Positions 1 to 64,000 of a stretch of 64,000 nt of DNA are shown one piece after another. Made by a program: the position numbers and the translations under genes. The notes beneath the pieces are model-generated. The model did not search any database. It saw only the letters and a list, made by a program, of their open reading frames with translations, and had not been told where the DNA came from. Source of the DNA: Bordetella sp. H567 (GTDB lineage: Bacteria; Pseudomonadota; Gammaproteobacteria; Burkholderiales; Burkholderiaceae_B); the NCBI RefSeq assembly GCF_001704295.1, contig NZ_CP012334.1:1996084-2060083 (forward strand), read 5' to 3'. Position 1 is the first letter of the stretch; every line of letters starts with the position of its first letter.

Positions 1-381
1 CTGCTCGAATTGAGTTCCGTGATCCGCAGCCTGGCGCGGCGCATGCGGTTGTCGCGCAGTCCCGCCCCGCAACTGGCCGCCGATCGTGGCACCCAGAACT
101 GGAGCTTGCAGGATGGCGGTTGGATTTTGGTCTCGCCCGACGGCAGCAGCCTGCATCTCAGCGCGCAGGAACGCGTCTTCCTGAATGCCCTGATCGAGGC
201 CAGCGGCAATGTCGTCAGCCGCCAGGCGCTGTCCGAATTGTTCAGTCCGGCGAATCCCAGCGAATTCGAACTTCGGCGTATCGACGTGCTGGTCAGCCGC
301 CTGCGCGCGAAGGCACAATCCAGCGGCATGAAGTTGCCTGTGCTGTCGGTGCGTGGGCAGGGCTACGTTTTCGCCGCCTAG
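1..381 (+). CDS. Response regulator, C-terminal winged-helix DNA-binding domain (5' end outside window)
   Basis: The reading frame is open from base 1 and ends at a TAG at 379-381, so the gene begins upstream and only about 126 residues are seen. They form an OmpR/PhoB-type effector domain: a short beta segment (NWSLQDGGWILVSPDG), the helix region LSAQERVFLNALIEASGNVVSRQALSEL is split over this stretch, then the recognition helix and wing with RRIDVLVSRLRAKAQ and a terminal GQGYVF typical of the wing hairpin. The receiver domain is not in the window. The gene runs tail to tail with the histidine kinase on the other strand and their 3' ends overlap by four bases, which suggests, but does not prove, a cognate pair. 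Target genes cannot be read from the sequence. Confidence 0.85.
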   Translation: MLELSSVIRSLARRMRLSRSPAPQLAADRGTQNWSLQDGGWILVSPDGSSLHLSAQERVFLNALIEASGNVVSRQALSELFSPANPSEFELRRIDVLVSRLRAKAQSSGMKLPVLSVRGQGYVFAA

Positions 382-1712
382 CGGACTTTGCTCACGGGCA
401 GCGCGATCGTGAAACGCGCTCCCTCGCCCGGTTCGCTTTCGACCGTGAGCGTGCCACCCTGGCGTTCGCAGATCTTGCGTACCAGGAAGAGACCCAGTCC
501 CAATCCCTTGGTTTCGCGGTGCGCGGCCTGGCGGAAATGCGGGTCGAAGATCCGCGCCTGATCTTCCTTTGCGATACCCGGCCCGCGGTCGGCCACCGCG
601 ATCCATGCCGTGCGCTCGCCCGGCGCGGTCAATGTGCCGACCTGGATCACGATGGGCTGGTCGGCCGGTGAATATTTCACCGCGTTGTGGATCACGTTGC
701 GCAGCACCACGCCGGTAAGGGGGCCGTCGCACCAGGCCGGCGAGGGCTCAGGCGCTTCCAGCTGCAGCCGATGGGCCACGTCATGCTGGATGGAGGCCAC
801 CACGTCGGCGGCCAGGCGGGCCAGGTCCACCACTTCATGACGCGGCGCCAGTGCCTCGTCGTAGGTGCTTTCCTGGACCAGCAACTGGTCCATCAACTCG
901 TTGATCCGGGCGACGGCGCGTCCAATGCGTTGCAGGCGACTGTCGACTTGCTCGTCGCTGCCTTCCAGCACCATCTGCAGCGATTGGACCGCGGCGCTGA
1001 TGGTCGCCACCGGTGAGCGCATTTCGTGCGACAGCAGTGCGTTCATTTGACGCTGTCGTTCCAGTACCTCGTTCAGCATGGACAGCCGCGCTTCGATCTC
1101 CCGCTGGCCGGAAGCCAGCGCGGCGGGGGCCAACTGGGCCCTCGCGCGGGCGGCGGCGCGCCTGGACTGGCTCGGCGCGACATTTCCCAGCGCCAGGCGA
1201 CGCGCCGGCGTGGCGGCCTCCGTCAGCAAAACCAGGAACGCAATGCCGCCGGATATGGTCGCGACCACCGCGAGCAATGGCACGAGGCTGGCCGCGTCGA
1301 CACCCGCGTGCAGCGCCAGCCTGTCGCCCGCCACCGCGATGGCGCACGACACGATGGCCGCCAGCCATGCCGCCAGGCGAAAAAATGCCGCCCATGCCGC
1401 CGCGCGCCGGCGGCGCAGCGCGCCGCCCGCCATCCACAGCACCGCACTGGCGCCCAGGCCCAGGAGTCCCGCCGATACGCCCGCTTGCGCGGCAGCCGGC
1501 ACCCACGGCGCCAGCGCGCCCGTGAGGAGCGCGGCCCGCGCCGCCTGGGACATCAGCAGCAATAGCGCGGCAAGCCCGGGAAACCCGGTGCGGCGCCGGG
1601 CCGCGGCCAGCAGGAGGATGACCAGGATGGCGGCAGCCAGGCCAGCCACGCTGGCCCGGAAGGAGTGCAATAACGCGCTAGTGGCGATCGGATACCAGAG
1701 GTCGGGATTCAT
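378..1712 (-). CDS. Membrane sensor histidine kinase
   Basis: A 444-residue two-component kinase. The first half is hydrophobic, with about five or six membrane segments and no large periplasmic domain, so it may sense a membrane or intramembrane signal. The catalytic half has all the canonical boxes: H-box around ALLSHEMRSPVATIS (phospho-acceptor His), N-box VLRNVIHNAVKYSP, G1 box DRGPGIAKED, F-box ARIFDPHF and G2 box GLGLGLFLVRKI. It should autophosphorylate and pass phosphate to a response regulator, probably the one whose end overlaps its own stop region on the opposite strand. The ATG at 1710-1712 is the only start that includes the first membrane segment. The stimulus is unknown. Confidence 0.88.
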   Translation of the reverse strand: MNPDLWYPIATSALLHSFRASVAGLAAAILVILLLAAARRRTGFPGLAALLLLMSQAARAALLTGALAPWVPAAAQAGVSAGLLGLGASAVLWMAGGALRRRRAAAWAAFFRLAAWLAAIVSCAIAVAGDRLALHAGVDAASLVPLLAVVATISGGIAFLVLLTEAATPARRLALGNVAPSQSRRAAARARAQLAPAALASGQREIEARLSMLNEVLERQRQMNALLSHEMRSPVATISAAVQSLQMVLEGSDEQVDSRLQRIGRAVARINELMDQLLVQESTYDEALAPRHEVVDLARLAADVVASIQHDVAHRLQLEAPEPSPAWCDGPLTGVVLRNVIHNAVKYSPADQPIVIQVGTLTAPGERTAWIAVADRGPGIAKEDQARIFDPHFRQAAHRETKGLGLGLFLVRKICERQGGTLTVESEPGEGARFTIALPVSKVR

Positions 1713-1868
1713 GCAGACAACAATTAAGCCGATGCGCCACGCGGGCGGCGTGGCGAGGGTACGTGGAGGTGCCCCGGCGATACGTTGCGCGGAAGTATAG
1801 CGGCATGGCTGCGCCAGTGCGCCGCGGCAGGGGCGATGGCGACGCAGGCATGCGCCGCCGCGCAGATG

Positions 1869-3806
1869 TCAGGCCTGCAGCGCTTCGGCGGAATAGCCCA
1901 CGGCGGCGATGCCCACGCGTTCCAGGAACGCACCGGTTTGCGCGTCCGTGGGCCCATCCGCGTAGACCTCGACACCCAATCCCTTGGCGGTTTCCCGCAC
2001 CGAGGCGGCCAGGTGGCGGCTGCCCGGGCTGCGTCCCATGGCGTCGACGAAGGCCTCGCCCAGCTTGACGTAGGCAATGGGCAGTTCGTGCAGGCGCGTC
2101 ATGGCGCTGAAGTCGTCGGCCAGCCGGCGTACGCCGATCCCTGCGCCCGCGTCGCAGACCACTTCGCATAGGGAACGCACGTTGACGAAGTTCTCCACCA
2201 GCCCGCGGGCGTCGACCTCGAATACCATCCGGCCGGCCTGCGCGGGCCGGTCGCGCAGCATCTGGCCCAGCCGCGGCAGGAAATTGGAATGGCCCAGCGA
2301 CGGCAGGGCGACGGTGACGGCCAGCTTGCCCCCATGCGAGACCAGCCAGTCCAGGGCCAGCCGGACGGCCTGGATATCGCATTCGGACGACATGCCCAGG
2401 CGGACCGCGGCTGGCATGAAAACCGGCGCCGGGATGGGCGCCTGTGCCTCCGCATCGTGCAGCATCAGCATCGCTTCCGCGCGCAGCACCTCGCCGCTCG
2501 GGCTCTGCAATGCACGGGCGGACAGGGAAAAACGGTGCTGTTCCAGCGCCATTACCAGGGTATCTCGCCACTGCAGCTCCCCGGCCGCCTCCGAGGTGCC
2601 GGGCGCTTCCGCGCGCACCGGGGCATCCGTATCGGCGCTTTCCGCGCGCATCAGGGCGTGATCGAGCAGGGCGAGGAGTTCGCTGGCGTGGTCGCCGCGC
2701 GAGTACGGCCCCAGCGCCAGCGCCCAGCGGCACCACCGGTCTTCCCCGAGCGATACGCGCAGTGCCCGCAGCTCGTGGCGCAGCTGTTCGGCCAGCGCAT
2801 CGGCCTGCGCGGCAGGCACGCCATGCAGCAGCAGGGCGAAATCCGAGCCGTTGAGCCGCGCCAGCAGAAACGCGGGGATATGGCGCCGGCCCAGCTTCTG
2901 GTCCAGCCGCAGGGCCACGGAACGCAGCCATTGGTCCGTGAATTCACGCGGCATATGGCGGTTGATGGTCGCCAGATCGCGTTGGCGGAACATCAGGACG
3001 TGGCCGGACTCCCCTTCCGATTCCTGCGTCCCGCTGTTCAGCGCGCGCCGCAGCTCGTTGAAGAAGTATTTGCGATTGGGCAACCGCGTCACGGCATCCA
3101 GGTTCAGTTCCAGCTGCAGCGATTCGATCCGGGCATTTGCCTCCTCGGCCGTCATGCGCAGGCGTTCACGCGCTTCGGCCAGGGCATGCGCGACGTCGGC
3201 GATCTCGGGCCACGGCGGCAGCGCGGCGGGGGGATCCGCGTCGTTCTGCGCCAGCGCGCGCACTTGGGCGCTGATGCCTTGCAATAGCCGCTTTTGCAGC
3301 CAGCGCACCAGGCCGCCCGTGTAGATCAGCCAACAGATCCCCGCGCCGGCCACCAGCAGCGCCAGCCCGACGGAGTGCCGCCAAAGCGCCTGCACGGCCG
3401 CCGTGTCGTCGGCGACGGCCGTGACCGTGCCTTGCATGCCGTGCGCCGCCTGGAACGGCCGCACGGCCGCGGGCGGCGTCAAAGCGATCAGCGAAACGAA
3501 CCAGGCAGGCGCGGCGTCGCTCCCGCCTCCCTTGTGGAAGTCGAAGGCCAGGCTGCCCTGGACATCGATTCGGCGAAACGCGCCGCTGGCGAAGACGTCC
3601 TGGGCCACGGCGCGCCAGGCGGCCGCATCGGGGGCGGGATCGCGCGCGTAGACCGCGGCCAGGGTGGCCGCGGCGGTTTCTCCGCGTGTTCGCAGTTCCT
3701 CGTTCAGGTAGCGGCGGGCCGTATCGATGTTCAGCATCTGCGAGCCGATCAGAAGCAGGATCGTGACCACGGCGACGCTGACGAGCAGTTGGCGCAATAG
3801 GGACAT
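1869..3806 (-). CDS. LapD-like membrane c-di-GMP receptor (degenerate GGDEF and EAL)
   Basis: About 645 residues, the same size as Pseudomonas LapD. The start MSLLRQLL matches the N-terminus usual for this family; an in-frame ATG at 3830 would add eight residues. Order of domains: membrane helix (about 5-25), periplasmic LapD/MoxY-type domain with its second helix near 150-170, HAMP linker, GGDEF-like domain and EAL-like domain. Both enzymatic motifs are broken: the GGDEF position reads NGSDF and the EAL position reads AEAML, so it most likely binds c-di-GMP rather than making or degrading it. In Pseudomonas LapD sequesters the periplasmic protease LapG and so keeps adhesins on the cell surface; no lapG is present here. 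A catalytically intact diguanylate cyclase lies just upstream on the same strand. Confidence 0.8.
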   Translation of the reverse strand: MSLLRQLLVSVAVVTILLLIGSQMLNIDTARRYLNEELRTRGETAAATLAAVYARDPAPDAAAWRAVAQDVFASGAFRRIDVQGSLAFDFHKGGGSDAAPAWFVSLIALTPPAAVRPFQAAHGMQGTVTAVADDTAAVQALWRHSVGLALLVAGAGICWLIYTGGLVRWLQKRLLQGISAQVRALAQNDADPPAALPPWPEIADVAHALAEARERLRMTAEEANARIESLQLELNLDAVTRLPNRKYFFNELRRALNSGTQESEGESGHVLMFRQRDLATINRHMPREFTDQWLRSVALRLDQKLGRRHIPAFLLARLNGSDFALLLHGVPAAQADALAEQLRHELRALRVSLGEDRWCRWALALGPYSRGDHASELLALLDHALMRAESADTDAPVRAEAPGTSEAAGELQWRDTLVMALEQHRFSLSARALQSPSGEVLRAEAMLMLHDAEAQAPIPAPVFMPAAVRLGMSSECDIQAVRLALDWLVSHGGKLAVTVALPSLGHSNFLPRLGQMLRDRPAQAGRMVFEVDARGLVENFVNVRSLCEVVCDAGAGIGVRRLADDFSAMTRLHELPIAYVKLGEAFVDAMGRSPGSRHLAASVRETAKGLGVEVYADGPTDAQTGAFLERVGIAAVGYSAEALQA

Positions 3807-3985
3807 AGGCAGGTAGGCTGCGTGTTCCATTGTGGGCGGGCCGGCCCGTACCGGCCGCCGTACCGCGTTGCTGTGAAAAGGCGCGCATAGTTTATGGCGT
3901 TTTGGCCACTTGCTGGCCATGCATCGCGCCTGGAGGGGACGGTCCGGGTCCCGGCGCGGGCCGTCATGCAGGAATAAGGGTGGCC

Positions 3986-5335
3986 TTATTGCGCGATTTC
4001 TTCGCGTTCGCGCCCGTAGACTTCGACGCGGTTGCGGCTGCCGCTCTTGGCCCGGTACAGCGCCATGTCGGCGCGCATCAGCAGTGTATCGAGCGATACG
4101 CCCGGCTCGTGCATCGCCAGGCCCAGCGAAATCGTCATGCTCAGAGGACCGCCTTCCAGCAGGCCGATCTTCATGCCGGCGACGGCCTGGCGCAGCCGTT
4201 CGGCCGCCACCAGGGCCGCCGGCAAGTCGGTGTGGGGCATCAGAACGGCGAATTCCTCGCCGCCGAAGCGGCCGATGATGTCGCTGTCGCGCAGGGTGTT
4301 GGTGATGGTGTCCGTCACGCGGCGGATTGCCTGGTCGCCGACGTGATGCCCATAGCGGTCGTTGATGGACTTGAAATGGTCGATGTCGATCAGCAGGGCG
4401 GCCAGCGGGTGCGGATAGCGCCGGCATTGCAGGATCTGCGCCTCCGCGGTTTCCATGAAGGCGCGCCGGTTCTTCAGGCCCGTCAGCGGGTCCGTGTTGG
4501 CCAGCCAGACCAATTGGCGCGTGCGGTGGGCCACGGCCGACTCCAGGCGGGCGTTCGCCTGTGCCATGCGCTGGTTGAAATGGCGCGCATGGCGATTCAG
4601 CACCAGCAGCCATATCGCCAGGATCCCGCTGCAGGCCAGCAAGCCGACGAAGGCCCACTGCAGCCGTCGGAAGCCTTCGGCGACGGCCGTATTGTGCTGG
4701 GCGGTGTCGCCGCGTTGGGCCTGGTGGACGGCCCCGCCCAGCCGGTCCGCCAGCAGGCGGGCCTCGTCCGCGTGATCGGCCAGGTCCCGCGCGGCCGCCC
4801 GTATGCGCGCGGCGTCGGCGGTGTCCGCGGCCTCGCGCCACGTCCGCAGGCGATCATCCAGCATCTGCACGTCGACGCGCGCCGCCGGCAGGGAACGCAC
4901 CAGGGCCACGCCCGGCGCGCTTTCCGCCGTTCCCGGATTGACGAAGGTAGAAAGGGCCTGCAGGTCCCGGACGAATTGCTTGTGGTCACCACCGGCCGCG
5001 GTTTTCTGCGCGTCGGCGATGAGGCGGTTCATTTGCGAGACCAGGCGATAGCTGTACAGCCCGATGTCGGCCCCCGCGGGCTGGGATACCACCCGCGACT
5101 GGGTGAACAGCGTCGCGCCTGTCACCAGTGCCAGCAGCGCCATGGCCACCAGCAGCGTGATCAGCGCGGCCGCGAGCCCGCGCCGCCGGGGGGCCGGGGG
5201 CGCGGCGTGCCAGGTCTCGTCCTGCGGAAGGTCGGACGCTTTGGCGGTCGCGGGGTGGGGGGGCGTCATGTCGGGATGATGCGGGGCGGTCAGCCCAGCG
5301 CGGGGCGCGGGCCAACAGGGTGCACCGTCCGGCAT
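3986..5335 (-). CDS. Membrane diguanylate cyclase (GGDEF)
   Basis: A c-di-GMP synthase of 449 residues. It has two membrane helices (about residues 55-75 and 220-240) enclosing a mostly helical periplasmic region, then a coiled linker and a C-terminal GGDEF domain. The active-site loop reads RFGGEEF and an intact inhibitory I-site RDSD sits five residues before it, so activity and product feedback are both expected. The ATG at 5335 gives the longest protein; an ATG at 5269 (MTPPHPA) would remove 22 residues and neither has a strong ribosome site. It lies 180 bases upstream of the LapD-like receptor on the same strand and may supply its ligand. Confidence 0.85.
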   Translation of the reverse strand: MPDGAPCWPAPRAGLTAPHHPDMTPPHPATAKASDLPQDETWHAAPPAPRRRGLAAALITLLVAMALLALVTGATLFTQSRVVSQPAGADIGLYSYRLVSQMNRLIADAQKTAAGGDHKQFVRDLQALSTFVNPGTAESAPGVALVRSLPAARVDVQMLDDRLRTWREAADTADAARIRAAARDLADHADEARLLADRLGGAVHQAQRGDTAQHNTAVAEGFRRLQWAFVGLLACSGILAIWLLVLNRHARHFNQRMAQANARLESAVAHRTRQLVWLANTDPLTGLKNRRAFMETAEAQILQCRRYPHPLAALLIDIDHFKSINDRYGHHVGDQAIRRVTDTITNTLRDSDIIGRFGGEEFAVLMPHTDLPAALVAAERLRQAVAGMKIGLLEGGPLSMTISLGLAMHEPGVSLDTLLMRADMALYRAKSGSRNRVEVYGREREEIAQ

Positions 5336-5777
5336 GGGCCTGCGGTCATGGCTGCGCCGGCTACTATGTCAGGCTGCGCGGGCAAACGATCGTACATGCG
5401 GTCTCTCTCCTGCCTGGATGGTCAGCGCAGCGTAACGAAACGGCTCGACACCGGCTATGGATGACGCCGGTATGGGGGCTACGCATGCGAAAAGACATGG
5501 ATGCGGGACGTTAGAGGGCGCAACGAAGGCCACCTGATACAAAAAGCATCCGGGATTTTCAGCGGGTTAACATTTTGGATCCGCCGTGCCGATGCATCAA
5601 CAACGAAGAATCGCGTTGCATTGCCGAATATCCAGATTTTATTGCCGTCCGTCTCTTTGTATGCAGCGTCTATCGCTGTTTAACCGCTGGGCGGTGAAAG
5701 GCTGCGCCATGCGCCACCGGTGTCATAATCCGCTTCGGCTCCTTCGCTCCCATTCCACGCGCCCTGTGTAGAACATC
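5336..5777. other. Gene-free divergent intergenic region
   Basis: About 440 bases between the diguanylate cyclase (leftward) and aroC (rightward). The part from about 5530 to 5700 is clearly more AT-rich than its surroundings and must hold the promoters of both genes, but I could not pick a convincing -35/-10 pair. Small open frames here have no ribosome site and no recognisable product. Confidence 0.5.
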
Positions 5778-6836
5778 ATGTCCGGCAACACCTTAGGCAA
5801 GCTTTTCACTGTCACCAATTTCGGCGAGTCGCATGGCCCTGCCATCGGCTGCGTGGTCGACGGCTGCCCGCCGGGCTTGCCGCTGGCGGCGCAGGACATA
5901 CAGGCCGAGCTGGACCGCCGCCGCCCCGGTACCTCGCGCCATGTTACCCAGCGCCAGGAAGCCGACCAGGTAGAGATCCTGTCCGGCGTCTTCGAAGGGG
6001 CGACCACCGGCACGCCCATCGGCCTGCTCATCCGCAACACCGATGCGCGCAGCAAGGACTACGCCAATCTGGTCGATACCTTCCGGCCGGGGCACGCGGA
6101 CTATACCTACTTCCAGAAATACGGCGTGCGCGATCCCCGCGGCGGTGGGCGGTCCTCCGCCCGCCTGACGGCACCCACGGTGGCGGCCGGGGCCATCGCC
6201 AAGAAATGGTTGGCCCAGACCCACGGCGTGCGCGTACGTGGATACATGAGCCAGCTAGGACCGATCCCTATCCCCTTCGACAACTGGGACGCGGTGCCGC
6301 AGAACGCCTTTTTTGCCCCCAACGCCGGCATCGTGCCTCAGCTGGAAGCCTTCATGGACGAACTGCGCCGCGACGGCGACTCCGTCGGCGCGCGCATCGA
6401 AGTCGTGGCCGAGAACACGCCGGCGGGCTGGGGCGAACCGCTGTACGACCGTCTGGACGCCGACATTGCCCACGCGATGATGGGCCTGAACGCGGTGAAG
6501 GGCGTTTCCATAGGCGCGGGTTTCGACAGCGTGGCCCAGCGCGGGTCGGTGCACGGCGATGAAATCACGCCGGACGGATTCCTCAGCAACCATGCCGGCG
6601 GCGTGCTGGGGGGCATTTCGACGGGCCAGGACATCACCGTCTCGCTGGCGATCAAGCCGACGTCCAGCATCCGCATCGAACGCCGTTCCGTCGACCGTGC
6701 CGGCCGGCCGACCATGGTGCAGACCCTGGGCCGCCACGATCCCTGCGTCGGCATCAGGGCGACGCCCATCGCCGAGGCGCTGCTGGCGCTGGTGCTGATG
6801 GATCATGCGCTGCGCCATCGGGGGCAATGCGGTTGA
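5778..6836 (+). CDS. aroC: Chorismate synthase
   Basis: Converts 5-enolpyruvylshikimate-3-phosphate to chorismate, the last common step of aromatic amino acid synthesis; needs reduced FMN. At 352 residues it has the usual length. Family signatures are clear: [17 protein letters not shown] near the N-terminus, the basic stretch [18 protein letters not shown], and [20 protein letters not shown] for substrate and flavin binding, then GGRSSAR. The ATG at 5778 starts the conserved [13 protein letters not shown]. It is followed after 42 bases by the M48 lipoprotein gene on the same strand. Confidence 0.97.
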
Positions 6837-6878
6837 CCGGCGGCGGCAGCGCCGCGTTGTCATTCATGGAGACCAGAC

Positions 6879-7730
6879 ATGATTGATCACAAAAATCATG
6901 GGCGGCGCCGACGGGTTTCGCTGCTGGGCGCCGGTGTGCTGTCGCTGGCCATGCTGGCGAGCTGCGCCAACGTGCAAACCACGCAGGGTGGCACGGTAGG
7001 GGTGGACCGCGCGCAATACATGACCAGCCTGGTGTCGTCCCAAGACCTGCAACAGGAAGCCGACCAGCAATACGCCACCATCCTCGCCCAGGCCAAGGCG
7101 AAGAACCTGCTGGACGTGGATCCGCAGCAGGTCGCGCGGGTGCGCACCATTGCCCAGCGCCTGATCGCCCAGGTGGGGGTATTCCGTCCCGATGCCACGT
7201 CCTGGGCATGGGAAGTCCACGTCCTGTCCACCCAGGAAATCAATGCCTGGTGCATGCCCGGCGGCAAGATGGCCGTCTACACGGGTCTGCTGACGCAGAT
7301 CAAACCCACCGACGACGAATTGGCGGCCGTCATGGGCCACGAGATTTCGCATGCGCTGCGCGAGCATGCGCGGGAACGGGTTTCCCAGCAGATGGCCACC
7401 AGCGTGGGCCTGTCGGTGCTGTCCGTCGTGACGGGCTCGCCCGCCGTGTCGGACCTGGGCGGCAAGCTTTCCGATGTCATGTTCACCTTGCCGAACAGCC
7501 GCACCCACGAGGCGGAGGCCGATCGCATGGGCGTGGAGCTCGCGGCGCGGGCCGGCTACGACCCCTCGGCCGCCATCTCGCTGTGGCGCAAGATGGCGCA
7601 GGCCTCCGAGGGCAAGGAGCAGCCGGAAATCCTGTCCACGCATCCGTCGGCCGAATCGCGCATCGCCGATTTGCAGGCCGCATCGCAGCAGGTCATGCCG
7701 CTGTACCAGAAGGCCAAGAACGCGAAATAG
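6879..7730 (+). CDS. M48-family metalloprotease, predicted outer-membrane-linked lipoprotein
   Basis: A 283-residue zinc peptidase of the LoiP/BepA type. The N-terminus has a basic stretch, a hydrophobic segment and a lipobox LASC with the lipidated Cys at residue 29. The HExxH zinc motif is HEISH at about 154-158, and the third ligand is supplied by the later THEAEADRMG stretch. Relatives in E. coli degrade or refold misassembled outer-membrane proteins, so a periplasmic quality-control role is likely. It starts 42 bases after aroC, behind GGAGA, and may be transcribed with it. The leu genes downstream have their own promoter. Confidence 0.88.
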   Translation: MIDHKNHGRRRRVSLLGAGVLSLAMLASCANVQTTQGGTVGVDRAQYMTSLVSSQDLQQEADQQYATILAQAKAKNLLDVDPQQVARVRTIAQRLIAQVGVFRPDATSWAWEVHVLSTQEINAWCMPGGKMAVYTGLLTQIKPTDDELAAVMGHEISHALREHARERVSQQMATSVGLSVLSVVTGSPAVSDLGGKLSDVMFTLPNSRTHEAEADRMGVELAARAGYDPSAAISLWRKMAQASEGKEQPEILSTHPSAESRIADLQAASQQVMPLYQKAKNAK

Positions 7731-7750
7731 CGGCTCGCGGGACGCCAGCA

Positions 7751-7811
7751 TGGTACTGCTTGTACCAGTATGTCTGGTGCCGTTGTACTAGGTTCAGCGG
7801 CGGCGCATAAT
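7751..7811 (+). promoter_or_regulatory. Probable leuCDB promoter with overlapping operator-like palindrome
   Basis: A sigma-70 pair TTGTAC (7783-7788) and CATAAT (7806-7811) with 17-base spacing lies 65 bases before leuC. Just upstream is the perfect inverted repeat TGGTAC-TGCTT-GTACCA (7751-7767), a possible site for a regulator; further GTAC-containing half sites occur up to the -35. Read by eye. Confidence 0.5.
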
Positions 7812-7876
7812 TCCTGTTCCCGGTCGGATGTTCCCGCCGGCCCCTATCTTGCGGTTTCCCTGTTCGGTGAGTTTTC

Positions 7877-9280
7877 ATGGCCCAAACCCTTTACGACAAG
7901 CTCTGGGACGCGCACGTCGTCCACCAAGAATCCGACGGCACCTGTTTGCTCTATATCGACCGGCACCTGGTCCATGAAGTCACCAGCCCGCAGGCCTTCG
8001 AAGGCCTGGCGCTCGCCGGCCGCAAGCCCTGGCGTCTGGACGCCAACCTGGCGGTCGCCGACCACAACGTGCCCACCATCAACCGCGAGCAGGGCATCAG
8101 CGATCCGGTGTCGCGCCTGCAGGTGGATACGCTGGACGACAACTGTGCCAAGTATGGGATCACCGAGTTCCGGATGAACGACCTGCGCCAGGGTATCGTT
8201 CACGTCATCGGACCGGAGCAGGGCGCGACGCTGCCCGGCATGACGGTGGTTTGCGGCGATTCGCACACCAGCACCCATGGCGCCGTCGGCACGCTGGCCT
8301 TCGGCATCGGCACGTCCGAAGTCGAACACGTGCTGGCCACGCAGACGCTGCTGATGAAGAAAAGCAAAAGCATGCTGATCAAGGTGGAAGGCGAGTTGCC
8401 GTTCGGCTGTACCGCCAAGGACCTGGTGCTGCATATCATCGGCGTCATCGGCACCGCGGGGGGCACCGGCCACGCCATCGAATTCGGTGGTTCGACGATC
8501 CGTTCGCTGTCGGTGGAAGGCCGCATGACGGTGTGCAATATGGCCATCGAAGCCGGTGCGCGGTCTGGCATGGTCGCCGTCGACGACAAGACCATCGAAT
8601 ACTTCCGTGGCCGTCCTTTCGCGCCGGTCGGCCCGCTGTGGGACCAGGCCGTGCAGTATTGGCGTACCTTGCATTCCGATCCGGGCGCCACGTTTGACCG
8701 CGTCGTTGAAATCGACGCGCGCCAGATCAAGCCGCAAGTCACGTGGGGCACCTCGCCCGAAATGGTGCTGTCCGTGGACAGCCGCGTGCCCGATCCCGAT
8801 CGCGAAAAAGACGACGTGCGACGCAGCGGCATGGAGCGCGCGCTGGACTACATGGGCCTCAAGCCCAATACCCCCATCACGGATATCCGCGTGGACCGCG
8901 TCTTCATCGGCTCCTGCACGAATTCGCGCATCGAGGACCTGCGTGCCGCCGCCGCGGTGGCGCGCGGCAAGCGTGTCGCCTCCAACGTGAAGCAGGCCAT
9001 GGTGGTGCCGGGCTCCGGCCTGGTCAAGCAGCAGGCCGAACGCGAAGGACTGGACAGGATCTTCCGCGAAGCGGGATTCGAGTGGCGCGAGCCGGGCTGT
9101 TCGATGTGCCTGGCCATGAACGCCGACCGGCTGGAGCCCGGCGAACGCTGCGCGTCCACGTCCAATCGCAATTTCGAAGGCAGGCAGGGGCAGGGTGGGC
9201 GTACCCATCTGGTCAGCCCCGCCATGGCGGCCGCCGCGGCCATCGCCGGCCATTTCGTTGACGTCAGGAATTTCCGCTAA
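7877..9280 (+). CDS. leuC: 3-isopropylmalate dehydratase large subunit
   Basis: With LeuD it isomerises 2-isopropylmalate to 3-isopropylmalate in leucine synthesis. The 467-residue length is typical of the proteobacterial two-subunit enzyme. Aconitase-family signatures include [21 protein letters not shown] in the first half, and the 4Fe-4S cluster cysteines in [11 protein letters not shown] and [11 protein letters not shown]. Only five bases separate it from leuD, so the two are translated from one message, with leuB next. Confidence 0.97.
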
Positions 9281-9285
9281 AGATC

Positions 9286-9936
9286 ATGCAAGCATTCACC
9301 CATCACGAGGGCCTGGTGGCCCCGCTCGACCGCGAAAACGTCGACACCGACCTGATCATTCCGAAACAGTTCCTGAAGTCCATCAAGCGTTCCGGTTTCG
9401 GTCCCAACCTCTTCGACGAGATCCGCTATCTGGATCACGGCGAACCCGGCATGGACAACAGCAAGCGGCCGCTGAATCCCGATTTCGTGCTGAACCAGCC
9501 GCGCTACCAGGGCGCCTCGATACTGCTGGGGCGCAAGAACTTCGGCTGCGGCTCCAGCCGCGAGCATGCGCCATGGGCGCTGCAGCAGTATGGTTTCCGC
9601 GCCATCATCGCGCCGTCGTACGCCGATATCTTCTTCAACAACAGCTTCAAGAACGGGCTGCTGCCTATCGTTCTGTCGGAACTCGACGTCGCGCGCCTGT
9701 TCGACGAAGTCAAGGCGTTTCCGGGCTACAAGCTGCGCATCGATCTGGAACAGCAGGTTGTCATGACGCCGGAAGGGCGGGGCATTCCCTTCGATGTCGA
9801 ACCGTTCCGCAAGTACTGCCTGGTCAACGGCTTTGACGATATCGCCCTGACGCTGCGGCAGTCGGACAAGATTCGTGCGTTCGAAGCCGAGCGCCTGGCA
9901 CGCCATCCGTGGCTGCAAAGCCGTCCGTTGGCATAA
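9286..9936 (+). CDS. leuD: 3-isopropylmalate dehydratase small subunit
   Basis: The swivelling-domain partner of LeuC, 216 residues. It shows the family core [17 protein letters not shown] at the N-terminus and [18 protein letters not shown], which contributes substrate-binding residues. Its start follows the leuC stop by five bases, indicating translational coupling. A 105-base spacer with hairpin potential separates it from leuB. Confidence 0.97.
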
Positions 9937-10041
9937 TCCGCGGCGCTGATTTTTTGCCACAGTGCCGCCTCGAGAGAAATCACCTCGTGTGCGGCAGCAA
10001 GCCGGTTCGCCGGCGCGGCATGGTTTTTTTGGAATGCATAA

Positions 10042-11121
10042 ATGACACACAAGATTGCGGTCCTTCCTGGCGATGGCATCGGCCCCGAGATCGTCGACCA
10101 GGCCTTGCGCGTTCTGGGCGCGCTGAAGCTGGACCTGGTTACCGAACAGGCCGCCGTCGGCGGCGCGGCGTTCGATAAATTCGAGCACCCCTTGCCGCCC
10201 GCCACGCTGCAGCTTGCGCAATCCGCGCGCGCCGTGCTGTTCGGCGCCGTCGGGGACTGGAAGTACGACAGCCTGCCGCGCGAATTCCGTCCTGAGCAGG
10301 CCATCCTCGGCCTGCGCAAGTCGCTGGCCCTGTTCGCCAACCTGCGTCCCGCCATTCTGTATCCGGAACTGGCCAACGCATCGTCGCTGAAGCCCGAAGT
10401 CGTTTCCGGCCTGGACATCCTTATCGTGCGCGAGCTGACCGGGGATATTTACTTCGGCACCCCGCGCGGCGTACGCAGCGCGCCGGACGGCAACTTTGCC
10501 GGCGAACGCGAGGGCTACGACACCATGCGCTACAGCGAACCGGAAGTCCGCCGCATCGCGCGCATCGGCTTCGAGGCCGCGCGCAAGCGCAACCGCAAGC
10601 TGTGCAGCGTGGACAAGGCCAACGTGCTGGAGACTTCCCAGTTCTGGCGCGAAATCGTCATCGAGGTGGCGCGCGAGTACCCCGATGTGGCGCTGTCCCA
10701 TATGTACGTGGACAACGCCGCCATGCAGCTGGTGCGGGCGCCGCGCGAGTTCGACGTTATCGTCACGGGCAATCTGTTCGGCGACATCCTGTCCGACGAG
10801 GCCGCGATGCTCACCGGCTCGATCGGCATGCTGCCGTCGGCCTCGCTGAACGCCAGCGGCCAGGGCCTGTACGAACCCAGCCATGGTTCGGCCCCCGACA
10901 TCGCCGGCAAGGGCGTGGCCAATCCCCTGGCCACCATCCTGTCCGCCGCCATGATGCTGCGTTACTCGCTGGACCTGCCGGCACAGGCCGATCGCATCGA
11001 AAGCGCCGTTCGTGCCGTGTTGGCGCAGGGCCTGCGTACCGCCGACATCCACGAACCGGGCACGACCAAGGTCGGTACGGCCGAGATGGGTGACGCGGTC
11101 CTGAAAGCGCTGGCGTCGTAA
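10042..11121 (+). CDS. leuB: 3-isopropylmalate dehydrogenase
   Basis: NAD-dependent oxidative decarboxylation of 3-isopropylmalate, third step of leucine synthesis. The protein is 359 residues, the normal length. Recognisable parts are the N-terminal [15 protein letters not shown], the substrate loop with LRK and [10 protein letters not shown], the catalytic Tyr/Lys region including [14 protein letters not shown] and [11 protein letters not shown], and the NAD site [18 protein letters not shown]. It closes the leuCDB set. A three-codon frame (ATG CAT AAA TGA, 10034-10045) overlaps its start codon as ATGA. Confidence 0.97.
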
Positions 11122-11146
11122 ATAGCCTTCATTGTGTATCGGGGAC

Positions 11147-11180
11147 GCCCTCTCCCCTCCGTGCAAGGAGGGGAGAGGGC
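11147..11180 (+). terminator. Perfect 14-bp hairpin after leuB
   Basis: Arms 11147-11160 and 11167-11180 are exact inverted copies (GCCCTCTCCCCTCC) around the loop GTGCAA, 26 bases after the leuB stop. There is no long T run directly behind, so it could end transcription with help, or protect the leu message 3' end. Confidence 0.55.
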
Positions 11181-11210
11181 GCGCTTTCTGATAAATTGTT
11201 GGTTTTGTCC

Positions 11211-11249
11211 AGCGAAAAAGCGTCATTCCGGACGCCTCTCGCTATTTTT
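11211..11249 (+). terminator. Second hairpin with T-rich tail upstream of asd
   Basis: AGCGA/TCGCT outer arms and GCGTC/GACGC inner arms form an interrupted stem (11211-11243), followed by ATTTTTCTTCTTTTC. It looks like a factor-independent terminator lying about 40 bases before the asd start. If it terminates, asd needs a promoter in the last 40 bases or depends on partial readthrough from leu. Confidence 0.5.
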
Positions 11250-11290
11250 CTTCTTTTCTCCGTTTATCCCTGACATCAAGAGCGTACGAA

Positions 11291-12421
11291 ATGAGCAATG
11301 CTGTGGGCCTCGTCGGTTGGCGTGGCATGGTCGGATCGGTACTCATGCAACGCATGCGCGAAGAAAACGACTTCGCGCTGTTCGAGCCGGTCTTTTTCTC
11401 GACTAGCAACGCCGGCGCGGCGGCCCCCAAATGGGCCGAAGGCGCGGGCGCCCTGCAAGATGCCTACGATATCGACGCGCTCAAGAAACTGCCCATTATC
11501 GTGACGGCCCAAGGCGGCGACTACACCAGCGCGGTCTATCCGAAACTGCGCGGCGCGGGCTGGAAAGGCCTGTGGATCGACGCCGCCAGTACGCTGCGCA
11601 TGTCCGAGGACGCCATCATCGTGTTGGATCCGGTGAACCGCCCGGTCATCGACGCGGCGCTCAAGCGCGGCGTGCGCAATTTCATCGGCGGCAATTGCAC
11701 GGTCAGCTGCATGCTGATGGGGCTGGCGGGCCTGTTCAACAACGACCTGATCGAATGGATGACGTCCATGACCTACCAGGCGGCATCCGGCGGCGGCGCG
11801 CAGCACATGCGCGAACTGCTGACGCAGTTCGGCCTGTTGAATCAATCGGTCAAGTCCCAGCTGGAAGATCCGGCCTCGGCCATCCTGGATATCGATCGCG
11901 GCGTGCTGGCCAAGCAGAAGGATGCGGCCCTGCCGCGCGAGCATTTCGGCGTACCGCTGGCGGGCAGCTTGATTCCGTGGATCGACAAGGACCTGGGCAA
12001 TGGCGTCTCGCGCGAGGAATGGAAGGGCGGGGCCGAAACCAACAAGATCCTGGGACGCGGCGAAGGCTTCGGCACGCCGGCCACGCCGGTGGACGGCCTG
12101 TGCGTGCGCATCGGCGCGATGCGTTGCCACAGCCAGGCCCTGACCATCAAGCTGAAGCGCGACGTGCCCCTGGACGAGATCAACGACATCATCGCCAGCG
12201 GCACGCAATGGGCCAAGGTCATCCCGAACACCAAGGAAGCCACTGTCGAGGCCCTGACGCCGGTAGCCGTTACCGGCACGCTGGACATCCCGGTGGGCCG
12301 CTTGCGCAAGCTGTCCATGGGTTCCGAGTACCTGGGCGCCTTCACCGTCGGCGATCAGTTGCTGTGGGGCGCGGCCGAACCCCTGCGCCGCATGCTGCGC
12401 ATCGCGCTGGCCGAAGCTTGA
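11291..12421 (+). CDS. asd: Aspartate-semialdehyde dehydrogenase
   Basis: NADPH-dependent reduction of aspartyl phosphate to the semialdehyde, the branch point to lysine, diaminopimelate, threonine and methionine. The 376-residue protein is of the Gram-negative type. The N-terminus [18 protein letters not shown] is the nucleotide-binding loop and [11 protein letters not shown] carries the active-site Cys. The ATG at 11291 begins the conserved [12 protein letters not shown]. It sits between leuB and fimV, an order common in Burkholderiales. Confidence 0.96.
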
Positions 12422-12430
12422 ATGCATGAG

Positions 12431-12485
12431 CCGCCGCGGGTCGGCGGCGTGCAGCCATCAAGGGCACCCGGGGTGCCCTTGTCGT
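12431..12485 (+). terminator. Tandem hairpins after asd
   Basis: A first stem CCGCCG/CGGCGG (12431-12447) is followed by AAGGGCACCC/GGGTGCCCTT (12460-12480) running into GTCGTTT. The second stem has ten perfect base pairs around a single base (eight with a usable loop) and is the likelier terminator. Confidence 0.6.
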
Positions 12486-12554
12486 TTCAGGAAACCCCGT
12501 AGGTAAGTTACACTTTTGAATGCGGCACTGCCCGCTTTTGCGGAAAACAGGCTT

Positions 12555-14660
12555 ATGACGCTACGCTCGCTGCGCCCCACGTCCATTTCGAGCCGATACG
12601 CAACGCGCCTCGCGGTCGCGCTCACGCTTGGGTGCGCGGCCAGCGCTCCCGCGTACGCGCTTCGCCTTGCGCACAGCCGCATCGTATCGACGCCCAATGC
12701 CCCGCTTCAGGTCATCGTCGGCATCGCGGAGCTCACCCCGGACGAACAACGCACGCTGATGGCTACGCTGGCGGATCCCGCGGCCTGGCAGCAGGCGGGG
12801 GTGACGCCGCCTGTGCCGCTGTCCAGCATGACTTTGCGCCTGGAAGGCGGCGGCAACCCGACGCGCCGGAACCTGCGCATTTCCTCGACCGAAGCCGCGC
12901 AGGGGCCTGTCGTGGACCTGCTGCTGAAGCTGGGTACCAGCGAAGGGCAGCGGCAGGTGCAGGTCAGCATGACGCAGAGCAGCGGCGGTTTCCCCGGGCT
13001 GACGTCACAGGCCCAGGTGGGTAGCGGTGCCCGAACCGCGCGCGGCGCCGGCGCAGTGGCGGTGCGGCCAGGCGATACGCTTTACGGCATCGCGCAAAGC
13101 AACGCGGTGGCCGATGCGACGCTGTACCAGATGCTGGTGGCTTTGTGGCGTGCCAATCCACGCGCGTTCATCCAGAACAATATGAACCTCGTGAAGGCGG
13201 GCGTGACGCTGGTCGTGCCCGACGCCGCGACGGTGCGCGCCATCGACCCGGCCGAGGCCCGCCGCATCTTCATCCAGCAACAAGAGGCCTACGCGCGCTA
13301 TCGCGCCAGCCTGGCGGGCGCGGCGGCGGCAGGCGCGGCGGCAACGGCGGGGTCTGCCACCGCGGGCCAGCTGGGTGGCGCGCCATCGACCGCGGTGCCT
13401 GAAACTCCGCCGCAGGACCGGCTGCGCCTGTCCAGTGGACAGCCGGGCGAGGGCGGCGCCGACGCCCAGGCGCAGGCCGATGCGCAGACCTCCATAGCCA
13501 AGGCAACCGAGGACGCCCAGCAGCGGGTCGACCAGCTCGAACGCAACGTCAAGGAACTGAACGACGCCCTGGCCGCGCGTGCGGCGCAGGGTAGCGGCCC
13601 CGGCGCCGGGCGGGAGGGCAGCGGTGCCGCCGCGGGTGCCGATCGCCAAGGCGGCGGATTGGCGGTGCCGGGTCTGGGCGGCGCAGACGGCGCTGCCGCG
13701 CCGGCCGCCAATGGCGGAAGCGCCGCGTCCGCGCCCCGAAGCGCGCTCGCGCAGGCAGGTCCCCCTTCGCCATCGGCCGGCGCCGCCCCGCAAGGCGCTG
13801 CGGGATCGTCATCGGCAGGTGCGGCGCAGGGTGGCGCGTCTCAGCCCGGTGTCGCCTCGCAATCGGGTATCCCGCAAGGTGGCGCGTCGCAGCCCGGTGT
13901 CGCCTCGCAGTCGGGCGCCCCGCAACCGGGCGCCGCATCTCAACCCGCTGCCGGCGCGCCGCAAGGCGCGACGCCACCGGCTGGTACGGCAGCTGGCTCT
14001 GCCGGCGACGCGGCGCTTGGCGGGTCGCAGAATGGCGGCCAGGCCGGCGCCTCGACCACCGATATGGCCAAGCCGGGCATATCCGGCGACGCATCCGCCC
14101 TGGGCGGAACATCCGGAACCAGCGGAACGCCAGGCTCGCCGGGCGCCACCACGGGCGGTGCGTCCGCCCAGGCCGGGGGCGCGGCGGGCGGTACGGGACT
14201 TTCACCGTCCGGCGCGGGAAGCGCTGCCTCGCCTTCGAACGCAGGAAGCGCCGCCTCCGCATCGGGGCCAGGAAACGCCGCATCGGCCTCGGGCCCATCG
14301 GCCAACCCGGACCAGTCCGTGGCCAAACCCGAGGGCGCTGCGGTGGTCAGCCCCGGCGCCACCGACGACACCGGCACAGGCGCCAAGACACCGGACACCT
14401 CCGGGCTGCCTTCGTGGCTATCCGACAACCTGTTGATCATCCTGACCGCCGTCCTCGCCGTCGTGGCCTTCGTCATCGCATGGTTGCTGCGCCGTGCCGC
14501 TGTGCGGCGCGACGAAGACCAGGACGATCTCGACGACGAACTCTATATGTCGGAGATCGACCAGAGCGCCATCGATCGCCGGCTTGACGGCATCAACCTG
14601 GATCTGGACGAGCCCCCCGCGGAAGCCGATCGGCCCCGTCCCGGCCCGGTGCGGACCTGA
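12555..14660 (+). CDS. fimV: FimV/TspA-type LysM membrane protein
   Basis: About 701 residues. The chosen ATG at 12555 (MTLRSLRP) directly precedes a signal sequence ending around ALTLGCAASAPAYA; an ATG at 12516 would add 13 residues. Next comes the conserved FimV N-terminal domain (LRLAHSRIVSTPNAPLQ), then a LysM peptidoglycan-binding motif beginning VRPGDTLYGIAQ, a coiled segment rich in Ala and Gln, a long Gly/Ala/Ser/Pro linker, a membrane helix near residues 590-612 and an acidic cytoplasmic tail. In Pseudomonas FimV organises type IV pilus and polar assemblies. The C-terminal TPR part of classical FimV is shortened here. The linker contains a 48-base tandem repeat. Confidence 0.82.
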   Translation: MTLRSLRPTSISSRYATRLAVALTLGCAASAPAYALRLAHSRIVSTPNAPLQVIVGIAELTPDEQRTLMATLADPAAWQQAGVTPPVPLSSMTLRLEGGGNPTRRNLRISSTEAAQGPVVDLLLKLGTSEGQRQVQVSMTQSSGGFPGLTSQAQVGSGARTARGAGAVAVRPGDTLYGIAQSNAVADATLYQMLVALWRANPRAFIQNNMNLVKAGVTLVVPDAATVRAIDPAEARRIFIQQQEAYARYRASLAGAAAAGAAATAGSATAGQLGGAPSTAVPETPPQDRLRLSSGQPGEGGADAQAQADAQTSIAKATEDAQQRVDQLERNVKELNDALAARAAQGSGPGAGREGSGAAAGADRQGGGLAVPGLGGADGAAAPAANGGSAASAPRSALAQAGPPSPSAGAAPQGAAGSSSAGAAQGGASQPGVASQSGIPQGGASQPGVASQSGAPQPGAASQPAAGAPQGATPPAGTAAGSAGDAALGGSQNGGQAGASTTDMAKPGISGDASALGGTSGTSGTPGSPGATTGGASAQAGGAAGGTGLSPSGAGSAASPSNAGSAASASGPGNAASASGPSANPDQSVAKPEGAAVVSPGATDDTGTGAKTPDTSGLPSWLSDNLLIILTAVLAVVAFVIAWLLRRAAVRRDEDQDDLDDELYMSEIDQSAIDRRLDGINLDLDEPPAEADRPRPGPVRT
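13830..13925 (+). repeat. 48-bp tandem repeat inside the fimV linker
   Basis: Two nearly identical 48-base units (13830-13877, 13878-13925) encode the 16-residue unit GGASQPGVASQSGxPQ; a shorter decayed third copy follows to about 13964. The unit is a multiple of three, so copy-number change would alter linker length without shifting the frame. Confidence 0.8.
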
Positions 14661-14663
14661 GCG

Positions 14664-15458
14664 ATGCCGCGTGTGGCCCTCGGGCTGGCATATGAGGGGT
14701 CGGCCTGGCAGGGGTGGCAGACCCAGCCGCATCGCCAGACCGTCCAGGACACCCTGGAATCCGCCCTGCGTCAGTTCCTTGCCGCCCCCACAGCGACCCT
14801 ATGCGCGGGGCGCACCGATGCGGGCGTGCATGCCGCCATGCAGGTCGTGCATCTGGACAGCGACGTCCAGCGGCGCCCCGAATCCTGGGTGCGCGGCCTG
14901 AACGCGTTATTGCCGCCCAGCATCGCCGTACGGTGGGCGCAGCCCGTTCCGGAGACTTTCCACGCCCGGTTTTCCGCCTTGTCGCGCACCTATACCTACC
15001 TGTTGTGGAACGACCGCGTCCGCCCCGCGCTCTGGGCGGGCCGCGCGGGCTGGTGCTTCCAGCCGCTGGATGTAGACGCCATGCGCACGGCCGCCGTCGC
15101 GCTGATGGGCGAGCACGATTTCAGCAGCTTCCGTTCTTCCCAATGCCAGGCGCGCCATCCTGTGCGTACGCTGCATCAGCTCGATATCGCGGCGCAGGGC
15201 CGCTTCCTGGTATTCACCTTGAGGGCGAACGCCTTCCTGCACCACATGGTGCGCAACATCATGGGCGCCCTGCTGCAAGTCGGGCAGGGCCGGCAGCCGG
15301 CTTCATGGATGCAGGATCTGCTGGCCGCGCGCGACCGTACCCAGGGCGCGCCCACCTTCATGCCGGACGGCCTGTATCTGTCTGCCCTCGAGTACGCGCC
15401 CGAATTCGGCCTGGACGACCTGGACGGGCGCAGGCATCTGCTTTCGCCCTTCGCCTGA
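14664..15458 (+). CDS. truA: tRNA pseudouridine38-40 synthase
   Basis: Isomerises U38-U40 in the anticodon arm of many tRNAs. The 264-residue protein starts three bases after the fimV stop. The catalytic motif [10 protein letters not shown] contains the essential Asp; other family parts are [17 protein letters not shown] at the start and [17 protein letters not shown] near the C-terminus. It is the third member of the asd-fimV-truA-trpF row. Confidence 0.96.
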
Positions 15459-15720
15459 ACGCGCGCGGATCTGCGCAGAACGGGAAGGCAGGCGTGGTGC
15501 TAGATACATCGGGGAAGATGCTCGGCCAAGTTGATGCACCCGCAAGGGGATGCGCGGCGAGGGGATAGACGGCGGGCAGATGCAATGCAGGTGCATGCAT
15601 GGCAAGGGCTGCACTGCAAGTAGATGCCAGGCGCCTGCCTGCGCCGCAGTGGCGCCGACGGCGGGTTACACTGGGTGCTTGTCTGTCGGCGCCCAACGGC
15701 GCGCCATTCTGATCTTCACC

Positions 15721-16377
15721 ATGCGCACGCGCGTCAAAATCTGCGGGATGACCCGCCCTGAAGACATCGCCGCCGCCGTCGATGCGGGCGCCGATGCGGT
15801 CGGCTTGATCTTCTATCCCAAGAGCAAGCGCTATGTCTCCCTGGAACTCGCGGCACGGCTACGGCGCGACGTGCCCGCGTTCGTCGATGTGGTCGCGCTC
15901 TTCGTCAACGCCGACGACGACACGGTAAGGCAAGTGCTCGACGTCGTGGGCCCCGACCTGCTCCAGTTCCATGGCGATGAAACGCCGGATGCCTGCGAAC
16001 GCCACGGCCGGCGCTATATGAAAGCCTTTCGCGTCGGTGGCCCCGGCGCCGAGACGGCAGGGCAGTTGGCGCGCACCTGCGCTGCCTATCGCGGCGCCGC
16101 GGGCTGGTTGTTCGACAGCTATTCCGCCGGTTACGGCGGCAGCGGCCTCGCCTTCGAGCATGCCTTGCTGCAGGACGTGCGCGCGGACAGCCAAGGCGCC
16201 CCGGTCATCCTCTCCGGAGGTCTCTCGCCCGACAACATCCAGGCGGCGATCACCACGCTGCGCCCCTACGCCGTGGACGTCAGCAGCGGGGTCGAGGAGT
16301 CACCCGGCATCAAGGCAGCCATGCGCATCCGCGCTTTCCTGCAAGCCGTCCGCCGCGCCGACGATGCGGCAATCTAA
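15721..16377 (+). CDS. trpF: Phosphoribosylanthranilate isomerase
   Basis: Third step of tryptophan synthesis, an Amadori rearrangement in a TIM barrel. The ATG at 15721 begins the conserved MRTRVKICGMTRPEDI with catalytic Cys in KICGMT; the frame is open further upstream but that part has no family similarity. It is 218 residues long. Other signatures are DAVGLIFYPKSKRYV and the phosphate-binding LSGGLSPDN and VDVSSGVE. In related genomes I would expect trpB and trpA next; here a tRNA gene follows instead. The 262 bases before it show no gene. Confidence 0.96.
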   Translation: MRTRVKICGMTRPEDIAAAVDAGADAVGLIFYPKSKRYVSLELAARLRRDVPAFVDVVALFVNADDDTVRQVLDVVGPDLLQFHGDETPDACERHGRRYMKAFRVGGPGAETAGQLARTCAAYRGAAGWLFDSYSAGYGGSGLAFEHALLQDVRADSQGAPVILSGGLSPDNIQAAITTLRPYAVDVSSGVEESPGIKAAMRIRAFLQAVRRADDAAI

Positions 16378-16502
16378 GGCGTTGCCCACGTCGCCAAAGC
16401 GCGAAATCAGGCATCGCCGGCACGGCCCCCAAGGGGCAGCCGGCTTACCGAAATGCGGCCACGAAGGTGCCATGCGCACGTTCAGCAAGACGGGTTGGCG
16501 AT

Positions 16503-16531
16503 TTGACTCGGCTTATACATCTCTATATAAT
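16503..16531 (+). promoter_or_regulatory. Sigma-70 promoter of tRNA-Val
   Basis: TTGACT (16503-16508) and a consensus TATAAT (16526-16531) are separated by 17 bases and lie 14 bases before the tRNA. One of the strongest promoter matches in the window. Confidence 0.85.
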
Positions 16532-16544
16532 TTTTCTTCTTCGC

Positions 16545-16621
16545 AGGCGGTTAGCTCAGCTGGTTAGAGCGCTACGTTGACATCGTAGAGGTCGTTGGTT
16601 CGATTCCAATACCGCCTACCA
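16545..16621 (+). tRNA. tRNA-Val (anticodon GAC)
   Basis: A full cloverleaf can be drawn: acceptor AGGCGGT/ACCGCCT, D arm GCTC...GAGC, anticodon stem CTACG/CGTAG around TTGACAT with anticodon GAC, variable AGGTC, T arm GTTGG-TTCGATT-CCAAT with one G-T pair, discriminator A and an encoded CCA (16619-16621). It reads GUC and GUU codons. Confidence 0.97.
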
Positions 16622-16626
16622 CCGAA

Positions 16627-16704
16627 CCTGGCATGCGTGCCAGGCACCGTGCAAAAAACAAATCTGAATGAACCCGCGTAAGCAATCAGGCACGCGGGTT
16701 TTTT
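16627..16704 (+). terminator. Processing hairpin and rho-independent terminator after tRNA-Val
   Basis: A stem CCTGGCA/TGCCAGG (16627-16644) follows the CCA. Then AACCCGCGT/ACGCGGGTT (16671-16700) runs into TTTTTT, a clear intrinsic terminator. The first hairpin may assist 3' end maturation. Confidence 0.85.
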
Positions 16705-17081
16705 GTCGTCCAGCATTGGGCAATCTGCACGGTTTTCGAATCACCACGGCAACGCGCACATCGCCTCGGATCTGAACTTGAAGCCGTTGAAAGCGCTGCG
16801 AACCTTTATAGGCACGCACAGCTCCTGATGGAATACTAAGGGTAGACGCATCACGCGACGTTGGCTCGCTCGTACCTGCAAGGCGGGGAAGGCCGTCGCT
16901 ATTTGCTTTACGGGTTGGATGAATGTGAGCATCCCGCAATAGCGGGCTGTCCAATACATTACCTGTGTAGAGGGTCCCCGCAAGCGGCGGCGAGTTCGCG
17001 AGCCAAGTTGCTTGGTCTTGGCTAGTGGGGGGTTGTTCTCCCGCCAACCGCCGGCCCATCTCCCTTACATGGAACCGCATC
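16705..17081. other. Lower-GC stretch with no supported gene
   Basis: About 375 bases beyond the tRNA terminator. A leftward frame of 172 codons covers it but has no ribosome site, no family look and runs back into the tRNA gene, so I do not call it. Base composition is noticeably lower in GC than the housekeeping blocks. Confidence 0.5.
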
Positions 17082-17363
17082 ATGAGAATCCTTCGATCAA
17101 CTTTGTCGCTCATCCTGCTGTCTGCCGCGGGCATGTCGCTCGCTTCTTGCGCGGATATGCCCTCCCGGCGCTACGGCCCGGATGCAGCAGAACCCACCAA
17201 CCCGGCAGCGAATGACGATCGCGGTGCTTCCAAGCCGGCCCTTACCATCCAGGCCGGCGAGGGTGAGAAACTGAATCTCCCGTGGTTCGTCAGGGATGTG
17301 CGTGACTGGGTGAATGAGGGTAGCGGCCCCGCCACGGGTGATCGCCCACCGGGCGGATCATGA
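17082..17363 (+). CDS. Small predicted lipoprotein
   Basis: A 93-residue protein starting MRILRSTLSLILLS with a lipobox ending SLASC, so the mature lipoprotein would begin at Cys near residue 23. The mature part is short, polar and Pro/Gly-rich, with a central KLNLPWFVRDVRDWVNEG. I do not recognise a family. The ATG at 17082 is chosen because it begins the signal sequence; a frame start at 17025 would bury it. It faces the decayed gene on the other strand. Confidence 0.6.
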   Translation: MRILRSTLSLILLSAAGMSLASCADMPSRRYGPDAAEPTNPAANDDRGASKPALTIQAGEGEKLNLPWFVRDVRDWVNEGSGPATGDRPPGGS

Positions 17364-17469
17364 GTACGGTTCTTTCAACGGAACCGGCGCACGCCGGACC
17401 CGGGCAACCCGGAGGGGGCCGGGATACGGTAAGGTCTTCCGGCAGTTGCCCTATGCGAGCCGTTTCTCG

Positions 17470-18428
17470 TTAATCAGCGACTTCCGTGAATTGAATATAA
17501 GGAAGCTCAGTGCTTTCTTTCTGTGTCGGACCGGCGATGCAGCTTCTCAACCTGAGGTTGCTCGTCTCGCCCGTCGTAGTTCCGCTTACGCACCGCGGCG
17601 GCTGCCGCGATAACGCCGTATTCGCGGAGTCATATTCCGCGGCCACGTGCGTTACCAGCGAAGAACCGGGGTTGAAAGAAACCTTGTCGCCGTTGTCCGT
17701 GCCGAATACGCGGGTACATAGACCGCATTTGCTGCGGCACCTTCCGTTTTCAGGCAGGTGCTGCCGTCGCCGGACCATCCGTCGGGACACGTTTTTCCGC
17801 CGTAATTGTTTATCCAATATACGATGAACATCCGGGCTGAACCCGGGCCAAACAAATCCGATTGATAGCCAAACTGCTGCCAGATCTGGCAGCCTTTGCG
17901 CCCGGTGCAAAGCGGTGTCGGCGGGTCGGTGAAGTAGTTGGTGTTCAGCTGCAATGAATAACTATCCAGTCCATCGTTTTCTCCATCCGTCGATTTTGCC
18001 CATTTCACCCCTTTCACCTGCGGAAAAGAACCGATTACTCTCTTGAGGCGAACGCCATCCGGGGCTTTCAATATATAGTCGGCAACAGTGCTCGCGCGTT
18101 TTGATCTGCTTTCCTTGAGTTTTGATGGTGGCGGGCTTCCAAGGGCGTGGCAGGGCTCGCTTTGCCATGTCGTGCTGGGATATTTCATGTGAAAGCACCC
18201 CTTCAGGGAAGGCGCGCTGTTGATGATTTGCTGGGCCCATGTATGCTGCGCTGCTTCCATGGATCAAGCGCTTGCTTTTGCCGTCCTCGCGGCAGGTTCG
18301 GCGCCGGCAAACGCCGCGGAATGGATCGCAAGCGCGAGCGGCCCGGCAAGAAACGCGTATTTCCAGTTTTTGTTGGTGCCCATATTGGTGGGCTTGGTCA
18401 ACGTTGTCCTGCGTTTCAGGCTCATCAT
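17470..18428 (-). pseudogene. Decayed exported-protein gene (in-frame TGA and frameshift)
   Basis: Translation would begin at paired ATGs (18428/18425) behind a good GAGGAG site and give a signal peptide ending AIHSAAFA. After 54 codons the frame meets TGA (18264-18266), then stays open in the same frame through AQQIINSAPSLKGCFHMKYP, SYSLQLNTNYF and YWINNYGGKTCPDGWSG. Near 17700-17720 the coherent sequence switches frame: the first frame soon stops, while the next continues TDNGDKVSFNPGSS to a natural stop at 17470 (YIQFTEVAD). The pieces together resemble exported proteins of unknown function with GCF-YPS and YSLQLNT motifs that I associate with Burkholderiales and Xanthomonadales. Sequencing error cannot be excluded, but two lesions make decay more likely. 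Confidence 0.65.
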
Positions 18429-18821
18429 GGTTTGTCTCCTCGAAGCGGCGATGACATTCCCCGTTTGTTGCAGGGGTCAGGCTTGCCCGCATGCGCGGCG
18501 AGATATGCCGCGGCCCTATCGGCGGGTAGCAGGGTCCGCATCGGGTATGGGGCCGTGGGGGGCCTTTCGTCGGCAGGATGCGCCCAGGCCATAAAACGCA
18601 CTTTTATTTTGGTGGCGAACGCTTTTGCATTCGTGGTCGACAGGCAGCGGCGTGGTGCTGGGCGATACGCGAGACGAGCCAAAAGGAAATGCCGCGCGCA
18701 TTGCGGCTCCATGGGGAGCGGCAAGCGAAAAACCACGCATTCCACCGTTACGAACGCATACAACTGGCGCCCGCCCCGGCCCCTAAACTCTGCGTCCTCA
18801 TCAACCCTTGGGCTGACCCAT
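18429..18821. other. Gene-free stretch between decayed gene and small lipoprotein
   Basis: About 390 bases. Several overlapping frames exist on both strands but none has a credible start, ribosome site or recognisable protein. It must contain the promoter of the lipoprotein at 18822 and once held that of the leftward gene. Confidence 0.45.
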
Positions 18822-18986
18822 ATGAAGCTTCTGCTCGGTTTGCTGTTCGTTGCTACCTTCGCCACCATGTTGAGCGCTTGCGCCGTCTATACGCCCAGCG
18901 GGGCGGTGGTGGTCGATCCTCATGGCGGCGGTGGCGGCGGCGGCGGGTTCTGCCCTCCGGGACAAGCCAAAAAGGGAAATTGCTAA
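18822..18986 (+). CDS. Very small lipoprotein with CPPGQAKKGNC tail
   Basis: A 54-residue protein: signal segment MKLLLGLLFVATFATM, lipobox LSAC, then AVYTPSGAVVVDP, a run of glycines and the terminal FCPPGQAKKGNC. Tiny lipoproteins with this Gly-rich middle and a CPPGQAKKG-C ending are widespread in Proteobacteria, with no known function. The two C-terminal cysteines could form a disulfide in the periplasm. The frame is open far upstream (from 18147), but only this start gives a sensible protein. Confidence 0.75.
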   Translation: MKLLLGLLFVATFATMLSACAVYTPSGAVVVDPHGGGGGGGGFCPPGQAKKGNC

Positions 18987-19083
18987 GCCCACGCCTCTCA
19001 CTACGACACGGTGAATAGGTCCGCTTTTTAGTTCGCTACCCTGCGGCACGCGCGGCGGCCTATTCAGAATCCCAAGTCTACGT

Positions 19084-19119
19084 CCCGCGATCGGCCGTTC
19101 CGTCGGCCGATATCGCGGG
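19084..19119 (+). terminator. Long GC-rich hairpin
   Basis: CCCGCGAT-CGGCCG pairs with CGGCCG-AT-ATCGCGGG with only a two-base bulge, followed by CGTTTC. It lies between the small lipoprotein and the EAL gene and probably ends the lipoprotein transcript. Confidence 0.55.
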
Positions 19120-19151
19120 CGTTTCACTGTCCCGAAGTGAGAGGCTTATCC

Positions 19152-20723
19152 GTGCATCGTTCGGCGCAGCGCGCGCGCTTTACCCTGTGGCACATGGTGT
19201 ACCTGCTCCTGGCTGTCGCGCTGCCGTTTCTGCTGGCAATACCGGTGATCCATCACCAGGCCGAACGTCGCGCGCAGGACCAGTTGCGCATCGTCGAAAA
19301 CCTGGTCATTTCCCAGTCGGAAAACATCGTCGCGCATGCCATCCAGGTCGCCTCCGAGATCGATCCCCTGGCCGGCAAGCCGTGCAAGACCATCGCGGAT
19401 GTCCTGCGCGAAGCCGGTTCCTTGCGTCCATACTTCCGCACGCTGGCCGTCATCGATCGCAATACGCTTTACTGTTCGTCTGTCAGCGGCGCGCTGGACC
19501 GCCCGTTGGCGCAGGTCGTGCCCGGCATGATCAAGCTACCGCCTGGCGTGACACTGTATGTCGTGCCCGGAACGCCGCTGGTCCCGAACAGGGCCGCCTT
19601 GTTTGTCTTTCTCGGCATCGACGATGGGCGCGGCGTACTTGCCAGCGTGGATGGCCAATACCTGCATGACCTGATCGCGGCCGTGGACCAAGAAGGGCAT
19701 TACTCCGTCCAGTTGCGCATCGGTACCGGGTACGCGCTGAATGCCGCCGGAATACACGACTGGATTGCCGCGCCGGCCAGAAACGACGGTGGCCTTACCG
19801 ACGAGGGCGTTACCGTCACCAGACGGTCCGCGCTGTATCCCATCGAGGTCAGCGCGACGCTCAGTCAAGCGCGGCTGGTCGCGTATCACCATGCCCTGTG
19901 GCTGCAATACATTCCCTTCCTGGCGATAGCATCCGCGTTGCTGGCGTACCTGGCGCATCGCCTGAACACTCGCCGGATCGCCATGGCCACCGAAATCCGC
20001 CGCGGCATGCGCCGTAGGGAGTTCTGTGTGCTGTACCAACCCATCGTGGACCTGTCCACGGGGGCCTGCGTGGGCGCCGAGGCCTTGCTGCGGTGGCGCC
20101 ATCCGATCTACGGGACCGTGCCGCCTGAATTGTTCTATCCCCTGGTGGGCGAAAGCGCGCTGGCCATGCGCCTGACGCGGCACCTGCTGTGCCTGATACA
20201 GCGCGATCTGGGCGCGGCATCCTTGCCGGAAGGCTTTCACTTGAACATCAACCTCAACGCCGAACATCTGTGCCGGCGGGAACTCGTGGGCGACGTCGAG
20301 CGTTTTCTGCATGGGTTCAAGGCGGCCAATCCGCGACTGATATTCGAGTTGACGGAACGTAAAGGCTTCCCGGACACCGCGGCCGTATTGAGCAATATGC
20401 GCGCCTTGCGCGCCATCGGCGTCGCCTTCGCCATCGACGATTTCGGCACGGGCCATAGTTCCCTGGCCTGTCTTGAGAAAATCACCGTGGATTATCTGAA
20501 GATCGCGAAAGGCTTTGTGTCGGTCATCGATACGGACGCCGTCAACGCGCCCGTGCTGGAACTGATCATTTCCCTGGGCGGACGGTTGGGGGTGGCCTTG
20601 ATCGGGGAAGGGATCGAAACCGAAACCCAGGCTGCCTATCTGCGCGCGAAGGGCGTCAACCTGGCGCAGGGCGGGCTTTTTTCTCCGCCGGTCCCGGCGA
20701 TTTCCCTGCTGGCAGGGTTGTAG
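19152..20723 (+). CDS. CSS-motif EAL phosphodiesterase, membrane-bound
   Basis: A c-di-GMP phosphodiesterase of about 523 residues. The GTG at 19152 has GAGAGG seven bases upstream; a GTG at 19137 without such a site would add five residues. A membrane helix (about 15-35) is followed by a periplasmic CSS domain with the paired cysteines of GKPCKTIADV and LYCSSVSG, a second helix near 250-270 and the EAL domain. All catalytic residues I can check are present: EALLRW, NLNAEHL, FELTER, DDFGTG, YLKIAKGF, GEGIET and AQGGLFSPP. E. coli relatives (PdeB, PdeC and others) are controlled by the redox state of the CSS cysteines. It is convergent with the phosphorelay operon next door. Confidence 0.9.
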   Translation: MHRSAQRARFTLWHMVYLLLAVALPFLLAIPVIHHQAERRAQDQLRIVENLVISQSENIVAHAIQVASEIDPLAGKPCKTIADVLREAGSLRPYFRTLAVIDRNTLYCSSVSGALDRPLAQVVPGMIKLPPGVTLYVVPGTPLVPNRAALFVFLGIDDGRGVLASVDGQYLHDLIAAVDQEGHYSVQLRIGTGYALNAAGIHDWIAAPARNDGGLTDEGVTVTRRSALYPIEVSATLSQARLVAYHHALWLQYIPFLAIASALLAYLAHRLNTRRIAMATEIRRGMRRREFCVLYQPIVDLSTGACVGAEALLRWRHPIYGTVPPELFYPLVGESALAMRLTRHLLCLIQRDLGAASLPEGFHLNINLNAEHLCRRELVGDVERFLHGFKAANPRLIFELTERKGFPDTAAVLSNMRALRAIGVAFAIDDFGTGHSSLACLEKITVDYLKIAKGFVSVIDTDAVNAPVLELIISLGGRLGVALIGEGIETETQAAYLRAKGVNLAQGGLFSPPVPAISLLAGL

Positions 20724-20738
20724 CGCAGGCCGGGGTGC

Positions 20739-21086
20739 CTAATCCGCCTGGATCTCCTGTTCAATCGCGGATTCCAGCGCCATGAGGTGGCTCAGGGCGG
20801 TGGCCAGTGTGTCCTGCGCCACCGTAGCCAGGCCTTTCCTGGCCGCCTGTTCCAGAGGCACCAGTATGGCGGCACATTGTTCAGGGTCGCCCGTGAGGAA
20901 CGCCGCCGAACCCTGAAGGCGATGGGCGAGTTCGCCAGCCTCTGCATAAGCGTGGCGCTCAAGCGTATCCCGCAAGGCCTGGCGGTCTTCCCGCATGATT
21001 TCCAGCGCGCGCTGAAGGAATTGGCGGCGTCCTTCGCGCCCGGGATACAGCTCGGTCAGCGTGGAAAGGTCAAGCAGCATGGGCAT
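20739..21086 (-). CDS. Stand-alone HPt phosphotransfer protein
   Basis: A 115-residue all-helical protein with the histidine phosphotransfer signature AHRLQGSAAFLTG, in which the His accepts phosphate. No catalytic kinase parts are present. It starts six bases after the hybrid kinase stop, so the two are co-translated. It should relay phosphate from the kinase's receiver domain to the LuxR-type regulator encoded first in this operon. Confidence 0.85.
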   Translation of the reverse strand: MPMLLDLSTLTELYPGREGRRQFLQRALEIMREDRQALRDTLERHAYAEAGELAHRLQGSAAFLTGDPEQCAAILVPLEQAARKGLATVAQDTLATALSHLMALESAIEQEIQAD

Positions 21087-21092
21087 GTGCGT

Positions 21093-22754
21093 TTATTCGT
21101 CCGGGGGTGGGGGAGCGGCCGAGGGCAGATAGCCCGTGCGCCGCAAGGCTTCCTGCAGCTTGGCGCGCGTCGTCGGCTTGGGCACGTAATCGTCCATGCC
21201 CGCGGCCAGACAGGCGCGGGCATCCGACTGGGTGGCGTTGGCGCTGAAGCCGATCAGGGTCGTGCGAGGCCAGCCATGGATCATCTCGTGGGTGCGGATA
21301 CGCCTGGCCAGTTCGTACCCATCCAGTTTCGGCATGTGGCAGTCCACCAGCATGGCGCGCGGCCGCCTGGCAAGCCATGCCGTCAGGCCGGCTTCGCCGT
21401 CATCCGCGGAATGGGCGCTGATTCCCAGCAATGCGAGTTGCCTCAGCGTGATGTCGCGGTTGATTTCGTTGTCTTCCACCAGCAGGACGTCCGCCGCGGT
21501 GTCCGCCGGGGTGATGTCATCGCCAGGCGGGCGGTACGGTGCCCGTTGCACGGAGGTCAGCGGGGCCACGCCGGAATCCGTGGTGACATCCGCGGGACGA
21601 TCCAGGCTGCGTTCGGGTGGCCCGATATCGCGGATGGGCCTCCACAGCGTTTCCAGCGTGCGCAGGAACGGATACACCGAATGCATGGGACCGCAACGCG
21701 TGGTGGCTGTCGCTACCCAGAAGCCGTCGCCGCCGTCGGTCAGGATACGTATATCGGCGGGCGCGTCGGGCGGCAACACGTGTAGGCGGGACTTGCTACA
21801 CCACGCGCGCAGCATGGGAAGCATCTCGGGATTCGACACATGTATGGTGGCGGTGCGTCCGGGGTAGCAGGGCCAGGTGAAGGCATGGGGTTGCCAATGC
21901 GCGGGTATGCGCACGCAGGCGGACGTGCCCACGCCGCGCTGGCTGCGTATCGTGATGAGGCCACCCATGCGTTCCACCAGGTGCTTGACGATGGACAGGC
22001 CCAGTCCCGTGCCGCCATGGCGCCGCGTGGTGGACGTGTCTTCCTGGTGAAACGGCGCGAATAGGCGCTGTTGGTACTCCTCCGACATACCGGCGCCCGT
22101 ATCGCAGACGGATATCTCCAGTTCGTCGCCGTGGCGCGCAAGCCGCCGCCGCGCCGACAGCGTGACGACCCCGCGGTCCGTGAATGCGATGGCGTTGCTG
22201 AGAAGGTTGGCGACGACCTGGCTTATCCGGATCTCGTCACCCACCAGCCGCCTATCGAAGTGCGGCATGATGGCCACGGTCAGCGTCAGCCCTTTGCGGC
22301 GAGCCAGGGGCAGGTACAGCTCGGCCATGTTCTCCATGGCGCGGTAGAAGTCGTAGGGGGCGTTGCACAGTGGCAAGGCCCCCGATTCGATCTTGGCGTA
22401 GTCCAGGATATCGTTGATGACGCGAAGCAGCAGGCGCGCCGACTGCATGGCGGTGCCCAGGTAACGCTGCTGCTCCGCGCTGAGGTCCGTATCCTGCAAG
22501 ATATCCAGTACACCGATGACGCCGTTCATCGGTGTCCGGATTTCATGGCTGACCGTGGCAAGAAAGGCCGATTTGGCGGAATCCGCCGCTTCGGCCCTTT
22601 CCCTCGCTAGTATGGCTTCCGCGCGGGCTTTTTCAGCGGTGTGCCGCACGATACGCATGCGCCGCTGAGTCCACAACAAAATGCCTATGGCAAAAATCGT
22701 CAGAAGGACGCCAAGCACAGCCAGGAGTATCGGGATGCTTCTATCCGGTATCAC
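21093..22754 (-). CDS. Hybrid sensor histidine kinase with C-terminal receiver
   Basis: 553 residues from a GTG start. One membrane helix (about 8-28) is followed by a short coiled linker, the HisKA domain ([18 protein letters not shown]), an ATPase domain (N-box [12 protein letters not shown] boxes DTGAGM and [12 protein letters not shown]) and a receiver near residues 410-530 with VEDNEIN and the phospho-acceptor Asp in LVDCHMP. There is almost no periplasmic part, so sensing must be cytoplasmic, within the membrane or through a partner. It lies between the response regulator gene (25 bases upstream) and the HPt gene. Confidence 0.9.
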
Positions 22755-22779
22755 TGGCGGAAATCCATCATGGAAGAAC

Positions 22780-23523
22780 TCAGTCGCCTATCGACTGTTC
22801 GAACTTTTCTTTCAGGTAGAGCGCCAGCGCGAGGTCGTCAGCCAGCTCCAGCTTTTTCATCGCCCGGCGCTTGTGGGTGCTGATGGTTTTCTTGCTGCGC
22901 AGCAGCTTGGCCGCGATCTGCGTTACCGACAGCCCCAGCGCGATATTGCGCAGGATTTCCAGTTCGGCGTTGGTGAGCCGTTCCTCCGGCCGTTTGGGAC
23001 GGCAATCGCGCACGTGGCCCTCGCTACAAGAGTAGAAGGCGCGGGGCGTATTGACCGCCAATCGGATCATGTCCGCCAGGAAGGGAAGACGTTCTCCCTT
23101 GGGCACGTAGCCGTTGGCGCCGGCCTTGAACGCCGCGTATTCGGTATCCATGATCTTGCCCGCGGAAAACGTGATGATGATGAGTTCCGGGTGCAGGCGC
23201 CGTATGCGCTTGATGAAATGGATGCCTTCCCACGGCTGGCGCGGCAGGTAGAAATCCACGATCACGACGTCGCACGGAACTTTCTTCAGGCTTTCGAGGA
23301 ACCGTACGGCCGAGGTTTCGGTATGGACGACTTCGAAATCCGCTTGGTGCTGCAGAAACGAGGCCATGCCGAGCGCGATGACGGGGTGGTCGTCCAGCAC
23401 CGATACGCGGATGCGGTGACGGGGGCGCGAGGTAAGCAGATAGCGCCGTACGGAGGGTTCACCGGAGATCAGCATCTGCGAGGCGCCGGGGGGCGGGGAG
23501 GGAAGGCTGGGAGCGAGCGGCAT
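22780..23523 (-). CDS. LuxR/NarL-family response regulator
   Basis: About 247 residues. The ATG at 23523 is chosen because AAGGAA sits six bases upstream; the frame is open further but without family similarity. The receiver domain begins near residue 38 with [14 protein letters not shown], has the phospho-acceptor Asp in VIVDFYLP and the Lys in GYVPKG. The helix-turn-helix domain contains [25 protein letters not shown] and [17 protein letters not shown] 37-residue Pro-rich extension precedes the receiver, unusual for this class. It heads the regulator-kinase-HPt operon, organised like the BvgAS/EvgAS phosphorelays but with HPt as a separate protein. Confidence 0.88.
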
Positions 23524-23756
23524 GCATTTCCTTGCTTGCAGGGCGCGCGCCGGCCGCAGGCGCGGCGCGGCGGCTTGCCAGTGGATAAAAGCGGGACACT
23601 GGCGGCGGGTCGTTACGCAGTTTATGGAGGGCATTCCCATATCAGCCATTCCTTGGACGAAAATAAGACCGGCCTGAGGAGTGCGGATACAGTCGCTTTC
23701 ATGGCCGGGATAGGTGCGGTGTCCGTAACCCGTTCGGCCGTTTTGCTCCCGAAGGG

Positions 23757-23765
23757 TGATACAAT
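23757..23765 (+). promoter_or_regulatory. Probable extended -10 promoter of thrS
   Basis: TGATACAAT (23757-23765) matches an extended -10 element; no good -35 at normal spacing is visible. A start just downstream would give thrS a leader of roughly 245 bases. Confidence 0.45.
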
Positions 23766-23801
23766 CAGAAAATTCCAATTCGTTTATCCTCCCGAGTACC
23801 A

Positions 23802-23839
23802 CTGGATAACCCCCGCTGGATAACACCCGCCTGGATAAC
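23802..23839 (+). repeat. Three copies of CTGGATAAC
   Basis: Exact nine-base copies at 23802-23810, 23816-23824 and 23831-23839, spaced 14 and 15 bases apart. The last ends two bases before the leader-peptide ATG. They may be a protein-binding array or part of the leader RNA fold. Confidence 0.7.
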
Positions 23840-23841
23840 CC

Positions 23842-23922
23842 ATGCACGCGCAATACCCTGTTCCGGCAGCACGAACGCCGACGCGAACCGCGACCTGGAG
23901 TCATCGCCCGTTACCGCGTTGA
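23842..23922 (+). CDS. Putative thrS leader peptide rich in threonine
   Basis: A 26-codon frame from ATG 23842 to TGA 23920-23922. Residues 12-18 read TPTRTAT, four Thr codons in seven. The ribosome site is weak (GGATAACCC). Its last codons and stop overlap the proposed antiterminator segment, as in classical amino-acid attenuators. This is a prediction from arrangement only; see the finding on the thrS leader. Confidence 0.45.
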
Positions 23923-23977
23923 ACGCCGTTTCGTGTTTCGCCCGTCGATCGGGATCGCAGCACCAAGCAAAAACACC

Positions 23978-24007
23978 AAACGCGGCCGAAAGCCGCGTTT
24001 TTATTTT
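23978..24007 (+). terminator. Intrinsic terminator or attenuator directly before thrS
   Basis: AAACGCGGC (23978-23986), loop CGAAA, GCCGCGTTT (23992-24000), then TTATTTT. The perfect nine-pair stem ends only 20 bases before the thrS ATG. The nearest upstream gene runs leftward, so the only transcript it can stop is the thrS leader. Confidence 0.75.
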
Positions 24008-24020
24008 CAGGAAGACTCAG

Positions 24021-25970
24021 ATGGTACAAATCACCTTGCCCGATGGCTCCCGACGCGAATTCCCGGGCCCTGTCACGGTGGCGGAAGTTGCCCAGTCGAT
24101 CGGGGCGGGGCTGGCGCGCGCCGCGCTGGGCGGGAAGGTGACGGTGGACGGCGAACCCGCCCGCTTGGTGGACACGAGTTTCCGCATTGAACGCGATGCG
24201 CGGCTGGGCATCGTCACGGCCAAGGATGCCGAAGGCCTGGACCTGATCCGGCACTCCACGGCGCATTTGCTCGCCTATGCCGTGAAAAGCCTGTTTCCAG
24301 ACGCCCAGGTCACCATCGGTCCGGTCATCGACAACGGCTTTTATTACGACTTCTCGTACAAGCGTCCCTTCACGCCGGAGGACCTCCAAGCCATAGAAAA
24401 GAAAATGGCGGAGCTGGCCAAGAAGGACGAACCGGTCACGCGCGAAGAATGGAAGCGGGATGATGCCGTTGCGTTCTTCAATGGCATCGGGGAAAAGTAC
24501 AAGGCCGAAATCATCGCTTCCATCCCGTCCAACGAGACACTCAGCCTGTATCGGGAAGGCGATTTCATCGACCTGTGCCGGGGCCCGCACGTGCCGTCCA
24601 CCGGCAAGCTGAAGGTCTTCAAGCTGATGAAGGTGGCGGGTGCTTATTGGCGCGGCGACAGCAAGAATGAGATGCTGCAGCGCATCTACGGCACGGCGTG
24701 GGCCACGAAGGAAGAGCAGGACGCCTATCTCCATATGCTGGAGGAAGCGGAAAAGCGCGATCACCGCAAGCTGGGCCGGGAACTGGACTTGTTCCACTTC
24801 CAGGACGAGGCGCCGGGGCTGATCTTCTGGCATCCCAAGGGCTGGCAGCTGTGGCAGCAGGTAGAGCAGTACATGCGCGCCGTCTATCGGGACAACGGCT
24901 ACCACGAAGTCAAGGCGCCTCAGATCCTGGACCTGTCGCTATGGAAGAAAACGGGGCACTGGGACAACTACCGCGAGAACATGTTCACGACGGAGTCCGA
25001 AAACCGCGTCTATGGCCTGAAGCCCATGAACTGCCCCGGCCACGTGCAGATCTTCAACGCGGGATTGCATTCCTATCGCGATTTGCCCTTGCGCTATGGC
25101 GAGTTCGGGCAGTGCCACCGCAATGAGCCCTCGGGTTCCCTGCACGGGATGATGCGGGTGCGCGGCTTTACCCAGGACGACGGCCATATTTTCTGCACGG
25201 AAGACCAGATGCAGGATGAATGCGCGGCGTTCACGGCCTTGTTGCAGAAGGTCTACCGCGATTTCGGATTCGAGCACGTGCTCTACAAGGTCGCCACCCG
25301 TCCCGAGAAGCGCATCGGCGACGATGCGACCTGGGACGCGGCGGAACAGGCCCTGATGGACAGCCTGAAACGTACCGGTTGCGAATTCGAGATTTCCCCC
25401 GGCGAGGGCGCGTTCTATGGCCCCAAAATCGAGTACACGCTGAAGGACGCCATCGGTCGCCATTGGCAGTGCGGCACCCTGCAGGTGGACTTCTCGATGC
25501 CGGTGCGCCTGGGTGCGGAATACGTGGACGCCGACGACCAGCGCCGCCCGCCCGTCATGCTGCACCGGGCAATACTCGGTTCGCTGGAGCGTTTCATCGG
25601 CATGCTGATCGAAAACCACGCCGGCGCGATGCCTGTCTGGCTCTCGCCCGTGCAGGCCGTTGTCTGCTGTATTTCGGAGCCATCCGCCGACTATGCGGCG
25701 CAAATCACGCAAACCCTGAAAAAACAAGGCTTTAGGGTTGCATCGGATTTGCGCGGGGAAAAAATCACTTATAAAATTAGAGAGCACAGCCTGCAAAAGG
25801 TCCCGTACATCCTTGTCGTGGGTGACAAAGAACGGGAAGCCGGGTCGGTTGCCGTCCGCGCGCGCGGGGGGCTGGACCTGGGAACACTCGGATTGGACGA
25901 CTTTGTCGCCCGTCTGACGGACGAAGTCACGCAACGCCGCGATATCGGACGCCCCGAGCAGGTTTCGTAA
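24021..25970 (+). CDS. thrS: Threonyl-tRNA synthetase
   Basis: Class II synthetase that charges tRNA-Thr; 649 residues, near the usual 640. The ATG at 24021 follows AGGAAG and opens the TGS domain ([14 protein letters not shown]). The editing domain shows [10 protein letters not shown] with its two His, and the catalytic core shows motif 2 around [13 protein letters not shown], the zinc Cys in MNCPGH and motif 3 [17 protein letters not shown]. The C-terminal anticodon domain ends near KVPYILVVG. It is followed after 20 bases by infC. Confidence 0.98.
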
Positions 25971-25990
25971 ACGTTTTAGGAGTCGTCAAC

Positions 25991-26539
25991 ATCGCCACTG
26001 AAAAAGCCAACCGCATCAACGGTGAAATTCGTGTTCCCGAGGTGCGTCTGATAGGTCTGGACGGAGAACAGCTCGGTATCGTCAAAACCCCCGATGCGCT
26101 TCGTCTGTCCGAACAAGCCGACGTCGATCTGGTGGAAATCGCGCCCAATGCCGAACCCCCGGTCTGCCGCCTGATGGATTACGGCAAGTTCAAGTACCAG
26201 GAACAGAAGCGCCAGTCGGAGGCGCGTGCCAAGCAGAAGGTCATCCAGGTCAAGGAAGTCAAATTCCGGCCAGCGACCGATGAAGGCGATTACCAGGTCA
26301 AGCTGCGCAATCTGCGGCGCTTCCTCGAAGAGGGTGACAAGGCCAAAGTGACGCTGCGTTTCCGTGGACGCGAAATGGCGCACCAGGAACTGGGTATGCG
26401 GGTGCTTGAACGGGTACGCGACGACCTGACGGAACTGGCCATGGTGGAATCCATGCCCAAACTGGAAGGTCGCCAGATGATCATGGTGTTGGCGCCGCGC
26501 AAGAAAGCGACGCAGGGTAAGGAAGCGGCGGGCGCCTGA
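25991..26539 (+). CDS. infC: Translation initiation factor IF-3 with non-AUG (ATC) start
   Basis: 182 residues if translation starts at ATC 25991, eight bases after AGGAG. The protein then opens (M)[19 protein letters not shown], the standard IF-3 N-terminus. The first in-frame GTG (26042) would delete 17 conserved residues, and there is no ATG in between. Use of AUU or AUC by infC is well known; it lets IF-3, which rejects non-AUG starts, limit its own synthesis. Both the N-domain ([25 protein letters not shown] split over this part) and C-domain ([17 protein letters not shown]) are intact. rpmI and rplT, which usually follow, lie 33.5 kb away. Confidence 0.95.
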
Positions 26540-26566
26540 AGGCCGGCCAGTCCGTCGTCAAACTCG

Positions 26567-26588
26567 CCGCCCTCCTGACGGAGGGCGG
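26567..26588 (+). terminator. Hairpin between infC and gshB
   Basis: CCGCCCTCC-TGAC-GGAGGGCGG, nine perfect pairs, ending 20 bases before gshB. There is no T run, so it may be a weak terminator or an mRNA end-protecting stem. Confidence 0.45.
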
Positions 26589-26608
26589 TGCACGTTCCGG
26601 GTGTCGCA

Positions 26609-27568
26609 ATGCATGTCTTGTTCATTATCGATCCCTTGCCGCTGCTGAAGGCGTACAAGGATAGTTCCGTCGCCATGATGCAGGGCCTGACGGCCCGGGG
26701 CCATACGCTGAGCGTCGCGCTGCAGGGCGATCTCTACATCGACGAAGGCAAAGTGCTGGCCAGGTCGACCCCCATCGCCCTGGTGCAGGGAGCCGACCTG
26801 CACGAGCACGCGTGGTGGCGCGAAACAGGCGCGGCGGTCGAGCAGCCGCTTTCGGCCTTCGGGGCGGTGCTGATGCGCAAGGATCCGCCGTTCGACATGG
26901 AATACGTCTACGCGACCCACCTGCTGGAATACGCGCAGGCGCAGGGCGCGAAGGTGTACAACCAGGGCGGCGCCATCCGCAACCATCCCGAAAAACTGGC
27001 CATCACGGAATTCTCCGAATTCACCGCGCCCACGCTCGTCACGCGCGACATGGCGCGCATCAAGGCCTTTCATGGGCGGTATCACGACGTCATCGTCAAG
27101 CCGCTGGATGGCATGGGCGGGACCGGCATCTTCCGCCTGCGCCAGGAGGAGCCCAACCTGAACGCGATCCTGGAAACGCTGACCGATAACGGCACGCGAA
27201 CCATCATGGCGCAGCGCTATATCCCGGATATCGCCAAGGGCGACAAGCGCGTGCTGCTGATAGGCGGCGAGCCGGTACCTTATTCGCTGGCGCGCATCCC
27301 CCAGGCGGGCGAGACGCGCGGCAATCTGGCGGCCGGCGGCCGCGGGGTGGCGCAGCCGCTGTCCGATCGCGATCGGCAACTGGCAGCAGCGCTGGGGCCG
27401 CGCCTTGCAGCGCGCGGTTTGCTGTTGGTGGGGCTGGACGTGATTGGCGACTACGTGACCGAAATCAACGTCACGAGCCCGACCTGCTTTGTCGAGATCA
27501 CCGAACAGACGGGTTTCGACGTGCCGGGCATGTTCGTCGACGCGCTTGAACGCGCCGTCGGCGCGTAA
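26609..27568 (+). CDS. gshB: Glutathione synthetase
   Basis: ATP-dependent addition of glycine to gamma-glutamylcysteine. With the ATG at 26609 the protein has 319 residues and begins MHVLFIIDPLPLLKAYKDSS, the family's normal start; a GTG at 26588 adds seven unrelated residues. ATP-grasp features include VIVKPLDGMGGTGIF and the C-terminal EINVTSPTCF. It leads directly (10 bases) into the EIIA gene. gshA, which often lies next to gshB, is not in this window. Confidence 0.96.
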   Translation: MHVLFIIDPLPLLKAYKDSSVAMMQGLTARGHTLSVALQGDLYIDEGKVLARSTPIALVQGADLHEHAWWRETGAAVEQPLSAFGAVLMRKDPPFDMEYVYATHLLEYAQAQGAKVYNQGGAIRNHPEKLAITEFSEFTAPTLVTRDMARIKAFHGRYHDVIVKPLDGMGGTGIFRLRQEEPNLNAILETLTDNGTRTIMAQRYIPDIAKGDKRVLLIGGEPVPYSLARIPQAGETRGNLAAGGRGVAQPLSDRDRQLAAALGPRLAARGLLLVGLDVIGDYVTEINVTSPTCFVEITEQTGFDVPGMFVDALERAVGA

Positions 27569-27578
27569 GCGTATCTCC

Positions 27579-27977
27579 ATGACCGGCATCGTCATCGTCG
27601 TCCATACGCCGCTGGGCTCGGCGATGATGGACTGCGCCAGTCATGTGATGGGCAAGGTCAAGGAGGTCGCGGTGCATGATATCCGCGCCGACGATATGCC
27701 GGAGGCCATGATCCCCGGCGTCGTGGCCGATATCCTGCGGCAGGGACAGGATGGCAACGGGGTGCTGGTGTTGACCGACCTGGTAGGCGCCACGCCCGCG
27801 AATATCGCCAAGCAGGCCGTCATCGAAGCGCAGGCCCAAGGCGTCCAGTGCGCCGTGCTGGCCGGGCTGAATACCCCCATGCTGCTGCGGGCCTTGACCT
27901 ATCGGAGCCTGCCACTGACGGAAACCCGGGAAAAGGCGCTGGCCGGCGGGGTGCAAGGTGTCTTGCGTGTAGACTGA
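27579..27977 (+). CDS. PTS EIIA component, mannose-type fold
   Basis: A 132-residue single-domain protein starting MTGIVIVVHTPLG; the His at about residue 9 corresponds to the phosphorylated His of the EIIA-Man family. Further signature is GNGVLVLTDLVGATPANIA. In betaproteobacteria this EIIA-HPr-EI trio has no matching sugar permease and is thought to act in regulation. No EIIB or EIIC is near. Confidence 0.9.
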   Translation: MTGIVIVVHTPLGSAMMDCASHVMGKVKEVAVHDIRADDMPEAMIPGVVADILRQGQDGNGVLVLTDLVGATPANIAKQAVIEAQAQGVQCAVLAGLNTPMLLRALTYRSLPLTETREKALAGGVQGVLRVD

Positions 27978-28050
27978 AGGAAAATTTATCCTATCATGTC
28001 ACCTGGTATCTTCAGCCCCATCGCCAGCGATTCCGCGCTCGATTCCCCTT

Positions 28051-28320
28051 ATGCCTATCTCCGAAATCACGATCAGCAATAAACTCGGCCTGCACGCGCG
28101 CGCAGCGGCCAAGCTGACCCAGCTGGCCAGCAAATTCAATAGCGATATCTATATTTCCCGGGGCGCGCAACGCGTGAACGCGAAAAGCATCATGGGGGTC
28201 ATGATGCTGGCCGCTGGCCTGGGTGTGACGGTGAAGCTGGACGCGTCGGGTCCGGATGCGGAACATGCGCTGAAGGAAATCGAATCCTTGTTCGACAGCA
28301 AATTCGGTGAGCTCGAATAA
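28051..28320 (+). CDS. ptsH: Phosphocarrier protein HPr
   Basis: 89 residues. The phosphorylatable His lies in NKLGLHARAAAKLTQLA; the regulatory Ser region NAKSIMGVMMLAA is also present. It passes phosphate from enzyme I to EIIA. Its last 14 bases overlap the assigned start of ptsI in another frame, implying coupled translation. Confidence 0.97.
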   Translation: MPISEITISNKLGLHARAAAKLTQLASKFNSDIYISRGAQRVNAKSIMGVMMLAAGLGVTVKLDASGPDAEHALKEIESLFDSKFGELE

Positions 28321-30133
28321 CTCGATCCTCGTGCAAGGCCTGCCCGAACCCGCGCGGACGCGGGTTCGACGGGCTGCTGCCGCCCGGCGGGACGGCGACG
28401 CGGACCAGCCCAACAGCGTCATTTGCCTGTACGGCCAGGGTGTGGCGCGCGGCTACGCGATCGGCCGCGCGGTCGTCATGGGCGCGGCGGCCTTGGAGGT
28501 CGCGCACTATCGCATTGCGCCGGAAGAGGTGCAGGCAGAGTGCGAACGCCTGACGGCGGCCTTGACGGCCGCGCAGGCGGATCTGCTGCAGATGGCCGAC
28601 ACGCTGCCGGACGATGCGCCGCGGGAACTGGGCGCCATGCTGAACGTCCATCGCCTGCTCCTGGCCGATCCCTTGCTGGCCGAACAGGCCTTGTTGCTGA
28701 TCAAGGAACGGCACTACAACGCCGAATGGGCGCTGACCATGCAGGGCCAGCTGCTGGGCGAGCAGTTCGACGCGATGGAAGACGACTACCTGCGCGAACG
28801 TGGCGCGGACGTTCGCCAGGTCATCGAGCGGGCTTTGCACGTGCTGGCCGGCACGTCCGGACTGCGCGATCCCGACGAGCTGGACGGCGACGATCCGCTG
28901 GTCGTGGTGGCGCATGATATTTCCCCCGCCGACATGCTGCGCTTGCGCGGCGGCCGGTTCCTGGCTTTCGTCACGGACCTGGGTGGGGCCACTTCGCACA
29001 CAGCCATCGTGGCGCGCAGCATGGGCGTGCCCGCCGTGGTGGCGCTGGGCAACGTGCGGGAACTGGTGCGCGACGGCGACATGCTGGTGGTGGACGGCGC
29101 GACCGGCGCGGTGATCGTCAATCCATCGCCGGCGATTCTTGCTGAATTCCGCGAGCGTCAGCGCGCCTATGCCAGCGAGCGCGCGGAACTGGAACTGCTG
29201 CGGGACGAACCTGCCATTACCCTGGACGGCATAGGCATCGTACTGCACGCCAATATCGAATTGCCTGACGAGGCCGAGCCCGCGCTGGCCGCCGGCGCGG
29301 AAGGCATCGGCTTGTTCCGTAGCGAGTTCCTGTTCATGGGACGGCCGGGCCTGCCCGGCGAGGAAGAGCAGTACCAGGCGTATTCGTCGGTGGTGAAGGT
29401 CATGGCCGGCCGCCCGGTCACGATCCGTACGCTGGATATCGGCGCCGACAAGACGCTGGACGATGAAGCCACGGTGGCCACCAATCCGGCCCTGGGGCAG
29501 CGCGCGATCCGCTACTGCCTGGCGCATCCCGAGATGTTCGCCACGCAGCTGCGCGCCATTCTTCGGGCGTCCGCGCACGGGCCGGTGCGCGTGCTCATTC
29601 CCATGATCGCGCACATGCATGAAGTCGAGGCCACCCGCCTGGCCCTGGACGCCGCGCGGCGCGAACTGGATGCACGTGGCCAGCCGTATGCGGCCCACAT
29701 CGAACTTGGCGCGATGGTGGAGGTGCCGGCCATCGCCATCGCCATCGAACCCTTCGCCCAGGCGCTGGATTTCCTGTCCATCGGCACGAACGATCTCATC
29801 CAGTACACGTTGGCCATCGACCGCGGCGACGGCCAGGTCGCGTCGCTGTACGATCCCCTGCATCCGGCCGTGCTGCGGCTGGTGGCGCATACCATCAATG
29901 CGGGAGAGCGCGCCGGCAAGCCTGTCGCCGTCTGCGGCGAAATGGCGGGCGACGCCAATCTGACACGGCTGCTGCTCGGCCTGGGGCTGACGGAATTCTC
30001 CATGCATGCGCAGCAGCTGCTGGATGTGAAGCGCGAGGTCCGCCGTGCGCATTCGAACGCGCTGCGCGTGAAAGTGGCCTCGGTGCTCAACCGCGCGCTG
30101 CCCGTCGATCTGGCGACACTCAATCAGCCCTGA
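28307..30133 (+). CDS. ptsI: PTS enzyme I (phosphoenolpyruvate-protein phosphotransferase)
   Basis: 608 residues from a GTG that overlaps the end of ptsH. The first 35 residues before LYGQGVARGYAIGRAVV are poorly conserved, so a later start is possible. The phosphorylated His lies in GGATSHTAIVARSMGVPAVV, the PEP-binding region contains GLFRSEFLFMGR, and the active-site Cys is in AVCGEMAGD. It starts the relay EI-HPr-EIIA. Its stop overlaps the 3' end of the ABC transporter operon on the other strand by 14 bases. Confidence 0.96.
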   Translation: MSSNNSILVQGLPEPARTRVRRAAAARRDGDADQPNSVICLYGQGVARGYAIGRAVVMGAAALEVAHYRIAPEEVQAECERLTAALTAAQADLLQMADTLPDDAPRELGAMLNVHRLLLADPLLAEQALLLIKERHYNAEWALTMQGQLLGEQFDAMEDDYLRERGADVRQVIERALHVLAGTSGLRDPDELDGDDPLVVVAHDISPADMLRLRGGRFLAFVTDLGGATSHTAIVARSMGVPAVVALGNVRELVRDGDMLVVDGATGAVIVNPSPAILAEFRERQRAYASERAELELLRDEPAITLDGIGIVLHANIELPDEAEPALAAGAEGIGLFRSEFLFMGRPGLPGEEEQYQAYSSVVKVMAGRPVTIRTLDIGADKTLDDEATVATNPALGQRAIRYCLAHPEMFATQLRAILRASAHGPVRVLIPMIAHMHEVEATRLALDAARRELDARGQPYAAHIELGAMVEVPAIAIAIEPFAQALDFLSIGTNDLIQYTLAIDRGDGQVASLYDPLHPAVLRLVAHTINAGERAGKPVAVCGEMAGDANLTRLLLGLGLTEFSMHAQQLLDVKREVRRAHSNALRVKVASVLNRALPVDLATLNQP

Positions 30134-31115
30134 GGACCGGCACGCCGGCAACGGATGGCTGCACCTCAGCGGGATAAAGATGGCAGGCGACGCACGCCTG
30201 TCCTCGCGCCACCAGCGCCGGCCGCTGCTCCCTGCAGATGGGCATGGCGTGGCTGCAACGAGGATGGAAGGGGCAGCCGGCAGGTGGGTTGACCGGGTCG
30301 GGAAACGATAGGCCCAAGCCCATGTCCGGGATGCCCAGGCCGGGTTCCGGCGTCAGGACAGAGGCCAGCAGCGCCTGCGTGTACGGGTGGCGGGGCTCGC
30401 GGAAGATCCGGGCCGCGGGACCGGACTCGACGATTCTTCCCAGGTACATTACCGCCACTTCGGTCGCGATATGTTCGACCACGGCCAGGTTGTGGCTGAT
30501 GAAGATATAGGTCAGGTTGAATTCCCTGCGCAGGTCCATGAGCAAGTTCATGATCTGCGCTTGCACCGAGACATCGAGCGCGGACGTGGGTTCGTCGCAG
30601 ATGACGACTTCCGGCCGCATCACCAGGGCGCGCGCGATCGCGACACGCTGGCGCTGGCCGCCCGACAATTGGCCGGGCGTGTTGTCCGCAAGTCGGGCCG
30701 GCAGGCCGACACGTTCCAGCATATCGATGGCCTTGCGCTGTCGCGGATTGTCCACGCCGTGTACCTCCAGCGGCAGGGACACGATGGAAGCGATGGAGCG
30801 GCGCGGATTCAAGGACGAATAGGGATCCTGGAACACCGGTTGGACGCGCCGCGCCAGGCGTCGCCGTGGCATGTCGCGGATATCCTCGCCGTCCATCATG
30901 ATGGTGCCGCTGCTGGGTGCGATCAATCCCAGCAGCATGCGGGCCAGCGTGGACTTGCCGCAGCCGGATTCGCCGACGATGCCCAGTACGCCGCCGCGCG
31001 GCACGGACAGGTCGACGCCGTTGACCGCGTGGAGGGTGCGCCGGGGCTTGAAGATGCCCGCCTGCACGGAAAAGCTGCGGGTGACGGCCTGGGCCTGGAT
31101 CAGGGGTGGTCTCAT
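30120..31115 (-). CDS. Peptide-type ABC importer ATPase (DppF/OppF-like)
   Basis: 331 residues, last gene of the importer operon. Walker [13 protein letters not shown], signature LSGGQRQRVAIARAL and Walker B VVICDEPTSALD are intact, followed by the oligopeptide/dipeptide C-terminal extension with PPAGCPFHPRCSHAMPIC, whose cysteines suggest a 4Fe-4S site as in other Dpp/Opp ATPases. Its start overlaps the preceding ATPase gene by four bases. Confidence 0.93.
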   Translation of the reverse strand: MRPPLIQAQAVTRSFSVQAGIFKPRRTLHAVNGVDLSVPRGGVLGIVGESGCGKSTLARMLLGLIAPSSGTIMMDGEDIRDMPRRRLARRVQPVFQDPYSSLNPRRSIASIVSLPLEVHGVDNPRQRKAIDMLERVGLPARLADNTPGQLSGGQRQRVAIARALVMRPEVVICDEPTSALDVSVQAQIMNLLMDLRREFNLTYIFISHNLAVVEHIATEVAVMYLGRIVESGPAARIFREPRHPYTQALLASVLTPEPGLGIPDMGLGLSFPDPVNPPAGCPFHPRCSHAMPICREQRPALVARGQACVACHLYPAEVQPSVAGVPVLRAD

Positions 31116-32107
31116 GGCGACACCAAGGCGCTTTCCGCCTGCAGGACGCAGCGCCAGGCATGCTGGTCGATCTTGCGGACCGGCACGTGATGGGCGCAGG
31201 CGGGCATGGCGTAGGGGCAGCGGTCGCGGAAGGCGCAGCCGTGCAGGTCCCCCGTCAGGGCGGGCACGACGCCCGGTATCGTGCCCAGTGGCTCGCCCGG
31301 CGGCGTGCGGCCGGGGACGGGAATACAGGCGAGCAGTCCCTGGGTGTAGGGGTGTCCGGGTTGCGCGAAGATGGCCTGCACGGGGCCTTCCTCCACGATC
31401 TGTCCGGCATACATGACGGCCACCTTGCGGGCGATGCGCGCCACCACCCCGAGGTCATGCGTGATCAGCACCATGGCGATGCCCAGCTCGGCCTGCAGGT
31501 CGGCCAGCAGCCGCAGGATCTGCGCCTGGATGGTCACGTCCAGCGCCGTGCTGGGTTCGTCGGCGATGAGCAGTTCCGGCCCGCACATCAGCGCCATGGC
31601 AATCATCACGCGCTGGCGCAGGCCACCGGATAGCTGGTGCGGGTACTGGCCCAGCCGTTCGCCGGCCGCGGCGATGCCGACTTTTTCCAGGAGTTCGACG
31701 GCGCGATCGCGGGCCTGGGCGGCGTCGGCGCGGCGGTGATGCCTGTAGTGTTCCGTCAACTGGTCGCCGATCGTGTAGGCGGGGTTGAGGGCAGTCATCG
31801 GCTCCTGGAAGATCATGGCCATCTTGCTGCCGCGCAAGGCATTCAGCTGGCGGGCGGGCATGGCGGCGACATCCTGGCCCAGCACCGCCAGGCGTCGCGC
31901 GCGGCGGCGTGCCGTCTTGGGCAGCAGCCCCATGATGGCCAGCGACGTCATGGATTTGCCGCAGCCGGATTCACCGACCAGGCAAAGCGTGTCGCCGCGC
32001 GCCACCTGGAACGACACGTCGCGTACCGCGTGCAGGGGCCCGCGCGGGGTGTCGATGTCCACATGCAGTCCCTGGACATCCAGCACGATATCGCCATGGG
32101 TCGCCAT
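31112..32107 (-). CDS. Peptide-type ABC importer ATPase (DppD/OppD-like)
   Basis: 331 residues from the ATG at 32107; an ATG at 32149 lies inside the permease gene and adds an unrelated stretch. Walker [12 protein letters not shown], signature [15 protein letters not shown], Walker [13 protein letters not shown], and the Dpp-type tail with [14 protein letters not shown]. It pairs with DppF to drive the two permeases. Only one base separates its start from the permease stop. Confidence 0.93.
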
Positions 32108-32108
32108 G

Positions 32109-33020
32109 TCAGTCCCGGTCCTGCGGCGTGAGCAGCTGATGCAGGCCATCGCCCGCCAGGTTGATCGCGAAGATCAGCAGCGCGAGCGCACTGCCGGGGA
32201 TGGCGATCAGCCAGAATGAAAAAAACATATAGGCCTTGGCTTCGGAGATCATCAGCCCCCAGGACGGCGTGGGCGGTTGCACGCCCAGGCCCAGGAAGGA
32301 CAGCGCGGCTTCCAGCATGATGGCGCTGGCCGCTTCCAGGGTGGCAATGACGATGAGGTGGGGAATGACATTGGGCAGGACTTCGCCGCGCACGATGCGC
32401 CAGGTGGAGGCGCCGGCCGCCTGGGCCGCGGCCACGTATTCGAGGGCGCGTACCTGCTGCGTGGCGCTGCGCATGACCACGGCGAAGCGGTCCCATTTGA
32501 GCAGGCCCAGCACCACGATGATGACCCACAGGGAGCCGCCCAGGAGCGCCACCGTGGCCAGCGCCACCAGGATCACCGGCATGGCCAGGCGGGTCGAGAT
32601 CAGGAAGGACACCGCCATGTCCGTCTTGCCGCCGAAGTAGCCGGCCGCCATGCCGAGGGCCGTTCCGATCAGCCCCGATATGCCGGCCACGCACACGCCG
32701 ATCAGCAGCGAGATGCGCGCGCCGAAGAACAGGCGCGACAGGTAGTCGCGGCCCAGCGGGTCGGTACCGAAGGGATGCAGCCACGAACCCTTGGCGTACC
32801 ACACCGGCGGGATGTTGCGCGCTGCCAGGTTTTGCGCGTAGGGATCGTGCGGCGCCAGCCAGGGGGCCAACAGCGCGACCAGCACGATGGCCAGCAGGAT
32901 GCCGCCGCCGGTCAGCAGGGCGGTGTTGCGGCGGAGGCGCCGCCACCCCGGCCAGGTGCCGGCCGGGTCGACCGCCGTGGGCGGGACTTGCGCAACCACA
33001 TGGAGCGTGGGCGTGGCCAT
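32109..33020 (-). CDS. Peptide-type ABC importer permease (DppC/OppC-like)
   Basis: 303 residues from ATG 33020. An N-terminal OppC-type extension and first membrane helix (about 35-57) precede the transport domain with five more helices. The coupling-helix region reads MRSATQQVRALEYVAAAQAAGAS-like (EAA motif). It starts two bases after the DppB stop. Confidence 0.93.
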   Translation of the reverse strand: MATPTLHVVAQVPPTAVDPAGTWPGWRRLRRNTALLTGGGILLAIVLVALLAPWLAPHDPYAQNLAARNIPPVWYAKGSWLHPFGTDPLGRDYLSRLFFGARISLLIGVCVAGISGLIGTALGMAAGYFGGKTDMAVSFLISTRLAMPVILVALATVALLGGSLWVIIVVLGLLKWDRFAVVMRSATQQVRALEYVAAAQAAGASTWRIVRGEVLPNVIPHLIVIATLEAASAIMLEAALSFLGLGVQPPTPSWGLMISEAKAYMFFSFWLIAIPGSALALLIFAINLAGDGLHQLLTPQDRD

Positions 33021-33022
33021 GG

Positions 33023-33940
33023 TCAGGACACCCGGATGCGTGGATCCAGCCACGCGTTGGCGATGTCGGCCGCCAGCGTCAACAGGACGTAGATGACGGA
33101 CAGCAGCAGCACGATGAGCTGCATGACGGGGAAGTCCTTGAACGTGATGCTCTGGTAGGCCAGGTAGCCCAGGCCGTCGAGCGCGAAGATGGTTTCGATC
33201 ACGACCGAACCGCCCAGCAGATAGCCCAGCTGTACCGCCGCCAGCGCCACGACCGGGACGATGGCATTGCGCAGCGCGTGCTTGAAAATGACCTTGCCGG
33301 CCGGCAGGCCCTTGGCGCGCGCGGTGCGGATGTAGTCCGCGCCCAGGACTTCTATCATGCCCGCGCGGATGAGCCGCATGAACGCCGGCGCCACGTAATA
33401 GCCCAGCGCGATGGCGGGCATGACGAAGTGCTTCCAGGTGCCGCTGCCCGATACCGGCAGCACGCGCAGCGTCAGCGAGAACAGCATGATCAGCAGCAGC
33501 GCGAAGAAGAAGTTCGGCAGTGCCTGGCCCAGGACCGCCAGGGCCAGGCAGAGGCGGTCGACCACGCTGTGCTTGTACAACGCGGCCAGCACGCCGAAGG
33601 GTACCGAGATCAGCAAGGCCACGCCGAGCGAGTACAAGCCCAGCAGCAGCGTGGTCTTCAACTTGGACAGGATGAGCGGCCCGGCGTCGGTCTTGAAATA
33701 CACCGACGTACCGAAGTGCCCCCGCAGGACATCCCACAGCCAGCTCATGTACTGCACCGCGATGGGCCGGTCCAGGCCGTAGGCCTTGCGGATCATGTCG
33801 ATGTCGGCTTGGCGCGCGCCTTCGCCGGCCAGCGCGACGGCGGGATCGCCGGACAGGTGCAGCAGCATGAAGGCCAGGATGGAAACCGTCAGCGCCACCA
33901 GTATGGCCAGTCCCAGCCGGCGGATCGTGAACCCCAGCAT
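33023..33940 (-). CDS. Peptide-type ABC importer permease (DppB/OppB-like)
   Basis: 305 residues; the ATG at 33940 (MLGFTIRRLGLAILV) has GGAG six bases upstream and matches the usual DppB start. Six membrane helices and the EAA loop ADYIRTARAKGL, which contacts the ATPases. It follows the binding-protein gene by about 110 bases. Confidence 0.93.
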   Translation of the reverse strand: MLGFTIRRLGLAILVALTVSILAFMLLHLSGDPAVALAGEGARQADIDMIRKAYGLDRPIAVQYMSWLWDVLRGHFGTSVYFKTDAGPLILSKLKTTLLLGLYSLGVALLISVPFGVLAALYKHSVVDRLCLALAVLGQALPNFFFALLLIMLFSLTLRVLPVSGSGTWKHFVMPAIALGYYVAPAFMRLIRAGMIEVLGADYIRTARAKGLPAGKVIFKHALRNAIVPVVALAAVQLGYLLGGSVVIETIFALDGLGYLAYQSITFKDFPVMQLIVLLLSVIYVLLTLAADIANAWLDPRIRVS

Positions 33941-34049
33941 CTCGTCTCCCCAAATCCGGCGGATCGCGGGTCGGCCGCGCGCGCCGTGCACTCCGCGACC
34001 GCCTGTCGCGGCATCCCTGTCGTTGCCGCCGCGCGGGGCGGCGGCGGTG

Positions 34050-35621
34050 CTATTTCCAGCTCATCTCCCAGAAACGGACGAGTTCGTCCGGATAGGGCTT
34101 GAAGTTCACGTCCTGGCCGGCGACGTAGTAGACCGGTAGCGACCATAGCGGGACGGCATAGGCGTGAGCCGAGATCAGGTCCAGCGCCTTCTGGTAAATA
34201 TCGTCGCGCTTCTGCGGGTCGATGGTGCGGTCGCCTTCGTCCAGCAATTCCTTGACTTGCGGATCGCGGTTGACGTCGTCCGAGCCGAAGGCGTAGTAGA
34301 CGGGCGTCGATGCCGACACATCGTTCACCAGGTTCGAGCCCCAGGTCTGGTGCGTCAGCGACGCCTTGCCGGCGCGGATCATTTCGCGCATCGCGGCGTA
34401 TTGCAGGAAGTTCAGCTTGGCGCGGATGCCTACCGCGCGCAGGTAGTTGATGATTGCCTCGGTCTGGTTGCGTTCGCGATACGCCACGATGTCGATGTCG
34501 AAGCCGTTGGGATAGCCGGCCTCTGCCAGCAGCTTCCTGGCCTGTGCCGGATCGTAGTTGTAGACGGTCGCTCCCTTGTCCGTGCAGCCTACCTGCGATG
34601 GCGTGCAGATGGTGTTCAGGATCTTCGCGTCTCCGCCGACGATGTTCTTGATGATGGATTCGCGATCGATGGCGTGGTTGATCGCCTTGCGGACGCGCTC
34701 GTCCTTCAGTTGCGGCGCCGGCGTATTCGGCAAGGAGTTCATCTGCATGAACACGATGCGCATGGTGTTGCCGCTGACCACCTGCAGGTTGGGCACGCCG
34801 GCAAGCTGCTCCGCCTGGTCCTTGGGCACGCTCATGATGAAGTCTTCCTGGCCCGACATCACTTCCGCCACCTGGGTCTGGCGATCGGGGATGAAGCGGA
34901 TCACCACCTTGCCGATTCGGGGCTGGCGCTTGGGAGAATCCTTGAAGTAGTCGGCGTTGCGCTCCAGCGTGATGGATTTGCCGGGCTGGTAGTCGGTCAC
35001 CTTGTACGGCCCCGATCCCACCGGCTTGGCATTCATGCCGGCCGGGCCGACTTCCTGGTAGTACTTGGCGGGATGGATCGCGACGGTCGTGGACAGGTAT
35101 TCCTTCGCGGCCGGAAAGGGCTCCTTGGTATGGATGCGCACCGTGTACGGGTCGATCTTTTCGACGTGGTCTATCCACTGCACGTTCTGCTGCGTCGTGG
35201 CCTTGTTCTTCGGGTCCGCGACGAAGTTCAGCGTGTAGACCACCGAATCGGCATCGAAATGTTCGCCGTTGTGGAAACGGACGTCCTTGCGCAGCTTGAA
35301 TTCCAGCGTCTTGTCGTCGATCTGCTTCCAGCTTTCGGCGAGCTGACCCTTGTACTCGTTGGTGAGCGGATCGCGGTAGAGCAGGGTGTCCCAGACGTTG
35401 GCCGCGATGATGACGCCGATGCGGACGTTGTTGAAATACGGATCGACGCTTTCCGGTGCCTGGTCGTAGGCCATGCGCAGCGTATCGTCCTGCTTGGCAG
35501 CCCAGGCCGGCGCTGCCACGCACAGCGCGATGGCGGCAGCGACCGCGGCCACGGCACGGACGAGCGACGCAATGGACAGGGCGGACGGCAGGACAACCGG
35601 AACAGCGCGACGAGCGGCCAT
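34050..35621 (-). CDS. Periplasmic peptide/nickel-type substrate-binding protein (SBP family 5)
   Basis: 523 residues. The ATG at 35621 has a perfect AGGAG five bases upstream and begins a long signal peptide ending CVAAPAWA. The mature protein has the family-5 hallmarks TLRMAYDQAPESVDPYFNN, LAESWKQIDDKTLEFKLRKDVRFHNGE and IDRESIIKNIVGG. It determines the importer's specificity, which I cannot read: peptides, glutathione or other amino compounds are possible. First gene of a five-gene operon. Confidence 0.92.
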   Translation of the reverse strand: MAARRAVPVVLPSALSIASLVRAVAAVAAAIALCVAAPAWAAKQDDTLRMAYDQAPESVDPYFNNVRIGVIIAANVWDTLLYRDPLTNEYKGQLAESWKQIDDKTLEFKLRKDVRFHNGEHFDADSVVYTLNFVADPKNKATTQQNVQWIDHVEKIDPYTVRIHTKEPFPAAKEYLSTTVAIHPAKYYQEVGPAGMNAKPVGSGPYKVTDYQPGKSITLERNADYFKDSPKRQPRIGKVVIRFIPDRQTQVAEVMSGQEDFIMSVPKDQAEQLAGVPNLQVVSGNTMRIVFMQMNSLPNTPAPQLKDERVRKAINHAIDRESIIKNIVGGDAKILNTICTPSQVGCTDKGATVYNYDPAQARKLLAEAGYPNGFDIDIVAYRERNQTEAIINYLRAVGIRAKLNFLQYAAMREMIRAGKASLTHQTWGSNLVNDVSASTPVYYAFGSDDVNRDPQVKELLDEGDRTIDPQKRDDIYQKALDLISAHAYAVPLWSLPVYYVAGQDVNFKPYPDELVRFWEMSWK

Positions 35622-35871
35622 ATTGGCTCCTATCAGGATCACGAACGGTTGCGGCAAGATGCCGCGGTGCTGCGTGTATCGATTTCGTTGCTGCATGTCC
35701 CGGGAGGGGCCGCCTTCCATGCGCCTGAGCATGGGGAATGCCCTAAATCACCGTGCCCGGAGTATGGGATAGAGTGACTTTGTATAACAGAGCGTACGCC
35801 AGCCCCATCCATGTTTTCCCTGAACAGGGCTCCGGCGCCCACGCTGCCTCCATCATCCCGCGGATATCTCC

Positions 35872-36924
35872 ATGACCAACGCGCTCATGCAAAACGCCAT
35901 TCAATTCGCCGAAGAACACGAATCCGCATGGGACCGTACGGTCGACGGCGTCTGGGGGGTACATCAGAACGATCCGCCGCCCTGGAACCGGCTGCTCGGG
36001 CCGGTGCACGACCGCGGGCCGGTCTCGGGCACGGTGGTCGTGGACGGCAGGACCGTGGCGTCGTGGGGCGAACCGCGGCGGGCGGACCTGACGTTCAGCG
36101 TGGCCAAGATGTACCTCGCGCTGCTGGCCGGTGTGGCGCATGACCGGGGCCTGCTGCCGGACGTGGATGAGCCGGTGCGTGCGCGCGTGCCGGGCATCGG
36201 CTTCGACGAAGGGCGGAACGCCCGGATTACGTGGCGCCAGCTCCTGCAGCAGACCAGCGAGTGGGAAGGGGAGCGCTTCGGCGTTCCGGACCAGGTGGAC
36301 CGCTATCGCGCCGTCACCTTCGGCGATCCGCCGGGCGGCAAGAAGGGCGATGCGCGGCCGCTGCGCGAGCCGGGCACGTACTGGGAGTACAACGACGTAC
36401 GCATCAACCAACTGTCGTTCGCCTTGCTGCACCTGTTTCGCCGGCCCTTGCCCGAGCTGTTCCGCGAAGCCATTACGCGCCCTGTCGGCGCCAGCGAGGA
36501 CTGGCAGTGGGTGGGCTATGACAATGCCTGGGTCGACATCGACGGCCAGCGCATGCAGTCGGTGCCCGGCGGCTCACACTGGGGCGGCGGGATGTCGATC
36601 AGCAGCGTGGACCAGGCGCTCATCGGCCGCATGCTGCTGGACGGCGGCCGGGCGAATGGCAGGCAGGTGCTGTCGGCGGAATGGATACAGGCCATGCGCA
36701 CGCCTTGCGCCATCGCGCCTTACTACGGTTTCCTGATCTGGCTGAACCACGAACGGCGGGTATTTCCCAGCGTGCCGGCGTCGAGCTTCTTCGGCGTGGG
36801 TGCCGGCAGCTCCTTTACCTGGATGGAGCCGGAGCGGCGCATGGTGGTCGTGGTGCGCTGGCTGAATTCCACATACGCCGATGCCTTCTTCGGCAAGGTG
36901 CTGCAGGCGGTCGATGCGGCATGA
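35872..36924 (+). CDS. Serine hydrolase of the class C beta-lactamase / penicillin-binding fold
   Basis: 350 residues without a signal peptide, so cytoplasmic. The nucleophile motif SVAK has Ser76 and Lys79; the second motif reads Tyr173-Asn174-Asp175 rather than the usual Tyr-x-Asn. Related proteins include esterases, D-aminopeptidases and 6-aminohexanoate-dimer hydrolases. It is divergent from the peptide-type importer with 250 bases between them, so it may act on the imported compound. Not evidence of antibiotic resistance. Confidence 0.8.
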   Translation: MTNALMQNAIQFAEEHESAWDRTVDGVWGVHQNDPPPWNRLLGPVHDRGPVSGTVVVDGRTVASWGEPRRADLTFSVAKMYLALLAGVAHDRGLLPDVDEPVRARVPGIGFDEGRNARITWRQLLQQTSEWEGERFGVPDQVDRYRAVTFGDPPGGKKGDARPLREPGTYWEYNDVRINQLSFALLHLFRRPLPELFREAITRPVGASEDWQWVGYDNAWVDIDGQRMQSVPGGSHWGGGMSISSVDQALIGRMLLDGGRANGRQVLSAEWIQAMRTPCAIAPYYGFLIWLNHERRVFPSVPASSFFGVGAGSSFTWMEPERRMVVVVRWLNSTYADAFFGKVLQAVDAA

Positions 36925-36978
36925 GCGCCGCCGCGCGGCCGCGCGGCCGCCCGAAGGCGGCGCGCCCAGGAGGGTACC

Positions 36979-39117
36979 TCAGTGAGGCGCCTGGCGCGAC
37001 GGGCAAGGGCGCCCCGCGCCGGGTGTCGTCCGTCGCAGCGCCGCCGCCAGTCGCCTGTCGGCGCGCTGCATCGATCGCGTGGCGCTGACCAAGGACGCGA
37101 AGGCGGGCGCGGGCGGGGCCGAGGGGGTGCCGTCCGATACGCGCGGCGATGCGGCGCCGTCATGCGCCGCATCGGTGAAGGTGTCACCGCCCAGCGTCCG
37201 GTCCGCCAGCGCCGCGCCATCGCGGCAAGCGGCGGGCAGGGGCGCGCCGCCCTGTGAGCGGCGCCATTGGGCCAGCGCGGCCACGGCGGCGATCATCAGA
37301 TTGCACGCGGCCAGCCACATGCCGATCTCCGCGGTGAAACGCCGCTTGGCCGGCGGTTCCTGCGCCATGCGCTGATGCGACGCCGCCAGTGTGCGGACGG
37401 CGCCCAGGGCGTCGCGGCGGGCCAGGCGATAGCGCGACATCTCGAAGTCGTCCGCGAACACCGCGGCGGCGTAGGCGCGGCAGGCTTGCCGGGCCGCGGC
37501 GAGCCTGGCATCCAGACCCTGGTGTTCCCATGCGGGCAGCACGAAGGCGCCCAGGGCGCCGATGACGCCGCCGATGAAGGTATCCACGCCGCGCTGCTCG
37601 ATCATGGACCAGCCGGGCACCAGCAAGTGGTAAAGCAGCAGCACGGCGATCGTGCCGAAGAAAACGCTGGCGGGATAGCTTGCCGGCCGGGCCAGCGCGA
37701 AGCAGACGCCGTAGCAGATGACGATCAAGGTAGCGAGCAGCCATGGCGCCTGTACGCCGCACCACAGAAGCACCGCCGCGGCCAGGCAGCCCAGCAGCGT
37801 GCCGGCGATGCGCTGGCGGCTGCGCTGCTGGCTGGCGCCGAACGTGGGGCTCATCACGATCATGATGGTCAGGATCACCCATGTGCCGTGGCCGCCTATC
37901 CATTTTGCGACGAGGGTTCCCACGGCAATGGCGGCGCTCAGGCGCATGGCGTAGCGCAGCGCATCGGGCGAGCCGCGCAGCGCTTGCCATGGCATCAGCC
38001 ATTTGCCTGCGCGGTTCCAGGCCTGCACGGCAAGCGGGATGTCGGACGGCCACGAGGCGGCTGGCGCCGCAGGCGGCGCTCCCCGCTTGCCGGCACCCGC
38101 ATTGGCTACGCTGGCCAGCCCGGCCAGCGTGTCGGCCAGCACGGCGAGTCGCGCCTTGAAGGCCTGCGCCGGCCCGGTATCGAGTCCGCCGTCATCCAGG
38201 CGGGCGGCGACCGGCGGCCCGACGGGCCTACCCAGGACGTAACGGGGTACCAGGTCCTCGATCCATTGCGCCATCTCGCGGATCGTATCGTGGACCTGGC
38301 GTGCCCCCTGGCTTTGCGCGCCGCCGCCGCGCAGCGTCGTGAAATCGCCATGCAGGGCCAGCGAGACATCGTGGATGTCGATCGCGCCGACGAGCATGGC
38401 GAACAGCCGGGCCTGGCGCGGGTCATGGCGGCGGCTGGCGGCCAGTTCGCGCAGCACGACATCCCGCGCGACCTTCTGCGCGTCGATCACCGCGGATTGC
38501 GCCTCGGCGAGATGGCGGTGGCATTGATCCAGGGGAATCCCCGGGACGAAACAGTCGGCGCGCCGCCGCAGGTGCGCGGCGGCCGCCATCAGTGATTCGC
38601 CGACCGCGCGTTTGGCGATCTGGCGCGGGAACAGCGCGCATACCGCCGTGGCGAAGGCGGCATACCAGAGGCCACCGCCCACCATCCAGCCCAGGAAAGG
38701 CCATGGCGCGCCCCCCGCATCGTGCTGCGCCAGCATGAGATCCACCCCGATCAACGCGCATATGCCGATCAGCGTGCCGGCCGGACCATACGCCACGGCC
38801 AAGCCTGCGCAAAACGCGACGGCCAGCAGCACCAGCCACATGGCCAGCGGATGGTGCATGACCAGCGCGATCGACGCCGCCGCGCAGGCCAGCACCAGCG
38901 TGGCCGCCAACATGCGCCTGGGTTTGCGGGGGAGGGCCTCCGGGATGTCGGCCAGGGAGACGCAGAAGGCGCCCAGCGCCAGGCCGATGGCCACCTCCAT
39001 GTTGCCGTACAGGGCCAGCGCACAACCAGCGGGCAGGACGACGCCAAGCAGCGTTCGCAAGGCGGTGAACGCGTGCTGGCCATGGAGGAACGGCGTGATG
39101 ATCGGGGCGGCGGGCAT
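36979..39117 (-). CDS. FUSC-family inner-membrane protein (YccS/aromatic-efflux type)
   Basis: About 712 residues from ATG 39117 (MPAAPIITPF); an upstream start at 39189 adds a stretch without similarity. Two blocks of about five or six membrane helices (roughly residues 20-170 and 380-530), each followed by a soluble helical part, as in YccS, YhfK and AaeB. Such proteins are thought to export organic acids or weakly toxic metabolites; the substrate is unknown. It is downstream of amtB but behind a terminator. Confidence 0.82.
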   Translation of the reverse strand: MPAAPIITPFLHGQHAFTALRTLLGVVLPAGCALALYGNMEVAIGLALGAFCVSLADIPEALPRKPRRMLAATLVLACAAASIALVMHHPLAMWLVLLAVAFCAGLAVAYGPAGTLIGICALIGVDLMLAQHDAGGAPWPFLGWMVGGGLWYAAFATAVCALFPRQIAKRAVGESLMAAAAHLRRRADCFVPGIPLDQCHRHLAEAQSAVIDAQKVARDVVLRELAASRRHDPRQARLFAMLVGAIDIHDVSLALHGDFTTLRGGGAQSQGARQVHDTIREMAQWIEDLVPRYVLGRPVGPPVAARLDDGGLDTGPAQAFKARLAVLADTLAGLASVANAGAGKRGAPPAAPAASWPSDIPLAVQAWNRAGKWLMPWQALRGSPDALRYAMRLSAAIAVGTLVAKWIGGHGTWVILTIMIVMSPTFGASQQRSRQRIAGTLLGCLAAAVLLWCGVQAPWLLATLIVICYGVCFALARPASYPASVFFGTIAVLLLYHLLVPGWSMIEQRGVDTFIGGVIGALGAFVLPAWEHQGLDARLAAARQACRAYAAAVFADDFEMSRYRLARRDALGAVRTLAASHQRMAQEPPAKRRFTAEIGMWLAACNLMIAAVAALAQWRRSQGGAPLPAACRDGAALADRTLGGDTFTDAAHDGAASPRVSDGTPSAPPAPAFASLVSATRSMQRADRRLAAALRRTTPGAGRPCPSRQAPH

Positions 39118-39194
39118 GGACAGGCGACGAAGCCGGGAGGCTGGATGGCAACTGTACCGCGCGGCCGGACGCGGGCGTGTACAAATCATGAAAC

Positions 39195-39220
39195 AACAAA
39201 AAAGCGCCCTTGCGGGCGCT
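39195..39220 (-). terminator. Rho-independent terminator of glnK-amtB
   Basis: On the minus strand AGCGCCC-GCAA-GGGCGCT is followed by TTTTTTG. Stem at 39203-39220, 24 bases after the amtB stop. Confidence 0.88.
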
Positions 39221-39243
39221 CGTGGACACGGCAGGTGGACGTA

Positions 39244-40482
39244 TCAGCTGTGATACGCGGATTCGCCGTGGCAGGTGGTGTCCAGTCCTTCGCGTTCGAT
39301 GTCTTCCGGCACGCGCAGCCCGCAGACCATGTCGGCGATCTTGTAGGCGATCCAGGCGACCACGCCGGACCATACGAGCGTCAGCACGACGCCTTCGAAT
39401 TGCACCCACAGCTGGCCGCCGATTTCACCGGCGGTCTTCAGGCCGGGGCCGCCCAGCACCTGGGCGTTGAACACGCCGGTCAGCAGGGCGCCGGTGATGC
39501 CGCCCAGGCCGTGCACGCCGAAGACGTCCAGCGCGTCATCGGCCTTGAGCATACGCTTCAAGCCGTTCACGCCCCACACGCAGAGGGTGCCGCCGACGAT
39601 GCCGATGATGAACGCACCGACCATGCCGACCAAGCCCGCCGCGGGGGTGATCGCCACCAGGCCGGCAACCGCGCCCGAGGCCGCGCCCAGCATGGACGGC
39701 TTGCCCTTGAGCGCCCATTCCGTGAACAGCCAGGACAGCACGGCGGCCGCGGTGGCGATCATGGTGTTGAAGAAAGCAAGCGTGGCCTGCTCGTTGGACA
39801 TCAGCGCCGAGCCCGCATTGAAGCCGAACCAGCCCGTCCACAGCAGCGAGGCGCCGATCATGACCATGGGCAGGTTGTGCGGCTGCATGGCCTCGCGGCC
39901 GTAGCCGACGCGCTTGCCGATGACATAGGCACCGACCAGGCCGGCGATACCGGCGTTAATGTGCACCACCGTGCCGCCCGCGAAGTCCAGGGCGCCCTTG
40001 GCGTTCATCAGGCCGGGCGCGGTGGGCGAGGCGAACCACACCATGTGCGCGATGGGTACGTAGGCGAAGGTGAACCAGATGACGGTGAACAACAGCACCG
40101 CGGAAAAGCGCGCGCGTTCGGCGAAGCTGCCCACGATGAGCGCGCAGGTGATGCCGGCGAACGTCGCCTGGAAGGACGCGAACAGAAGCTCCGTCAGCGA
40201 TCCCGTCATGGCGTACTTGCCGTCGGCCGGCGAGAACATGCCGGAAAAGAAGACGCGGGAGAAGCCACCGATGAAGGCATTGCCCTCGGTGAAGGCAAGC
40301 GAATAGCCGTAGATGAACCACAACACCAGGCCGACGACGAAGGTGCCCATGACCTGCATCAGCACCGACAATACGTTCTTGCTTCGTACCAGTCCGCCGT
40401 AGAAGAGGGCGAGGCCCGGCACTGCCATCATCAACACCAGCAGTGTCGAGACCAGCATCCACGAGATATCTGCTTTATCCAT
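39244..40482 (-). CDS. amtB: Ammonium transporter
   Basis: 412 residues with eleven predicted membrane helices; trimeric ammonia/ammonium channel. Family stretches include PGLALFYGGLVRSKNVLSVL at the N-terminus, the pore region with GGTVVHINAGIAGLVGA and its conserved His, and DDALDVFGVHGLGGITGALL with the second pore His. There is no cleavable signal peptide, as in shorter AmtB forms. It follows glnK by 33 bases; GlnK plugs the channel when nitrogen is ample. Confidence 0.96.
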   Translation of the reverse strand: MDKADISWMLVSTLLVLMMAVPGLALFYGGLVRSKNVLSVLMQVMGTFVVGLVLWFIYGYSLAFTEGNAFIGGFSRVFFSGMFSPADGKYAMTGSLTELLFASFQATFAGITCALIVGSFAERARFSAVLLFTVIWFTFAYVPIAHMVWFASPTAPGLMNAKGALDFAGGTVVHINAGIAGLVGAYVIGKRVGYGREAMQPHNLPMVMIGASLLWTGWFGFNAGSALMSNEQATLAFFNTMIATAAAVLSWLFTEWALKGKPSMLGAASGAVAGLVAITPAAGLVGMVGAFIIGIVGGTLCVWGVNGLKRMLKADDALDVFGVHGLGGITGALLTGVFNAQVLGGPGLKTAGEIGGQLWVQFEGVVLTLVWSGVVAWIAYKIADMVCGLRVPEDIEREGLDTTCHGESAYHS

Positions 40483-40515
40483 TTGTTATGGCTCCAGTAG
40501 CGTCTTTATTGGTGT

Positions 40516-40866
<351 letters not shown>

Positions 40867-40895
40867 TCATGGTTGCACCTTGGCCCTGCGGTTAA

Positions 40896-41019
40896 AGCAA
40901 AATCGATGCCATATTTGCTTGCTGGGCTGCGGAGCCTGCGCCGCCGTACGAGGTCGCGAGCCGGGCCGGCGGGCACCGATGCGGTGCGCGCCGCCGGGCG
41001 GCGTGCGCGATCCTGGTGC
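40896..41019 (-). promoter_or_regulatory. Sigma-54 promoter and NtrC-like sites of glnK-amtB
   Basis: On the minus strand TGGCATCGATTTTGCT (40911 to 40896) has GG and GC exactly ten bases apart, a near-consensus -24/-12 element about 40 bases before glnK. Upstream are GCAC-N7-GTGC (40973-40987, exact) and GCGC-N7-GTGC (41005-41019, one mismatch), 32 bases apart, about three helical turns, as for paired NtrC sites. Confidence 0.75.
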
Positions 41020-41154
41020 ATTTCCGGGTGCGGCAAGGGGCGCCCCTACGTCCCTTTTTTTGCCGGCGCGGCGGTCTGCCCGGCTGGCGTCATTCGCGCC
41101 ATGCAGCGCAACGCTCTACACTGGGAGCTGTCGAAGTTTCGGTGTGAGGAAGCC

Positions 41155-41439
41155 ATGAACGCCACGCAATGGATGGAAGACCTGCAGAAGAACATTTCCG
41201 ATCTCATCGCGCGCAGTCCCGCCGCGGACCTGGAGCGCAATGTGCGGGCCATGATGGCGCAGGGATTTTCGCGTCTGGACCTGGTGACCCGCGAGGAATT
41301 CGACGTGCAGGCCGACCTGCTCGCGCGCACCCTTGCCCGGGCTGACCAATTGGCTGCTCAGGTGAGCCAGCTGGAAGCGCGCATCAATATGCTGGAAGCG
41401 GGGCAGGGCAAGGCGGCGGGGGCGCCGACCGAACTGTAA
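41155..41439 (+). CDS. ubiK: Ubiquinone biosynthesis accessory factor UbiK (BMFP family)
   Basis: 94 residues. The ATG at 41155 has GAGGAA four bases upstream and begins MNATQWMEDLQKNISDL; the frame is open further upstream without similarity. Two amphipathic N-terminal helices precede a C-terminal coiled coil (LLARTLARADQLAAQ and onward). In E. coli UbiK forms part of the aerobic ubiquinone complex with UbiJ and binds lipids. It is divergent from glnK across 300 bases that carry the glnK control region. Confidence 0.88.
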   Translation: MNATQWMEDLQKNISDLIARSPAADLERNVRAMMAQGFSRLDLVTREEFDVQADLLARTLARADQLAAQVSQLEARINMLEAGQGKAAGAPTEL

Positions 41440-41445
41440 ACCGGC

Positions 41446-41479
41446 CTAGGGGCTGTTAACGCGAGTTAACAAGCCCTAG
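41446..41479. terminator. Bidirectional hairpin between ubiK and the LysR gene
   Basis: CTAGGGGCTGTTAAC and GTTAACAAGCCCTAG pair at 13 of 15 positions around GCGA. It sits between convergent genes, with four bases inside the end of the LysR gene, and could serve both. Confidence 0.5.
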
Positions 41480-42444
41480 CGGCCGTCATTCGCCTGGCGC
41501 GTCAGGAACTGCCGCGTCAGGAACTCCAGCAGCGTGCGCGCCGATGCCGACAGGGTGTCCTCGGACCGGTAGGCAATCAGGATGCGCTTGTTCGCCCAGG
41601 CGTCCGAGAGCGGCACCGCGGCGATATTCAGGATGTCCGCGTACATATCGGCCAGCTGCTTGAGCACGAAGGAAATGCCCAGGCCCGCGTGGACCATGCG
41701 GCACAGCGCGTCGAAGCTGTTGACGCGGACCTTCATGTGTATTTCCTTGCCGATCAGCGCGGCCTGTTGTGCCAGCTTGGCGTTGTAGGCGCTTTCCGCG
41801 TGCAGCCCGATCAGCGGTTCGTCCAGCACGTCGGCAAACCGCAGCGTGTGCCGCCGCGCCATGGGATGCGTACGGGGAAAGATGGCGACCAGGCTGTCTT
41901 CCCGATAAGGCCGGCTGACCGCGGCGGCTTCGCCCAGGTACCAGTCATTGCCGATGCCGAGATCCGCGGTGCCGTCTTCCACGCACTTGAGGATTTCTCC
42001 GCCGCGCTTTTCCTCCAGTTCGATGCTGACGTCCGGATAGGTCTGCGAGAAGGCCGCGAGATCCTCGGGCAGGTACTGGTCGATAGAAGAGATATTGGCG
42101 ACGACGCGCACCGTGCCCTGCAGGCCGGAAACGAAGCGCTCCAGCGCCGTGCCCATGTGCTGCAGTTCCGCCAGCGCGGCCGAGGCATACCGCAGCACGG
42201 TCTCGCCGGCCGCGGTGGGCGTTATCCCGCGCGGCGAACGGTAGAGCAGCGGCACGCCCACCGACTTTTCCAGGTCCGAGATCCGGCGGCTGACGGCGGA
42301 CGGCACGATGCAGGCCCGCGCGGCCGCCGCCGCGATGCTGCGCGTTTCACAGGCATCGACGAAGAGCCGCAGGGAGGTCAGGTCCAGCCTGCGCATCAAG
42401 GGATCCATCGTCCCGCCCGCCAGCGGCATGCCGTGTGGGTCCAT
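41476..42444 (-). CDS. LysR-family transcriptional regulator
   Basis: 322 residues from ATG 42444, which has GAGAGGAG six bases upstream; a start at 42495 would fall inside the operator-like palindrome. Helix-turn-helix at about residues 20-80 (LTSLRLFVDACETRSIAAAAA, then PSAVSRRISDLE), followed by the periplasmic-binding-protein-like effector domain (VRVVANISSIDQYLPE, DLGIGNDWYL). It is divergent from the AtuA-like operon and very probably controls it, as is usual for LysR genes. Confidence 0.9.
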   Translation of the reverse strand: MDPHGMPLAGGTMDPLMRRLDLTSLRLFVDACETRSIAAAAARACIVPSAVSRRISDLEKSVGVPLLYRSPRGITPTAAGETVLRYASAALAELQHMGTALERFVSGLQGTVRVVANISSIDQYLPEDLAAFSQTYPDVSIELEEKRGGEILKCVEDGTADLGIGNDWYLGEAAAVSRPYREDSLVAIFPRTHPMARRHTLRFADVLDEPLIGLHAESAYNAKLAQQAALIGKEIHMKVRVNSFDALCRMVHAGLGISFVLKQLADMYADILNIAAVPLSDAWANKRILIAYRSEDTLSASARTLLEFLTRQFLTRQANDGR

Positions 42445-42479
42445 GTTTGCTCCTCTCGTCTGCATGGCCCGGGAAGTGT

Positions 42480-42496
42480 CATGCCGAACCGGCATG
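42480..42496. promoter_or_regulatory. LysR-type operator candidate
   Basis: CATGCCG-AAC-CGGCATG, a perfect inverted repeat that contains the T-N11-A core of LysR boxes. It lies in the 160-base divergent spacer between the LysR gene and the operon starting at 42605. Confidence 0.65.
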
Positions 42497-42604
42497 TCCC
42501 CCCTCTCGAATGATCGCTTGCCGCGCGGCGCTCCAGGAACGAAAGTGCGAGGCTGCCGCGCGACCAGCCGACATCATTCCACAAAATCCGCGGGAGGTAG
42601 ACAC

Positions 42605-43966
42605 ATGGCGAACGAAGTACGGATGGTTTCCGCGAGCGGGATCCTGGGTTATGGATTCCCCGAGGCCTCGCTGGCGACGGCTTTGAAGGCGCGCCCGCAT
42701 ATGATCGGCGTCGACGGGGGCAGTTCGGACCCCGGTCCTCACTACCTGGGTTCGGGCAAGACGCTGAATTCCCCGCTGCAGATGAAGCGCGATATGCGGC
42801 TGCTGCTGCGCGGGGCGATCGCGCTGGACATCCCGATGATGATCGGTACCTGCGGCGGTGCCGGCGGCGAGCCGCACCTGCAGGCCTGCGCGGCGCTGGT
42901 GCGCGAGATCGCCCGCGAAGAAGGCATGCACTTCAAGATGGCCTTGATCCATGCCGAACAGGACAAGGAAAGCCTGAAGGCCGGCATCCGCGCCGGCCGT
43001 GTGCGGCCGCTGGGCAAGGCCGCGCCCTTGAGCGAGGAAACCGTCGATCGCGCGGAACGTATCGTCGGCATGATGGGGCCCGAGCCGCACCTGGCGGCGC
43101 TGCGCGCCGGCGCGCAGGTCATCCTGGCCGGCCGTGGCACCGATCCCGCGCCTTGGGTAGCGCTGGCCGCCCACCATGGCATACCGCCCGCGCCCGCGTG
43201 GTATGCGGGCAAGCTGCTGGAGTGCGCCTGCAACGCCGCCTTGCCCAAGAAGCACGATTGCCTGATCGCCACGGTCGGATCCGATTACGTGGAAGTGGAA
43301 CCCGCGAATCCCGAACTGCGGTGCACGCCGCTGTCGGTGTCCGTGCAGGCGCTGCATGAAAGCGCCAGTCCTATCGTGCGCTACGAACCCGGTGGCGTGC
43401 TGGATACGAGCGCCTGCGTGATGCACGCCGTTTCAGACCGGCGCGTGCGGATATCCGGCATGCAATGGACCCCGGCGCCTTACACCATCAAGCTGGAAGG
43501 CGCGGCCTGCTCGGGCTACAGCGCGATCGCCTTCGCCGGCACGCGCGATCCGGGGCTGATCGGCCAGCTGGACAGCTTCATTGCTGCCGTGACCGAGTCC
43601 TCGCACACCAAGATAGCGGCGCTCGGCATTGCGCGGGACCGCTACCGCATCGTTATCCGCCTGTACGGCAAGGACGGCGTGATGGGGGAATGGGAGCCTC
43701 TGCACGGCGCGCGCAGCCACGAAATCGGCATCCTGGCGGAAGTGGTGGGGGAAAACCAGGAAATCGCCAATGCCGCGCTGGCGCTGACGCGCGTGACGCT
43801 GCTGCACAGCGACTTTCCCGGCCGGCTGTGCCGGGAGGGCAATATGGCTTTCCCGTTCTCGCCTTCCGACATCGAACGGGGCGCGGTGTACGAGTTCACC
43901 CTGCAGCACGTCATTCGCACCGATGATCCGCTGGCGATGTTCCCTATCGAGTACGAAACCGTTTAA
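42605..43966 (+). CDS. AtuA-like protein (DUF1446, acyclic terpene utilisation family)
   Basis: 453 residues; ATG 42605 follows GGGAGG. The N-terminal AtuA domain is recognisable from VSASGILGYGFPEASLATAL and IGVDGGSSDPGPHYLGSGK, then IGTCGGAGGEPHL and VILAGRGTDPAPW. AtuA is essential for citronellol/geraniol catabolism in Pseudomonas but its reaction is unknown; many relatives sit in unrelated catabolic operons, so a terpene substrate should not be assumed. The next gene is a DUF4387 protein, its usual partner. Confidence 0.85.
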   Translation: MANEVRMVSASGILGYGFPEASLATALKARPHMIGVDGGSSDPGPHYLGSGKTLNSPLQMKRDMRLLLRGAIALDIPMMIGTCGGAGGEPHLQACAALVREIAREEGMHFKMALIHAEQDKESLKAGIRAGRVRPLGKAAPLSEETVDRAERIVGMMGPEPHLAALRAGAQVILAGRGTDPAPWVALAAHHGIPPAPAWYAGKLLECACNAALPKKHDCLIATVGSDYVEVEPANPELRCTPLSVSVQALHESASPIVRYEPGGVLDTSACVMHAVSDRRVRISGMQWTPAPYTIKLEGAACSGYSAIAFAGTRDPGLIGQLDSFIAAVTESSHTKIAALGIARDRYRIVIRLYGKDGVMGEWEPLHGARSHEIGILAEVVGENQEIANAALALTRVTLLHSDFPGRLCREGNMAFPFSPSDIERGAVYEFTLQHVIRTDDPLAMFPIEYETV

Positions 43967-44040
43967 CGCCACGCGGCCGCCCGCCTGCGCCGGCGAAAGT
44001 CGCGCGGCGGCGGTACGGCCATCCACGGAGGGAGTCCGCA

Positions 44041-44352
44041 ATGATCAAACTGAGAGATATCGCGAAGGCCTGCAAGAGCAAGAATGCCGGGCCCTTCGAA
44101 CTGACGCTGGACATCATGTTCGACAGCGAGGAAATGTTCGAAAAGGTGCGCCGCACGGGCGTGATCACGCGCGAGCGCATCGCCGCCCTGTACGGCGTTG
44201 CGCCGGCCGACGTCCTGTTCACGGAATATCCTCCGGCGCTGGCCTACAAGGCCACCTTGCCGCGGCGCATCGTATCGGGCGCCATCGGCGACACCGATGT
44301 CTACGGCGCCCAGCAGCATGCCCCGCTGCTGGACCTGGAGTTGCCGCTGTAG
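44041..44352 (+). CDS. DUF4387 family protein
   Basis: 103 residues, starting behind GGAGGGAG. The sequence IRDIAKACKSKNAGPFELTLDIMF is closely represented here (IKLRDIAKACKSKNAGPFEL) and is the hallmark of DUF4387. This small domain is found beside or fused to AtuA-like proteins and may be its subunit. Function unknown. Confidence 0.85.
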   Translation: MIKLRDIAKACKSKNAGPFELTLDIMFDSEEMFEKVRRTGVITRERIAALYGVAPADVLFTEYPPALAYKATLPRRIVSGAIGDTDVYGAQQHAPLLDLELPL

Positions 44353-44391
44353 CCCACGGGCCCGCGCCCGGCGCAAGAAAAGGAGACCGCC

Positions 44392-45312
44392 ATGTATGCC
44401 GCACCGCCGGTCATGAAGACCGAGGTTTTTACCCGCATTCCCGATCGATACCGCAAGGCCGGCCAGCTGTCGGAAGAGCGCCTGCGCGCCGGCAAGGGCA
44501 CGCGCGCCACCGACAGCTACATCGAAGGCCCGTCGTTCGACAAGGACGGCAACCTCTACCTGGTCGACATCGCCTTCGGCCTGATCTTCCGGGTGTCCCC
44601 ATCCGGCGAGGTGACGCAGCTGATCGAATACGACGGCGAGCCCAACGGCCTGAAGATCCATCGCGACGGCCGCATCTTCGTCGCCGATCACAAGAACGGC
44701 ATCCTGCTGCTGGATCCGGATGCCGGGCGCGTGGCCCCGTACATCCGCCGGGCGCGCACCGAAGGCTTCAAGGGTCCCAACGACCTGTTCTTCGCGTCCA
44801 ACGGCGATCTGTATTTCACCGACCAGGGCCAGACCGGCCTGCAGGACCCGTCGGGACGCGTGTACCGGCAGGGCGCCGACGGCTACCTGGAATGCCTGCT
44901 CGATAACGTGCCAAGTCCCAACGGCATCGTCATGAACCCGGCCGAGAACATGCTCTATGTGGCGGCCACGCGTGGCAACTGCGTGTGGCGCGCGATGGTG
45001 CTGCCCGACCGCTCGCTGACGCGGGTGGGGCTGTTCGTGCAGATGTCGGGCGGCAGCGGGCCGGATGGCATGGCGGTGGACCAGGCGGGCAACCTGTACG
45101 TCGCCCATGCCGGCATGGGGGCCGTGTGGAAGTTTTCGCCGCGCGGCGAACCGCTGCTGCGCATCGACTCCTGCATGGGACACATGACCACCAATATCGC
45201 CTTCGGCGGCGCGGACAACCGCGACCTGTACATCACCGAATCCGAGAGCGGCTGCGTCCTGGTCGCCCGCATGGATGTCCCGGGACAGCCCATGTATTCG
45301 CACGCCGCATGA
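44392..45312 (+). CDS. SMP-30/gluconolactonase-family lactonase
   Basis: 306 residues, ATG behind AGGAG. Six-bladed beta-propeller with repeated blade motifs such as EGPSFDKDGNLYLVD, EPNGLKIHRDGRIFVAD, GPNDLFFASNGDLYFTD and SPNGIVMNPAENMLYV; the Glu, Asn and Asp of these blades normally bind the catalytic metal. It probably opens a lactone produced in the pathway. Its stop overlaps an ATG in frame with the next gene. Confidence 0.85.
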   Translation: MYAAPPVMKTEVFTRIPDRYRKAGQLSEERLRAGKGTRATDSYIEGPSFDKDGNLYLVDIAFGLIFRVSPSGEVTQLIEYDGEPNGLKIHRDGRIFVADHKNGILLLDPDAGRVAPYIRRARTEGFKGPNDLFFASNGDLYFTDQGQTGLQDPSGRVYRQGADGYLECLLDNVPSPNGIVMNPAENMLYVAATRGNCVWRAMVLPDRSLTRVGLFVQMSGGSGPDGMAVDQAGNLYVAHAGMGAVWKFSPRGEPLLRIDSCMGHMTTNIAFGGADNRDLYITESESGCVLVARMDVPGQPMYSHAA

Positions 45313-45335
45313 CGCGCAACTTCACAGGAATATCC

Positions 45336-46406
45336 ATGGAAGACACTCTTTCCCCCCAGCCGGGCGCACAAGGCCTGGACCCCGCACGGGTGCGCGCACT
45401 GGCCGCGGCCGTCTACGAAAGCGCCGGGGTCCCGGCCGAAGATGCCTTGCTGGCGGCCGATACGCTGGTGCAGGCCGACCTGTGGGGCCACCAGTCGCAT
45501 GGCATGCTGCGCCTGGGCTGGTACTACGCCCGGCTGCGTTCGGGCGCCATGAAGGCGGTGACCGAGACCCGCATTGCCGTGGACGCGGGCGCGATCGCCG
45601 TCATGGATGGCGGCGACGGCGTGGGCCAGGTGGTGGCGCGTCGCGCGGTGGACGAAGCGGTGGGACGCGCGCGCAAGCATGGCGTGGGGGTGGTGTCCAT
45701 CCGCAACTCGAATCACTTCGGCACCTGCATGTATTACACCCGCATCGGCGCGCAGCAAGGCTGCGTGATGATGCTGATGAGCAACGCGGGGCCGAATATG
45801 GCGCCATGGGGCGGCCTGAAGAAGAAGATCGGCACCAACCCTTGGTCGATCGCCACGCCCGGCGGCAGCCATCCGCCGGTGGTCATGGACATGGCCAATT
45901 CCGGTGTCGCGCGCGGCAAGATCTATCTGGCCAACAAGCGTCGCGAGCCCATTCCGCCGCATTGGGCGATCGATGCGCAGGGCAACCCGACCACCGACCC
46001 GAAGGCGGCGCTGGAAGGCTTCATCCTGCCGATGGCCGGCCACAAGGGCTATGTCATGGGCGTGATGGTGGATGTGTTGTCCGGCGTGCTGTCGGGCAGC
46101 CAGTTCCTGGACGGCGTGCATGGGCCCTACGACCCGGTCAACCGCAGCGGCGCCGGCCATCTGATGATCGCCCTGAACGTGGCGGCGTTCCAGCCCATCG
46201 AGGAATTCAATTCCCGCATCGACGCCTATATCGCGTCGCTCAAGGACGTGCCGGTGGCGCCGGGCCATCGCCAGGTCTATTACCCCGGCGAGATGGAAGT
46301 CCAGGCGGATGCGGAGAACCGCGCGCATGGCCTGCTGCTTCCCGCCGATACGCTGGCCGACGTCGAGCGCGTCGCCCGCGAGGCCGGCGTGCCGTTTCCA
46401 TTCTGA
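45336..46406 (+). CDS. Ldh2-family NAD(P)-dependent 2-hydroxyacid (malate/lactate-type) dehydrogenase
   Basis: 356 residues from ATG 45336, six bases after AGGA; an ATG at 45309 overlapping the previous stop adds nine residues. Signatures of the Ldh2/ComC fold are ADLWGHQSHGMLRL, GVGVVSIRNSNHFG, NAGPNMAPWGG, IGTNPWSIATPGG and AGHKGYVMGVMVDVLSG. It should oxidise or reduce a 2-hydroxyacid intermediate. Part of the operon begun by the AtuA-like gene. Confidence 0.88.
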   Translation: MEDTLSPQPGAQGLDPARVRALAAAVYESAGVPAEDALLAADTLVQADLWGHQSHGMLRLGWYYARLRSGAMKAVTETRIAVDAGAIAVMDGGDGVGQVVARRAVDEAVGRARKHGVGVVSIRNSNHFGTCMYYTRIGAQQGCVMMLMSNAGPNMAPWGGLKKKIGTNPWSIATPGGSHPPVVMDMANSGVARGKIYLANKRREPIPPHWAIDAQGNPTTDPKAALEGFILPMAGHKGYVMGVMVDVLSGVLSGSQFLDGVHGPYDPVNRSGAGHLMIALNVAAFQPIEEFNSRIDAYIASLKDVPVAPGHRQVYYPGEMEVQADAENRAHGLLLPADTLADVERVAREAGVPFPF

Positions 46407-46477
46407 TTTCTGGCCGCGCGAGCGGCCGCCACGCGCTAGGCCGGGGCGCGGGCCCCGGCAAGAGAGGAGACCTTCAA

Positions 46478-47455
46478 ATGAACCGCAAATTGATCATCCA
46501 GGCCGGCGTTGCCCTGTGCGCGCAGGCCATCCTTGCATCGGCATCGGCGCAGAGCGCGCATGAGTTTCCGACCAGGACGGTGCGCGTCGTTTCCGGCCTG
46601 GCGGCCGGCAGCAGCATGGATCTGGTCGCGCGAACCATCAGCCCCAAGCTGGCCGAGCTCTGGGGCCAGGCCGTCATCGTCGAGAATCGCGCCGGCGCGG
46701 CAGGCAATATCGCCGCCGAACACGTGGCGCGTGCGGACGACGGGCACACGCTGCTGATCGCGCAGAACGCGATCACCGTCAGCGCCTCCCTGTATCCGCG
46801 GTTGAAATACAGCCTGCGCAAGGACCTGAAGGCGGTCTCGCAGGTGACGGCAATGCCGCATGTGGTGGTGGTGACGCCCAGCCTGCCGGTCAAGAACCTG
46901 CAGGACTTCATCAACCTGGCGAAGTCCAAGCCCAACCAATTGAATTTCAGCAGTGCCGGCATCGGCAACGCCGACGACATGGCCGCGGAGCTGTTCGCCA
47001 CCATGGCGCACCTGCAGATGATGCATGTGCCTTACACCGGCGGCTCGCAGGCCCTGACGGCCGCCGCGGCGGGCGATGTGCAGCTGTACTTCCCGGGGCT
47101 GCCCGTCAGTCTTCCGCTGGTGAAGGCAGGCAAGGTGCACGCGCTGGCGGTGACCAGCAAGACGCGCTCGCCCGCCTTGCCGGACGTGCCCACCATGGAA
47201 GAGGCTGGCCTGCCCGGCTATGAAACGGTGTTGTGGTATGGGCTGTATGCGCCCGCGTCCATGCCCGATGCGACAGTCAAGCGTATTTCGGCCGATATCC
47301 AGAAGGTCCTGCAGATGCCGGACGTGAAGGAAAAACTGGGTGGCGCCGGCATCGACGTGGTGGGCAGCACGCCGGAGCAATTCCAGGCGTTCACCAACGC
47401 GGAGATCGATCGTTGGGCCACCATCGTGCGCGAGCGCAACCTGAAGGTGGATTGA
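46478..47455 (+). CDS. Bug/TctC-family periplasmic solute-binding protein
   Basis: 325 residues; ATG behind GAGAGGAG. Signal peptide ends near ASASAQS. The mature protein has FPTRTVRVVSGLAAGSSMDLVAR, VENRAGAAGNIAAEHVARA, FSSAGIGNADDM and PDVPTMEEAGLPGYE, all typical of the very large Bordetella Bug family. These bind carboxylates and similar compounds; the matching TctAB permease is not here, as is common. It ends the catabolic operon and probably senses or delivers the substrate. Confidence 0.93.
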   Translation: MNRKLIIQAGVALCAQAILASASAQSAHEFPTRTVRVVSGLAAGSSMDLVARTISPKLAELWGQAVIVENRAGAAGNIAAEHVARADDGHTLLIAQNAITVSASLYPRLKYSLRKDLKAVSQVTAMPHVVVVTPSLPVKNLQDFINLAKSKPNQLNFSSAGIGNADDMAAELFATMAHLQMMHVPYTGGSQALTAAAAGDVQLYFPGLPVSLPLVKAGKVHALAVTSKTRSPALPDVPTMEEAGLPGYETVLWYGLYAPASMPDATVKRISADIQKVLQMPDVKEKLGGAGIDVVGSTPEQFQAFTNAEIDRWATIVRERNLKVD

Positions 47456-47503
47456 TCGGCGCGAGCGTATGCCCGGCCGTCCCCGGTGCGATGGCGGGGC
47501 GCG

Positions 47504-48235
47504 CTACAGCACGGCTTCCGCGACCAGGCGGAACGCCGGGGCCAGCTTGACCGAGGCCTCCGGACGCTCGAGCGCGTAGTCCAGGTTCATCTGGGCGATC
47601 TGCACGTGCTCGGATGCGATGGCCTGGGCCCGCGTGCCCTCGCCGCGTTCCATGGCCTGCACCAGGCTGTGGTGCTGCCGGTGGGCGATATACAGCCACT
47701 GGCGGCCTTCTCCTATCGTCGACTGCATCGGCAGCATGGCGCTTGCGGCGGCAAAGGGAAGGCGATTGTTGACCTCGATGGCCCGTATCAAGGCCGCGTT
47801 TCCCGACGCTTCCACGACCAGCTGGTGGAAGCGCGTGTTCATGTCGGTGTAGGCGGCGTAGTCGTCCAGGTCGAGTTCCGGTTTGTTCAACGCGCGATCC
47901 CCGGCCTTCAGGCATTCGTGCAGGCCCAGCGCCAGTTGCCGGGACACCCCGTGTTCGGCCACCAGCCGGGCCGCCATGCCTTCCAGGTGGCCCCGTACCG
48001 CGATCGCGTCGGCGATCTCCGCCGCCGTCAGGCGCCGCATGACGTAGCCGCCCGCCGGGGACGGCTCGACCAGCCCCTCCTGTTCCAGCGTCGTCAGCGC
48101 CAGCCGCACCGGTGTGCGCGAGGCCTTCAAGCGCTCGGCCAGCGCCACTTCCCCCAGCCGTTCGCCCGGCGAAAACTCGCCTTTCAGGATGAGGTCGCGC
48201 AGTTGCACCAGGACGCGTTCCTGTTGCGATTCCAT
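47504..48235 (-). CDS. GntR-family regulator, FadR/VanR (FCD) subgroup
   Basis: 243 residues. N-terminal winged helix (ILKGEFSPGERLGEVALAERL, then SRTPVRLALTTLEQEGLVE) and a C-terminal FCD domain with the metal/ligand His set around DMNTRFHQLVVEASGN and HRQHHSLVQAMERG. It is divergent from the oxygenase operon starting at 48580 and convergent with the Bug gene, so the oxygenase operon is its likely target. Confidence 0.9.
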   Translation of the reverse strand: MESQQERVLVQLRDLILKGEFSPGERLGEVALAERLKASRTPVRLALTTLEQEGLVEPSPAGGYVMRRLTAAEIADAIAVRGHLEGMAARLVAEHGVSRQLALGLHECLKAGDRALNKPELDLDDYAAYTDMNTRFHQLVVEASGNAALIRAIEVNNRLPFAAASAMLPMQSTIGEGRQWLYIAHRQHHSLVQAMERGEGTRAQAIASEHVQIAQMNLDYALERPEASVKLAPAFRLVAEAVL

Positions 48236-48579
48236 GTGGGTTCTCCGGGACGGTGGGTCGTCGATATGCCCACCATTCTAGTGCCTGGCGGTGTCGTGGC
48301 GTAGGCGTCGACCAAAATATGTTCGTCGATGTATGCAACATAGGTCTGTGGTGCGCCTTTCACCTAGGATTTTCCCTTAGTCATGCATCCCCGTTTTATC
48401 AAATAAATCAAGCAAAAACAACGATATAACCACTATTTCTCACCTGCGGTCGCAGTAGGTCAACGCGAGGTGCTGCATACATCGATTGAAAAACTGAATT
48501 CACTCCTTTAACGTTGCATGCAAGGACGGAAGGCGTGCATACGCGCCCGCAGCGTCTGCATCCTGGAGGAGTAGCGATC
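48236..48579. promoter_or_regulatory. AT-rich divergent control region with GntR operator candidates
   Basis: No gene. TCGATGTATGCAACA (48326-48340) reappears inverted as TGCTGCATACATCGA (48471-48485), 14 of 15 bases identical, about 145 bases apart. A perfect palindrome TTGCATGCAA lies at 48514-48523. All share a TGCAT core expected for FadR/VanR-type regulators. The spacing suggests repression by looping. Confidence 0.65.
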
Positions 48580-49890
48580 ATGATGAGCGCCCAGCAAAAC
48601 GAATTGATTACCCGCGTCGGGCCCGGCACGCCGGCCGGCCGCCTGCTGCGGAACTATTGGCAACCTGTTGCCCTGGTGGAGGAACTGCCGTCCATCCGGC
48701 CGCTGAAGGCGGTTCGCCTGATGGGGCAGGACTTCGTGGTGTTCCGCGACGAGGACGGCCGCTACGGCATGCTGGACCGCGACTGTCCGCACCGGGGCGC
48801 GGACCTGGCCGGCGGGCGCCTGGAGAACGGCGGCCTGCGCTGCGCGTTCCATGGCTGGCTCTTCGACGTCAAGGGATCGTGCCTGGCCACGCCGGGAGAG
48901 CCGGCGGGCAGCACCTTGTGCAAGAAGATCCGCCAGCGCGCCTATCCGGTCGTCGAACGCAGCGGCATTCTGTTCGCCTACATCGGCGAAGGCGAGCCCC
49001 CGGCGTTTCCCCATTTCGATTGCTTCGCGGCGCCGGGCGAATACACCTTCGCGTTCAAGGGGCTGTTCGAATGCAATTGGCTGCAGGCCCTGGAGGTGGG
49101 CATCGACCCCGCGCATGCTTCCTACCTGCATCGCTTTTTCGAGGACGAGGACACCGGGGCCAGCTACGGCAAGCAGTTCCGCGGGGCCTCGGCGAATTCC
49201 GAGATGCCGATCACCAAGGTGCTGCGCGAGTATGAAGCGCCCGAAATCCTGGTGAACCCGACGGAATATGGGCTGCGGCTGATCGCCAAGCGGCCCCTGG
49301 ACGAAGCGCAAACCCATGTGCGGGTGACGAACCTGGTGTTTCCACAGGCCTTCGTCATACCGATGAGCGCCGAGATGACCATCACCCAATGGCATGTCCC
49401 GGTGGACGACCGGAACTGCTACTGGTATGCCGTCTTCACCAGCTTCACCACGCCCACGGACAAGGTCAAGATGCGCGCGCAGCGGTTGGAGCTGTACGAG
49501 CTTCCCGACTATACGTCGCGCCGGAACAAGCGCAACAACTACGGATTCGACCCGCAGGAACAGCAGACCCAGACCTACACCGGCATGGGCTTCGACATCA
49601 ATGTGCACGATCAATGGGCCGTCGAGTCGCAGGGCGACATCCAGGACAGGACCCGCGAGCATCTGGGCACCACCGACAAGGGCATCATCGCATACCGGCG
49701 CCTGCTGGTGGACGCCATTGAAAAAGCGCAGGCGGGGCAGAAGACCCTGATGGTGATCGACGAGGCGCAGGCATCGCAGATGACGGGGCCGGCATCGATA
49801 GACGGCATCGGCCCGGCGGACCGCTGGGACGACTATTGGAAGGAGTCGGATGCGGCGCGGCGCGAACGCGCGCCCTGGTGCGCCAAGTAA
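48580..49890 (+). CDS. Rieske non-heme iron oxygenase, alpha subunit (phthalate-dioxygenase type)
   Basis: 436 residues from ATG 48580 (MMSAQQNELITR), eight bases after GGAGGAG. The Rieske 2Fe-2S motif has Cys69, His71, Cys88 and His91 (CPHRG and CAFHGW). The mononuclear iron site is marked by Asp176-Pro-Ala-His179-x4-His184. Sequence and length fit the homo-oligomeric phthalate/vanillate class, and no beta subunit gene is present. Electrons should come from the ferredoxin and reductase encoded two and three genes on. The neighbouring ligase and hydrolase suggest an amine, possibly gamma-glutamylated, as substrate. Confidence 0.9.
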   Translation: MMSAQQNELITRVGPGTPAGRLLRNYWQPVALVEELPSIRPLKAVRLMGQDFVVFRDEDGRYGMLDRDCPHRGADLAGGRLENGGLRCAFHGWLFDVKGSCLATPGEPAGSTLCKKIRQRAYPVVERSGILFAYIGEGEPPAFPHFDCFAAPGEYTFAFKGLFECNWLQALEVGIDPAHASYLHRFFEDEDTGASYGKQFRGASANSEMPITKVLREYEAPEILVNPTEYGLRLIAKRPLDEAQTHVRVTNLVFPQAFVIPMSAEMTITQWHVPVDDRNCYWYAVFTSFTTPTDKVKMRAQRLELYELPDYTSRRNKRNNYGFDPQEQQTQTYTGMGFDINVHDQWAVESQGDIQDRTREHLGTTDKGIIAYRRLLVDAIEKAQAGQKTLMVIDEAQASQMTGPASIDGIGPADRWDDYWKESDAARRERAPWCAK

Positions 49891-49965
49891 GGTCCAGACC
49901 CTTTCCCGATATCCTGAGGAGGCGCGTCCACGGCGATACCGTCGCCGGCACGGCGCGATAACACC

Positions 49966-51402
49966 ATGTCCTTCGTCGAAATCCACGGACTGTGGAATGC
50001 CGAGCAGCATGCCGCCCATGCGGCGCATCTGGAACGCCTGAAAGGCAGCGGCGTCCAACTTGTGCGTTTTTCGTTTCCCGACCAGCACGGGCTCTTGCGC
50101 GGCAAGACCCTGGTGCTGGACGAGGCCATCAAGGCTTTCAAGAGCGGCGTCACCTGCACGACGACGCTGTTTGCCAAGGACACGTCCCACCGGACTGTCT
50201 TTCCCGTTTTTTCCCATGGCGGCGGCTTCGACATGCCCGAGATGCAAGGCGCCTGCGACACCTTGCTGGTGGCGGACCCGCTGACGTTCCGGGTGCTGCC
50301 CTGGGCGCCGCACACGGGCTGGGTCCTGTGCGACGTCTATTTCGCCAATGGCAAACCGGTGCCCTTCGCCACACGCCATCTGTACGGACGCGCCCTGGCG
50401 GAGCTGGACCAGCGCGGCTATGAATTCATCTCGGGCCTGGAGGTGGAGTTCCATGTATTCAAGGTGAACGACGCCCGCATGAAGCCCGAGCACGCGGGCC
50501 AGCCTGGGGAGCCGCCGGACGTCGACGTGCTGACGCATGGCTATCAATACCTGACGGAGCTGCGCTACGACGCGGTGGATTCGGTCATCGAGATGATCCG
50601 CCGCGGCATCGACGGGCTGGAGCTGCCGGTGCGCACGCTGGAGGTCGAGTACGGGCCCAGCCAGCTGGAGTTCACCTTCGCCCCGTCGGGCGGGATCCGC
50701 AGCGCGGACGACATGGTCCTGTTCCGCAGCGCGGTCAAGCAGATCTGCCAGCGCAACGGCTATCACGCGACCTTCATGTGCCGCCCGCGGATTCCCAATG
50801 TGGTGTCCAGCGGCTGGCACCTGCATCAGTCGCTGGTGCGCAAGTCCGATGGCAAGAATGCCTTCATGCCGTCGGCAGAGGGGCCGATGCTGTCGGAAGT
50901 CGGCCAGCACTACCTGGCCGGCCTGCTCGCGCATGCCCAGGCGGCGACCGCCCTGTCCACGCCCACCATCAACGGCTACAAGCGATATCGGCCGTATTCG
51001 AACGCGCCCGACCGGGCAAGCTGGGGCAGGGACAATCGCGGCGTCATGGCGCGCGTGCTGGGCGGCAGGAACGATCCCGCCACGCGGATAGAAAACCGCG
51101 TGGGCGAGCCGGCGGCCAACCCCTATCTATACCTTGGTTCGCAGATCCTGTCCGGCATGGATGGCATGGACCGGAAACTGGCGCTGGGCCCGTCGGCGGA
51201 TGTGCCTTACGAAGCCGAGGCGCCGGCGCTGCCCCATACCCTGGCGGACGCGATCGAGGCGCTGCGCGGCGATGCTTGCCTGCGCCGCGGCCTGGGGTCG
51301 CAGTTCATCGACTATTTCTGCAAGTTGAAGGAAGCGGAAATCCAACGCTTCAACCTCGAAGTCACCGAGTGGGAACACCGCGAGTATTTCGGGACCTTCT
51401 GA
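49966..51402 (+). CDS. Glutamine-synthetase-like gamma-glutamyl-amine ligase
   Basis: 478 residues. GS fold with N-terminal beta-grasp (VQLVRFSFPDQHGLLRGK) and catalytic domain. Active-site stretches: GLEVEFHVF, VEYGPSQLEFTFAP, SSGWHLHQSLV, TINGYKRYRPY and RIENRVGEPAANPYLYLG. It is not a housekeeping GS: the N-terminal half and the GS loops differ, and no adenylylation Tyr motif is seen. In aniline, isopropylamine and putrescine catabolism, such enzymes (TdnQ/AtdA1, IpuC, PuuA) make a gamma-glutamyl amide at the cost of ATP. The partner hydrolase lies downstream in the operon. Confidence 0.85.
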   Translation: MSFVEIHGLWNAEQHAAHAAHLERLKGSGVQLVRFSFPDQHGLLRGKTLVLDEAIKAFKSGVTCTTTLFAKDTSHRTVFPVFSHGGGFDMPEMQGACDTLLVADPLTFRVLPWAPHTGWVLCDVYFANGKPVPFATRHLYGRALAELDQRGYEFISGLEVEFHVFKVNDARMKPEHAGQPGEPPDVDVLTHGYQYLTELRYDAVDSVIEMIRRGIDGLELPVRTLEVEYGPSQLEFTFAPSGGIRSADDMVLFRSAVKQICQRNGYHATFMCRPRIPNVVSSGWHLHQSLVRKSDGKNAFMPSAEGPMLSEVGQHYLAGLLAHAQAATALSTPTINGYKRYRPYSNAPDRASWGRDNRGVMARVLGGRNDPATRIENRVGEPAANPYLYLGSQILSGMDGMDRKLALGPSADVPYEAEAPALPHTLADAIEALRGDACLRRGLGSQFIDYFCKLKEAEIQRFNLEVTEWEHREYFGTF

Positions 51403-51439
51403 CGGCGCGTCGCCGTTCATCCCTGTGCGGAGCTGAATC

Positions 51440-51763
51440 ATGCCTATCATCACTTACATCCTGCGCGACGGCGCCCGCCGAGAGGTCGACGTGCCCGAAG
51501 GCACGAGCGTCATGGAGGCCGCCGTACGCGAGAACATACGGGGCATCGACGCCGAATGCGGCGGATGCCTGTCCTGTGCGACCTGCCATGTCTATATCGA
51601 TGCTTCTTCCACCGGCGCGATTCCCGATCCCGAGGACGAAGAGACCGAACTCCTGGAAGGCGTCGCCGCCGAACGCCGCCCGGAAAGCCGGCTCAGCTGC
51701 CAGATCATCGTGACGCAGGCTGCCGCCGGGCTGGTCGTGCGTATCCCGGACCACCAGGGGTGA
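51440..51763 (+). CDS. 2Fe-2S ferredoxin (adrenodoxin/putidaredoxin type)
   Basis: 107 residues. Cluster ligands are Cys40, Cys46, Cys49 and Cys87 (C-x5-C-x2-C-x37-C), with the acidic surface DPEDEETELL used by adrenodoxin-type ferredoxins to dock with reductase and oxygenase. An extra Cys43 lies inside the loop. ATG preceded by GGAG. It carries electrons from the next gene's product to the Rieske oxygenase. Confidence 0.93.
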   Translation: MPIITYILRDGARREVDVPEGTSVMEAAVRENIRGIDAECGGCLSCATCHVYIDASSTGAIPDPEDEETELLEGVAAERRPESRLSCQIIVTQAAAGLVVRIPDHQG

Positions 51764-51767
51764 TGCC

Positions 51768-53015
51768 ATGCAAGCGAACCTAGTGGTGATAGGGGCGTCC
51801 TATGCCGGCGTGCAGATCGCGGCATCGGTGCGCGAGCAGGGTCATGAAGGGCGCGTCGTCATGGTCGGCGACGAGCATGCCGAGCCCTACCATCGTCCGC
51901 CGCTGTCCAAGGCCTTCCTGGCCGGCAACTACGACCCCGGCCGGCTGCAGCTGCGGTCGCCGGCCTTCTTCGAGGAGGCGCGCATCGAACTGCGGTCCGG
52001 CGTGCGCGCCGTGCGGGTGGACCGCGCTGCGCACACCGTCGAACTGGACGACGGCAGCCGGCTGCCCTACGACAAGCTGGCGTTCGCGACGGGTGCCCGG
52101 CCACGCAGGCTGGACTGCGACGGCGCCGGGCTGCGGGGCGTGCATTATCTGCGCAGCCTGCGCGACGCCGCCGAGCTTGCCATCGAGATGCTGTCGGCGC
52201 GTAGCGCGGTCGTGGTGGGCGGCGGGTATATCGGCCTGGAAGTCGCCGCCTCGCTGGTCAAGGCCGGCGTCGCCGTGACGGTGGTGGAGGCCGCCGAGCG
52301 CGTACTGGCGCGCGTGTCCTCGCCCTGGATGTCCGCGTTCGTGGACCAGGTGCACCGGGACCAGGGTGTCCGGTTCGCGCTGGGACGCAAGGTCGCCGCC
52401 GTGCGTGGAGAACAGGGGCAGGTGCGCGGCGTCGAACTGGATGACGGCACGTTGCTGGCGTGCGACCTGGTCGTTGCCGGCATCGGCATCGAACCCAATG
52501 TGGAGCTTGCGGCGGATTGCGGCCTGGCCGTGCAAGGCGGTATCCTCGTCGACCAAATGGCCCGCACCAGCGATCCCGATATCGTGGCTGCCGGGGACTG
52601 CGCGTCTTTCCGGTGCGTCTGGATGCCCCCCGGCACGCCGGCGTGCCGGATCGAATCGGTGCAGAACGCGAACGACATGGCAAGGACCGCGGCGGCCACG
52701 CTGGTGGGCCGCACGGAGCCCCATGTGTCGCTGCCCTGGTTCTGGTCCGACCAGTACGACCTGAAACTGCAGATGGCGGGCCTGAGCGCGGGCGCCACGG
52801 AATATGCCGTGCGGGGCTCCGTCGAGCAGCGCAAGTTCTCGGTCTTCTATTTCCGCGGCGAGCATCTGGCCGCCGTGGACAGCGTCAACCGTCCACAGGA
52901 CCATATGCTGGCCCGCAAGCTGCTGGCCGCCCGCGTCCCCGTGGAACCGGCGCAGGCGCGCGACGCCGGCTTTGACTTGAAATCGCTGCTGGCTAGCACG
53001 GCGGAGGCGCGGTGA
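51768..53015 (+). CDS. FAD-dependent ferredoxin reductase (BphA4/putidaredoxin-reductase type)
   Basis: 415 residues. FAD-binding GASYAGVQIAASVRE at the N-terminus, NAD-binding VVVGGGYIGLEVAAS near residue 150, and the second FAD motif PDIVAAGDCASF. The C-terminal domain contains WFWSDQYDLKLQ, typical of oxygenase-coupled reductases. It starts four bases after the ferredoxin stop and its own stop overlaps the next start as GTGA, so the electron chain is tightly co-translated. Confidence 0.93.
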   Translation: MQANLVVIGASYAGVQIAASVREQGHEGRVVMVGDEHAEPYHRPPLSKAFLAGNYDPGRLQLRSPAFFEEARIELRSGVRAVRVDRAAHTVELDDGSRLPYDKLAFATGARPRRLDCDGAGLRGVHYLRSLRDAAELAIEMLSARSAVVVGGGYIGLEVAASLVKAGVAVTVVEAAERVLARVSSPWMSAFVDQVHRDQGVRFALGRKVAAVRGEQGQVRGVELDDGTLLACDLVVAGIGIEPNVELAADCGLAVQGGILVDQMARTSDPDIVAAGDCASFRCVWMPPGTPACRIESVQNANDMARTAAATLVGRTEPHVSLPWFWSDQYDLKLQMAGLSAGATEYAVRGSVEQRKFSVFYFRGEHLAAVDSVNRPQDHMLARKLLAARVPVEPAQARDAGFDLKSLLASTAEAR

Positions 53016-53791
53016 ACACACAGGATACGCGGCGCCCCATCGTGGGCGTGGTGTGCGACAGGTTCTACGTGGGCGAGCATGACCTGCATAGCGCCAAGCA
53101 CAGCTATATCGACGCCTTGATATCGGTGGCCGGCGTCGCTCCCGTGCTGATTCCCGCGACGGATCAGCTGGCGGATGTGGCGCCCTACCTGGACGCCGTC
53201 AGCGGCCTGCTCTTTCCGGGCGGGGCGTCGAACGTCGAGCCGGCCAGGTACGGCGGGCCCGCGCGTCCCGATATGCTGCTGGATCGGGACCGCGACCATG
53301 TGGCCATCGCCTTGATGCAGGGCGCGGCCTCGCGCGACATGCCCATCCTGGCGATATGCCGGGGCTTCCAGGAGCTGAACGTGGCGTTCGGCGGCACGCT
53401 CAGCCCCGACATATACACCGATGGCTACGCCGACTACCATCGCGAGGATCCGCGCGAACCGCTGGAGGCGCGCTACCGGTTCAAGCACCCGATCGCGCTG
53501 ACGGAGGGCGGTAAGCTGGAGGCCTTGGCGGGTGCCGGCACCGTCACCGTGAACTCGCTGCACATGCAAGGGGTGGGCTCGCTCGCGTCGCCGTTGGCGG
53601 TCGAGGCGGCGGCGCCGGATGGATTGGTCGAGGCCATACGGCTGCGCCGGCATGCCTTCGCGATAGGCGTGCAATGGCACCCGGAAACCAGCGCGCGGAC
53701 CGACGGTTTTTCGCGCGCCTTGTTCGAGGCGTTCGGCGCCGCCTGTCGGCGCCATGCGGCAATGCAGTCCCAACCTGCCTATAACGAATGA
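53012..53791 (+). CDS. Class I glutamine-amidotransferase-like gamma-glutamyl hydrolase (PuuD type, peptidase C26)
   Basis: 259 residues from GTG 53012, which overlaps the reductase stop. Catalytic triad is visible: Cys116 in AICRGFQELNV, His223 and Glu225 in GVQWHPE; VNSLHMQG matches the PuuD substrate loop. Family members hydrolyse gamma-glutamyl amides (gamma-glutamyl-GABA for PuuD). With the ligase at 49966 this would remove the glutamyl group, either from the product or from excess intermediate. Confidence 0.88.
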   Translation: MNTQDTRRPIVGVVCDRFYVGEHDLHSAKHSYIDALISVAGVAPVLIPATDQLADVAPYLDAVSGLLFPGGASNVEPARYGGPARPDMLLDRDRDHVAIALMQGAASRDMPILAICRGFQELNVAFGGTLSPDIYTDGYADYHREDPREPLEARYRFKHPIALTEGGKLEALAGAGTVTVNSLHMQGVGSLASPLAVEAAAPDGLVEAIRLRRHAFAIGVQWHPETSARTDGFSRALFEAFGAACRRHAAMQSQPAYNE

Positions 53792-53848
53792 CCGCGTCCG
53801 GGGCGGCATGCGCCGCGCCCGGAACGCGTTCCAGGACCGGAGGAAGAC

Positions 53849-55216
53849 ATGAGTGGTAAAGACGTAATCGACGTGCAGCGTTTCCTGAACGAGCATCCGT
53901 TCTCGCGCCTGCAGTGGCTGATATTCGCCATGTGTTTTGTGATCGTCGTGCTGGACGGTTTCGATACGGCGGCGGTGGGCTTCATCGCACCGTCGCTCAT
54001 CGCCGAGTGGCACGTGCAAAAGTCCAGCCTGGGGCCGGTGCTGAGCGCCGCGCTGTTCGGCCTGGCCTTCGGCGCCATCGTTTCGGGACCGCTGTCGGAT
54101 CGGTGGGGGCGGCGCGGCTTGCTGATCGGCTCGGTCGCGTTGTTTGGCGTGGCGTCGCTGGCCTGCGTGCTGGCGGGTAGCCTGACGCAGCTGACCGTAC
54201 TGCGATTCGTGACCGGCGTCGGCCTGGGCGCGGCGATGCCCAACGCCGTCACGCTGGTAGGCGAGTATTGTCCGGATCGCCGCCGCGCCACCTTGGTGAA
54301 CCTGATGTTCTGCGGCTTCCCGCTGGGGGCCGCGGTAGGCGGCTTTCTTGCCGCCTGGATGATTCCGCAATTCGGCTGGCGCAGCGTGCTGGTGCTGGGC
54401 GGCGTGGTTCCGCTGGTATTGGCGGCGATCCTGCTGGCCGTGCTGCCGGAATCCGTGCGCTACCTCGTCGCCAAGGGCAAGCCCGCCGAACGGATACGCG
54501 ATGTGTTGCGCCGGATTTCCCCGGACGCCGCCACGATCCAGGCCTTCACGCTGCGCGAAGCGGCGGCGGGTCCCGCGCGCAAGAGCGATATGCGGCTCGT
54601 GCTGAGCGGTTCCTATATCGTGGGGTCGCTGATGCTGTGGATCACCTACTTCATGGGCCTGGTGATTTTCTACGGCCTGATCAACTGGATGCCCGTCCTG
54701 TTCAAGGAAGCGGGGTTCAGCGCCGGGCAATCGACCTTGCTGTCGGCCTTGTTTCCACTAGGAGGCGTGGGCGCCGTCGTGTGCGGCATGCTGATGGACC
54801 GCTTCAACGCGACCAAGGTCGTCGCCGGCTGCTATGCCCTGACGGCGCTGAGCGTGTACGCCATCGGCCAGTCGCTGGGCAGCGTAGGGGCGCTCATCGG
54901 CGCGATCCTCGTCGCGGGCGTGTTGATGAATACGGCGCAGTGCTCCATGCCCGCGCTCGCGGCGGCGTTCTACCCCACGCAGGGACGCGCCACCGGGGTC
55001 GCCTGGATGCTGGGCGTGGGGCGCTTCGGCGGCATCGCGGGATCGTTCCTGGTCGCGGAGCTGAGCTTGCGCCACCTCAGCCTGGAAGGGATCTTCAGCG
55101 TGGTGGCCGTCGCCGGCGTGATCTCCTGCGTGGCCTTGCTGGTAAAGGTGGCCGCGTGCCGCGACATCCCTGTCGTGCAGCCGGTGGAGGGCGAGCCCGT
55201 CCATCCGGGGCACTAG
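53849..55216 (+). CDS. MFS transporter, aromatic acid:H+ symporter (AAHS) family
   Basis: 455 residues, ATG behind GGAGGAAG, twelve membrane helices. Family marks are VVLDGFDTAAVGFIAPSL in the first helix with its essential Asp, SGPLSDRWGRRGLLIGS between helices 2 and 3, and a central loop after helix 6. Relatives PcaK and BenK import protocatechuate or benzoate-type acids. It ends the operon and suggests that the compound taken up is an aromatic acid, perhaps an aminoaromatic acid. Confidence 0.88.
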   Translation: MSGKDVIDVQRFLNEHPFSRLQWLIFAMCFVIVVLDGFDTAAVGFIAPSLIAEWHVQKSSLGPVLSAALFGLAFGAIVSGPLSDRWGRRGLLIGSVALFGVASLACVLAGSLTQLTVLRFVTGVGLGAAMPNAVTLVGEYCPDRRRATLVNLMFCGFPLGAAVGGFLAAWMIPQFGWRSVLVLGGVVPLVLAAILLAVLPESVRYLVAKGKPAERIRDVLRRISPDAATIQAFTLREAAAGPARKSDMRLVLSGSYIVGSLMLWITYFMGLVIFYGLINWMPVLFKEAGFSAGQSTLLSALFPLGGVGAVVCGMLMDRFNATKVVAGCYALTALSVYAIGQSLGSVGALIGAILVAGVLMNTAQCSMPALAAAFYPTQGRATGVAWMLGVGRFGGIAGSFLVAELSLRHLSLEGIFSVVAVAGVISCVALLVKVAACRDIPVVQPVEGEPVHPGH

Positions 55217-55238
55217 GCCGTCAACGCCCGAAGGTGCA

Positions 55239-55260
55239 CTCGCCCTGCGGCCAGGGCGAG
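55239..55260 (+). terminator. Hairpin after the oxygenase operon
   Basis: CTCGCCCTG-CGGC-CAGGGCGAG, nine perfect pairs, 23 bases after the transporter stop. No T tract. Confidence 0.45.
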
Positions 55261-55385
55261 ACTGCTTCCAGCGTTAACAGGCCCTGGCATCATCAGGCGC
55301 CGGGCCGCGACATATCGGTCACCCCCGGCGCCAAGTGGCGGCGGGTCCCGCCATACTGGCCCTTTCCGACATCACGGGGGGCCGG

Positions 55386-56903
55386 ATGAGTCTTGCCGTC
55401 TTGAACAGCCGGGCGCTGGTGGGGCTGCGTGCCGCGCCGGTGCGGGTGGAAGTGCATGTGGCCGCGGGCCTGCCGTCGTTCACGGTGGTGGGCCTGGCGG
55501 ACGTGGCGGTGCGCGAAAGCCGCGAGCGCGTGCGCGCCGCCATGCAGAACAGCGGTTTCGAGTTTCCGGCCGGACGCCTCACCGTCAGTCTGTCGCCGGC
55601 CGATCTGCGCAAGGAGTCCGCGCGTTTCGACTTGCCCATCGCCGTGGGCGTGCTGCTGGCGTCCGGGCAGATCGCGATGCCCGAACTTCGGGGGCGTGGG
55701 GCGGGGCCCTCATCCCTTGCCGACCTGGTGTTCGCCGGCGAACTTTCGCTGACCGGCGTACTGGTCCCGGTGGCCGCGCCCTTGGCGATCGCCCTGGGCG
55801 TGGCGCGAGACAATCCGTGCGCCACGCTGGTGCTGCCCAAGGCCAGCGCGGCGCAGGCGGCCCACGTTCCCGGCGTGAGCGTGCTGGCCGCCGGCACGCT
55901 TGCGGAGGTGGTCGCGCACCTGGGCGGGGCCGCGCCGCTCGCGCCCGCCGCGCCATCACCCTGGCCGGCCGTGCCGGATGGGCCCTGCCTGTCGGAAGTG
56001 CGCGGGCAGGGTGGGGCGCGCCGGGCGCTGGAGCTCGCGGCCGCCGGCGGCCACAGCCTGCTGATGGTGGGGCCGCCCGGCGCCGGCAAGAGCATGCTGG
56101 CGCACCGGCTGCCCGGTTTGCTGCCGCCCTTGTCCCACATGCAGGCGCTGGAGGTTGCGGCCATCGCGGGGCTGGCGGCCGGCGATGCGCCGTTCAGCCT
56201 GCAGCCGCCGTTTCGGGCACCGCATCATTGCGCCACCGCCGCCGCGCTGGCGGGTGGCGGGGCGAAGCCTCGTCCGGGCGAGATCAGCCTGGCGCATCAT
56301 GGCGTGCTGTTCCTGGACGAACTGCCGGAATTCGATCGCCGTGCGCTGGAGTCGCTGCGCGAACCCCTGGAAACGGGGCGCGTGGCGATCGCCCGTGCCG
56401 CGCACACCCTGGAATATCCGGCCCGCTTCCAACTGATCGCCGCCATGAACCCCTGTCCATGCGGATGGCGCGGCCATCCCCGCGTCCCTTGCCGGTGCAC
56501 GCCCGAGCAGGCGGAGCGCTATCGCAGCCGGCTGTCCGGCCCGCTGCTGGATCGCATCGACCTGCAGGTCGAACTACCGCCACCCGATCCGGACTGGATG
56601 GACGCGCCGCCGGGCGAGGCTTCCGCACAGGTGCGGGCGCGCGTGCAGGCCTGCCGGGAGCGTCAGCACGCCCGGCAGGCCAAGCTGAATGCGCATCTGG
56701 ATGCGCGCGAACTGCAGGCGCATTGTTCGCTGGACGACGACGCCCGGGCGTTGCTGCGGCAGGCGATCATGAGGCTGAACGCCACGGGCCGCGCCACCCA
56801 CCGCATGCTGAGGGTGGCCAGGACGGCGGCGGATCTCGAAGGACGGGACATCGTCGAAGCGCGGCATATCGCCGAGGGTGTGCAATTGCGGCAGCCGCTT
56901 TGA
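55386..56903 (+). CDS. comM: YifB/ComM family Mg-chelatase-like AAA+ ATPase
   Basis: 505 residues from ATG 55386 (MSLAVLNSRALVGL), the usual family start. An N-terminal Lon-like fold (PSFTVVGLADVAVRESRERV), Walker A GPPGAGKSMLAHRL, Walker B GVLFLDELPEF and the zinc-like Cys pattern MNPCPCGWRGHPRVPCRC, then the C-terminal Mg-chelatase domain. ComM helicases promote branch migration during natural transformation. The gene is widespread, so its presence does not show competence. Confidence 0.92.
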   Translation: MSLAVLNSRALVGLRAAPVRVEVHVAAGLPSFTVVGLADVAVRESRERVRAAMQNSGFEFPAGRLTVSLSPADLRKESARFDLPIAVGVLLASGQIAMPELRGRGAGPSSLADLVFAGELSLTGVLVPVAAPLAIALGVARDNPCATLVLPKASAAQAAHVPGVSVLAAGTLAEVVAHLGGAAPLAPAAPSPWPAVPDGPCLSEVRGQGGARRALELAAAGGHSLLMVGPPGAGKSMLAHRLPGLLPPLSHMQALEVAAIAGLAAGDAPFSLQPPFRAPHHCATAAALAGGGAKPRPGEISLAHHGVLFLDELPEFDRRALESLREPLETGRVAIARAAHTLEYPARFQLIAAMNPCPCGWRGHPRVPCRCTPEQAERYRSRLSGPLLDRIDLQVELPPPDPDWMDAPPGEASAQVRARVQACRERQHARQAKLNAHLDARELQAHCSLDDDARALLRQAIMRLNATGRATHRMLRVARTAADLEGRDIVEARHIAEGVQLRQPL

Positions 56904-56991
56904 GTAGGGCGCGACCTTTGAGCAGGGCGCGACTTCCGGCGATGCGTGGCGTCGGATTCCGTGGCTGACAAAGTACTGGCAGGCAATCGAG

Positions 56992-57031
56992 GGCCGGCGC
57001 GCCGGGGCGATGCCGCCCCGGCGCGCCGGCC
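56992..57031. terminator. Perfect 18-bp GC inverted repeat between convergent genes
   Basis: Arms 56992-57009 and 57014-57031 pair without mismatch around ATGC; almost pure G and C. It ends 27 bases from the phospholipase stop and about 90 from the comM stop. Probably blocks readthrough from either side; no T run. Confidence 0.6.
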
Positions 57032-57058
57032 GGTCCTGCCACAGCGCGCAACAGCCTA

Positions 57059-59356
57059 TCAAAAGCCGTCGGGCAGCCCCAGGGCCGGATCGCTCACGGA
57101 ATGGCGGCCCGTCTCGATGCGGCCGGCCAGGCGGCGCACGAAGCCGGGATCCGAATCCGCCGTCACCTGCAAGTCGTACCAGTTGCCGCTGTCGCGTAGG
57201 GATAAAGTCATCTGCGCCTTGTGGCCCGGACGCACATTGGCCGTCCAGGAACCGTCCGGTCCCAGCTCGAAATCGCCGCCGCGCGCCTGCAGGCTACCGT
57301 AGGCCTGGTTGGACTTGACGCTGCAAGCCACCGCGCGGTCGCCCTCGTTGCGCACGATCAGCCGTACGTTGCCGCTCTTGCCGTCCGGCTCGAACTCGAC
57401 TTCCGGCGCGGCCGCATCGCGGCCTTCCAGGCGATTCAGGTCGCCGGCGAAATGGCGGTGGAAGCCGTTGGGACCCAGTACCCACAGGTCGTACTTGCCG
57501 CCATCGTCCGTACCGGCCGCCCAGCTGCCTTGCAGCGAGCGCCGCGCCTCTACCGCATAGCGGCGCGGTACGCGGTCCAGGTGCAGCTTGTCGTACACGT
57601 GGAACACCGCGCCGGCATCGCCGGTGTTGGCGAACTTCAGCTTGACCGTGCCGCTTCGTGCGTCCGTGTCGATGACGGCGTCCAGTTCGTACGGCAGCGC
57701 GCGCGACGGCCGCACGCCGGTGGCCTGCGCCGGCATGCTGGGCGTGGTGGGCGGCGTGATCTTGGGCGCGTTCTGCTGCGCCGCCGTCAAGGCGTCGACC
57801 TGGGTCTTGGTCGACGTGCCGTTCAGCGTGGGCAGCGGCTCGTTGTTGGGATTCTCGAAGTTGAACGCGCTGGTCAGGTCGCCGCATACCGTACGGCGGT
57901 ACTGGCTGATCTGCGGCTCCTTCACGCCAAAGCGCTTTTCCAGGAACATCAGGGTGGAGGTGTGATCGAAGACCTGCGAATTCACCCAGCCGCCACGGCT
58001 CCAGGGCGATACCACCCACATCGGCACGCGGGGGCCGGGGCCGTAGGGGCGGCCGTCCTTGGCGGGCTGGCTGGAGGTCGCCGGCGTGTAGTTGTGGTAT
58101 TCCACCGCCATGTCGTCGTCCTTCAGCGTATAGCCGCCGGCCAGGCTGCCGTCCGGATTGTGCGAAGGCGCGGTGGGCGGCGGCAGGTGGTCGAAGAAAC
58201 CGTCGTTTTCGTCGTAGTTGATCAGCAGGACGGTCTTGCTCCAGACCTCCGGATTGGCCGTCAGCGCATCCAGCACTTCCTGGATGTACCAGCCGCCCTT
58301 GGCGGGGCTGGACGGCCCGGGGTGTTCGCTATACGCGGACGGCGCGATGATCCACGACACTTCCGGCAGCTTGCCGGCCTGGATGTCGGCGCGGAAGGTC
58401 TCCAGGAAGCCTTGCGGCATGGTGTTGGCGAAACCCTTGGCCAGCGGGCTGAGCGGATCGTCGATCAGCGGGTCGTAGACCGGGCCGGCCAGGCCGACGT
58501 CCTGCGTGATGTCCGTCTTGGGCACATAGACCGGGCGGCGCGACGCCGGCATTTTCTCGATTTCCGCGCGCCAGTGGCGGAAGCTCATCATCTCGTTGCA
58601 GCCGTAGTTGTCGATCAGGCTCTGGTAAACCTTCCAATGTACGCCGGCCTGTTGCAGGCGGTCCGCGTACGTCGTCCAGGTCCAGCCTTCGGTGGACGGG
58701 CCGATGTCGTTGCCGCCGTTGTACTGGTTGTTCAGCACCGCCACGTTCACCGGGCCGCCTTCGGAGGGATCGCGCCCGTTGGGGCCGTTGGTGCCGGTCC
58801 AATAGAACAGGCGGTTGGCGATGGTGCCGGTGTGCATGCCGCAGTGATAGTGGTCACAGACGGTGAAGGCCTCGGCCAGTGCGCGCTGGAGCGGCACTTC
58901 GGCTTCCTCGTAGTAGCCCATGGACAGCGGGTTCTTGGAATCCGGCCAGTGGGCCATTCGGCCCTGGTCCCAGGCGGCCTGCGTATCGGCCCACGCATGG
59001 GGCGTGCTGCCTGCGCGCTGCGCGTTGCCCTGGTTTCCGTCCAGGTGGTACGGCGCATAGGTGGTGGGTGGATTGGTCTTGGTATAGCTCTGGTAGAAGA
59101 TGTTCTGGCCGTTGGCGGCCGGCACCGCGAAACGGTCGCCGTAGCCGCGCACGCCCTTGTACGTGCCGAAGTAGCTGTCGAACGAGCGGTTTTCCATCAT
59201 CAGCAGAACGACGTGCTTGACGTCCTGGATGGTGCCGGTGTCGTGGTGCGCGGGAATGGCCAGCGCGCGGCGGATGCCGGGCGGGAAGGTGGCCAACGCG
59301 GCGGCAGACAGGCCGGAACCGGCGACGCTCTGCAGGAATTTGCGGCGGGAAGTCAT
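57059..59356 (-). CDS. Tat-exported phosphocholine-type phospholipase C
   Basis: 765 residues. Twin-arginine signal SRRKFLQSVAG, so folded before export. The catalytic phosphoesterase domain (about 40-480) shows VVLLMMENRSFDSYFGTYKG, VCDHYHCGMHTGTIANR and NYDENDGFFDH; two C-terminal DUF756 beta-domains follow (about 560-760). This matches the PlcN/PlcH family, which cleaves phosphatidylcholine or sphingomyelin. Substrate range and haemolytic activity cannot be told from sequence. It stands alone, convergent with comM. Confidence 0.92.
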   Translation of the reverse strand: MTSRRKFLQSVAGSGLSAAALATFPPGIRRALAIPAHHDTGTIQDVKHVVLLMMENRSFDSYFGTYKGVRGYGDRFAVPAANGQNIFYQSYTKTNPPTTYAPYHLDGNQGNAQRAGSTPHAWADTQAAWDQGRMAHWPDSKNPLSMGYYEEAEVPLQRALAEAFTVCDHYHCGMHTGTIANRLFYWTGTNGPNGRDPSEGGPVNVAVLNNQYNGGNDIGPSTEGWTWTTYADRLQQAGVHWKVYQSLIDNYGCNEMMSFRHWRAEIEKMPASRRPVYVPKTDITQDVGLAGPVYDPLIDDPLSPLAKGFANTMPQGFLETFRADIQAGKLPEVSWIIAPSAYSEHPGPSSPAKGGWYIQEVLDALTANPEVWSKTVLLINYDENDGFFDHLPPPTAPSHNPDGSLAGGYTLKDDDMAVEYHNYTPATSSQPAKDGRPYGPGPRVPMWVVSPWSRGGWVNSQVFDHTSTLMFLEKRFGVKEPQISQYRRTVCGDLTSAFNFENPNNEPLPTLNGTSTKTQVDALTAAQQNAPKITPPTTPSMPAQATGVRPSRALPYELDAVIDTDARSGTVKLKFANTGDAGAVFHVYDKLHLDRVPRRYAVEARRSLQGSWAAGTDDGGKYDLWVLGPNGFHRHFAGDLNRLEGRDAAAPEVEFEPDGKSGNVRLIVRNEGDRAVACSVKSNQAYGSLQARGGDFELGPDGSWTANVRPGHKAQMTLSLRDSGNWYDLQVTADSDPGFVRRLAGRIETGRHSVSDPALGLPDGF

Positions 59357-59678
59357 CGTATGCGTGTCCTTGGCATAGGGTGCGAGGCCGCCAGAATCGG
59401 CGACGCACAGAGGCTAGAGACCGCGTATGACCGCCAATGGATGGGCAGGGCCGGCGAGGGGCGGCACGGGGGCGGCGCCGGGGAGGGCGCAACATTCGTA
59501 ACTATTGTTAACTAACCTGTCCCCGGCTCAACCGCCCCTTTGCGGTGTCGTGGGTGGTTGCGGGCGGGCATCGGGTAAAAGATGTTTCGAAGATGCAAAC
59601 ACCGGCGGCCGGGGCGGCGGCGTCGCGGCCCCGCGACACCGCAGGGGAGGGCGCATGGTGCCCCCTGTCCAGAACGGT
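59357..59678. other. Gene-free region upstream of the rpmI promoter
   Basis: About 320 bases, GC-rich with several short stems, carrying the phospholipase promoter on the minus strand. I see no credible gene or clear promoter pair for the phospholipase. Confidence 0.45.
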
Positions 59679-59708
59679 TCGACAAGTGGGCTAAAAAAGC
59701 CATATAAT
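59679..59708 (+). promoter_or_regulatory. Sigma-70 promoter of rpmI-rplT
   Basis: TCGACA (59679-59684) and consensus TATAAT (59703-59708), 18 bases apart. Starting here, the mRNA would have a leader of about 325 bases before rpmI. Confidence 0.7.
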
Positions 59709-59751
59709 CAAAGGCTTTCCGGCGTCAGTGCCTCGGCGCGGCGGGAAAACC

Positions 59752-59846
59752 GTAGTACCCCGCGTACCGCTGGTAGTACCAGGTAGTACAGGTAGTACGT
59801 ATTAGGTATCAAGATCAAGCACGCCCTTGTACCAAGAGCGTAGTAC
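59752..59846 (+). repeat. Five GTAGTAC repeats in the rpmI leader
   Basis: Exact copies at 59752, 59773, 59783, 59792 and 59840 (three of them 9-10 bases apart), with further GTACC fragments between. No gene covers them. They lie in the predicted untranslated leader. Confidence 0.75.
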
Positions 59847-60040
59847 CGCCAGAGCAATACCCCAAGCAGTACCCACAAATGGTCCGGGTGGCCCAAGGCC
59901 CTCGAAGCCTTGCGCGTGGTGAGTGTCGCGGCCTGAAGGCTTGCGATGCGTCATTCACGGGCAAGCACCTGCGTGACCATGATGTTAATCAACCTGCGTC
60001 CGGCAACGGACGGCACTCCGAAAGGAAGCAAGGGACTATC

Positions 60041-60238
60041 ATGCCCAAGATGAAGACCAAGAAAAGCGCTGCCAAGCGCTTTCAGGTTCGCGGCAGCGGA
60101 TCGATCAAGCGGGGTCAGGCGTTCAAGCGCCATATCCTGACCAAGAAAACCACCAAGAACAAGCGCCAGCTGCGCGGTTCGGCCGCGGTTCACGAGACGA
60201 ATGTCGCCTCGGTCAAGGCCATGATGCCTTTCGCTTGA
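60041..60238 (+). CDS. rpmI: Ribosomal protein bL35
   Basis: 65 residues, very basic, opening [20 protein letters not shown]. The ATG at 60041 has AAGGGA six bases upstream; longer frames are spurious. It is followed after 19 bases by rplT. In E. coli L20 represses both genes by binding the leader; the long leader here could allow something similar. Confidence 0.98.
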
Positions 60239-60257
60239 TAGATTACGGAGATCCACT

Positions 60258-60617
60258 ATGCCTCGCGTCAAACGCGGCGTTACCGCCCGCGCCCGTCACA
60301 AGAAAGTCCTCAACGCCGCCAAGGGTTATCGCGGCCGCCGCGGCAATGTATTCCGCATCGCCAAGCAGGCGGTCATGCGCGCCGGGCAATACGCCTATCG
60401 CGACCGCCGCAACAAGAAGCGCACCTTCCGCGCCCTGTGGATCACGCGTATCAATGCCGCGGTGCGTGAGCACGGCGTCACCTACAGCGTGTTCATGGCC
60501 GGCCTGAAGAAGGCGTCCATCGACCTGGACCGCAAGGTGCTGGCCGACCTGGCCGTGCGCGACAAGGCCGGCTTTGCCGCCGTGGTCCAACAGGCCAAGG
60601 CTGCCCTGTCCGCCTGA
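60258..60617 (+). CDS. rplT: Ribosomal protein bL20
   Basis: 119 residues, with the standard start [18 protein letters not shown] and the core [20 protein letters not shown] in near-typical form. Binds 23S rRNA early in 50S assembly and is the known autogenous repressor of rpmI-rplT in enterobacteria. Confidence 0.98.
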
Positions 60618-60644
60618 TCGTTTTTCGACGTATCGCGCATTGCT

Positions 60645-60679
60645 GCAAACGGGGCTGTCATGGCCCTGTTTGCGTTTTT
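60645..60679 (+). terminator. Terminator between rplT and pheS
   Basis: GCAAACGGGGC pairs with GCCCTGTTTGC (one G-T pair) around TGTCATG, followed by GTTTTT. It would end part of the rplT transcripts. E. coli has an attenuator at this place, but I see no Phe-rich leader peptide upstream of this stem. Confidence 0.75.
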
Positions 60680-60718
60680 GACGGCCGCGTTTCGCGCCGC
60701 GCTTCCTAGGCTGATGCC

Positions 60719-61741
60719 ATGACACTGTTGGTCGATGACCTGATCGCTCAGGCGAAAGAACGATTCGCGGCCGCGCCCGACGCCGCCGCCCTGGAAAACA
60801 CCAAGGCGCGATTTCTCGGCAAGGAAGGCGCGCTGACCGTCATGCTGCGCGGATTGGCGCAGCTCGACGCCGAACAGAAACGCGAAATGGGCGCGCGCGT
60901 GAACCGCGCCAAGCAGCAGATCGAGGAATTGCTGAACCAGCGCCGCGCCGAACTGGCGCAGGCCGAGCTGGACCAGCGCCTGGCGTCCGAAACCATCGAC
61001 GTGACCCTGGCCGGCCGTGGCCGCGGCGTGGGTGGCATCCATCCGGTGATACGCACCTGGGAGCGCGTGGAGGCCATCTTCCGTTCCATCGGTTTCGACG
61101 TGGCCGATGGGCCCGAGATCGAGAACGACTGGACCAATTTCACGGCGCTGAACAATCCGGAAAACCATCCCGCGCGTTCCATGCAGGACACGTTCTACGT
61201 GGATATGAAGGATGCGCAGGGCTTGCCGCTATTGCTGCGCACGCATACCAGCCCGATGCAGGTGCGTTATGCGCGCATGAACAAGCCGCCCATCAAGGTG
61301 ATCGCGCCCGGCCGTACGTACCGCGTCGACAGCGATGCCACGCATTCGCCGATGTTCCACCAGGTCGAAGGCCTGTGGATCGCCGAGGACGTCTCCTTTG
61401 CGGACCTGAAGGGCGTCTATACCGACTTCCTGCGCTGCTTTTTCGAAAGCGACGACCTGGTGGTGCGTTTCCGCCCGTCCTTCTTCCCCTTCACGGAACC
61501 GTCGGCCGAGATCGACATGATGTTCACCAGCGGTCCCAACCGCGGACGCTGGCTGGAGATCTCCGGGGCGGGGCAGGTCCATCCCGTCGTCGTGCGCAAT
61601 TTCGGGCTGGACCCGGAGCGCTACATCGGCTTTGCGTTCGGCTCGGGCCTGGAGCGCCTGACGATGCTGCGCTATGGCGTGAACGACCTGCGCCAATTCT
61701 ACGAAGGCGATCTGCGCTTCCTTCGCCAGTTCAACGAATAA
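60719..61741 (+). CDS. pheS: Phenylalanyl-tRNA synthetase alpha subunit
   Basis: 340 residues. N-terminal coiled coil for tRNA binding (about 1-90), then the class II core with [24 protein letters not shown], the Phe pocket region FHQVEGLW and motif 3 [17 protein letters not shown]. The ATG overlaps the stop of a 20-codon frame (60660-60722) as ATGA. pheT begins 13 bases after its stop. Confidence 0.97.
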
Positions 61742-61754
61742 CCTACGGCTGATC

Positions 61755-64000
61755 ATGCAATTTCCCGAATCCTGGCTGCGCGCGCTGGTCAACCCGGCCA
61801 TCGACACCGAAGAACTGGCGCATCGCCTGACGATGGCCGGTCTGGAAGTCGAAGACCTGCAAACGGCCGCGCCGCCGTTCTCCGGCGTGGTGGTGGCTCA
61901 CATCGTCGAGATCGCCCCGCATCCGAACGCGGACAAGCTGCGCGTGTGCCAGGTCGACGACGGCTCCGGCGAGCCCCTGCAGATCGTCTGCGGCGCGCCC
62001 AACGCGGCGGCCGGCCTGAAGGTCCCGCTGGCGCGTATCGGCGCCCAGCTGCCGGGTGACATCAACATCAGCCGGGCCAAGATGCGCGGCATCGAATCCG
62101 CCGGCATGCTGTGTTCGGCGCGCGAGCTGGGCCTGTCGCAGGATCACGCGGGCCTGCTGGAGCTGCCGGCCGACAGCGTTCCCGGCACGTCGTTGCGCGA
62201 GCTTCTGGACCTGGACGACACGCTGTTCACGCTGAAGCTCACGCCCAATCGCGCCGATTGCCTGTCCATCCTGGGTGTGGGCCGCGAGGTGGCCGCCTTG
62301 ACCGGCTCGCCCCTGCGGGCGCCCGGCGCCGAACCCGTGCGGGTTGCCCTTGCCGATGTACTGCCCGTGGAGGTCCAGGCGCCCGACCTGTGCGGCCGCT
62401 TTGCGGGCCGCGTCATCCGCGGCGTGAACGCCCGCGCGGCCACGCCGCCGTGGATGAAAACCCGCCTGGAGCGTGCAGGACAGCGTTCGGTATCGGCCTT
62501 GGTGGATATTTCCAACTACGTCATGCTCGAGCTGGGCCGGCCCACCCACGTCTTTGACCTGGACAAGATATCCGGCGGCTTGGCGGTGCGCTGGGCCAGG
62601 CCCGGCGAATCGCTGACCCTGCTGAACGGCCAGACCGTGGCCCTGGACCAGGACGTCGGCGTGATCAGCGCCGGCGATACGGTGGAAAGCCTGGCGGGCA
62701 TCATGGGCGGCGATGCCACCGCCGTCACGCTGGACACGCGCGATATCTATGTCGAGGCCGCGTTCTGGTGGCCCGAGGCCATCGCGGGCCGCGCGCGGCG
62801 CTACAAGTTCAGCTCCGAGGCCAGCCATCGCTTCGAGCGCGGCGTCGATTACCAGAACATTCCCGAGCACCTGGAAATCATCACCCGCTTGATCCTGGAT
62901 ATCTGCGGCGGCGAATGCGGTCCCATCGACGACAAGATCGTCAATCTGCCGCGGCGCGAGCTGGTGCGCATGCGCCTGTCGCGCTGCGAACGCGTGCTCG
63001 GGATCAAGATCCCGCGCGATGAAGTGGCCGGCATCTTCACGCGCCTGGGACTGGCACACACCATCCAGGACGATATCGTCGTCGTGGAGCCGCCGTCGTA
63101 TCGCTTCGATCTCTTCATCGAAGAAGACCTGATCGAAGAAATCGCGCGCATCCATGGCTTCGAACGCATTCCCGACCAGCCGCCCATGGCCCTGGCCAAG
63201 ATGCGCGTGCCCCCTGAGGCGCGGCGCAGCCCGCACGCGGTGCGTCGCCACATGGCCGCGCTGGACTACCAGGAAGTCGTCAACTTCAGCTTCGTCGAAG
63301 CCGATTGGGAACGCGACTACGCGGGCAATGCCGATCCCATCAAGCTGCTGAATCCCATCGCCAGCCAACTGGCGGTGATGCGCTCCAGCCTGCTCGGCGG
63401 CCTGGTGGCCAATATCGTGCACAACGCCAATCGAAAACAGTCGCGAGTGCGGGTGTTCGAGCTCGGCCGCGTGTTCTTCCGCGATGCGGCCACGCAGGAT
63501 GGCGAACTGTCCGTGGCCGGCGTGCGCCAGCCCTTGATGCTGGCCGGCGCGGCCTGGGGCCCGCATGTGGAAGAACAGTGGGGCACGCCGACGCGCCAGG
63601 TCGACTTCTACGACGTCAAGATGGACGTGCAGGCGCTGTTCGGCGCGCGCGGCGGCGATCTGCGTTTCGATGCCGCCACGCATCCGGCCTTGCATCCCGG
63701 ACGCGGCGCCCGCATTTCGCTGGACGGCAAGCCCATCGGTTGGCTGGGCGAGCTGCATCCGCGCTGGGCGCAGAAGGCCGAGCTAGCCCACGCCCCGGTG
63801 CTGTTCGAAGTCGATGTAGAGGCTGTGCTGGACGGCCGCCTGCCGCAGGTGCGCGAGTTGTCGCGCCAGCCCGTGGTCGTGCGCGACCTGGCCCTGTGGG
63901 TGGATGCCGCGCTGCCCGCGCAGGCCATGCTGGACACCATCGCACAGGCCATTGCGCAGGATCCTCAACTGGCCATCGTGCAGGACGCAAAGCTCTTCGA
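61755..64000 (+). CDS. pheT: Phenylalanyl-tRNA synthetase beta subunit (3' end outside window)
   Basis: 748 codons are present without a stop, of about 800 expected. Starts [14 protein letters not shown]. The EMAP-like tRNA-binding domain (about 40-150) has [13 protein letters not shown]; the B3/B4 editing region (about 210-380) and the B5 domain follow, then the inactive synthetase-like core. The C-terminal anticodon-binding domain ([15 protein letters not shown] onward) is cut by the window edge. Confidence 0.97.

Follow-up and report, generated by a model that had tools for sequence, protein, structure and literature searches.

The aniline dioxygenases (Tdn, Atd and Dca) and the 1-naphthylamine system NpaA gamma-glutamylate their substrates with a glutamine synthetase (GS)-like enzyme before Rieske oxygenation, and carry a hydrolase able to undo this step; their oxygenases consist of alpha and beta subunits and their hydrolases are class-I amidotransferases (GATs). 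According to the available part of PMC11335346, NpaA1 is a gamma-glutamyl-arylamine synthetase whose F75A mutant is almost without aniline activity. In Hydrogenophaga intermedia PBC, 4-aminobenzenesulfonate 3,4-dioxygenase is specified by the sad operon (available text of PMC5632844, citing Gan et al. 2012); the same text does not settle what the Sad dioxygenase acts on in nature. The Puu pathway pairs a GS-like ligase (PuuA) with a Peptidase_C26 gamma-glutamyl hydrolase (PuuD). In Comamonas testosteroni KF1, the dioxygenases for isophthalate (9ina/9ioy) and for phthalate (7fjl/7v25/7v28) share fold and family with the oxygenase of the locus described here. We know of no Rieske oxygenase in the Puu pathway and of no ligase in the KF1 systems.

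The stretch of DNA analysed (the window) is 64 kb of contig NZ_CP012334.1 of Bordetella sp. H567, and all coordinates are window positions. ORF calls and family profile searches revealed a six-gene plus-strand operon with a divergent GntR gene at 47504-55216, all seven genes lying where the original prediction had placed them:

47504..48235, minus strand: GntR/FCD-family regulator, divergent (PF07729 57.5 bits, PF00392 54.1 bits)
48330..48522, no strand: candidate operator sites TGYATRCA at 48330, 48474 and 48515, between the GntR and oxygenase genes
48580..49890, plus strand: Rieske non-haem iron oxygenase, phthalate/LigXa type, alpha only (PF00355 69.3 bits, LigXa_C PF19301 101.4 bits)
49966..51402, plus strand: predicted GS-like gamma-glutamyl arylamine ligase, GoaS type, with tunnel lysine K71 (Gln-synt_C 270.6 bits)
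51440..51763, plus strand: [2Fe-2S] ferredoxin (PF00111, Fer2, 41.7 bits; cysteine motif from residue 40)
51768..53015, plus strand: FAD-dependent ferredoxin reductase (PF07992, Pyr_redox_2, and PF14759, Reductase_C)
53012..53791, plus strand: PuuD-like gamma-glutamyl hydrolase (PF07722, Peptidase_C26, 206.4 bits)
53849..55216, plus strand: aromatic acid:H+ symporter, AAHS/PcaK-like MFS (TIGR00895 421.1 bits)

The oxygenase start was taken as the ATG downstream of a GGAGGAG box, and the PuuD-like gene begins with GTG and overlaps the reductase gene by 4 bp.

The window operon resembles the sad operon, by gene description in the available text of PMC5632844, in joining a Rieske oxygenase, a GS-like protein and a ferredoxin, which in the sad case serve an anionic para-substituted aniline; the sad-type order of oxygenase, GS-like and ferredoxin genes is found in the window as well. 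Unlike the sad operon, it also encodes a reductase of its own, a hydrolase of the PuuD kind and an AAHS carrier, and its substrate is probably a carboxylate. The original prediction had regarded this combination as undescribed, which is not supported: the sad operon is built of like components, and the Rieske and GS-like pair occurs in well over 100 genomes. Its reading of glutamylation followed by oxygenation retains support from the sequence, as do a phthalate-type oxygenase made of alpha chains only and the choice of an aminoaromatic acid as likely substrate. The operon is of a kind known for a dye-related pollutant, sulfanilate, and its new part is the case for the substrate. Two supposed parallels were rejected: a Hydrogenophaga plasmid match (L231) considered as a Sad copy encodes a different oxygenase (37% identity) and, over the 7 kb displayed, carries no annotated GS-like gene, and the available text on the mab cluster of Comamonas QT12 (PMC9584955) mentions no glutamine synthetase, Rieske protein or ferredoxin.

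Family relations of the encoded proteins

The oxygenase belongs to the phthalate-family Rieske oxygenases, with an alpha-only chain, a CxH...CxxH motif (C69/H71/C88/H91), the two iron-site histidines H179 and H184, and an aspartate, D356, which by alignment to 7fjl would be the third iron ligand. The position aligned with D356 is D in 143 of 148 relatives and N in five, including Novosphingobium resinovorum SA1. The closest PDB sequences are 7fhr, 7fjl and 9ina, and the nearest solved isophthalate and phthalate dioxygenases are about 30% identical. A fold search, run with the oxygenase model alone, found as best matches isophthalate dioxygenase and phthalate dioxygenase with terephthalate or phthalate bound; no conclusions on pockets were drawn from the oxygenase and ligase models, because the pLDDT of each is only 71. 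Unlike the KF1 enzymes, the window oxygenase would be expected to act on a gamma-glutamyl anilide. The beta subunit is absent, as originally predicted, with zero beta-subunit family matches among the operon proteins, which sets the operon apart from the alpha-beta aniline dioxygenases.

The ligase matches NpaA1 (8wwu) with 442 bits, the next PDB entry with 177 bits, and reaches the cut-off of none of the four listed GS-type NCBIfam models (GlnA 220.6 against 429.15, PuuA-type 221.6 against 650), so that an ordinary glutamine synthetase was rejected on these scores; nor is it close to PuuA. It falls in one sequence clade with NpaA1, apart from glutamine synthetase, and is a predicted gamma-glutamyl arylamine ligase of the GoaS (glutamyl organic amine synthetase) type. 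Window K71 aligns with NpaA1 F75; the position is K in 144 of 144 distinct relatives and F in the aniline-type cluster L055, and the tunnel loop of the relatives has further polar changes. Such a replacement of phenylalanine by lysine in the tunnel is as would be expected with an anionic substrate. Of other NpaA1 residues, F86 is kept as F82, and V201 is replaced by Y195, a tyrosine also present in L055.

In the hydrolase, the residues Cys116, His223 and Glu225 are present as had been predicted. Its best family is Peptidase_C26, although PF00117 also exceeds its cut-off (47.2 against 22.8), and its PDB matches are 7d4r with 209 bits and PuuD 6vtv with 170 bits. The class-I GATs of L040, L046, L049, L055 and L080, by comparison, match PF00117 alone at E <= 1e-8. 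Judged by these matches, a predicted PuuD-type hydrolase occupies the place of the relatives' class-I amidotransferase, and no class-I GAT of the AtdA2/TdnT kind is found in the operon. The reductase is HcaD/AndAa-like, under the equivalog cut-offs; the carrier exceeds the TIGR00895 cut-off of 418.55 and scores 500.2 with the PcaK equivalog, under its cut-off of 770.

Distribution and neighbourhoods

The Rieske and GS-like pair was found in well over 100 genomes, a lower bound since the genome scans scored the best four or five candidates per genome. In all 150 loci opened (149 with a full-length ligase, 143 distinct; the plasmid matches H1, H3 and H6, among the best plasmid matches, were left aside) the Rieske gene lies upstream of the GS-like gene on the same strand, with a gap below 250 bp in 147, a regularity greater than chance would give. 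The order oxygenase, GS-like gene, ferredoxin was observed in 29 of 40 loci, one having the ferredoxin upstream and ten being without a ferredoxin match. The original prediction counted a failure of the six genes to co-occur in other genomes as a refutation: 6 of the 150 loci carry PuuD, AAHS, ferredoxin and reductase genes at most 8 kb away from the pair, and all four are present in the fetched stretch of 7 out of 14 additional loci, two of which come from genomes already counted. Full sets thus occur in other loci, and the prediction survives this check.

A gene of the PnbB family (4-hydroxylaminobenzoate lyase) lies within 12 kb of the module in 16 of 22 distinct Burkholderiaceae loci, and a nitroreductase gene near it in 12 of 22; inclusion of L258 (a short 43-bit piece) and L261 (40 bits), respectively, would raise these counts to 17 and 13. 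A PnbB-family gene also neighbours the module in Methylobacterium nodulans. These neighbours are apparently 4-nitrobenzoate genes leading toward protocatechuate, as far as their families tell. PnbB was beside the module in none of 25 same-family loci, in none of 40 further loci, and in just 6 of 80 named loci (the best 80 of at least 581 relatives in the named-genome scan); the PnbB of the window genome itself lies 2.7 Mb from the operon, outside any nitrobenzoate cluster. Moreover, PF16155 is common, being in 65 of 200 genomes, and the PnbB label on neighbours is a family name alone. PcaH or LigA was present in 25 of 26 module genomes against 46 of 174 others, in counts that ignore kinship, and the window genome has a PcaH of 341.7 bits (cut-off 296.4). 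A divergent IclR regulator of the PcaR/PcaU/PobR subfamily occurs in L072 (317.5, cut-off 284.75) and, under the cut-off, in L107 and L104. In Bradyrhizobium-type loci, a benzoate-CoA ligase (36 of 150) or BoxR (40 of 150) lies within 8 kb, which points to aromatic acids generally.

Candidate substrates and pathway

Uptake and breakdown of an aromatic acid with a para-amino group is the probable function of the operon, 4-aminobenzoate (pABA) being the likeliest substrate. This substrate is preferred because of the PnbB neighbours, the tunnel lysine, the phthalate-type oxygenase, the AAHS carrier, the PcaR/PcaU/PobR-type regulators and the co-occurrence with PcaH/LigA. Also in favour of the proposed reading are the match of the ligase to NpaA1 and the sulfanilate degrader N. 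resinovorum SA1, which has an oxygenase 69% identical and the GS-like gene, with maleylacetate reductase and glutaminase genes nearby. In the proposed pathway, the AAHS carrier would import the acid and the GS-like ligase would use ATP to attach L-glutamate to the aryl amine, giving gamma-glutamyl-4-aminobenzoate, which the oxygenase, with electrons passing from NAD(P)H through reductase and ferredoxin, would dioxygenate at C3/C4. The unstable product would re-aromatise to protocatechuate as the nitrogen leaves as glutamine or an equivalent, and protocatechuate would be cleaved through the PcaGH route, which the genome encodes at another place. Surplus gamma-glutamyl amide may be hydrolysed by the PuuD-like enzyme, and the GntR protein would be the regulator. 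As a point against this reading, the glutamyl group, rather than a ring carboxylate, could be what the tunnel lysine and oxygenase residue R248 bind.

That the locus is a Sad operon proper, converting sulfanilate to 4-sulfocatechol, is rather unlikely. The kinds of genes match sadA, sadB and ferredoxin, and the sulfanilate degrader N. resinovorum SA1 carries a copy 69% (oxygenase) and 61% (ligase) identical; however, the SA1 ligase departs from its clade in the tunnel loop, with N at 75 and 77, and groups in the tree with alphaproteobacterial copies apart from the window ligase. The module is furthermore widespread, its Burkholderiaceae neighbours indicate carboxylates, and the available text of PMC5632844 describes the 4-sulfocatechol genes as conserved solely in H. 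intermedia but sad as fairly conserved across the genus. To another aminobenzoate (2-, 3-amino or amino-hydroxy) the carboxylate arguments apply equally, as do the benzoate-CoA ligase and BoxR neighbours, but neighbours of the PnbB and PcaR types, like the Sad precedent, indicate the para position, which makes this substrate distinctly unlikely. To our knowledge, moreover, anthranilate dioxygenases need no glutamylation.

Degradation of a neutral arylamine (aniline, toluidine or chloroaniline) as in Tdn/Atd would suit a ligase nearest to NpaA1 with F82 and Y195, yet it is very improbable given the lysine and the further polar changes that the relatives carry in the tunnel loop, the phthalate-type oxygenase and the carrier for aromatic acids. 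L055, a true cluster of the aniline type in the same family, consists of GS-like, class-I GAT, alpha, beta and reductase genes; the window operon, which has neither beta subunit nor such a GAT, was rejected as one of this type. The PuuD-like hydrolase could also act on the product of an aliphatic amine or polyamine pathway of the Puu/Ipu type, but the distance of the ligase from PuuA, the presence of PuuD near the module in just 7 of 150 loci, and the AAHS carrier and aromatic-acid neighbours render this scarcely credible.

pABA is a folate precursor and is also formed when folate, drugs and azo dyes break down. If pABA is the substrate, glutamylation before Rieske oxygenation would extend to aminobenzoates, with a PuuD-type hydrolase replacing the class-I amidotransferase. 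It is quite possible, though somewhat short of probable, that the module is the natural, ancestral form of Sad, a widespread proteobacterial means of recovering carbon and nitrogen from pABA (released, for example, as folate breaks down), in which gamma-glutamylation and 3,4-dioxygenation yield protocatechuate; on this view, sulfanilate degradation would have evolved from it through changes at positions 75 and 77 of the ligase tunnel loop. A candidate pathway with a named tunnel residue (K71) and named neighbours makes the question of the natural Sad substrate directly testable. Growth on pABA has been reported in two genome papers without assignable genes (PMC6460240 and PMC8879955, in their available parts); the latter did not find genes of "previously described catabolic pathways" for pABA, a wording which implies that some pABA pathway is already in print. 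An open-access literature search, with subscription literature mostly outside its scope, found nothing assigning a Rieske and GS-like operon to aminobenzoate. Against the proposed reading, Cupriavidus metallidurans CH34 grows on pABA (available text of PMC8879955), and the genome taken as CH34 gave no oxygenase match at E <= 1e-120 with all seven candidates scored; growth without the module means that another pABA route exists.

Regulator and intergenic region

A sigma-70 scan found no promoters. Orthologues of the GntR regulator, 81-86% identical, adjoin the operons of Paraburkholderia and Caballeronia. Three of the five TGYATRCA matches in the 64-kb window fall within the 193 bp between the GntR and oxygenase genes; the total of five is unremarkable, being reached by 25 of 100 shuffles. 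The sites at 48330 and 48474 are matched in all four aligned relatives.

Architecture and distribution of the oxygenase-ligase module

The oxygenase and ligase genes were located in a compact operon facing a divergent regulator:

48580-55216, + strand, compact operon
47504-48235, - strand, GntR/FCD gene, divergent from the operon

Family scans resolved the oxygenase into a Rieske domain and a LigXa-type C-terminal domain and placed the AAHS carrier above its curated cut-off, with a [2Fe-2S] ferredoxin, an FAD reductase and a Peptidase_C26 protein as the other products. The ligase has a glutamine-synthetase catalytic domain and fell under the cut-offs of all four GS-type NCBIfam models that it matched. 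No beta-subunit family was matched in the operon by these scans, in agreement with the original prediction, and the residues it gave for the PuuD-like hydrolase (Cys116, His223 and Glu225) were correct; this hydrolase matches PDB 7d4r (a "probable glutamine amidotransferase") and PuuD 6vtv. The window has five TGYATRCA sites, of which three are clustered at 48330-48522, between the GntR and oxygenase genes, two of the three with counterparts in four relatives; judged by sequence, the cluster is a candidate operator. Upstream, genes for a DUF4387 protein, an SMP-30/gluconolactonase, a malate/L-lactate dehydrogenase (Ldh_2) and a TctC-type receptor (44041-47455, +) look like a separate organic-acid unit.

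Within the family to which the window belongs, 27 of 200 genomes contain a ligase match at E <= 1e-100. One is an aniline-type cluster (L055: GS-like, class-I GAT, alpha, beta and reductase), and the remaining 26, this genome among them, carry the Rieske and GS-like pair. The best 80 of at least 581 relatives in named genomes all have this Rieske gene ahead of the GS-like one (80/80); they come from Paraburkholderia, Caballeronia, Cupriavidus, Pigmentiphaga, Bradyrhizobium, Afipia, Rhodopseudomonas and other genera. Searches starting from the oxygenase at E <= 1e-150 found at least 21 matching genomes among 398 from the phylum, and at least 62 and 17 among 299 each in a second and third family; Cupriavidus gave 9 of 60 at E <= 1e-120, and one of six genomes of the window's genus has the pair. 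All 40 matches opened from the phylum and second-family searches have an adjoining GS-like gene. Over 150 loci (25 same-family, 80 named, 40 further, 5 plasmid) the two genes share a strand in 150 and lie less than 250 bp apart in 147, and the ligase is full-length in 149 (143 distinct sequences).

The six families do co-occur in other genomes: in 6 of the 150 loci the pair has PuuD, AAHS, ferredoxin and reductase all within 8 kb, and the six-gene form occurs in the fetched stretch of 7 of 14 additional Burkholderiaceae loci (two of them from genomes already counted). PuuD and AAHS are arranged otherwise in the Cupriavidus examples. In a FastTree of ligases the window copy clusters with nine Paraburkholderia/Caballeronia-type copies (support 1.0). 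Within 8 kb, a PuuD-type hydrolase was found in 7 of the 150 loci, a class-I GAT in 16 and both in none, so the two look like alternatives; Polaromonas JS666 has the full GAT form plus a LIV-type ABC importer. An amidase-signature enzyme (PF01425), added in some operons (L046, L050 and relatives; within 8 kb in 8/150), could free the amine from an amide.

The combination, originally thought undescribed, is already known in kind. For the sulfanilate dioxygenase system of Hydrogenophaga intermedia, PMC5632844 names sadA, sadB and a ferredoxin, describes the sad operon as fairly conserved within that genus, and makes the case that Sad originally acted on a natural close relative of 4-aminobenzenesulfonate. 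That kind of architecture is common to both systems, whereas the window operon adds a reductase, a carrier and a PuuD-type hydrolase of its own. New here are this complete operon, the tunnel lysine described below and the probable 4-aminobenzoate (pABA) case.

Ligase tunnel and oxygenase relatives

The best PDB match of the ligase was NpaA1, at 442 bits versus 177 for the next PDB protein. NpaA1 glutamylates 1-naphthylamine and has an arylamine tunnel composed of loop V68-M81 with F75, F86 and W235, and its F75A variant almost lost aniline activity (PMC11335346). F75 aligns with F in the aniline-type L055, with K71 in the window, and with K in 144/144 distinct ligases (143 from the 150 loci, plus L237). 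G71 is replaced by T67 (by S in a few relatives), S79 by H75 within the clade of the window, M81 mostly by T77 and W235 by Y229, while F86 is retained as F82. By this alignment the cationic, polar tunnel would suit an anionic substrate; the lysine might serve glutamate instead.

A second clade of the pair (L188-L207), probably Comamonadaceae, has oxygenases 54-60% and ligases 42-47% identical; its ligases retain the lysine, position 75 is D and position 80 is K in 19/20 each, and it may work on another substrate, perhaps a different anionic amine. On plasmid pSA3 of Novosphingobium resinovorum SA1 (L236), a close relative of the module (oxygenase 69% identical) has genes for maleylacetate reductase, a ferredoxin, a reductase, a glutaminase and dihydropteroate synthase (folP) nearby, and we infer that it is SA1's sulfanilate enzyme. 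Its ligase retains the lysine, with N at 75 and 77, and clusters with alphaproteobacterial copies. The glutaminase would fit glutamine release, and an extra folP beside genes for pABA analogues is suggestive.

The oxygenase is phthalate-type, as predicted, matching 7fhr, 7fjl and 9ina. A model of moderate quality (pLDDT 71) has as nearest folds isophthalate dioxygenase and the terephthalate- and phthalate-bound forms of phthalate dioxygenase. R248, an R in 148/148 relatives, aligns with R244 of 7fjl, which we take to be a phthalate-binding residue. At position 356, aligned to the third iron ligand, Asp is replaced by Asn in 5/148 relatives (L040, L080, L124, L210 and the SA1 copy L236).

Candidate substrate

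The favoured substrate, at moderate confidence, is pABA; it would be glutamylated and then dioxygenated to protocatechuate. Of 22 distinct Burkholderiaceae loci, 16 have a PnbB-family gene (PF16155, 4-hydroxylaminobenzoate lyase) in the fetched stretch, 15 of them no more than 8 kb from the start of the ligase and L234 at 11.7 kb (the L261 gene being just 43% identical), and 12 of the 22 have a nitroreductase gene. The PnbB arrangement is unlike between Paraburkholderia/Caballeronia and Cupriavidus, and PnbB recurs in Methylobacterium nodulans. PnbB was found near the pair in 0/25 same-family loci, 0/40 further loci and only six of the best 80 of at least 581 named loci, all six Burkholderiaceae. 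A divergent IclR protein in L072 exceeds the PcaR/PcaU/PobR-subfamily cut-off (317.5 bits); the neighbouring IclR proteins of L107 (277.9) and L104 (255.3) fall below it.

In the same 200 genomes, the protocatechuate-cleavage marker PcaH was present in 23/26 module genomes versus 28/174 others, LigA in 22/26 versus 18/174, either of them in 25/26 versus 46/174, and PnbB in 23/26 versus 42/174 (Fisher p < 1e-9, a value that ignores common descent, the 26 genomes representing 9 genera). Bradyrhizobium-type copies adjoin benzoate-CoA ligase and BoxR, which fits aromatic acids in general and counts against pABA specifically. Genome G1151, which we take to be C. metallidurans CH34, gave no oxygenase match at E <= 1e-120. 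Since CH34 is reported to grow on pABA (PMC8879955), the module is not the sole pABA route and another exists. Two more Rieske oxygenases (L238 and L239), sharing 34% and 32% identity with that of the operon, map near 4.76 Mb of the Bordetella genome, in the same region as PcaH and PnbB.
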